A stretch of DNA of 27,587 nt, from positions 1 through 27,587 of the IMG/VR virus record IMGVR_UViG_3300027963_000277; one strand, given 5' to 3'. Source of the DNA: a virus. The notes beneath the pieces were generated by a model, which did not search any database, had not been told where the DNA came from, and was given only the letters and a program-made list of their open reading frames with translations. Below, piece after piece: positions 1-27,587 of this stretch; position 1 is the stretch's first letter; each line of letters starts with the position of its first letter. The translations under genes were made by a program, and so were the position numbers.

Positions 1-318
1 GCGCAGCGAACCAAGGGCGCAACCTTTGAGCGGGACGTAGTGAACGCGCTGAAGGACGCCGGCATAGACGCTGCGCGCAACCTAGACCAGACGCGCGATG
101 GCGGTGGAGACATCGACATCGGCGCGTACATGATCGAGTGCAAGCGCCGGGCCAGCATCGCCGTGTATGACTGGCTAGACCAATGCACACGCGCCGCCAG
201 GCCGGGCCAAATCCCGCTGGTGGTGGCAAGGGGAGATAGACGCGAAGCCGTTGTCATCCTGCGCCTAGATGACTTCATACCAATGCTTGGAAAGGAAAAA
301 GATAATGGATGGTTATGA
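1..318 (+). CDS. PD-(D/E)XK nuclease-like protein, 5' truncated by window edge
   Basis: The reading frame is open from the first base, so the true start lies upstream; a GTG at position 40 is internal to the conserved part and is unlikely to be the start. The visible 105 residues read KGATFERDVV at the N-side, then a Gly-rich turn (GGGDIDI, about residues 34-40) and ECKRR (46-50). The D...ExK arrangement is the core of the PD-(D/E)XK fold, with D37 or D39, E46 and K48 as likely metal and catalytic residues. Small phage proteins of this shape are usually Holliday-junction resolvases or recombination nucleases acting on phage DNA; that role is inferred from fold alone. The gene overlaps the next one by 14 nt. 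VRR-NUC or archaeal Hjc-like assignments are alternatives. Confidence 0.65.
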   Translation, partial: AQRTKGATFERDVVNALKDAGIDAARNLDQTRDGGGDIDIGAYMIECKRRASIAVYDWLDQCTRAARPGQIPLVVARGDRREAVVILRLDDFIPMLGKEKDNGWL

Positions 319-673
319 ATTTCACTGGCTGCCGATAGAAACGGCACCTAGAAACGGAATTGACATTTTTATTGTGTACTCTGGCAATGATTTTGCGTCG
401 CCTTTAATGGGCGTGGCGTTTTGGGACGCCGACGACTGTGTGTGGATGATGGATGGAGAAGAGTACAACGAGAGCAAGGGCAATTGGGGTTGGCACCCCC
501 TCCCTTCCTTTCCACCAGAGGAAGGCACACGAGCCGGAGAAGAATGGCGCGCTCAAGTTTCCGCAAGACGCAACGAGGGCCACGCAGCAGCAAAAGCTCT
601 TGTTGAAAAAGACGAAGCTGAATTTGAAAAGATAATGAAAGCGATAGAGCTTGGAAAGGTAAGAAAGAAATGA
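305..673 (+). CDS. DUF551-like small phage protein
   Basis: This 122-aa protein opens with a W-x-P-I-E-T-A-P motif and contains WHPLPSFPP in the middle, separated by a short beta-like segment (FIVYSG, GVAFWDAD). That layout (start W..IETAP..G, end HW.PLP.PP) is the one I associate with DUF551-type phage accessory proteins, whose function is unknown. I chose ATG 305 because AAAGGAAAAAG lies just upstream and because the protein then starts right before the conserved motif; an ATG 36 nt earlier gives an unconserved extension. The C-terminal 40 residues are charged and helical. It overlaps the nuclease gene upstream and ends in an ATGA overlap with the next gene, so it belongs to one translationally coupled operon. 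Confidence 0.6.
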   Translation: MDGYEFHWLPIETAPRNGIDIFIVYSGNDFASPLMGVAFWDADDCVWMMDGEEYNESKGNWGWHPLPSFPPEEGTRAGEEWRAQVSARRNEGHAAAKALVEKDEAEFEKIMKAIELGKVRKK

Positions 674-969
674 GCAAACCAGCAAAAGACGAGGCCGAAC
701 TAATGGAGCGGGTGGCAGAAGCCCTATACGATAATTACGATTTGGACCTACCGATGTCCTTTACTCTCGCCATTATCCGCGCGGCAGGGTGGGCCGTGGT
801 GCCCGTGGTGTTGATGGAGCAGGCCGTCGAGGAGTTGGAAGTAATGAATGATAGCTATTACCATCACAGAGAGAAATATCCAGATGAACAGCGCCGCTAC
901 GAACGCGACATGGAACTGCCGCGTGCAATCCGCGCCATGCTCGCAGCAGCGCCGGGAGTGAAGCCATGA
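670..969 (+). CDS. Small hypothetical protein (99 aa)
   Basis: I do not recognise this protein. It starts with MSKP at an ATGA overlap with the preceding gene and has an acidic helical N-terminus (AELMERVAEALYDNYD), a central IIRAAGWAVVP segment, a tyrosine- and histidine-rich stretch (SYYHHREKYP) and a helical C-terminus ending GVKP. No catalytic or metal-binding motif is evident. The last codons double as the ribosome-binding region of the next gene (GGGAGTGAAGCC before ATG 966). The N-terminal part, roughly residues 8-45, resembles short phage proteins of early operons that carry an ALYDNY..AIIRAAGW-type helix pair; this is an impression, not a family assignment. Confidence 0.6.
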   Translation: MSKPAKDEAELMERVAEALYDNYDLDLPMSFTLAIIRAAGWAVVPVVLMEQAVEELEVMNDSYYHHREKYPDEQRRYERDMELPRAIRAMLAAAPGVKP

Positions 970-1190
970 GCGACATTGCAAAAATCGTGGCAAAGCTAAG
1001 CGATATTCAGCGCGTTGCCTTGCTAACTGGCGTCTGCATTGGCACCGCAGAAGCGGTCGATTTGGGAGAAGCGGGCCTTATTGATGAGATGACTTCAACA
1101 CCGCTTGCATTAAACCCCCGCGAAGTTTGGGACATACAGCTTTCGCCGCTAGGCATAGCCGTTCGCGCAGCCCTGGAGGTGAAGCCATGA
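966..1190 (+). CDS. Small hypothetical protein (74 aa)
   Basis: This short protein is unrecognised. It begins at an ATGA overlap and has a helical N-terminus (AKIVAKLSDIQRVALL), a middle rich in Gly, Glu and Leu, and a conserved-looking end, LSPLGIAVRAALEVKP. The phrase LSPLG.AVRA is reminiscent of small phage proteins that follow replication genes, but no function can be given. Its stop region supplies GGAGGTGAAGCC as the Shine-Dalgarno sequence of the next gene. Its last residues (AALEVKP) resemble those of the next small protein (AALEWKP), although the remainder of the two proteins is unrelated. Confidence 0.6.
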   Translation: MSDIAKIVAKLSDIQRVALLTGVCIGTAEAVDLGEAGLIDEMTSTPLALNPREVWDIQLSPLGIAVRAALEVKP

Positions 1191-1363
1191 GCAAGCCGTT
1201 GGATGAGTTGGATGCCATCAAGGCAGAACTGGACGCCCTCCGCATCGAGAACGCGCGGCTGCGGGAGGCGCTGGCTTTTTACGTTCGCATTCGCGCTCAG
1301 CCGGTCGAACTAGTCAAAGATTTCGGGAATACCGCCGAGGCAGCTTTGGAGTGGAAGCCGTGA
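1187..1363 (+). CDS. Small coiled-coil protein (58 aa)
   Basis: The start at ATG 1187 is preferred over an upstream in-frame GTG because it sits in an ATGA overlap behind GGAGGTGAAGCC, exactly as its neighbours do. Residues 5-28 (LDELDAIKAELDALRIENAR) form a leucine-heptad coiled coil, which suggests self-association or binding to a partner protein. The tail ends AALEWKP. Like the gene at 670 it begins MSKP. The function is unknown; a small regulatory or scaffold-like peptide is possible but not supported beyond the heptads. Confidence 0.6.
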   Translation: MSKPLDELDAIKAELDALRIENARLREALAFYVRIRAQPVELVKDFGNTAEAALEWKP

Positions 1364-1728
1364 CCGTCAAGCGCGTGCGGTGGTCCCCGGAAATCATAGG
1401 CGGCGTGTATCCTGGCGGCATCCTATGGACCGCCGAGGAACACAAACGCCTGTTTGACATGCTGCAAGAAGGCTGCACCCTCCGTGAAATTTCACAGAAA
1501 CTAGACCGCACCTATGTCAGCGTGAAAGACAAGGTAAACCGCCTGTCCAAATCCGGCGAGAACGCCAAACAGCCGGCAATTCGCAAGCCAGCGATAGCCC
1601 GCGCCACAGAGGAAAAAGCCGCGGCAGCCAGCGTGAAGTGCCTAAAGTGCCTGAAGGCATTTGAGAGCTATGACCCTAAACGCAACCGCATCTGCGCGCG
1701 GTGTAAAGACAGAGAGGATTGGTCGTGA
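1360..1728 (+). CDS. HTH plus zinc-ribbon DNA-binding protein
   Basis: The 122-aa protein has two parts. Residues 23-62 (WTAEEHKRLFDML..G.TLREISQKLDRT.VSVKDKVNRL) look like a Myb/SANT or GcrA-type helix-turn-helix with the initial Trp. Residues 94-115 hold a CxxC-X14-CxxC zinc ribbon (C94, C97, C112, C115) with YDPKRNRIC between the knuckles. A charged Ala/Lys linker joins them. The pair suggests a sequence-specific DNA-binding regulator, either of phage early genes or of host genes. I chose GTG 1360 because it overlaps the upstream stop as GTGA with GGAG 9 nt upstream; a GTG three codons earlier is the alternative. The stop overlaps the next start. Confidence 0.65.
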   Translation: MTVKRVRWSPEIIGGVYPGGILWTAEEHKRLFDMLQEGCTLREISQKLDRTYVSVKDKVNRLSKSGENAKQPAIRKPAIARATEEKAAAASVKCLKCLKAFESYDPKRNRICARCKDREDWS

Positions 1729-2489
1729 CAAAAACCGTCTGCTGGTTCTCTTGCGGTGCTGCCAGCGCAGTGGCTACCAAGCTAATTCTGTCCCGCAAAA
1801 CCAGTGAGGAAATCGTTGTCGCGCGTTGCGTTATCCCCAGCGAACACGAAGACAATGAACGCTTTGCCGCTGAGTGCGAGAAATGGTTTGGGCAGCCAAT
1901 TCTCAATCTCAAAAGCGACAAATACACCGACACTTGGGACGTATGGGAAAAGCGGCGGTTTATAGCTGGGCCAGCGGGAGCGGCATGCACCACTGAACTT
2001 AAGAAAGCGGTGCGGTGGCAGTTTGAAGCCGACTGGCAGCCGGATTTGCAGGTGTTTGGCTACACCGCCGAGGAAACAGAACGCGCAAAACGCTTCAAGG
2101 ACAACAACCCTGAAGTCAGGCTTGTAACGCCTCTTATTGAAGAAGGGCTTAACAAGTCCGATTGCCTAGCAATTATAGACCGCGCCGGAATAGCCATCCC
2201 GCAATTGTACAATCTCGGCTTCTCTAACAACAACTGCATGCCATGCGGAAAGGCTAGTAGCCCAGCTTATTGGAACCGTGTGCGCCGGCATTTCCCTGAG
2301 CGGTTTGACCGCATGGCGAAGCTGGCGCGCAGCCTGAACGTGCGTATGGCTAAGGTTAACGAGGAGAGGGTCTTTTTGGAAGATTTGGACCCCAACATCG
2401 GCGCCAGCGAAAAGGAGCCTGACATGGATTGTTCCTTAATGTGCGCCATCGCTGAAACGAAGATAACAAACCAAACCGGAGAGTTTTAA
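1725..2489 (+). CDS. PAPS-reductase-like PP-loop enzyme
   Basis: This 254-aa protein has the phage form of the adenylating PP-loop: FSCGAAS at residues 8-14 replaces the common SGGxDS. It also carries CTTELK (88-93), a motif of the PAPS reductase/adenylyl-binding superfamily, and CxxC at 171-174 followed by a second pair at C236 and C240. These could bind a metal or Fe-S cluster. Family members activate substrates with ATP or reduce sulfonucleotides; the phage versions have no settled function. GTG 1725 is preferred since it forms a GTGA overlap behind AGAGAGG; a TTG two codons upstream is possible. The stop overlaps the next ATG (TAATG), so the product is probably made together with the glycosyltransferase. 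Confidence 0.7.
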   Translation: MTKTVCWFSCGAASAVATKLILSRKTSEEIVVARCVIPSEHEDNERFAAECEKWFGQPILNLKSDKYTDTWDVWEKRRFIAGPAGAACTTELKKAVRWQFEADWQPDLQVFGYTAEETERAKRFKDNNPEVRLVTPLIEEGLNKSDCLAIIDRAGIAIPQLYNLGFSNNNCMPCGKASSPAYWNRVRRHFPERFDRMAKLARSLNVRMAKVNEERVFLEDLDPNIGASEKEPDMDCSLMCAIAETKITNQTGEF

Positions 2490-3232
2490 TGGAAAACGTC
2501 AAACTTATGGTAGCCACGCCAATGTATGCTGGCATGTGCATGGGCTGGTATCAGCAATCCATGATGTCACTCGCCAACGCCATTAAAATGCGCGGCTGGG
2601 AGTTTCAGTCCACGCTGCAATTCAACGAAAGCCTCATCCAGCGCGCCCGCAACGCACTCACCAAGGCATTCCTAAAAACAGACTGCACCCACCTGCTGTT
2701 CATCGACGCCGACATCAAGTTTGATCCGATGCACATCATTGCGATGGTGGAAGCGGATATGGACATCCTCGCCGGCATCTACCCCAAGAAGGAAATCAAC
2801 TGGCATTCCGTGGCCGACGCTGTGCGCCGCGGCGTGCCCACCGAGCAACTGAAGTATTACACCGGCAGCTTCGTTGTGAACCTGCTAGACGGCGCCACAA
2901 CCGCCACGGTAGCCAACAACCAGCCGCTAGAGGTGCTGAACGCCGGCACCGGCTGTATGCTCATCAAGCGCCGCGTGTTTGAGGTGCTAGAGCCTCTGAC
3001 GCCATCCTACATGAATGACGTGCTGGACCTTTCCGGAATTCTGCAACCCGAGCCGATCCACGCTTATTTTGATGTCTCGATCTGCCCTTGGAGCGAGCGC
3101 CTGCTGAGCGAGGATTACCATTTCTGCCAAGCCTGGCGGCGTGCTGGTGGTAAGGTGTTCGTCGCGCCTTGGACGGTGTTGTCCCACATCGGCACATACG
3201 AGTTTGAAGGCCGGCTGATCCCCGGAGATTGA
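2489..3232 (+). CDS. GT-A type glycosyltransferase
   Basis: This 247-aa protein has the hallmarks of a GT-A (family 2-like) fold: an N-terminal VATPMYAG strand-loop, the phage-typical ESLIQRARN segment (48-55), a hydrophobic strand leading to the DxD motif FIDADI (71-76; D73 and D75 should coordinate metal and sugar nucleotide), AGTGCMLIKR in the centre, and SEDYHFCQAWRRAGG, whose ED pair is the expected catalytic-base region. It is probably cytoplasmic, without a membrane segment. Likely substrates are phage DNA, a virion protein or host surface sugar; the sequence does not decide. It is the last gene of the rightward operon, translated from an ATG overlapping the previous stop, with GGAGAG just upstream. 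Confidence 0.75.
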   Translation: MENVKLMVATPMYAGMCMGWYQQSMMSLANAIKMRGWEFQSTLQFNESLIQRARNALTKAFLKTDCTHLLFIDADIKFDPMHIIAMVEADMDILAGIYPKKEINWHSVADAVRRGVPTEQLKYYTGSFVVNLLDGATTATVANNQPLEVLNAGTGCMLIKRRVFEVLEPLTPSYMNDVLDLSGILQPEPIHAYFDVSICPWSERLLSEDYHFCQAWRRAGGKVFVAPWTVLSHIGTYEFEGRLIPGD

Positions 3233-3278
3233 AACTAAAGCCGGAAAACCGATTTTTCTTGTGGCGGGGGAAGGTTTT
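3211..3278. terminator. Possible weak terminator at convergent junction
   Basis: The rightward and leftward operons meet here with only 46 nt between stop codons. On the plus strand CCGGCT (3211-3216) can pair with AGCCGG (3239-3244), followed by ATTTTTCTT (3252-3260). A second pairing, AAAACC (3245-3250) with GGTTTT (3273-3278), is symmetrical and could act on both strands. Both have loops of about 22 nt and are weak, so this is a candidate based mainly on position. There is no room for another gene. Confidence 0.3.
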
Positions 3279-3491
3279 TCATTCCTCCTTGGGAGCGAGC
3301 AATCCCGACAAATGTACGTACAAACCGTGCGTCACCGCTGCGGACGCCGGTATGGTGGCATAGCCAAATTGTTTTGCCGTCTCATACACGATCAACATGC
3401 ACACAGGATCGCGCGCCAGCACCTCATCTAAAGCGTCCCTAGCGTGCTGCGCCAGCCGAGCGTCATCAGGGTCTATGTTGGGCACCTTCAC
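3279..3491 (-). CDS. Small hypothetical protein, last gene of late operon
   Basis: This 70-aa protein starts at a GTG that overlaps the stop of the upstream metallophosphoesterase gene as GTGA. It contains an acidic helix (DPDDARLAQHARDALDEVL), a short hydrophobic strand (VCMLIVYETAKQFGY) and a second hydrophobic part near the C-terminus (GLYVHLSGLL). No motif is recognised. The overlap and codon style argue that it is a real gene. It may accompany the upstream phosphoesterase, but nothing shows a shared function. Confidence 0.5.
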   Translation of the reverse strand: MKVPNIDPDDARLAQHARDALDEVLARDPVCMLIVYETAKQFGYATIPASAAVTHGLYVHLSGLLAPKEE

Positions 3492-4498
3492 TCTGAGCGG
3501 CCCGCCTGCACCCTTACGCGCGGTTTACCAGCCATCTCCTGCCCGCGGAACCAAGCCACACCATTCACAACCTCGCATAGCTCTGGCGGCATCATCATCC
3601 CATTCTTAAACGTGAGCACAGCAAACCCTGGATTCCACAGTCTGGTGTTACCCTGCATATAGGCGAAGCAAGGCCAATTGGGATCACCTAGCATACCCGT
3701 CTGCACACCGTAACGCCGCCCCCGCATGTCAACCATGGGCTTGACCTCAAGACTATGCGTATCGCCGCTTACAAACGATACGCCAGACTTAAGCGCGTTG
3801 TTCCACCCGGCATGAATGCCGCCGTGATAGCGGTGCATGATAACCACATCATTCAAATCCAACCTGTGGCACATACGCCAATCCGAAAAGTGCCCAGCGA
3901 AGTCAAAGCCGTCCACCCCCTGAAACATGGCCGAGTGCAATGCTAGATATTTATCAAACCTATCATCGTGATTACCCCGCACCCACCACCTGGCAGCCCG
4001 CGGCGCCAGCGCCAAAATGTCATCAAGGTGTTTTTTGGCTGCCTCTATCTCATCAGCCACCTTGATGCGTTTGTGCCAGCCCAAAGGATCGTGACGGCTA
4101 GGTTCGCCCATATCCAGCAGATCACCAACGCTTAAAAGAATATTAGGCTTGACAAGCGGTATGACCTTCAACAGCGCCTCATGGGCAAGGCTGCGAGGCT
4201 GGTGCAGGCTAGTCCAGTGCGCATCGCTGAAAGCCACCACAACCGCGTTTGGATGAGTTATGCGCTCTGTTAGATCGGATTTGGGCGGATTGTCGGGATC
4301 ATACGCAATCGCGTTTTTGTGCATCTTGCGCACGTCAGGTTTTTGGAATTTTTGGACGGCAGCGTCGTAATGGTTCTGCGCCGTCGCAATCGCCATTTTC
4401 GGTATGAACGATCTGGCGGCGGCGGAAACAGAACCGTGAACAGCGACTAAATTGTAAACAGGCTCGACATCTTCCCACTTATATCCAGCCTGTGGCAT
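3488..4498 (-). CDS. Calcineurin-like metallophosphoesterase with N-terminal HTH-like segment
   Basis: The 336-aa protein contains the full ordered set of metallophosphoesterase motifs: SDAH (91-94), GDLLDMG (125-131), GNHDDR (175-180), MHRYHGG (221-227) and GDTHS (245-249). These supply the Asp/His/Asn ligands of a dinuclear metal centre that hydrolyses phosphomono- or diesters. Residues 10-45 (VYNLVAVHGSVSAAARSF) look like a helix-turn-helix, so the enzyme may be targeted to DNA; that is inference. AGGGG lies upstream of the ATG. The family is common in phages, often as DNA or nucleotide phosphatase/nuclease, but the substrate is unknown here. It is one of the last genes of the late operon, after the virion genes. 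Confidence 0.8.
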   Translation of the reverse strand: MPQAGYKWEDVEPVYNLVAVHGSVSAAARSFIPKMAIATAQNHYDAAVQKFQKPDVRKMHKNAIAYDPDNPPKSDLTERITHPNAVVVAFSDAHWTSLHQPRSLAHEALLKVIPLVKPNILLSVGDLLDMGEPSRHDPLGWHKRIKVADEIEAAKKHLDDILALAPRAARWWVRGNHDDRFDKYLALHSAMFQGVDGFDFAGHFSDWRMCHRLDLNDVVIMHRYHGGIHAGWNNALKSGVSFVSGDTHSLEVKPMVDMRGRRYGVQTGMLGDPNWPCFAYMQGNTRLWNPGFAVLTFKNGMMMPPELCEVVNGVAWFRGQEMAGKPRVRVQAGRSE

Positions 4499-4517
4499 GT
4501 CAAACCCCTATTGCGCG

Positions 4518-4667
4518 TCATCGTCGCGCGGTGCGTTTGCTCTTTCTGAACGCTTTAGCGGTAGGAGCACCCTTGCTTCCGGGCTTTCTCATGCGTTCGC
4601 CGCTACCTTGCGCAATTCGGCGACGTTTTGCGTGAATATTTGAATACAGACCCGGTTTCATCGGCAT
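4518..4667 (-). CDS. Conserved basic phage microprotein (49 aa)
   Basis: The complete frame reads MPMKPGLYSNIHAKRRRIAQ followed by GSGERMRKPGSKGAPTAKAF and RKSKRTARR. I recognise this as a widespread small phage protein of the GLYANIHAKRxRI...GERMRKPGSKGAPTA type, often lying among late phage genes. It is strongly basic and predicted disordered. Its function is unknown; DNA association inside the virion is a guess. The start at 4667 is 10 nt inside the upstream gene; a second ATG two codons later makes an exact ATGA overlap and cannot be excluded. It fills most of the gap between the metallophosphoesterase and the upstream small gene. Confidence 0.75.
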   Translation of the reverse strand: MPMKPGLYSNIHAKRRRIAQGSGERMRKPGSKGAPTAKAFRKSKRTARR

Positions 4668-4912
4668 TTCCACCTTCGCATTGACGCCCTCGCCCGGCTG
4701 CCAGGTTTAGACTTTCTGGCGATTGGTCTCATCCTCGCGCAAAATGAAGCCTTGCGGCCAGCTTCTTTTGCGTTCCGAGGATTGGGCGCAGGAGCCTTCA
4801 GACGGCTGCCGGTAGCCTTGTTGTATTTAGCCCTTCCCTTGGCCGTGAGACCCGCCCCACGGCTGGCTGAGAGCTTCTCCCCGCGGCCTACGCTAAGGCT
4901 GTCCCCGGCCAT
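4658..4912 (-). CDS. Conserved basic phage protein, DUF6321-like
   Basis: The 84-aa protein carries the string LSASRGAGLTAKGRAKYNKA, then TGSRLKAPAP, an SFCARM motif and a C-terminal MRRWKC. This arrangement (GAGLTAKGRAKYN...GS.LKAP...SFCARM...RKW.C) is a well-known small phage family that I recall as DUF6321; the number needs confirming. It is lysine- and arginine-rich with conserved Cys in SFCARM and at the C-terminus, which could bind metal. Its role is unknown. It starts 1 nt after the upstream stop and its end overlaps the next small basic gene, a pairing also seen in other phages. Confidence 0.7.
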   Translation of the reverse strand: MAGDSLSVGRGEKLSASRGAGLTAKGRAKYNKATGSRLKAPAPNPRNAKEAGRKASFCARMRPIARKSKPGSRARASMRRWKCR

Positions 4913-4913
4913 C

Positions 4914-5258
4914 CTAGAAGCCCTCGCCGGGGGTCACATAGATAATGCCAGTGCCGGTGGCCGTGATGGCAGACACATAGAACACCGGAGTGGCATTATT
5001 CGGCACACGCGGCGCCGTCACGATCACGGTCACGTTATTATGGAGCACGATGCCATAACCAGGCGTGCCAGCCACTGGTATCACCGCGTCAGAAGTTGAC
5101 GTTGTGCCGCAGCGGAAGAATATTTCCTGCGTTGTGCCGTTGTGAATCCGCAACTGGCCGCATGGGCTGTCAGCAACCACCGCCACCGTGTTCGCCGTGG
5201 TGCTCACGTTGATGCGAGTGGTTTTGCCCATCTCTTGGAAGGCGATGTTATTAGCCAT
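4914..5258 (-). CDS. Small beta-rich virion-type protein, paralogue of 13411-13740
   Basis: This 114-aa protein is predicted almost entirely beta, with alternating Thr/Val stretches and no charged core. It starts MANNIAFQEMGKTTRINVST, has a central LRIHNGT..EIFFRCG segment, and ends ATGTGIIYVTPGEGF. The protein at 13411-13740 shares the plan: MGxT near the start, an RLIN/RIHN strand and the ending GSGTAAVYVTPGDGM. Such domains commonly occur as phage head-decoration or fibre-associated proteins; that role is inferred from fold class and paralogy. It starts at a TAATG overlap with the upstream gene. Confidence 0.6.
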   Translation of the reverse strand: MANNIAFQEMGKTTRINVSTTANTVAVVADSPCGQLRIHNGTTQEIFFRCGTTSTSDAVIPVAGTPGYGIVLHNNVTVIVTAPRVPNNATPVFYVSAITATGTGIIYVTPGEGF

Positions 5259-5506
5259 TAGTAAATCTTCCGGCCAGGCTTGGTGGTCGGGCTGTCCTTG
5301 GTGTTCGTAGGGTCAGCACCAAAACCCCACATGCTCTGATAACCGCCCTTGGGCAGTTCACCAGAGTTGAAGATCGGGCGCCCGTTCGCGCTCTTGTCCC
5401 GCGGCAACTGCGGACGCACAGCCTGCGCAATCTGCTGGTTGTCGGTATCGCTGCGCTTGAACTTGGTGGCCTGTCCAGCCGCCTTAGTCGTTGTCGGTTT
5501 CAGCAT
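5258..5506 (-). CDS. Hypothetical Lys/Pro-rich small protein (82 aa)
   Basis: I do not recognise a family. The protein is polar and probably disordered, with an N-terminal KPTTTKAAGQATKFKRSDTD, a helix-forming NQQIAQAVRPQL, then GRPIFNSGELPKGGYQSMWG and a basic end GRKIY. AAAGGAAG precedes the ATG. It begins 23 nt inside the preceding membrane-protein gene and its stop overlaps the next start, which supports it as a real gene of the late operon. The composition would suit a minor virion component, but there is no direct evidence. Confidence 0.5.
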   Translation of the reverse strand: MLKPTTTKAAGQATKFKRSDTDNQQIAQAVRPQLPRDKSANGRPIFNSGELPKGGYQSMWGFGADPTNTKDSPTTKPGRKIY

Positions 5507-5720
5507 AGGACTTCCTTTGGCCTTTCAAACTGGGGATGTAAACGGCAAGAGCGAAAAACGCGACCAGTGCCAGGCGTTCGTGACTCGGTTCTACCATGGC
5601 CCAGCAAAAAAGCGAGAAAGTCATCAGCATGGCGAGAAGGGAAAAGGCCCGCTCCCCAAGTACCTGTAGCGAAATGCGGATAACCCGAACTGCGTCCATG
5701 CCTGTATCTCCCTGTGACAT
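5484..5720 (-). CDS. Small membrane protein with two predicted TM segments
   Basis: The 78-aa protein has an amphipathic N-terminal helix (VRVIRISLQVLGERA), TM1 at about 25-42 (AFSLLAMLMTFSLFCWAM), a short polar turn and TM2 at about 49-65 (RLALVAFFALAVYIPSL), then a charged tail. That topology fits a holin, antiholin or envelope protein, but it does not match a family I know and a separate holin candidate lies at 13742. I chose ATG 5720 because AAAGGATG lies 6-8 nt upstream and because the in-frame start nine codons earlier has no conserved sequence. Confidence 0.55.
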   Translation of the reverse strand: MSQGDTGMDAVRVIRISLQVLGERAFSLLAMLMTFSLFCWAMVEPSHERLALVAFFALAVYIPSLKGQRKSYAETDND

Positions 5721-5730
5721 GGCACATCCT

Positions 5731-5940
5731 TTAGTCTTCATCCGCATCGTCGGTCAAGAAACCTGTGCCATAGGCATCGTCTGTGACCTTTTGCTTGATC
5801 TTCTCAAGGTTCAGGGCGCGGTCAATGACGCGCATTTTGTCAATCAGGCTGGTTTCCGGGCTGTTCAGCACTTCCTTGAGCATCTTGCTGATAGCCGCTT
5901 CCAAATCGGGGTTGATGCCCTTGACGCTCTGCTTTGCCAT
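5731..5940 (-). CDS. Hypothetical helical protein (69 aa)
   Basis: The protein starts MAKQSVKGINPDLEAAISKM and continues as helices LKEVLNSPETSLIDKMRVIDRAL and EKIKQKVTDDA, ending with the acidic TGFLTDDADED. It is not recognised. The in-frame sequence upstream of ATG 5940 is hydrophobic but runs inside the previous gene, has no ribosome site and would mimic a signal peptide; I treat it as chance. AGGTAGGGA upstream of 5940 supports the shorter start. Small helical proteins with this arrangement are common next to ejection-type virion genes. Confidence 0.55.
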   Translation of the reverse strand: MAKQSVKGINPDLEAAISKMLKEVLNSPETSLIDKMRVIDRALNLEKIKQKVTDDAYGTGFLTDDADED

Positions 5941-5950
5941 GCTGTTATCC

Positions 5951-7357
5951 CTACCTGTTGCCAGAGCCGCCAAACATAAAGCGATACAAGCCCGCGCCAG
6001 CGCCGCCCGTAAACCCAAGTGCGGTCAACGCACGCAAACCACCGCCCGTTGCTAGGTTTGACGCAGCACGCTCAAGCTGCCCTTTCAATTCAGGCACTTC
6101 ATTTAGCCAATCTCGGTTGGTGCGAAGATAATCACGCAATTCTTTGGCTGACCTCATGCCTTCAATTTCGTTGCCCACATGCCGACGCGCCAAATCCAGC
6201 ACTAACTGTTCGTTGCCGGTCAAATCGCGCAATTCGTTGATGGAACTCCTAGACCGGAAAAACCGCCCAGGCAGATCGGCAACATCTGCGCGGGGTATAT
6301 CAGGCAAAAACTCGCCTGCGCGTTGGGTTACGGCTTGGCCCAGCCTTGTGGCATAACGATTGATAGGCGCAGACAGTTCCTGATAAAGCGCGCGAGCCTG
6401 CTTTGATGAAGGAACAAGCTCATCAATGATGGTTGTTAATTGATCCCTTAAAGCGTTTGCAAATTGGCGTTCAGCAGCACCAACACCCTGTTGTGGCAAA
6501 CTAGCCGCCATTTCAGCTAAACGACGACGCTCTAGGTCAATAGCCTCTATACCTGGCCGACCAGTCCTGCCGGTGGTCAATTCCGCGATAGACCGATCAA
6601 ACATACTTTGGATTTGAGGCGACATACGGTCCGAATAGGTCTGCTTCAAAGCCTCTATTTCGTCAACGTAATTTCTGACAATATTGTCGGCTTGCTGTTC
6701 GCCCTCTCGCATAAACCTACTGAAAATAGGCTGGTATTCGGCTCGGCGGCCTTCCGTCAACTTATTTAAGTTTTCCATGATGTTGGTTTCTATATTGGTG
6801 CCAACCTCACTGACGGTTGTAGGGCGGGCCACGCGACTGACCCTGCTGCTGGGGGCAACGGTTGCTTGCAACACATCCCCGGTTTCACGCAAAGCTCTGC
6901 CCGCAGGGCCTCCATACGGCAAAAGGCCGCCGATAGTTTCGCCCACGCTCTCATATCGTGCGGCAGGGCCTGTGGTAGAGCGCCCTTGCCCCATCCTTGC
7001 CACTTCTGCCGTTGTCGGAAACAACGTCCTGCCGCCCGTAAAAGAGGCTTGATCCGGCACTCTTAATCCTAATGCGCGCGGTGCTGTATACACAGCAAAC
7101 TCTTCCAAATCGCCGGGAGCGCCTACAGCGCCCGACGCAACGCCGCGCATCATCGGCGGAATAGCCTCTACGGCGCTTCCCATCCGCTCTTGTGCAATCT
7201 GCCCAAACGAAGGGCGAGGCGCAGCGGCGGGTGCGGGAGTTGCGGGCGTTACTGGGAATAATTCGTCAATTGACCGACGATTGGACCTTGCCGCGGCGAG
7301 AGGTTGCGGGTTTGGGTCAACCGGGAACAATTCGTCAATTGAGCGTCCGGGCGGCAT
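5951..7357 (-). CDS. Large helical virion protein, likely DNA-ejection/internal type
   Basis: The 468-aa protein begins with two copies of RSIDELFPV (residues 5-13 and 28-36) in a Pro/Ala-rich disordered region, followed by an Ala/Gly-rich segment and long charged helices (about 190-420) containing coiled-coil-like stretches such as NIMENLNKLTEGRRAEY and IEALKQTYSDRM. It ends in a hydrophobic Gly-rich tail (LRALTALGFTGGAGAGLYRF) that could contact a membrane. This composition and the position after the tail genes suit an internal virion or DNA-ejection protein. No enzymatic motif is seen. ATG 7357, with AAAGGG upstream, is preferred to a start 33 nt earlier that lies inside the neighbour. Confidence 0.55.
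   Translation of the reverse strand: MPPGRSIDELFPVDPNPQPLAAARSNRRSIDELFPVTPATPAPAAAPRPSFGQIAQERMGSAVEAIPPMMRGVASGAVGAPGDLEEFAVYTAPRALGLRVPDQASFTGGRTLFPTTAEVARMGQGRSTTGPAARYESVGETIGGLLPYGGPAGRALRETGDVLQATVAPSSRVSRVARPTTVSEVGTNIETNIMENLNKLTEGRRAEYQPIFSRFMREGEQQADNIVRNYVDEIEALKQTYSDRMSPQIQSMFDRSIAELTTGRTGRPGIEAIDLERRRLAEMAASLPQQGVGAAERQFANALRDQLTTIIDELVPSSKQARALYQELSAPINRYATRLGQAVTQRAGEFLPDIPRADVADLPGRFFRSRSSINELRDLTGNEQLVLDLARRHVGNEIEGMRSAKELRDYLRTNRDWLNEVPELKGQLERAASNLATGGGLRALTALGFTGGAGAGLYRFMFGGSGNR
7254..7345. repeat. Direct repeat encoding duplicated RSIDELFPV
   Basis: Two 23-nt copies, GGGAATAATTCGTCAATTGA plus CCG at 7254-7276 and GGGAACAATTCGTCAATTGA plus GCG at 7323-7345, are 69 nt apart and differ at two positions. 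They encode the duplicated motif on the minus strand. The close nucleotide identity suggests a recent duplication or selection to keep both copies. The duplicated peptide looks like a short linear binding motif. Confidence 0.7.
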
Positions 7358-7358
7358 A

Positions 7359-9218
7359 TCAATCAAACCCTTTCTCTTGAGCAATTGCAAAGGCTTGCTC
7401 GCGCGTGAGCGTTCCTTGGTTAACAGCCGCCAGCAAGTCTTCTAAACTGTTGTAGGTTGCCGTAGGAGGCGCAGTTCCACCACCAGCACGCGCTGCCGCC
7501 GCAGCCCTTTGACGTGCTTGCACGTCGCCAATTGGCGGGCCGGGTGGAGCACTACGAGGCGCCTCTGCCGTGCGTGGCCGCATAATCAACTCAAGGCCAC
7601 GTTGCGCGGAACCGCGCTCATCAGGTGCAGAACCCTGATTGTGCAAATCAATGCCCATGCGTGCCAGCCTGTTGAAATCTAATTCCGGAACGCCTGGTTG
7701 CTGCGCGCCTTGCGACAATTCCTGAACGTGCTGCTTCATCAAGTCCACAAAGCCCTGACGCGAAAATTGATTTTGCGCCATTAAATTGTTGAATCGGGTT
7801 TGGAACGAGACCGTAAAGCCCCTCGCGCCGCCAGCAAGGTTACGTTCGTAATTTACAAGGTATGCAGCATACCGCTTTGCAAACAGCAGGGCGTTTTGTT
7901 CCCCTTCAGGCAAAGCCCGCCGCTCAGCTTCAGTTAATTCAGTACTTGGGGCTTCTCTATTATTTCTCAAAGCGTCCATAGAAGAAGTCAAATATCTTTC
8001 AATGAAACCACGAAGCTGGCCGCTGCGGCCCATGTTTTCGGGGAGGCTATTAGCCGCGTCAGCAATTGACAAACCCTCACCAATAGCGCGAGCGGTGCTA
8101 ATAACTGCTCCCGCTTCCACTTTTGGTATAAATGTATTAAATTCGCGGTACAGGTAACGTGTTGCTGGCCCAGCAGTTCTAAGGTCTCTTTCCAATGCTA
8201 CAGCCGCATTATCTTCCCGCGTGCGTTTGCGGACTTCTTCCGCCTGCCTAGCCGCCTGCACGCGCGTTTCAAGTTGGCTCACCAATTGCGCCCGGCTTTG
8301 GTCAATGGTGTTCAACCCTTGATAGCCCGCACGCCGCGCGGCCAAGGCTGCTAATGGAGCACCCAGTTCTATTGCCCGACTCTCAGCCTGGGCAAGCGCG
8401 GCTTGCATGTCAGTCTGCGCAGCGCGTGTGGCGCGGGTGTACATCTCTTGCAAGGCTTGGTTTTGCGCCTGTATTTGACGCAACCCAGCCTCAAAGTTTT
8501 GGCGCTCTTTTTGGTACAGGTCTTGCCGCCCCTGCCGATAGCCGTTCAGCATCCCGGTCATAGCCGACATAGCCGCCATGGCGCCGGTTTTGCCGCGGCC
8601 ACCCAAAGTTTGGCCTGCAACCGCTAAAAGGCTGAACAGAGTGCCCATGTCAGCCGCGGTTTCCTGCGTAGGCACAAACGCCGGAATTGGCCTAGACCTA
8701 AACTGTTCCGCCGCCGCGCGCTCTGCCGCAGCCATGGACCTCTGCGCATCGCGTGTGCCTGTAGCGCGTGCCAACGCCTGCTCTTGCTGAATTTCTCCTT
8801 GTCGCCGTGCAGCCGCAATATCTTTTTCTATTCTGCCGCCCATACGATCCAAAATAGAATTCATAGCGGGTGAAAGTGTTGTGGGCGGTATTGTGCTGGC
8901 GCCGCCAGGTGGAGGCGTCGTTGTGCTTGAGCCGCTCCCACCCGCTTCAGTGCCTGAACCGCTGCCATCGCCGCCATCAACAGCCTTTGCCGCCGCCGTC
9001 CGAGTTTCAGGAACTATGTTGGCTGCAAAGCGGCCTGTTGGCGCGGGCAAGTCTGCCGCAAACTCTGCGTTGCGATACCCGCCAGGTATTTCCGGCACGC
9101 CTGACCGCCGCTGGCTGAACGCCAACAAAGCGCGCTGCATCTGGTCCGGTGGCAATGCCAAGATAGCATCGCGCTCGGCTGCCAGATCGGCGTTGCGGCC
9201 ATAATTGGGTTCTGCCAT
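7359..9218 (-). CDS. Large Ala/Gln-rich virion protein, likely DNA-ejection type
   Basis: The 619-aa protein has a polar N-terminus, a low-complexity spacer (Gly/Ser/Thr/Pro, about 80-115), long Ala/Arg/Gln helices predicted to form coiled coils (about 120-170 and 225-340), a globular helical part (about 350-480) and a Pro/Ala linker leading to a small C-terminal domain, LEDLLAAVNQGTLTREQAFAIAQEKGFD. The end is like short helical hairpins found at C-termini of phage virion proteins. It has no catalytic signature. Size, composition and position next to two similar genes suggest one of the internal proteins delivered with the DNA. It is followed by a 3-nt gap and then the next large gene. Confidence 0.55.
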   Translation of the reverse strand: MAEPNYGRNADLAAERDAILALPPDQMQRALLAFSQRRSGVPEIPGGYRNAEFAADLPAPTGRFAANIVPETRTAAAKAVDGGDGSGSGTEAGGSGSSTTTPPPGGASTIPPTTLSPAMNSILDRMGGRIEKDIAAARRQGEIQQEQALARATGTRDAQRSMAAAERAAAEQFRSRPIPAFVPTQETAADMGTLFSLLAVAGQTLGGRGKTGAMAAMSAMTGMLNGYRQGRQDLYQKERQNFEAGLRQIQAQNQALQEMYTRATRAAQTDMQAALAQAESRAIELGAPLAALAARRAGYQGLNTIDQSRAQLVSQLETRVQAARQAEEVRKRTREDNAAVALERDLRTAGPATRYLYREFNTFIPKVEAGAVISTARAIGEGLSIADAANSLPENMGRSGQLRGFIERYLTSSMDALRNNREAPSTELTEAERRALPEGEQNALLFAKRYAAYLVNYERNLAGGARGFTVSFQTRFNNLMAQNQFSRQGFVDLMKQHVQELSQGAQQPGVPELDFNRLARMGIDLHNQGSAPDERGSAQRGLELIMRPRTAEAPRSAPPGPPIGDVQARQRAAAAARAGGGTAPPTATYNSLEDLLAAVNQGTLTREQAFAIAQEKGFD

Positions 9219-9221
9219 GGC

Positions 9222-10589
9222 TTAGCCTACCGCGGTTGTTGCGGGTTGCTGCGCTCGCAAAGCCGGCGTGCCACCCAAGATTGAACCCAAGGATTGGAAA
9301 TACGCTTGCGCTAGGCGCTGCGCCTCTTGGTTGCCCGCAAGCCCGGCCTGAATGGCCCGCAGCGTGTACTGGTCCGCAATCCCGCTGGCGTTAAGGCCCG
9401 TGGTAGTAGCAAGGTTGCTGTACTGGCTGCCAAGGTTGCCCTGCGCCAATCCGGTGGTAATACCGCTCTGCGCGTACCTATCACCGATTTGCTGCGTGCC
9501 GAGACCCTGTTGATACTGGGAACTCAACAACGCCTGCCGCAACCCTTCCAACTGGTTAATACCCTGCGCCGCACCAACGCCACCAGACCTAGCCTGAGCC
9601 TGCGCCTGCTGAGCCTGTGCCGCTTGCAGAGATTGCGCGCTCATTGGCGTCAGAGTGCCGCTGAGAGCCTGCTGAACCTGTTGGCTGCCCATCTGCTGAT
9701 AGGGCGTTGCAAGGGCCTGTATAGCCGCCTGAGCGGGCGCTGCGCGGCCTGCAACATCCGCCGCCGTGCCCGTCATGGCTTGCTGTGTAGTTGCCGCCCG
9801 CTGCTGCGCTTGGTTGGCAATGTTTTGGATTTGGCCTTGGCTTGATCTGGCCTGTTGCAGCGCAGCGTTACGAGCCTGCACGCCCATGCCAACACCAGCA
9901 CCGGCCAAGCCAAGGCGCGCAAGATCAGCGCCACCAATGTTGCCCAGCCCAAGCCCGCTGGTCAATCGTTGCAACAAACCAGGACTGGTATCGCCAAGAA
10001 AATTGGGTTGGTTAATAGCAGAAAGCGCATTCCTGTAAGTTTCTAGTTGGTCGCTTGTAAGGTCGGGAGTCCCAGCGAAGAAGTCAGGACTTCTAATGGC
10101 GGCAACGGCTTCATCCGCTCTGCCTTGCTGTTCAGGTGTAATCCCTTGCCCCAACGCAGCAATATCAGCGGCGCGACGGGCGTCTTGAGCTTGCTGCTCA
10201 GGCGTGAGGGCAGAAGCAGAAACCGTTTCCGTTTCCGCCCGCATGCTAGGGTCAAACTCTTGACCGCCTGGCACGGTTTCGGTGGCAAACGAAGGCTCAG
10301 GCGTTTCGTAAAAACCTGATGCGTCTTGACCACCGCCGTAATCGCCACCGCCGCCGTAATCACCGCCTCCACCAAAATCATAAAAATCATCTTCAAACTC
10401 AGGCAGGCCAGTCTTAGGGTTAACGCTTCCACGCCCGCCGCGCGCCTTCAGCAGCTTAGCCTCTGCCGGCGTGATGTGCGCCAACACAGTGTCCCGCCCA
10501 CGCCCCGCGGCGCGCACCTTCTTTGCCAACTGTCGCAGATCGACATCAGCCAAAGAATCGGTCCCTAAAGCGCGTGCTAACCTAGCCAT
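9222..10589 (-). CDS. Gln/Ala-rich virion protein with HITP..AKLLK..GG N-terminal motif
   Basis: The 455-aa protein starts with helices and then the phrase DTVLAHITPAEAKLLKARGG (33-52) followed by NPKTGLPEF (58-66). I have seen this motif at the start of several phage virion proteins of otherwise different sequence, so it may be a packaging or docking signal. After it come DYGGGG repeats (about 71-88), then a long Gln/Ala-rich helical region (about 240-440) with repeated QQA and AQA units and GL-type hydrophobic patches. This suits an ejection or tail-internal protein. It starts 8 nt inside the preceding gene. No peptidase or lytic-transglycosylase signature is visible. Confidence 0.55.
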   Translation of the reverse strand: MARLARALGTDSLADVDLRQLAKKVRAAGRGRDTVLAHITPAEAKLLKARGGRGSVNPKTGLPEFEDDFYDFGGGGDYGGGGDYGGGQDASGFYETPEPSFATETVPGGQEFDPSMRAETETVSASALTPEQQAQDARRAADIAALGQGITPEQQGRADEAVAAIRSPDFFAGTPDLTSDQLETYRNALSAINQPNFLGDTSPGLLQRLTSGLGLGNIGGADLARLGLAGAGVGMGVQARNAALQQARSSQGQIQNIANQAQQRAATTQQAMTGTAADVAGRAAPAQAAIQALATPYQQMGSQQVQQALSGTLTPMSAQSLQAAQAQQAQAQARSGGVGAAQGINQLEGLRQALLSSQYQQGLGTQQIGDRYAQSGITTGLAQGNLGSQYSNLATTTGLNASGIADQYTLRAIQAGLAGNQEAQRLAQAYFQSLGSILGGTPALRAQQPATTAVG

Positions 10590-11958
10590 ATGATGATCCT
10601 GTTGGGTCGGTTGTCTTCAACGAAGCCGTGTTCCAAGGCGCTGGTCTTGCATCACTGTCAAGAGAACTATCACCAGAGATAGGAGAACTATACCCCGGAT
10701 CAGTCCCCGTAGAAAGCAAACTTGAAAGTGCCGTGGAACTTATTGTGCTTGGAGACCCAGTTGTGGTTGTGCCGCCAGAAGCGTCAGCCACGCCCGTCCC
10801 GCCGCCGCTCAGATTGCCGCCAAGGCTGCCACCCAAACCGCCTCCCACGCTACTCAGTGCCGCAGAAGTGCCCCTAGAGCGGGATGTTCCAGAAGACCGG
10901 GATGTGCCGGAAGATCGTGATCCACTTGACGAACCTGACGAATCAGGCGCCAAAGCGCCGCCAATTAAGTTGCTGGCAAGCGAACCACCAAAAGCACCCG
11001 CGGTATTGCCCAAGCCCAGAGCATCGCTCAGCAGATAACTGGTAAACCCGCTACCGCCGCCCGTTGCAGCCCCCCGCAACGCAGCCTGGCCGACATCACC
11101 GCCTGTAACCCCCGCCCTAGCAGCGCCGCTTGCAGCGCCACCAGCAGCACCAGCCACCGTCCCGGTAATGCCGCCTTCGAAGCCTGTAGTGCCCAGCCCC
11201 AAACCAGACGGACCAAGCAAAGCCCTAGTGCCACCGCCCACCAATCCGCTTACCGCACCGCCAAGAGCGCCCAATCCGGCATCTTGCCCCTGAATGGCGG
11301 AAGTTATAGCGCCACGGCCTGCGCCCACCGCAGTCTTAGCCGCAAGATCGGCAACCGCAGGGTTGAGTTCCGTGGCTCCAGTTATCGCTTGCCCCAGCGG
11401 GCCGCTGATGTTGGTCAGGTTGCCAACGGTCTCAATTGCGCCGCTCACCGCATTATAAACCGATGTTGCGCCGTCAATGATGGATGAGAAAAGTGAGGGC
11501 GCAGCAGCCTCGGCAGCACCAGCGGCGCCGCCCCCCGCAGCAACGCCGCCAGCCTCTATGGCCGCCGCAGCAGGCGCAGCCTCCGCTACAGCAGCCGCCG
11601 CCGCACCACCCTCAATAGCGCCCTCTGCCACCCCCGCAGCAACAGCGCCCTCCAATCCACCCACAGCGCCAAAAGCACCCAGCGCCGTGCCCGCAGTAAG
11701 CACCACAGCAACCGCCGCAAACACGCCCGCAATAATAGTGAATGTTTGCTTCTGGCTGCCCTTAACAACGCTTCTGGCATTCTCACGCTCAATGTAAGCC
11801 ATGTCAGCACGGCGCTGTTCCGCTTGCTGCTCAGGCGTAGAAGCCAAAAACGCCGCGCGTTGCCTTTCTTCCTCGCGTTGCGGCGCTTCCGCCAAATACC
11901 GGCTGTATTCCGGGCTTTGGTCTGCATCCGGGTCTATGAAACCACCATATTCAGACAT
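10582..11958 (-). CDS. Ala/Gly/Ser-rich virion protein with one hydrophobic segment
   Basis: The 458-aa protein has a charged N-terminal helix (ERQRAAFLASTPEQQAEQRR), one strong hydrophobic segment at about 72-100 (FTIIAGVFAAVAVVLTAGTA) and then a very long Ala/Gly region of GAVxGLVGG-type repeats. The C-terminal third is Ser/Gly/Thr-rich, including SSGTSR repeats from an 18-nt tandem DNA repeat. Hydrophobic glycine-zipper-like regions of this kind are found in phage ejection proteins that form a channel in the cell envelope; that is the best inference. The start is a TAATG overlap with the upstream gene. Low complexity makes homology calls unreliable. Confidence 0.5.
   Translation of the reverse strand: MSEYGGFIDPDADQSPEYSRYLAEAPQREEERQRAAFLASTPEQQAEQRRADMAYIERENARSVVKGSQKQTFTIIAGVFAAVAVVLTAGTALGAFGAVGGLEGAVAAGVAEGAIEGGAAAAAVAEAAPAAAAIEAGGVAAGGGAAGAAEAAAPSLFSSIIDGATSVYNAVSGAIETVGNLTNISGPLGQAITGATELNPAVADLAAKTAVGAGRGAITSAIQGQDAGLGALGGAVSGLVGGGTRALLGPSGLGLGTTGFEGGITGTVAGAAGGAASGAARAGVTGGDVGQAALRGAATGGGSGFTSYLLSDALGLGNTAGAFGGSLASNLIGGALAPDSSGSSSGSRSSGTSRSSGTSRSRGTSAALSSVGGGLGGSLGGNLSGGGTGVADASGGTTTTGSPSTISSTALSSLLSTGTDPGYSSPISGDSSLDSDARPAPWNTASLKTTDPTGSSYG
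10880..10915. repeat. 18-nt tandem repeat coding SGTSRS
   Basis: Two adjacent 18-nt units, CGGGATGTTCCAGAAGAC (10880-10897) and CGGGATGTGCCGGAAGAT (10898-10915), with degenerate flanking units, encode repeated Ser-Gly-Thr-Ser-Arg on the minus strand. It is a coding microsatellite that can expand or contract in frame. Confidence 0.7.
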
Positions 11959-12404
11959 TACAGAGCCACCTCCATAATGTAGGCAGGCACCATCTGGCCG
12001 TTTACATACTTCATCTGCGTGGTCACGTTAGGCTGCAAGCCCGCCTTCTGTAGCCCAGACTGAATAACCCGCATAATAGCAGGCTGCATGGCGTAGGTAT
12101 AAGCCTTCTGGATGCCCATAGAGCGCAGCGTGTTAGGCAACACCGCCAAGCGCTGCATAACCTCCTGCAAGCCCTCCGCAGTGTACATATGCACCTCCGC
12201 TTCCGTCTGCGGCAGCCACTTTCCGTCAGAACTCACCCGGCTGGTCGTAAATACCGTGTTCCCAATCCGGGAAATCTTCAACACATTAGCCTTCACTAAA
12301 GCGCCAATGTGAATTAATGCCTTTTCGGTTTCTTTTGGGGAGCCGGTTTCGGCGTTTAGCCCTCCGCGCAAAATCTGGGTTGTGCTTTGCTGCTGTGAGG
12401 GCAT
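11958..12404 (-). CDS. Hypothetical protein between fibre and ejection genes (148 aa)
   Basis: I cannot assign this protein. It has an N-terminal polar part (QQQSTTQILRGGLNAETG), a beta-like VFTTSRVSSDGKWLP segment, and a helical C-terminal half (LQEVMQRLAVLPNTLRSMGI, QPAIMRVIQSGLQKAGL), ending in VNGQMVPAYIMEV. It begins at a TGATG overlap and ends at a TAATG overlap, so it is tightly coupled to its neighbours. The mixed alpha/beta pattern loosely recalls small acyltransferase-like phage proteins, but the required acetyl-CoA motif is not clear and I do not call it. Confidence 0.5.
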   Translation of the reverse strand: MPSQQQSTTQILRGGLNAETGSPKETEKALIHIGALVKANVLKISRIGNTVFTTSRVSSDGKWLPQTEAEVHMYTAEGLQEVMQRLAVLPNTLRSMGIQKAYTYAMQPAIMRVIQSGLQKAGLQPNVTTQMKYVNGQMVPAYIMEVAL

Positions 12405-12745
12405 CAGGTCAGCCCCAACGCAGCCGCTATTTGCTCATGAATTGACAAATGCGTAGCAAGCCAATCGTAAAACGATTCCTCGTTATTCCAGTCCGAATCC
12501 AGCATATTAAAGGGGTTTTCTAGACCCAAAAGGGCGGCAAATGACTGGTGTTCTACCTGGTGTGGAAGCAACCAATCGTCCAAATTGTCTATATCAGCGT
12601 CCGCAAGCGGGAAAGCAGGCACCTGAATGCCCTGCGCAAAGAATGTCTCGCGGAAAACCTGGTGCTGCACGCTGTTGACAAACAAAAACTCGCCAAGGCT
12701 GTCCCTATCGCCAAACTTCACGATGCTCAGCGTGGCAAAGTCCAC
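12404..12745 (-). CDS. Conserved-type phage protein in tail region (113 aa)
   Basis: The start is a GTG overlapping the upstream TAG (TAGTG), with GGGAG six nt upstream. The protein is acidic and aromatic: FVNSVQHQVFRETFFAQGI, AFPLADADIDNLDDWLLPHQ, then VEHQSFAALLGLENPF and WLATHLSIHEQIAAALGL. The repeated H..x(H/Q)..L patterns (VQHQVF, VEHQSF, IHEQIA) suggest three related helical units. I recall proteins of this style beside ejection genes in environmental podoviruses but know no function. It is probably a minor virion or assembly protein. Confidence 0.5.
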   Translation of the reverse strand: MDFATLSIVKFGDRDSLGEFLFVNSVQHQVFRETFFAQGIQVPAFPLADADIDNLDDWLLPHQVEHQSFAALLGLENPFNMLDSDWNNEESFYDWLATHLSIHEQIAAALGLT

Positions 12746-13407
12746 TAGAAGCTCCCAGCAGTGCCGTTACGGCCAAAGGTGTTGGCAATCACGATCCAGT
12801 TAGCACCGTCCGCCTGCACCATTATAGCATCATATTGCAGGCTCAGAGCGCGTGTGGTGGCACCATCAATGGTCTGCGATGACGTAGTAGCCACAGTGAC
12901 CACATTGGCCGTGCTATCCATCTTCTTGACTACATACACTTTGCCCGTGATGCCCACAGAGGTAGGCAGCGTAATAGACAAGGCGCCCGTGCTGGCATTT
13001 GCAGCCACCGTGTAGTCTGTAGCCGTCACCGTATAGCCCGCGGTCTTCGCAACGTAAGCAAAGGCCGCGCCATTTACCGTAGCACTAGACAATGTAAGGT
13101 TGCCTACCGTGCTGGTAGTGCTGCCAAGCGTAATCGTCGCGTTGCCCAGCGTGGCGGTGCTGTTAGCCAGCGCGCTATTCGGTAAACTACCAATTGTGAC
13201 GTTAGCCGCAGCCGTCAAACGCCCCTGCGCATCCACCGTAAACGTCGCAACGGTTGTAGCATTTCCATACGAAGCCGCAGTGACAGCCGTGTTAGCCAGG
13301 CTAATCGTGCCCGTGCTGGTAATAGGCCCTCCGGTTAAGCCGGTGCCCGTCGCAATGTTAGTGACTGTGCCGCTAGTGGCGCTCGCAGAGCTTGCCGTTT
13401 TGAGCAT
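12745..13407 (-). CDS. Tail-fibre-like protein (220 aa)
   Basis: The protein is built of Thr/Ala/Asn-rich beta repeats. It starts SGTVTNIATGTGLTGGPITS followed by TGTISLANT, a motif very common near the N-terminus of phage tail fibre and collagen-like trimers. Residues about 50-110 repeat NATxTLGSTTSTVGNL-type units. The C-terminal part, YTVTATDYTV to VQADGANWIVIANTFG, resembles the beta-sandwich end found in many phage receptor-facing or head-fibre proteins. It is therefore likely a structural fibre or fibre-associated protein. It begins 3 nt after the stop of the upstream beta protein. Confidence 0.6.
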   Translation of the reverse strand: MLKTASSASATSGTVTNIATGTGLTGGPITSTGTISLANTAVTAASYGNATTVATFTVDAQGRLTAAANVTIGSLPNSALANSTATLGNATITLGSTTSTVGNLTLSSATVNGAAFAYVAKTAGYTVTATDYTVAANASTGALSITLPTSVGITGKVYVVKKMDSTANVVTVATTSSQTIDGATTRALSLQYDAIMVQADGANWIVIANTFGRNGTAGSF

Positions 13408-13410
13408 ACA

Positions 13411-13740
13411 TCACATCCCGTCCCCAGGGGTTACATACACCGCCGCAGTACCGGAACCCGTGATCCCCGTGAAATAGGCGTTAGGCACAAACGTGAGGAT
13501 TTCGTCAGTGCCCGGCAGCAACGGAATAGCAGCCTGCGAAGACGAAACCACCACCGCATTGTTGGCTGCGTCAGTGATGGTTACGCCATATCCCAGAAAC
13601 ACAACCACGTTGCCGCTGTTAATAAGGCGATACTGGTTTCCACCAAGCGTGCTGCTTACAGCCTGCACGGCAGACGGCGCCGTAGTAGCGGCGGTAAACG
13701 TCACCGTGTTACCCATCTTGGTGAAAGCCTGAACGCCCAT
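13411..13740 (-). CDS. Small beta-rich virion-type protein, paralogue of 4914-5258
   Basis: The start at ATG 13740 (MGVQAFTKMGNTVTFTAATT) is chosen because GAAGGG lies upstream and because longer in-frame starts run through the adjacent holin gene. The 109-aa product is beta-rich, with YRLINSGNVVVFLGYG in the middle and GSGTAAVYVTPGDGM at the end. The same end and strand order occur in the 4914-5258 protein, so the phage carries two divergent copies about 8.5 kb apart. Its position between the lysis-type genes and fibre genes suggests a virion surface or fibre-associated domain. Confidence 0.6.
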   Translation of the reverse strand: MGVQAFTKMGNTVTFTAATTAPSAVQAVSSTLGGNQYRLINSGNVVVFLGYGVTITDAANNAVVVSSSQAAIPLLPGTDEILTFVPNAYFTGITGSGTAAVYVTPGDGM

Positions 13741-13741
13741 C

Positions 13742-13909
13742 TTATCGGCCCTTCTTGTCCAGCACGGACCATGCAACGCCGGCCAGCGTAGTGGCAGCAC
13801 CCACCGCGGTGTTCAGCGTGTCAGCATCCACATAACCCTTAGCAACAAAAAATCCGCCCAACACGGTCAGCACATGCCGGATGATGCCAAGCCACATATC
13901 GTTGTTCAT
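13742..13909 (-). CDS. Putative holin, Pam3_gp28-like (55 aa)
   Basis: The frame reads MNNDMWLGIIRHVLTVLGGF then FVAKGYVDADTLNTAVGAAT and TLAGVAWSVLDKKGR. The pattern (R-H-x-L-T-x-x-G-G, then A-K-G-Y-x-D, a second hydrophobic segment and W-S-x-x-x-K-K) matches the small two-TM holin family named after Pam3 gp28. TM1 spans about 8-24 and TM2 about 35-50, with a basic C-terminus. A holin would permeabilise the inner membrane to time lysis. AGGAGG lies 5 nt upstream of the ATG. The next gene starts 1 nt after the stop. Confidence 0.75.
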   Translation of the reverse strand: MNNDMWLGIIRHVLTVLGGFFVAKGYVDADTLNTAVGAATTLAGVAWSVLDKKGR

Positions 13910-13918
13910 GTCAGCCTC

Positions 13919-14149
13919 CTATTTGTCTGCCTTGCGGTCTAGCTTGTCGAATATCTGCTTTACCATATTCTTAATCTCAATGATGTCCTGTCGGTAGTCA
14001 TCTTTGGCAACGTAGTTGACGTGCAACTCGCGCTCCAACTCCTTGAGGTCGTCTCGCAGTTCCCGAACGGCATCCCAGACCACTTTCACAAACCAGCCAA
14101 TTCCGGCCCCTGATGCCGCCACGGCTATGTTGTAAATGTTCTGGTCCAT
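13919..14149 (-). CDS. Membrane-anchored coiled-coil protein, lysis-associated type
   Basis: The 76-aa protein has an N-terminal hydrophobic segment (YNIAVAASGAGIGWFVKVVW, about 5-24) followed by a heptad-rich charged coiled coil (RELRDDLKELERELH and QDIIEIKNMVKQIFDKLDRK). This one-TM plus coiled-coil plan is shared by XhlA-like and DUF2730-like phage proteins and by some i-spanins, which usually accompany the holin. It lies just upstream of the holin candidate in the same transcript. A clear Shine-Dalgarno sequence is missing; the start is 1 nt from the preceding stop, so translation is probably coupled. Confidence 0.55.
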   Translation of the reverse strand: MDQNIYNIAVAASGAGIGWFVKVVWDAVRELRDDLKELERELHVNYVAKDDYRQDIIEIKNMVKQIFDKLDRKADK

Positions 14150-14150
14150 T

Positions 14151-14318
14151 CTAGGCAGCCGGCGCTATAACAAGCTGGCCCTCGCTGACTAGCACCATCA
14201 TGTTGGAGTAGTCAGTGTTGGCTGGGTCGATGGGGACATACGAAAGAACGCCATCAATATAAACCTTAATTGATTGCGCGGCTGGCGTTGACCAAACGTA
14301 TTGAGCGTCGGTGTACAT
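14151..14318 (-). CDS. Conserved small phage protein next to tail fibre (55 aa)
   Basis: The protein reads MYTDAQYVWSTPAAQSIKVY then IDGVLSYVPIDPANTDYSNM and MVLVSEGQLVIAPAA. The plan Y..A.YV....I...IDG...YVP.DPAN.DY..(I/M)M.LV..G.L.IAPA is a widespread small protein found beside phage tail fibre genes. It is probably structural or an assembly factor; no experimental role is known to me. GGAG lies 8 nt upstream of the ATG, inside the end region of the fibre gene. The gene fills the interval between the fibre and the coiled-coil gene. Confidence 0.7.
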   Translation of the reverse strand: MYTDAQYVWSTPAAQSIKVYIDGVLSYVPIDPANTDYSNMMVLVSEGQLVIAPAA

Positions 14319-14320
14319 AA

Positions 14321-15340
14321 TTATAACTCCGCGCTTGCAGTAAACGTTGCGTTTTGTGGAGAGGCGTCTATTGCGTTTTGATAAAAAAACGTCAGACCTG
14401 TTGTGCCAGTAAATGTTGCTAACGATCTACTATTTGTAACGGTGGCTGATGCTCGTTTTGTTACTTTATAAAACACCATTACATTGTAATACACTTGTCC
14501 AGACGAAATCCAATCGCCTATTTCATAATACCGCTGGCACAGCATCAACGTCTCGCCAATCGGCAGCCGCTCAAATGGCGTGCTGGAACTGCCCGCTTCA
14601 AGCTGCACATTGCCAATGGTCCAAGTGCCGGAAGTTTGCGCTCCCACCGTCAACACAATCTCAATGCCGGTTGTGGCCGCGCTTGGGATGCTGATAGAGG
14701 CCGTGTAATTGGTGATAGTGCTGGTCACGGTAAACGTGCCAGTGGCAATTGACGTGCGCGTGGGGCTTGCCAGCGTTCCAAAAGAATCGGCGGTGGTGGC
14801 GTAGTAGGCCGTCCATGTCACCGTGGTCAGCAGCGAGTTAGCCAGATCAACGCTGAAATATGCGGTGCCGTTGTTTAGGTCGTAGCTGTTTGCAGCCTCA
14901 ATCCGTTGCCCAAAACCGATAGCCGTAACGCTCGCAGCGCCGGTAAACTGATAGCGGTATTGGTTGATGCTAGACCCAGCAACGCGCGCACCAGTCACGT
15001 TAGCGCCAGTGCAATACCCATAAAAACGATCCACGCTGTAAGCCAAGGCCGCAGCAGCCGTAAACGTCTGAGACGCGCCTGCATTGCGCTGGTCAATAGC
15101 CATGCCGCCGTTGATGATGCGGTTGCGCCGGTAGCCATTTGTGGGTGCCGTCACAGTGCCGGTCAGGGTTACGTTGGCAATGCTGCCGCCAGTGATCGAC
15201 ACGTTAGCCAGGCTGTTGGTGCCGTTGCCAATGCCGTTGACGCCATTCACCACAGTCGTAAAGTTGTTATCCAACTGCGACAAGGGAATGGCGCTGGTAG
15301 CGCCGGCAAACGTGTTGGGGATTGTGATTGGCAGTGCCAT
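14321..15340 (-). CDS. Tail fibre / receptor-binding protein
   Basis: The 339-aa protein starts with a short attachment region (MALPITIPNTFAGATSAIPL) and a Gly/Asn/Thr-rich beta spacer that ends at the phage-fibre hallmark RNRIINGGMAIDQRNAG (72-88). A beta-sandwich follows, containing VQLEAGSSSTPFE (245-257) and then LCQRYYE (267-273), both characteristic of the C-terminal carbohydrate-binding module of many phage fibres. The remainder is aromatic and beta-rich, probably facing the receptor. It would decide host range by binding a surface sugar. Its start overlaps the nozzle gene stop (TAATG), as expected if the fibre docks to the nozzle or adaptor. Confidence 0.8.
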   Translation of the reverse strand: MALPITIPNTFAGATSAIPLSQLDNNFTTVVNGVNGIGNGTNSLANVSITGGSIANVTLTGTVTAPTNGYRRNRIINGGMAIDQRNAGASQTFTAAAALAYSVDRFYGYCTGANVTGARVAGSSINQYRYQFTGAASVTAIGFGQRIEAANSYDLNNGTAYFSVDLANSLLTTVTWTAYYATTADSFGTLASPTRTSIATGTFTVTSTITNYTASISIPSAATTGIEIVLTVGAQTSGTWTIGNVQLEAGSSSTPFERLPIGETLMLCQRYYEIGDWISSGQVYYNVMVFYKVTKRASATVTNSRSLATFTGTTGLTFFYQNAIDASPQNATFTASAEL

Positions 15341-17289
15341 TAGAACCTAGCCCTCATTTCGTATTCGAGTTCCAGCGTGTTCAACGTGTAAATGCCAGTA
15401 TCAGACGTTAACGTCAAACCCAAATATTTTCCGTACTGCTGAGCATCGCCCTTATAAAGTTGATACCCGTTGTTGAACCAACTGATAACGGTAGAGCTGT
15501 TGTTTGTCCACGTTATCGTGGTTCCAGCGTTGTTAACCCAACTTGCAAACGACGCAAGCGTGGTGCCTGGATTGGCCGCGGTAGAACTGCGCGTCTCACT
15601 GTCGATGGACACCGTGACGTTGCCAAGCACCGAGGACGTGGTTTCCACGCCAAACTTCAACGCCTGCTTATCCCTGATAGGGTCCGTCAAAGGCCACAGC
15701 GCGCTGCGGATGATTACGTTAGCGCCCACCGTGCTGCTGGTGTACAGCTTGAACAGGCCGCCAGTGGTGGCGCCGTACAAGTTGATGACGCCGCTCACCG
15801 GCACGCTAGTCACATAATTGAGCGCGCCCTGCGACGTGAAGAACCACCGCTTATCAAAAAACACAGCCTGGATTTGCCGCGGGCTGGTCAGCGGATCGTT
15901 GTATGTAAAAGACCAAGCGGCACACAGAATGTTGTTCAGCAACACCTGACCGCCGCTTACTGGCTGAGTAAAATCAATTAATGGAAAGATGCCGTCTAAC
16001 TGCGTGCTAAGTTTACTTGTGGTTGAACCAACCAACGCATAAACGCCGTAATCATTCATAAACAACACTGACCGGAAATACGGATAGATAGTCATGTTGC
16101 GCTTAGTGCCAACCGAGGCGCTGGCATTGGTGTTGGTGAAGATCGTAGTGCCGTTTGTTTGTACACGAACGTCCGAGAAGACGTTGATGCTGTCATCGCC
16201 AAACACGTACAGGAAGTTGTTGGCCGGCAGCAGCGCCGTGATGTTATTGTGTAACGTCTCGTCCGTCAGCAGAATGTTGCCGGCACTCACGCTCACAAAG
16301 TCGTTATACTTGCCCGCTGCCGAATAGAAGACAGTTCGCCCCTGCGCCACCCAGACCCGCCCCGAAAACGTAGAGACATCCACGCTCTGGTCCGTACTAG
16401 CCACACCCTGCGCAATAGCCGCTCCTGTGCTGAACGAGACTGACGGCGCAGAGGTGTACCCCGTGCCGTTGTTGGTCATGATAATAGCAATCACAGCGCC
16501 GCCAGAGACAATTGCCGTGCCTGCAGCGCCCGCACCACCGCCGCCGCTAAAAGTGACGCCCGGCGCGCTAGAATAGCCTGTACCGCCGCTCAGGACGGTC
16601 GCAGCAGCCGTTCCTTTGGCAAAGCTGAGGGTACTGACCACCGCCGCCGCGCTAGAGCCTCCACCGCCCGTAAACGTGATGCTGGGAGGTGACGTGTAAC
16701 CCGATCCCGTCTCGGTAAACAGAAGCCCGCTTATTGAATTACCCGTTACCAGCGCCGTGGCAACAGCCTGAACACCGCCTGTCTCGTTGGGCGCTCCAAT
16801 CGCTACAGAAGGCGCAGAGGTGTAGCCCGTGCCGGCGTTGGTAATGCCGTAGGCCGAGATAGAGCCGATAGACACCACATTGGTGGCATCCCAAGTAAAC
16901 AGCCCCTTGTCGGTATCAATGATGAGAATGCGCTCGTTCTTCCACTGCGCAATTCTAACACCAGACGCCGAAAACTTGCCAGCAGCAGCCAACACACCGC
17001 CCGCGCCCGTATCAACGCGGAAGTAATCAGCCCCGCCATTGGCAAAAAAGCCAACCACATAATCCACATTCTTGATACTGCAACTGTACATCGCCGTAGG
17101 CGTACCGTTCCACGCATACAAACTAGCGGATTGCACGCCCAGCGTCTTAATGTTGCCAAAGCCAATCGGCTGCGCATTCTCTAGCCAAGCAAACTCATCA
17201 TTATCAATGGCCGTGCGGTTAGCCTGGGTATTTACACCCTTGAAGTTCTTGACGACCTGATAGGATTTTCTCTGCTCTGCCGCGGGCAT
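15340..17289 (-). CDS. Tail nozzle / stabilisation protein with four GTGYTSAPSV repeats
   Basis: The 649-aa protein starts with KNFKGVNTQANRTAI..DEFAWLENAQP, the typical opening of the podovirus tail-stabilisation or nozzle protein (P22 gp10-like, functionally like T7 gp12). It should form the distal short-tail tube below the adaptor. A six-bladed beta-propeller pattern is suggested by repeated W/F-rich strands (RILIIDTDKGLFTWD, GRVWVAQGRTVFYSA, NFLYVFGDDSINVFS). Between two such strands lies an insertion with four GxGY(T/S)SxP repeats (153, 195, 237, 275). The C-terminal half is ordinary. The start follows the adaptor gene by 1 nt; the ATG is weakly preceded by an SD sequence. Confidence 0.7.
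   Translation of the reverse strand: MPAAEQRKSYQVVKNFKGVNTQANRTAIDNDEFAWLENAQPIGFGNIKTLGVQSASLYAWNGTPTAMYSCSIKNVDYVVGFFANGGADYFRVDTGAGGVLAAAGKFSASGVRIAQWKNERILIIDTDKGLFTWDATNVVSIGSISAYGITNAGTGYTSAPSVAIGAPNETGGVQAVATALVTGNSISGLLFTETGSGYTSPPSITFTGGGGSSAAAVVSTLSFAKGTAAATVLSGGTGYSSAPGVTFSGGGGAGAAGTAIVSGGAVIAIIMTNNGTGYTSAPSVSFSTGAAIAQGVASTDQSVDVSTFSGRVWVAQGRTVFYSAAGKYNDFVSVSAGNILLTDETLHNNITALLPANNFLYVFGDDSINVFSDVRVQTNGTTIFTNTNASASVGTKRNMTIYPYFRSVLFMNDYGVYALVGSTTSKLSTQLDGIFPLIDFTQPVSGGQVLLNNILCAAWSFTYNDPLTSPRQIQAVFFDKRWFFTSQGALNYVTSVPVSGVINLYGATTGGLFKLYTSSTVGANVIIRSALWPLTDPIRDKQALKFGVETTSSVLGNVTVSIDSETRSSTAANPGTTLASFASWVNNAGTTITWTNNSSTVISWFNNGYQLYKGDAQQYGKYLGLTLTSDTGIYTLNTLELEYEMRARF
16402..16863. 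repeat. Four-copy GxGYTSxPSV protein repeat inside nozzle gene
   Basis: On the minus strand this stretch encodes residues about 143-296 of the nozzle protein. The repeat cores GTGYTSAPSV, GSGYTSPPSI, GTGYSSAPGV and GTGYTSAPSV start 42, 42 and 38 residues apart and are separated by Gly/Ala-rich beta strands. The outer copies are also similar at the DNA level. This looks like an inserted surface module. Confidence 0.8.
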
Positions 17290-17290
17290 A

Positions 17291-17926
17291 TCAGTACGGC
17301 GTGCTGTAAGGATCAGGCATCCTGCGCGTGAACGAAGTGTTAATCACGGACATTGCCTTAGCCTTGTACTGGTTCAAGAATATCTCAGCCTCACCATAAG
17401 ACTGCTCCTTAAACTTGGCCGTGTGGCAAGCGTAGTAGGCCACAGGGTCAGTCCATGGGCTGATGATGGCATCCACGTCAGAAGTGTTCACCAAAGCCGT
17501 GGGCAGGATAATGGTGTCCAGTTCCATCGCGTAAACCTGGTCAGGCACGGGCGCTAGGTAAAATGCCTGCTGCCCATACACCGTAAACGCAATGGGTCGC
17601 CCATAGTAGTTCTGCCAAAACCGCAACTCGGCGTTAAACTGGGTCCAAGGCAGGTAGCGCAACGGTATGCGCGTGTTGCCCCAGTACAAATTGATGTTCA
17701 GGATGTCCATCGTCTGAATGCCGCTTGGAAGCGCGCTAAACTGATAGACTTCTTGGTTTGTGACCGTGTTGACGGTCTGAATGGTGCGCAGACAACCCGT
17801 ATCACGCACCAGCCGCTCGCGGGCGGCATTGATGTAGTCGGTTAGCTCAGAGTCAGACCAAAAGTTCGCGTTTGCGTCATGCAAAAGCCGCCTGCACTGC
17901 GTAATGTAAGTCTGAAGGGTAGCCAT
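17291..17926 (-). CDS. Head-tail adaptor protein (gp4 / tail tubular A type)
   Basis: The 211-aa protein opens with a helical bundle, LQTYITQCRRLLHDANANFW followed by SDSELTDYINAARERLVRDT, which is the characteristic start of podovirus adaptor proteins. The remainder is beta-rich with a cluster of aromatic residues (YWGNTRIPLRYLPW, FWQNYYGRPIAF) and a last helix, EAEIFLNQYKAKAMSVINTS. In this family the protein sits between portal and nozzle as a dodecameric ring. The neighbouring nozzle gene supports the assignment. The ATG lies 12 nt from the upstream stop. Confidence 0.7.
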   Translation of the reverse strand: MATLQTYITQCRRLLHDANANFWSDSELTDYINAARERLVRDTGCLRTIQTVNTVTNQEVYQFSALPSGIQTMDILNINLYWGNTRIPLRYLPWTQFNAELRFWQNYYGRPIAFTVYGQQAFYLAPVPDQVYAMELDTIILPTALVNTSDVDAIISPWTDPVAYYACHTAKFKEQSYGEAEIFLNQYKAKAMSVINTSFTRRMPDPYSTPY

Positions 17927-17938
17927 TGACTCTCCAAC

Positions 17939-18223
17939 TCATGATACGAGTGCAATAACCTTGGTACGCTCCTGTTTTGGCTCCTCATCGGAAATAACAA
18001 ACCGATTTAGCCGCTCCAAGCCTTTTGCAACGTCATTTGACGTTACAGCCCAGCCTAGCCTGGCAAGCACGGGTACGCGATTATCCATTCCGTACCCAAA
18101 GACGTGCCGCGCAACCTCCAAAGGCACCATAACGGCCTTTCCGGGCGGGAACGTGTAATTGTCCCCATGCCACATATCCTCAAAAGGCTCTTTCGTGCCG
18201 TTAGTAACCCACACGTCACTCAT
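17939..18223 (-). CDS. Conserved-type small virion-region protein (94 aa)
   Basis: The protein has WHGDNYTFPPGKAVMVPLEV, then ARHVFGYG and ARLGWAVTSND..KGLERLNRFV. The plan F.H.WdG..Y.FPPG..V.VP...A.H.FG(Y/L)G..R....ARLGW is one I know from many environmental phages, located after the capsid gene. The function is not known; it may join head completion or portal/adaptor assembly. It starts at an ATGA overlap with the upstream gene and is probably co-translated with it. Confidence 0.6.
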   Translation of the reverse strand: MSDVWVTNGTKEPFEDMWHGDNYTFPPGKAVMVPLEVARHVFGYGMDNRVPVLARLGWAVTSNDVAKGLERLNRFVISDEEPKQERTKVIALVS

Positions 18224-18684
18224 AGGCTTACAACATCACCATAAACGGAAATGTTGACCGCCGAGTTAGCCACAGCCGTACCCACCTTAACAAACAGCAC
18301 AGGCGCTGCGTAAGCCGTGGTAGCCGCTGCGGCAATAAGCGTCAGGTCTTGCCAAGTGTTAGCCGCGGTCACGTTGCCGATGGTCTGGCCGGCAGCGGTG
18401 GTGACGGCGTTAGACGTGTTGCCATCGCTGGTGGTCAGGATCGTCACGTTAGCGGTGGCAATATTCGGCACCGAACCACCCGCCGTGTTAGACGGGTTGG
18501 TGATGGTGATGCGGCGGATGATGTACGAGCCGTTACCAAAGGCGCCGCCAATACCGCCGCTCAGAACAGGCAGGCTAACCACAGCGTTGCCCGTGCTGGC
18601 AAGCGATTGACCGGAAACAAACGCAATCCGGTAAGACCCAAACGAGTCCTGGTAGTCATTACCAACGTATTGTGGGGACGCCAT
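18220..18684 (-). CDS. Beta-rich head-associated protein (154 aa)
   Basis: The protein is almost purely beta: SLASTGNAVVSLPVLSGG, YIIRRITITNPSNTAGG, ATANVTILTTSDGNTS, AANTWQDLTLIAA and VLFVKVGTAVANSAVNISVY. The jelly-roll-like strand pattern and its location directly after capsid and another beta protein suggest head decoration or a neck protein. AAAGGAGG lies upstream of the ATG, one of the strongest Shine-Dalgarno sequences in the window, indicating high expression. The exact family is not identified. Confidence 0.6.
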   Translation of the reverse strand: MASPQYVGNDYQDSFGSYRIAFVSGQSLASTGNAVVSLPVLSGGIGGAFGNGSYIIRRITITNPSNTAGGSVPNIATANVTILTTSDGNTSNAVTTAAGQTIGNVTAANTWQDLTLIAAAATTAYAAPVLFVKVGTAVANSAVNISVYGDVVSL

Positions 18685-18696
18685 GGGTTGCCTCCT

Positions 18697-19059
18697 TTAC
18701 CAAGCCGTGCCGGAACCGCTAGACACGTTGCCTCCACCGTTCACGGTCAGCAGCGTCACGGTCTGCGTACCCGCAACAGCGTTGGCGCGCACGTTGAAGC
18801 CGTCCGAAATCAGCACACCGCCCACGTTGTTAGCCAACAGCGTGGACCAGCTATTCGCCGAACCCGTGTAGTTGTTGACTTCCACCGTGACGTTGGCCGC
18901 GGGCAGCATCAGGTAAGTGCCAGCCGGGATGAACTGCGAGTTCAACATGGCGGTGGAGTTACCCGCGCCCACGTTGGCAACACTCACAGGCTGCAAATAC
19001 GCGCCCGGCGTGTTGGCCGAGGCGTTTGCAATGATGATCTTGTTTAGACCGAGAGCCAT
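18697..19059 (-). CDS. Putative head decoration protein (120 aa)
   Basis: The 120-aa protein lies directly after the major capsid gene, the usual place for a capsid decoration protein. It is beta-rich and small: LNKIIIANASANTPGAYLQP, then SQFIPAGTYLMLPAANVTVE, VNNYTGSANSWSTLL and AGTQTVTLLTVNGGG. Few charged residues are present. AAGGAGGC precedes the ATG, consistent with abundant synthesis. The family cannot be named from sequence alone; a capsid-cementing role is inferred from position, size and ribosome site. Confidence 0.6.
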   Translation of the reverse strand: MALGLNKIIIANASANTPGAYLQPVSVANVGAGNSTAMLNSQFIPAGTYLMLPAANVTVEVNNYTGSANSWSTLLANNVGGVLISDGFNVRANAVAGTQTVTLLTVNGGGNVSSGSGTAW

Positions 19060-19071
19060 TGTTCTGCCTCC

Positions 19072-20088
19072 TTAGATCGTAAGAGCGTTATAGCCAGTAA
19101 CCTTGGTCATGGCGCGAGGCTTGGTATTCACCAACTCCGCAATCATGAGCACGGCACCGACATAACCAATCTGCCAGTTAGGCAGGGTGGACTCAAAGCC
19201 CGTGAACACAAACGAACCCTGGTCGTGGATATACAGCGACAGGTAGTTGGTGTTCAGGAAGTACATGGTGCCTTCGGGGCAGTACGGATCGGGATAGATC
19301 GGCACACCGGCAACCATGAGCGCACGGAACGCGGCCTGCGGGCCATTGGCATCGCCATCAAAGCCGGAACCCGGCGTGATAACGTACTGCTCCTGACCAA
19401 CGTAGTCCTGCGCCAGCAGGGTCCAAGTACCAAAGCCGCACACGCCAAAGGTCGGCACTTCCGCACCGTTCTTGACCGTACCGCTGATGTATTGAAGGAC
19501 GTTCTGACGGGTCGGGTTGACCGAACCAGCGGCGTACACCTTGGAGCGCCACCAAGTATTAACCGAGGTGGAGCGGGCAATGTTGCCGTAGGTGCCGAGC
19601 GTGGTGCCGTCATCCACGGCGCCAGGCAGACCAATGAACTGCTGGGTGTTCGTGGTGTTGTTGTATAGCGCCGTCGCCATCGCATCCATCATGACATTGG
19701 TCGCGTCATTCATGCGGGCTTCAATCAGCGGGATAACCGCGTGATCCTGCTGCACAGCGCCTTCCATACCCAGGAACGGCACCGGAGCAATCATCAGCTT
19801 CAAGTTGAACTCGGCGTTATAGGCGCCTTGCTGAACCGCGGGCTGAGTGAACGAACCAGAGTAATCCGACCACTGAGCATTGATAAACTGGCTGCCCTGC
19901 ACCGGCACGGTCACAGACGAAACACCGCCCGTGGCCTGCTGGCTGTTTGCAATCAGCGCCGCCATCAGCGGGGTGCTGTTGTAAATCTGGACAACCAGTT
20001 TTGGAATAAACGCCCTACGAGTAAGGTAGGTCAGTTCTGTGTACTGCGTGCTCCCCGATGCGGGGAGAATACCACCACCAATTGGCAT
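19072..20088 (-). CDS. Major capsid protein (338 aa)
   Basis: This gene has the features of a phage major capsid protein of the HK97 fold: size 338 aa, position after a scaffold-like coiled-coil gene and before decoration genes, and the segment IYPDPYCPEGTMYFLNTNYL (P-loop/C-terminal region), which recurs in capsid proteins of many environmental phages. An N-arm (LTRRAFIPKLVVQIYNSTPL) precedes a beta-rich E-loop region with WSDYSGSFTQP, and a spine-helix-like NDATNVMMDAMATALYN follows. TTAGGAGAAAG lies upstream of the ATG. It would form the icosahedral shell. No protease gene is nearby, so maturation cleavage is not evident. Confidence 0.8.
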   Translation of the reverse strand: MPIGGGILPASGSTQYTELTYLTRRAFIPKLVVQIYNSTPLMAALIANSQQATGGVSSVTVPVQGSQFINAQWSDYSGSFTQPAVQQGAYNAEFNLKLMIAPVPFLGMEGAVQQDHAVIPLIEARMNDATNVMMDAMATALYNNTTNTQQFIGLPGAVDDGTTLGTYGNIARSTSVNTWWRSKVYAAGSVNPTRQNVLQYISGTVKNGAEVPTFGVCGFGTWTLLAQDYVGQEQYVITPGSGFDGDANGPQAAFRALMVAGVPIYPDPYCPEGTMYFLNTNYLSLYIHDQGSFVFTGFESTLPNWQIGYVGAVLMIAELVNTKPRAMTKVTGYNALTI

Positions 20089-20118
20089 GACTTTCTCCTA
20101 ACTATTGTTGATACCGCA

Positions 20119-20661
20119 TCAGAGACCGATGGGACGGCGCGGATTGCGCATTTCCGCAAGAGCCTTGAACGCCTCGTCACGCGCTGCACGTTGCGGATTC
20201 TTCCAATACGCTTGGAGAGTATCGCGCGCTTTGCCGTCCAGCACATTCATGTTGAAGGACGAAGCCGTAGGCGCCGCCGCTTCTTTCATCCAGCGGTGGT
20301 AATCCGCCGCCGTTTCGTGGTTGGTAATGCCCTTCTCAAGCATCACCTTCTCCACTTCCTGGATTTCATCCTCGCTGCGAATCTTGCCCTGCTTCATCAG
20401 CGACTGCCGACGACGGTCAAGTTCAGCAAGCGCGTCCTTCTCTTGCAGCTTGGCTTCCAGCATTTGAATGCGAGCCTCAGAAGCCGAGGTGGAACGCGCC
20501 ACCGACTCCTCAATCTCCAATTCAGGGATGTTCAAGCCAGGCTGAGCCTTCTTGGTCAGACGCAGGAAATCCTTGCGAGTGTCCGGGTTCTCAGCCAGCG
20601 TGCGCGCCAAACGAGCCAGTTCATCGCGCGTTTCAAAGCTCAAGTCTTCAAGAGATGCCAT
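20119..20661 (-). CDS. Scaffolding protein
   Basis: The 180-aa protein lies directly upstream of the capsid gene and is nearly all charged helix. It has LSFETRDELARLARTLAENP at the start, a long coiled coil (SEARIQMLEAKLQEKDALAE, LDRRRQSLMKQGKIRSEDEI) and a final basic helix-turn region (KALAEMRNPRRPIGL). Internal scaffolds of tailed phages have this make-up and location, with a basic C-terminal element that binds the coat protein. The ribosome site before the ATG is weak, so coupling to the preceding small gene is likely. Confidence 0.7.
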   Translation of the reverse strand: MASLEDLSFETRDELARLARTLAENPDTRKDFLRLTKKAQPGLNIPELEIEESVARSTSASEARIQMLEAKLQEKDALAELDRRRQSLMKQGKIRSEDEIQEVEKVMLEKGITNHETAADYHRWMKEAAAPTASSFNMNVLDGKARDTLQAYWKNPQRAARDEAFKALAEMRNPRRPIGL

Positions 20662-20663
20662 AA

Positions 20664-20849
20664 CTAGATAACCTTTTTACCGTCGCCGGGTGGCTTGATC
20701 GCCATGCGGTTCTTGGAACCCGTAGCGGTTGCGTTCTTCAGGCCACCAAACTCCGCATAACGCGGGGTGTTGATGACTTGACCGTTCTGCTGGTTGTTGT
20801 CGGTCGGGCGGCGGGGATTAGAGGCCCCGCGTGGCTTAAAAAGGTCCAT
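20664..20849 (-). CDS. Hypothetical basic small protein (61 aa)
   Basis: The protein is polar and probably disordered: LFKPRGASNPRRPTDNNQQN, then GQVINTPRYAEFGGLKNATA and a basic end GSKNRMAIKPPGDGKKV. AGGAG lies 6 nt upstream of the ATG. No family is recognised. It lies between a Pro/Gly-rich gene and the scaffold gene, 2 nt before the latter, and may be a minor capsid-assembly component. Confidence 0.5.
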   Translation of the reverse strand: MDLFKPRGASNPRRPTDNNQQNGQVINTPRYAEFGGLKNATATGSKNRMAIKPPGDGKKVI

Positions 20850-20858
20850 CTCAAACTC

Positions 20859-21416
20859 CTATCGGGGCATACCCGGAGGCGGACCACCCGCGCCCGGCAT
20901 TGGGGGAGCACCAGGCGGCATACCGCCCGGCATCGGCATTCCGCCAGGCGGCGGCATCGGAGGACCACCCGGAGGCGGCGGCGGCATACCCGGGGGCCCG
21001 CCCGCACCAGCCATACCCGGAATTGCAGGCATACCGGCCATAGCCTTCATTTCAGGCGTTGCACCACCGGCCTGCGGTAGGTTCTGCAACAACTGGAGAA
21101 TCTCGGCGTTCTGTAGCTCGCCAACCTTCTGCCGGCGCGGACCCATGGCGCCCGTGAGCGAGCGCAGCGCTGCCACTAGCTTCTGGCCTTCGCCAGTCTC
21201 GCTTCCAATTGCCGGAAGGGACTGCTCAATCAAATCCATCGCCATGCCCACGTTAATCAACGCGGCTTCGCGTGAACCCATCTTAGGTTCTGGCGTGCTC
21301 ATAGGTGACGCCATCGGCGGGGCAGACGTAGCCCCTTCACCCGGATCGGGCGCATTTAGTTCCGGTGCTTCTTGCGGGCGCTGGTTTCGCAGCAGCCTCA
21401 TAACGCTTTCGGACAC
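20859..21416 (-). CDS. Helical protein with Pro/Gly/Met-rich tail, pre-scaffold position
   Basis: The 185-aa protein has a Pro/Ala-rich disordered beginning, a helical core (REAALINVGMAMDLIEQSLP and KLVAALRSLTGAMG, about 49-118) and a tail of about 58 residues made almost only of Pro, Gly, Met and Ala (128-185). Similar proteins lie between portal and scaffold genes in environmental podoviruses; their function is unknown. I prefer the GTG at 21416, with GGAG exactly 6 nt upstream, to the ATG at 21401, which has a poor ribosome site; a longer frame to 21470 would translate through the leader RNA and is unlikely. The upstream leader carries the pseudoknot. Confidence 0.55.
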   Translation of the reverse strand: MSESVMRLLRNQRPQEAPELNAPDPGEGATSAPPMASPMSTPEPKMGSREAALINVGMAMDLIEQSLPAIGSETGEGQKLVAALRSLTGAMGPRRQKVGELQNAEILQLLQNLPQAGGATPEMKAMAGMPAIPGMAGAGGPPGMPPPPPGGPPMPPPGGMPMPGGMPPGAPPMPGAGGPPPGMPR

Positions 21417-21470
21417 TTGATGCTCCAAAATAACAATTGCGGCGTAACACCAGCAGAAAGCAAAAGTCAA

Positions 21471-21506
21471 GCGGGACTATTTTTATCTTCCGGTCCCGCA
21501 CGGAAG
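21471..21506 (-). promoter_or_regulatory. Predicted H-type RNA pseudoknot
   Basis: On the minus strand stem 1 is CTTCCG (21506-21501) paired with CGGAAG (21492-21487). Its loop is T plus GCGGGAC (21499-21493), and GCGGGAC pairs perfectly with GTCCCGC (21477-21471). This gives S1 of 6 bp, L1 of 1 nt, S2 of 7 bp, no L2, and L3 of 9 nt with the A-rich sequence ATAAAAATA. Such dimensions are the classic H-type optimum, with a short L1 crossing the deep groove and A-rich L3 in the shallow groove. The alternative of a plain 7-bp stem with a 15-nt loop would look like a terminator stem. Confidence 0.6.
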
Positions 21507-21514
21507 TCGCGGAT

Positions 21515-21540
21515 TAACGGCTGCTCAAGGCAGCGCGTTA
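21515..21540 (-). promoter_or_regulatory. Bulged hairpin directly after the micro-ORF stop
   Basis: TAACG (21540-21536), bulged C (21535), GCTGC (21534-21530), loop CTTGA, GCAGC (21524-21520) and CGTTA (21519-21515) form 10 base pairs with a single bulge on the minus strand. It begins 1 nt after the stop of the 10-aa micro-ORF, where a terminating ribosome would cover it. TCCGC just downstream (21513-21509) can also pair with GCGGG of the pseudoknot, giving an alternative fold. Confidence 0.55.
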
Positions 21541-21541
21541 G

Positions 21542-21574
21542 TTACCGGCGAGCCTTACGACCCTTGCGACGCAT
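21542..21574 (-). CDS. 10-aa basic micro-ORF (candidate leader peptide)
   Basis: The sequence AAAGGAGGT (21588-21580) lies 6 nt before ATG 21574, and the frame reads MRRKGRKARR followed by TAA. Five of ten residues are Arg and two are Lys. The ribosome site is among the strongest in the window, which is hard to explain for a chance ATG. It may be a real microprotein or a leader peptide whose translation controls the structured RNA just downstream. No homologous family is known to me. The conserved stop is 1 nt before the downstream hairpin. Confidence 0.5.
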   Translation of the reverse strand: MRRKGRKARR

Positions 21575-21613
21575 GGGAGACCTCCTTTCATTGCTAGAGT
21601 TGAACAACCGGCA

Positions 21614-21655
21614 TTAGCGGCCCTTGCGGCTACCGCGCTTGACGGACTTGTACAT
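21614..21655 (-). CDS. 13-aa basic micro-ORF with 11-nt perfect Shine-Dalgarno
   Basis: The frame reads MYKSVKRGSRKGR then TAA. Upstream, AAGGAGGTGAT (21669-21659) matches the complement of the 16S rRNA 3' end over 11 nt, and the GGAGG core is 7 nt from the ATG, close to ideal. This is stronger than the site of any recognised gene here, including capsid. The Shine-Dalgarno sequence overlaps the end and stop of the preceding 53-aa gene. The peptide has six Lys/Arg in 13 residues, so nucleic-acid binding is conceivable. It is too short for homology detection. Confidence 0.5.
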   Translation of the reverse strand: MYKSVKRGSRKGR

Positions 21656-21659
21656 GGTA

Positions 21660-21821
21660 TCACCTCCTTTCCGAACGCGCATTAGCGCGTGGGGCTGCCC
21701 TGTTACCTAGGGTGCGTATGGAGGATACCTTGTATTCAATGGAAGGCGAAGGATTACCGCGCGCAACATCTTTGGCTTGCGCTCTGGGCTGGTCGGATTT
21801 GATCTTAAAATCCTGTGCCAT
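21660..21821 (-). CDS. Small basic hypothetical protein coupled to portal gene (53 aa)
   Basis: The frame reads MAQDFKIKSDQPRAQAKDVA, then RGNPSPSIEYKVSSIRTLGN and RAAPRANARSERR. It starts at a TGATG overlap with the portal stop, which is strong evidence of translation by coupling. The protein is basic and probably disordered except for the IEYKVSSIRTL strand. No family is recognised. Its last codons and stop carry the exceptional ribosome site of the following micro-ORF, so translation of the two is likely linked. Confidence 0.6.
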   Translation of the reverse strand: MAQDFKIKSDQPRAQAKDVARGNPSPSIEYKVSSIRTLGNRAAPRANARSERR

Positions 21822-23434
21822 CACTTACCCTGCTTGCCTGGCGGCTTTCCCTCGGGAGGTGGGTTAGCCTTCTGTTGAGCGGCCTGCTTCTTCAACTTGT
21901 CCTTCAACAATTGCTTCATAGGCGGGTCAAGCAAATCAATCAAGGACTCTTTGTCAATCGCCCCCGCCTTGAACAAGTTGAACGACAACTGCCGCATATC
22001 CTCCATAAAAATCGGGCTGTTGGAGTGGGCGTCAACCTTCACCATAAAGTCCTTGGTGAATTGCTCAGCGATAAACTTATTGCCATGCACATCAGGGAAG
22101 TGCGTGCGGTCATATTGCTGCATCAACTTGAGATACAGCGTCGCCATCTTTTCCAGCGCGTCTTCAATCACCAGCGCCCGCTTCTTGATGCGCGACGATC
22201 CCAGCCGCGCCAACTGAGAGGCATGCCCCTGTGACCTAACCCCAGACTCACCGCGGCCAGACAACACTGAGGAAATGCCCGACGCCTCACTGAACATGGC
22301 ATCAATCGCGTCAATCTCTCGGAACAAATCAGCCGGCATTTCAGGCGCCAGCCGCTCCACCTTGCCCTGCGCCATGTCGTTGGACAGCAGGCCGCCAGCA
22401 CGGTTTAGCGCAAAGTTCTTCTCGTCCAGAATGCCGGTAAAGCCCATCAGCGCCGTCGGCGGGTTCACCTGCTTGCTCAACAGGTCCAGAATCTCAGTCA
22501 TGCGTTTGTTGCGCATCTGCTGAAGGAAGATCAGCTTCTGCACCTCAGATTGACCCCAGTAGTAGTCATACTGCGGGTTGGGCGTGATCTGGATAAACGG
22601 CAGTTCGCCCTTCATGAAAAGCTGCTCGCCGGGGCGGTCGTAGATAATCACGTCAGGCTCGGCAATCGTGACCACCTGATAGTCGTCAATCTCATCGTTC
22701 CAAAGATACAACTCCCGCATTTCAACCGTATCCTCGGCCACCTGAGCCTTCATGCGGTTGTAGCCGTACAAATCCAGGTTGACCGTACCGTAGATGGTTG
22801 GGTTGGTCTGGCTCATCACGATGCGGTCAAGGCCCTCAGGCACATGGCTCACTTGATGCTGCGCCGCGCTAATGCGGTCCATGATCGACTTGCGCTTGGG
22901 ATGCCCGTACAGACGCCGCGCCAAGTCAGACTTGGTGACGTAGTAGGTTTGGACCATTGCCTCTTGGCGGTCGGTGTATGGCGTATCCTCGCGCAGAACG
23001 CCGACGCTGCCAGGCTCCACCATGTAGGGATGGATCGACCCATTGCGCACAACAAGCTTGATGAAGGTGGAGGCATAACAAAGCGCCCACGTCATCGCCA
23101 TGGCAAACACTTGGTCGCCGTTGGAATCCTGCCACTTGTCGTTCAGCGCCGCAGTCAGCACCGGCACCTTGGTGTGCTCGTTCTCTGGCACCGACGCGCC
23201 GAGGTTAATGCTGAAGCGCGTGGTGTCCGCGCTAAACAAGAACGCCGTCACTTGGTCAATGTGCGGGTAAATCTTGTTGTAGTGCGCCGGGCTTTCCTCC
23301 GGGCCAGCACCAAACAAATACCAAGAGCGCAGGCTGCTGTAATCGGCCTTACGCTCCTCCCGAGACACCATGCACTTCTGGATCAAATCGAGATACAGAG
23401 TTTCGCGCTCAATTGGGTCCTTGGGAATTATCAC
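21821..23434 (-). CDS. Portal protein (537 aa)
   Basis: The protein begins DPIERETLYLDLIQKCMVSR and has YSSLRSWYLFGA near residue 40, then IYPHIDQVTAFLFSADTTRF, a region seen in podovirus-type portal proteins. The middle is beta-rich with DYYWGQSEVQKLIFLQQMRN at the clip/stem side, and the C-terminal half is a long helical region (KKRALVIEDALEKMATLYLK, QLSFNLFKAGAIDKESLIDL) consistent with wing and crown. It would form the dodecameric channel for DNA packaging. The start is GTG with GAGGGA upstream. The Lys/Pro/Gln-rich C-terminal tail is disordered. Location after TerL and before scaffold supports the call. Confidence 0.75.
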   Translation of the reverse strand: MIIPKDPIERETLYLDLIQKCMVSREERKADYSSLRSWYLFGAGPEESPAHYNKIYPHIDQVTAFLFSADTTRFSINLGASVPENEHTKVPVLTAALNDKWQDSNGDQVFAMAMTWALCYASTFIKLVVRNGSIHPYMVEPGSVGVLREDTPYTDRQEAMVQTYYVTKSDLARRLYGHPKRKSIMDRISAAQHQVSHVPEGLDRIVMSQTNPTIYGTVNLDLYGYNRMKAQVAEDTVEMRELYLWNDEIDDYQVVTIAEPDVIIYDRPGEQLFMKGELPFIQITPNPQYDYYWGQSEVQKLIFLQQMRNKRMTEILDLLSKQVNPPTALMGFTGILDEKNFALNRAGGLLSNDMAQGKVERLAPEMPADLFREIDAIDAMFSEASGISSVLSGRGESGVRSQGHASQLARLGSSRIKKRALVIEDALEKMATLYLKLMQQYDRTHFPDVHGNKFIAEQFTKDFMVKVDAHSNSPIFMEDMRQLSFNLFKAGAIDKESLIDLLDPPMKQLLKDKLKKQAAQQKANPPPEGKPPGKQGK

Positions 23435-23437
23435 GGC

Positions 23438-23896
23438 TTAATCCCTCTTGATGGCAAGATTCTCATGGTCTCCTACATAACTTGCCGTCCGCGGTCCACG
23501 CAATTCACCAGCGTCCCTTGGATTGAAGCCCACGCTCTCGCCGCGCACCGACTTGATAGCGCCGCCCATAACCGACTGCATACTGTGCCCCGCACCGCCG
23601 CCCCAGATCACGCCAGAGCCGCGCGGAGGCTCGGGGGGTTGCTCCACTACCGGCGCGTTGTTGCGGGTCAGGTAGCCGTCCTGATGCTCGCCCTCGCGGG
23701 TGCTCTTAAGGTTGGTCATGCCAAACTCCTGCGCCAAGCCTTTCAGATTGGCATCGTTGCGCTTGGTTTTGTCAGACAGGTACGCCGGCGCTTTCAGGAA
23801 AGCCACCTTGATGCCGTCCAAGCAACCATGCCTGCAGACAGCCTCCCATGACTCAAAGAACCCGTGCTTGGGGCACTTGTAGTGGCGCTTGATCAA
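23438..23896 (-). CDS. Zinc-finger-like protein preceding portal (152 aa)
   Basis: The start is TTG, chosen because GGAGGG lies 7 nt upstream and TTGA overlaps the previous stop. The N-terminus [19 protein letters not shown] (7-25) has three Cys and two His at finger-like spacing; similar FFE.WEAVC..GC starts occur in phage proteins beside the portal gene. The remainder is helical then Gly/Pro-rich ([19 protein letters not shown]) and likely disordered. The role is unknown; a portal or terminase accessory is a reasonable inference from position. Confidence 0.55.
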
Positions 23897-24330
23897 GTTG
23901 AAACCCTCCGCTTTGCGTTAAATTCTTTCATGTATTCGCGTGCGCAAGTCAAACACGACCGTGAGGGCCAACGCCTCTCTGGTCTTTTGTTCAATCTTGT
24001 GTTTTCAGGCGTAAATTCGTGGCCTTTATGGCAATGAGTTTTGTACACGGACGGGCGAGGCTTGCGCCCCTTTTTCTGCGCATCGGCGTTATTATCTGCC
24101 CTTGTCCCCCAAAATAAATGGCTTGGGTTTACGCAAGAGCGCACATCGCAATGGTGGCAAGCGCACAAATTAGATTGCGGTGGAAGCACGTTTTTTTCCA
24201 GCGCTACACGGTGCGCTAGTTTTTGGCCGTACATACCGTAGCCGTAGGTGTTTATGCGTCCGTGCCACAACCAACAGCCGTTAGGTATCTTAACGTACAT
24301 TTCGTCAAACGGTTTCAACTTTGCGTTCAT
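23893..24330 (-). CDS. HNH endonuclease (HNH_3-like, 145 aa)
   Basis: The N-terminus has [18 protein letters not shown] (18-35) and AHR (39-41), followed by [20 protein letters not shown] (56-75), the beta-beta-alpha-metal core with His59/60, Asn68 and His71, and [14 protein letters not shown]. After it comes a second finger, CHKGH (100-104) and CLTC (126-129), typical of phage HNH homing endonucleases. It cuts DNA; free-standing members of the family move by homing. Both ends overlap neighbours by ATGA-type junctions, so it may alternatively be a fixed packaging-associated nuclease. Confidence 0.85.
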
Positions 24331-24716
24331 TTCAACTGTTCCTTCAACGTGGGCGCCATGTAGTTCGCCCGGTTTTTCAATCCCACATTCAGACGGATTT
24401 GCCCGTCCACAACTTGCAGCCCAACGCTTGGCCGCATGTCCAACTTAGGCTCCCGCCTATACCTAATGGCCTTCGTGCGGTTGGGGCGCTGATACACCTC
24501 GATCATGCCCGCCTCCCACTCATGCGCAAACTTGCTCAACGCAGACTGCACCCAATCCTGCATGGGACGGTTGCGGCGCTTCACCACTTCCTCAAACGTC
24601 TTCTGGCTTACGCCGGTAAACTCCACCAGCAGCGGCATACTGATCCCGCGCTCAGTGTCAGCCCAAAACCGGCCAAACCAATCTAGCAACTCCCTCTTTG
24701 GCCTGATCGCAAACAT
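24327..24716 (-). CDS. Conserved-type HTH-like protein after TerL (129 aa)
   Basis: Residues about 25-60 ([20 protein letters not shown], then [20 protein letters not shown]) look like a helix-turn-helix in which [12 protein letters not shown] would be the recognition unit. The C-terminal half ([29 protein letters not shown]) is beta-like. The protein could bind phage DNA as a small terminase or packaging regulator. ATG 24716 shares its A with the TerL stop (TGATG); a GTG one codon earlier is possible. Proteins of this length follow TerL in related environmental phages, but I have no name for them. Confidence 0.5.
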
Positions 24717-26476
24717 CACATACCCAACCCAATGTTCTTGAGGTACTTGCTCACCACCGTGCGCTCCCGGCCACGCTCCTCGGCATCCAACTCATCCAGC
24801 GCACGGTTGCGCAGCTTGGTCAGACCCATGGCTATCAACCGCGGCTGCAACTGCTCAGCATACGCCGCAGCGGCCAACGCACTGGCAATCACACGGTCAT
24901 CCTTGCCGCGCCCAGACGCCGCAATCGTGCCGTCCTGCCGCGTAACCGTCTTCATCTCATCCAAGGTGTCCATTGACCGCACGATCATCATCCCGCGCTC
25001 GAAGTAATCCTTAAAGTAATTAAGCATCCGCTCTTTGCTTGCAGATGTAGTCACCCAACCAATACTGTTAGACAAACCGCCCAGTGTATCGTTTTTGCGC
25101 CAGATGTAATTCTGCATGTGGCCCAACACGTTCATCAAACTAGTGCCGTCCTTGCCGCCCATAGCAACCGCCTGACGTTTTAGATTCCGCAACTCATTGA
25201 TGACGGCCTGGCCGGGACCATTCACTTCCAGATTGAGAATGCTGTTCTTGTAAGCACCACCCAAATGGCTAATCACCCACGCAAACTGGTAGGTGTTCAA
25301 CTCACTGGTGGCAAATTCCGCCACTTGCTCCAAGCCATCCGAATAGCAACGAAACACTTGTATGCAAAAGCGGTCAGCCCAATCACTGCTGCCATAAGCA
25401 GGATCGGCACCAATAACATAATAGCCATTGTCAACAGGCTCCTCCCAGATGCTCAGCGTTGCCAGACGCTCCTGAGACTTCATCACCTCAGTGTCCTGAA
25501 ACAACTGCCCCATCACATAGCGATAGTAATCCGGCTTGATGGCCTTCGCAGCCTTAGCGGCATCCGTGCAGCGCGAGGTGCTAAAGAACGAGGTGCCCGA
25601 CATGATGAACGCATAGTCCTCAGTCGGCGGAAACTCCTGATACATCAGCGCATCGTCCTTGATGCCCTCAGCCAGCTTCCACCGCCACCATGCCATCTGC
25701 CGGCTGTTGATCTCAAACTGATACAGCTTCTTGATGTCCCTGACCCACTCCTTCTCTTCCGGGGTCAATCGTCCATCCCAATATGTTTTATATACCGCCG
25801 TCTCTGGGTTTGCGGTGTAAAACTCGTTTCGCCACCAGCCGCAAAAAATGGCCCTCTGCGTGCGAGCCTTTTTGGCCGTGACATACATATCATGGAACAG
25901 GTTGAAGCCGCGCGCTGTGCTCTCAAACATGTACAGCCGGTCCGGGTTGGTCTCAGCCAACGAAGCAAGCAAGGACGCCAAACCCTCTTCATCGCCCCAT
26001 GAACTCGTCTCCGTGCCATGCAAATAGGTGATAGCCTTACCGCGCCCCAGACTGCCCTTAGCTCGCAAACCAGCCACCTGGTAAAACAACCGGCTGCGGT
26101 TCTTCAGCACCAACTGGTTGCGGTTATGCCCCTCCATCGGGATTTTGAACTGCCGCGGCAAATGCTCAAAATACATGCCCAAGGTGGACCGAAACATCTC
26201 CCGGTTTTCCTCAGTGTCCGTCACCAGCGTGGCGCCCAAACCCGGATGCGTGAACACCCAATACAAATCCAGCGCCAGGCTGATCGTCGTCACGCCAAGC
26301 TGCCGGCCCTTGAGGATGGTAAAAAAGTGAATGTCCTCCTCCAGCCCACGCGCAATCTCGTTCATCACATACGTCTGCGTGCCCAACAGCTTGTCCAGCC
26401 GCTGCAAGCCTCGCTCCTTCGTCTCGATTTGCAACTGAGAGCAAAACTGATAGAACTTTTGGAGGTCAAACTTCAC
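24716..26476 (-). CDS. terL: Terminase large subunit (586 aa)
   Basis: The ATPase half shows a degenerate Walker A, KGRQLGVTT (56-64), a Walker B-like AITYLHGTE (148-156) with its glutamate, and the coupling motif MFESTARG (183-190). The nuclease half has IGADPAYG (355-362), LEVNGPG (416-422) and KDDRVIASAL (525-534), the three acidic patches of the RNase H-like terminase nuclease. It packages DNA through the portal and cuts concatemers. The start is GTG with AGGGG upstream. The lysine-poor Walker A variant is common in phage TerL. The gene lies near the head of the late operon, as usual. Confidence 0.9.
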   Translation of the reverse strand: MKFDLQKFYQFCSQLQIETKERGLQRLDKLLGTQTYVMNEIARGLEEDIHFFTILKGRQLGVTTISLALDLYWVFTHPGLGATLVTDTEENREMFRSTLGMYFEHLPRQFKIPMEGHNRNQLVLKNRSRLFYQVAGLRAKGSLGRGKAITYLHGTETSSWGDEEGLASLLASLAETNPDRLYMFESTARGFNLFHDMYVTAKKARTQRAIFCGWWRNEFYTANPETAVYKTYWDGRLTPEEKEWVRDIKKLYQFEINSRQMAWWRWKLAEGIKDDALMYQEFPPTEDYAFIMSGTSFFSTSRCTDAAKAAKAIKPDYYRYVMGQLFQDTEVMKSQERLATLSIWEEPVDNGYYVIGADPAYGSSDWADRFCIQVFRCYSDGLEQVAEFATSELNTYQFAWVISHLGGAYKNSILNLEVNGPGQAVINELRNLKRQAVAMGGKDGTSLMNVLGHMQNYIWRKNDTLGGLSNSIGWVTTSASKERMLNYFKDYFERGMMIVRSMDTLDEMKTVTRQDGTIAASGRGKDDRVIASALAAAAYAEQLQPRLIAMGLTKLRNRALDELDAEERGRERTVVSKYLKNIGLGM

Positions 26477-26494
26477 TACGTTAGCCCCTAAACT

Positions 26495-26854
26495 TTATGC
26501 CAATACATAACGCCCCTTGAGGCACTTAACAACCACCCCAGACTTCCTCAACTTGCTCATCTCGATAATCACCACACTACGCCAGGTGCTCGGCAAATCA
26601 TCACCCCACAACAACTCCGCAATCTCAGCCGCACTCACTCCACCCTCAACACCCAACATCCCACCAATCATCCGACCACGCTCACCACCCTGCAAACGCC
26701 TACGCCTCAAAACCCTCACATCACCCTCAGCCCTAGCACGCCTCAATACACGCATCACACCACTAACGCTTACATTGTGCCGGTTGCAGATGACGCGCAC
26801 TAGTGAACCAGACGCATACATGTCCAGCACCTTGTTCATCACCACAGTATCCAT
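26495..26854 (-). CDS. Two-domain winged/HTH protein, possible small terminase
   Basis: The N-terminal half (NKVLDMYASGSLVRVICNRH, NVSVSGVMRVLRRARAEG) is a resolvase-like helix-turn-helix; the C-terminal half (VSAAEIAELLWGDDLPSTWR, SVVIIEMSKLRKSGVVVKCL) is a second winged-helix. Position immediately upstream of TerL suggests a small terminase subunit or a late regulator. ATG 26854 (TGATG with the preceding stop, GAGGAG 6 nt upstream) is preferred to GTG 26857. The coding strand is unusually G-rich and C-poor: in 26641-26760 I count 60 C and 9 G on the plus strand, so it probably came from elsewhere or evolves under a different bias. Confidence 0.5.
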   Translation of the reverse strand: MDTVVMNKVLDMYASGSLVRVICNRHNVSVSGVMRVLRRARAEGDVRVLRRRRLQGGERGRMIGGMLGVEGGVSAAEIAELLWGDDLPSTWRSVVIIEMSKLRKSGVVVKCLKGRYVLA

Positions 26855-27381
26855 CACTCTCTCCTCAAACGAGTATGTTCTTCAGCATGGCAGGGCCGAC
26901 ATAGCCAAACCACTTCTAGCGGCTTCATGTAATCCTCATGGTGCCCCTCAGATTTGGCGCTGCCGCACCGCACACAAGGCTGCTGAACCACCTTGCCCCT
27001 TTTCCTGGCCGTGCGCCAAATCTCGCGGCAATGGCGCCGTAAAGCCTTCTCCTCAGGCGTCAAAACCTCAACCCGCTCGCGCCCCTCTTTAGCCAGCAAG
27101 TTGTTATACTTCCTACAACGCTTGGCTTTCTGAGCCTCAGGGTTAGCCTTCAACCATTCCGCCTTTCGCTTGGTGTAGTAGCCAGGATGAGCCGCGTTCC
27201 AAGCCCTCCGGTAAGCCGCTTTGTCTGCCGTTTTCTTCTTCCAACCCTCAGGCCGGTCAACATTTTTGGCGGCTCTGCGAGACTTGGCATAAGCCTGCAA
27301 GCAACCCTTACAACGCCTAGGATTGCTTGGGTAAAACGCATCCTCAGGCAACTCACGCTCGCAACTAGAACAAGCCAGCAT
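26854..27381 (-). CDS. HNH-like endonuclease with two zinc knuckles (175 aa)
   Basis: The N-terminus CSSCERELPEDAF (4-16) and CKGC (24-27) form a zinc ribbon. A long basic helical region follows (RKAEWLKANPEAQKAKRCRK). The C-terminus has CVRCGSAKSEGHHEDYMKPL (136-155) and LCRPCHAEEH (160-169), the treble-clef HNH signature with H147/H148 and H169. This architecture is typical of phage HNH proteins annotated as endonucleases, often homing. I chose ATG 27381 because GGAG lies 8 nt upstream and the zinc ribbon starts immediately; a start 54 nt upstream lacks a ribosome site and covers the promoter. Confidence 0.75.
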   Translation of the reverse strand: MLACSSCERELPEDAFYPSNPRRCKGCLQAYAKSRRAAKNVDRPEGWKKKTADKAAYRRAWNAAHPGYYTKRKAEWLKANPEAQKAKRCRKYNNLLAKEGRERVEVLTPEEKALRRHCREIWRTARKRGKVVQQPCVRCGSAKSEGHHEDYMKPLEVVWLCRPCHAEEHTRLRRE

Positions 27382-27405
27382 ATCAAACTCCAAAATGTTT
27401 TGTTG

Positions 27406-27435
27406 GTTATAGCGCAAGAACCCCAGCAAAAACAA
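27406..27435 (-). promoter_or_regulatory. Candidate sigma70 promoter of late operon
   Basis: On the minus strand TTGTTT (27435-27430) and TATAAC (27411-27406) are separated by 18 nt, 25 nt upstream of the first late-gene start at 27381. The -10 matches five of six consensus bases and the -35 three of six. A phage activator may assist. No second promoter of comparable quality is seen nearby. Confidence 0.4.
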
Positions 27436-27475
27436 CGCCCAGTTCCACTGAAAAAATTATGGGGGAACAAGGAAA

Positions 27476-27495
27476 GGGGCACGCTCTCTAGCCCC
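27476..27495 (-). terminator. Terminator-like hairpin upstream of late promoter
   Basis: On the minus strand GGGGC (27495-27491), loop TAGAGAGCGT and GCCCC (27480-27476) make a 5-bp stem, followed by TTTCCTTGTT. It would stop leftward transcription entering the late operon, insulating its promoter. The stem is short and the T tract imperfect. Confidence 0.35.
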
Positions 27496-27545
27496 CACGC
27501 GGCCCACGCGCGGCCACGGGTGCGCGCTGGCGCGGGCGTGCGGGT
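27488..27545. other. Very GC-rich non-coding patch upstream of packaging genes
   Basis: Plus-strand positions 27481-27540 contain 49 G or C in 60 bases by direct count, against an AT-rich flank (27448-27460). It contains several overlapping CG-rich words such as GCGCG (27508-27512) and its complement CGCGC (27523-27527), which can pair. No gene fits. The position next to the packaging genes suggests a cos/pac or regulatory role, unproven. The rest of 27382-27587 has only the promoter and hairpin described above. Confidence 0.4.
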
Positions 27546-27587
27546 GCTGTCTAGCTGTATAGGTCAGAGTCCCTTACCCAAACAGGC

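Follow-up and report, generated by a model that had tools for sequence, protein, structure and literature searches.

Two micro-genes downstream of the portal gene

The window, that is, the whole 27,587-nt stretch of viral DNA analysed, carries two very short open reading frames in series on the minus strand, here termed mu1 and mu2. The first (21614..21655) encodes the 13-residue peptide MYKSVKRGSRKGR and has its ATG at 21655 and the end of its TAA stop at 21614, and the second (21542..21574) encodes the 10-residue peptide MRRKGRKARR, also followed by TAA, with its ATG at 21574; homologues of mu1 occur in relatives of this phage, and those of mu2 in nearly all of them. Each frame is preceded on the same strand by a Shine-Dalgarno (SD) sequence, AAGGAGGTGAT (21659..21669) for mu1 and AAAGGAGGT (21580..21588) for mu2. 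A preliminary description of this DNA had singled out both frames without naming the strand; its frames, SD sites and coordinates were correct, and the spacings that it called near ideal measured 7 nt (mu1) and 6 nt (mu2) from GGAGG to ATG. Its view that two such sites would hardly arise by chance was also borne out: the pattern AGGAGGT-N(3-8)-ATG occurred only at mu1 and mu2 in the 27.6-kb window, compared to a mean of 0.11 occurrences in dinucleotide shuffles, where two sites were reached in 1 of 100. What the 11-nt SD sequence matches is the textbook 3' end of bacterial 16S rRNA, which may differ from that of the host's own 16S.

The neighbouring genes, all on the minus strand, place the pair in a head-gene block. 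Upstream lies the portal gene (21821..23434; phrog_1216; Pfam SU10_portal), followed by a 53-aa ORF (21660..21821; MAQDFKIKSDQ...SERR) whose ATG at 21821 overlaps the portal stop as TGATG and which ends GAA AGG AGG TGA. Since this ORF starts on the portal stop and its last codons, AGG AGG TGA, double as the SD of mu1, the portal gene, the 53-aa ORF and mu1 form a tightly packed series, in agreement with the serial arrangement described earlier, and the ORF is likely, from these overlaps, to be translationally coupled to both portal and mu1. A gene of similar size is annotated at its place in the relative MW202753. Downstream of mu2 follow a Gly/Pro/Met-rich protein, listed as 203 aa and probably shorter, from a putative GTG start at 21415 (20859..21415), a charged 180-aa ORF (20119..20661) that appears scaffold-like by position and composition and had no family match in PHROG or Pfam, and the major capsid gene (19072..20088; phrog_9953, E 5e-37). 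The location between portal and capsid genes given in the preliminary description therefore holds for the interval as a whole, which is also where the micro-genes sit in MW202825 and MW202753, but they do not abut the capsid gene, as the 203-aa and scaffold-like ORFs intervene. The portal, capsid and terminase of the window match phage families, and by the presence of terminase and portal the window is classed as a tailed phage genome, not as that of an ssDNA microvirus with its J gene upstream of capsid protein F. A consensus scan of the window revealed no sigma-70 promoter after mu2; a likely one was seen by eye in relatives such as L036.

Occurrence in relatives

The portal protein served as query to collect relatives among public phages and viral contigs, the capsid protein to collect them among genome contigs, and the portals of two relatives, L123 and L313, to reach more distant ones; L123 itself entered through a scan for the micro-ORF pattern, while its own relatives were found by portal alone. 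A frame in the region after the portal stop counted as a micro-ORF if it encoded 7-30 aa, at least 45% of them Lys or Arg, and had both an ATG and an SD. The unbiased set comprised 93 distinct post-portal regions, retrieved through portal or capsid and not through the micro-ORFs themselves; of these, 91 carried one to three micro-ORFs, giving 79 distinct peptides of 9-22 aa with an ATG start and an SD, and the stop was TAA in 153 of 164 cases. The two exceptions were L048, in which the ATG of an otherwise intact mu2 has become ATA, and L312, in which an SD-led 20-aa frame, MYGKMPKPMKKPPMRDGKRS, stands at the place of mu1 and falls under the charge threshold. The enrichment was specific to this place. 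In the 82 loci recovered by the initial searches with portal and capsid, 145 SD-led ORFs of 7-30 aa lay within 600 nt after the portal, and 126 of them were basic (≥45% K+R); elsewhere, in 1.34 Mb of sequence that included the opposite strand, there were 444 such ORFs, none of them basic.

The peptides fall into two families, mu1 (MYKxxKRGRKTRR-like, 12-16 aa) and mu2 (M(A)RKARKGRKARK-like, 9-22 aa), with a second mu2-like copy in some clades. DNA-pattern scans for mu1 and mu2 together with the capsid search yielded at least 228 loci, 227 of the same phage group among the matches listed; the group is a family of uncultured freshwater phages. Even where portals are only ~30% identical to that of the window (L123 and L321-L335), MRKGRKHRRK is kept with the SD TAAGGAG, and L356-L358 keep MARKHKRAKRK and MARHMRRSRRK. 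The mu1 family was absent from the L036 clade, L095 and L199, so mu1 is not essential everywhere. In L323 and L324, the first ~600 nt after the portal stop contain an insertion, by eye only a possible HNH-type gene in opposite orientation, that parts the portal gene from mu2; mu2 itself lies intact behind the insertion.

Phages with distantly related capsids (Mx8, BUCT555 and Bradyrhizobium ppBjS10J-1) do without the micro-genes; a loose filter applied to these three, a TM7 phage, L315, L318 and L319 passed three frames, none of which was mu1- or mu2-like. The portal and adaptor of the window match Pfam SU10_portal and SU10_adaptor, a likeness to the head module of SU10-like phages (Kuravirus); in SU10 itself, however, only ~10 nt separate the portal gene from the next, a 78-aa ORF that is not K/R-dominated, which leaves no room for micro-ORFs.

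Selection and composition

The preliminary description had proposed aligning the interval across related phages, and across the relatives start, SD, frame, stop and basic residues were kept, with mostly synonymous change. Over 240 distinct regions, the SD persisted without its start or frame in one, L048. Codons with a single change in the unbiased set comprised 72 synonymous and 15 replacement differences (83% synonymous vs 30% expected; nominal P = 1e-24), and a larger set, chosen partly by pattern, gave 220 synonymous and 41 replacement changes, most of the latter A/S/T/G swaps with few at K or R; both tests count linked changes as independent, so that their P values are indicative only. 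Along minimum-spanning edges between close sequences of the unbiased set, changes at codon positions 3, 1 and 2 numbered 88, 27 and 21, and pairwise pN/pS was 0.32 for mu1 and 0.39 for mu2. Arginine codons were CGT or CGC in 87% of cases in the micro-genes vs 61% in the portal genes; together with the SD sites and the prevalence of TAA stops, this codon choice points to efficient translation. As frame, SD, start and stop are all kept under purifying selection, mu1 and mu2 qualify as protein-coding genes; judged by these substitution patterns, they are genuine microprotein genes under purifying selection and are evidently translated.

The high basicity noted earlier for the two window peptides extends to the relatives, where K/R-dominated composition is retained. 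Over 145 distinct peptides, R made up 33% and K 30% (together 63%, a protamine-like composition), followed by A (9%) and G (8%), with S and T also present. Net charge ranged from +6 to +12, K or R stood at the C-terminal end in 143 of the 145, and D/E were confined to six readings from alternative upstream starts. The longest homologue (22 aa) had no PHROG match even at E 10, and at 10-13 aa a peptide offers too little sequence to judge homology.

RNA elements around the micro-genes

Most relatives carry an H-type pseudoknot between mu1 and mu2 that ends ~20 nt before the mu2 ATG (representative, L028:7864-7898). It consists of S1 AGGG/CCCU, a 3-nt loop and S2 GGCUGCUU/AAGUGGCC with a conserved tandem wobble, and is preceded by a small hairpin, often with a GNRA loop. 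Variants included GAGG/CCUC, ACGG/CCGU, GGCUGACUU/AAGUUGGCC, GGCUGCAUU/AAUGUGGCC, GGCUGGUU/AACUGGCC and GGUUUCU/AGAAACC. The fold was parsed in 115 of 123 non-redundant spacers, which had been preselected for its core, and S1 was paired in 100% vs 71% with permuted partners and inner S2 in 96% vs 69% (0 of 2000 permutations each), figures that lean upward given that the parser seeks pairing, while the double changes are visible by eye. Pairs were counted by per-sequence parse, as a MAFFT alignment misplaced the 3' arm. By these compensatory changes the predicted pseudoknot is covarying. It was absent from the window's own clade and from the L068-L079-type clade (MAYKSVKRSRR...), both of which keep the peptides, and Rfam returned only two matches on five relatives, both below gathering scores. 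Another G/C-rich hairpin (CCGGGGG...CCCCCGG type) lies ~20-60 nt before mu2 in the distant clade of L322, L325 and L123 and is perhaps a counterpart of the pseudoknot.

For the window itself, the predicted RNA fold was no better than that of shuffles (z = -0.6 and -0.05). Within 21735-21656 on the minus strand, GGTATCCTCC in the upstream ORF can pair with the mu1 SD (GGAGG-TG-ATACC), with some compensatory change in L021 and L022; sequestration of the SD by this ORF was rejected as a general feature, because pairing across the family was no better than shuffled (mean z 0.08; -0.73 in the group with ≥80% portal identity), and the pairing may serve only as a clade-level lead. A readthrough fusion of mu1 and mu2 was likewise discarded, the two being in frame in the window (81 nt apart) and out of frame in L002 (119 nt), as was a mini-ORF, MAAxPxK, that relatives carry between mu1 and mu2: it overlaps the pseudoknot, and neither its frame nor its stop is conserved from clade to clade.

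Possible function of the peptides

At 9-22 residues, almost all of them Lys, Arg or small, the products of the micro-genes lack a hydrophobic core and have hardly any acidic positions; they would be unstructured polycations, a class expected to bind nucleic acid, and mu1 and mu2 probably do so. Because they are encoded in the head operon, the phage genome is the favoured target, and we put at about an even chance the reading that they are nucleic-acid-binding peptides of the head-assembly operon that neutralise the charge of packaged DNA, by analogy with protein J or adenovirus mu. Such peptides would most likely be produced abundantly in the late phase of infection and would act on phage DNA during or after packaging by neutralising phosphate charge, and would thus perhaps help to pack it; a location in the virion would be consistent with the gene position. 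By a rough count, genomes of ~34-36 kb hold ~70,000 phosphates; with charges of +6 and +7, the two window peptides at 1000 copies apiece would offset about one-fifth of these. Translation level, nucleic-acid binding, preference for DNA over RNA, virion presence and copy number are all inferred here from sequence. To our knowledge, tailed phages generally package their DNA with polyamines and metal ions, and we know of no protamine among them; that SU10, Mx8, BUCT555 and ppBjS10J-1 manage without such genes also speaks against a DNA-condensing role.

Several known systems offer partial parallels. Protamines and protamine-like sperm proteins are dominated by Lys and Arg and contain hardly any acidic or hydrophobic residues, a dominance that the mu peptides share, but they are eukaryotic and larger, and no common ancestry is suggested. 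Protein J of the phiX174-type microviruses is, like mu1 and mu2, a very short and very basic phage protein encoded in the neighbourhood of head genes, in its case beside the capsid gene; it differs in size (~24-40 aa vs 9-22 aa) and in belonging to ssDNA phages, whereas mu1 and mu2 occur in pairs in dsDNA tailed phages, and no homology is claimed. Each RF molecule is coated by about 120 copies of protein J, which apparently directs the genome within the capsid (PMC13386984). Mature adenovirus mu (protein X) is a basic peptide of 19 aa, present at ~100-300 copies per virion, that helps to condense a dsDNA genome and is cleaved by a protease from a 79-aa precursor (PMC7998265). Unlike this product of an unrelated virus, the phage peptides are directly encoded as free-standing genes. 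The fuller proposal, of a genome-condensing system in dsDNA tailed phages made up of free-standing virion protamines of 9-22 residues in the paired families mu1 and mu2, with the pseudoknot maybe metering synthesis in most lineages, is one that we hold tentatively and with some doubt; if true, it would be a kind of system not known to have been described for tailed phages.

The basic composition of the peptides would suit RNA or ribosome binding equally well, and RNA binding is the chief rival because a pseudoknot precedes mu2 in most relatives. Short peptides rich in arginine are well-known binders of RNA, and T4 gp32 forms an autoregulatory loop with its own pseudoknot; the mu peptides could similarly bind structured phage mRNA, such as the covarying element ~20 nt before mu2 in most relatives outside the window clade, and control translation, stability or termination of late genes in an autoregulatory loop. 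Since the window clade and the L068-L079-type clade retain the peptides without the pseudoknot, and the mu1 SD shows no family-wide pairing with the sequence before it (mean z ~0), we consider this unlikely. Regulation of another kind was raised in the preliminary description, which offered DNA-binding virion microproteins or regulatory leader peptides; the results uphold selected microproteins and weaken the leader reading. Leader peptides would attenuate the downstream 203-aa, scaffold or capsid genes through ribosome position or arginine/lysine supply, in line with short, strong-SD ORFs ahead of a presumably highly expressed operon and with hairpins seen by eye after mu2 in some relatives. 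Attenuation is nevertheless disfavoured, and we rate it as very improbable, because the peptide sequence is kept through synonymous change, the Arg codons are preferred and not rare, and the next gene lies at widely differing distances (~127 nt in the window vs ~15 nt in L356); moreover, mu1 and mu2 each keep an SD of their own, and no significant fold covers the window region.

Two further readings keep the peptides as proteins with other partners. Their fixed position in the portal-scaffold-capsid block, together with tolerated length variation and repeat-like expansion from 9 to 22 aa, would fit head-assembly cofactors, tiny proteins that attach to acidic surfaces on portal, scaffold or capsid and serve there as glue or as scaffold triggers; the near-pure K/R/small composition argues against this, as does the fact that mu2 has no conserved anchor residue, hydrophobic or aromatic (Tyr is frequent in mu1 alone), and we judge it rather improbable. 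Strong SD sites and preferred codons suggest a high dose, at which the peptides might act against the host, binding its DNA, RNA or ribosomes and shutting down its functions; we allow this only a slim chance, as the genes are located in the structural block and near-universal linkage to the portal gene would be unusual for host takeover. Short ORFs are common, and SD-like sites could by chance fall on meaningless frames, an explanation to which we give practically no weight and which is refuted by the relatives, given conservation in 91 of 93 unbiased regions and no basic SD-led ORF among the 444 elsewhere. Nucleic-acid-binding peptides of the head operon remain our preferred reading, and they raise the question of whether some tailed phages pack DNA with peptide counter-ions, as adenoviruses and microviruses do.

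Annotation and other features of the phage group

If translated as their evolution implies, genes of 10-13 codons have been kept across portals down to ~30% identity, and genes for 9-22 residues would rank among the smallest conserved phage genes. They are shorter than ordinary gene callers accept and are missed by them, and the deposited annotation of two complete relatives, MW202825 and MW202753, omits them. Trypsin would cut the peptides to tiny fragments, making them nearly invisible to standard proteomics. In a search of the open-access literature, with incomplete coverage, no account of such peptides from tailed phages turned up, and the few protamine-like matches were irrelevant. Strong SD sites combined with synonymous conservation can reveal ten-codon genes in viral metagenomes.

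Hypothetical CDSs are annotated antisense over the micro-ORF region in MW202825 (L002:8246-8506, minus) and MW202753 (L003:4740-4877 and 4874-5038, both minus) and are probably spurious calls. Host assignment from MAG bins containing relatives was abandoned, because the bins (a beta proteobacterium, Balneolaceae and Saccharibacteria) were mutually inconsistent. Elsewhere in the window lie a phosphoadenosine phosphosulfate reductase-like gene (1719-2489, plus; phrog_424), possibly an auxiliary gene of sulfur metabolism, and a metallo-phosphoesterase-like gene (3488-4498, minus; phrog_221).
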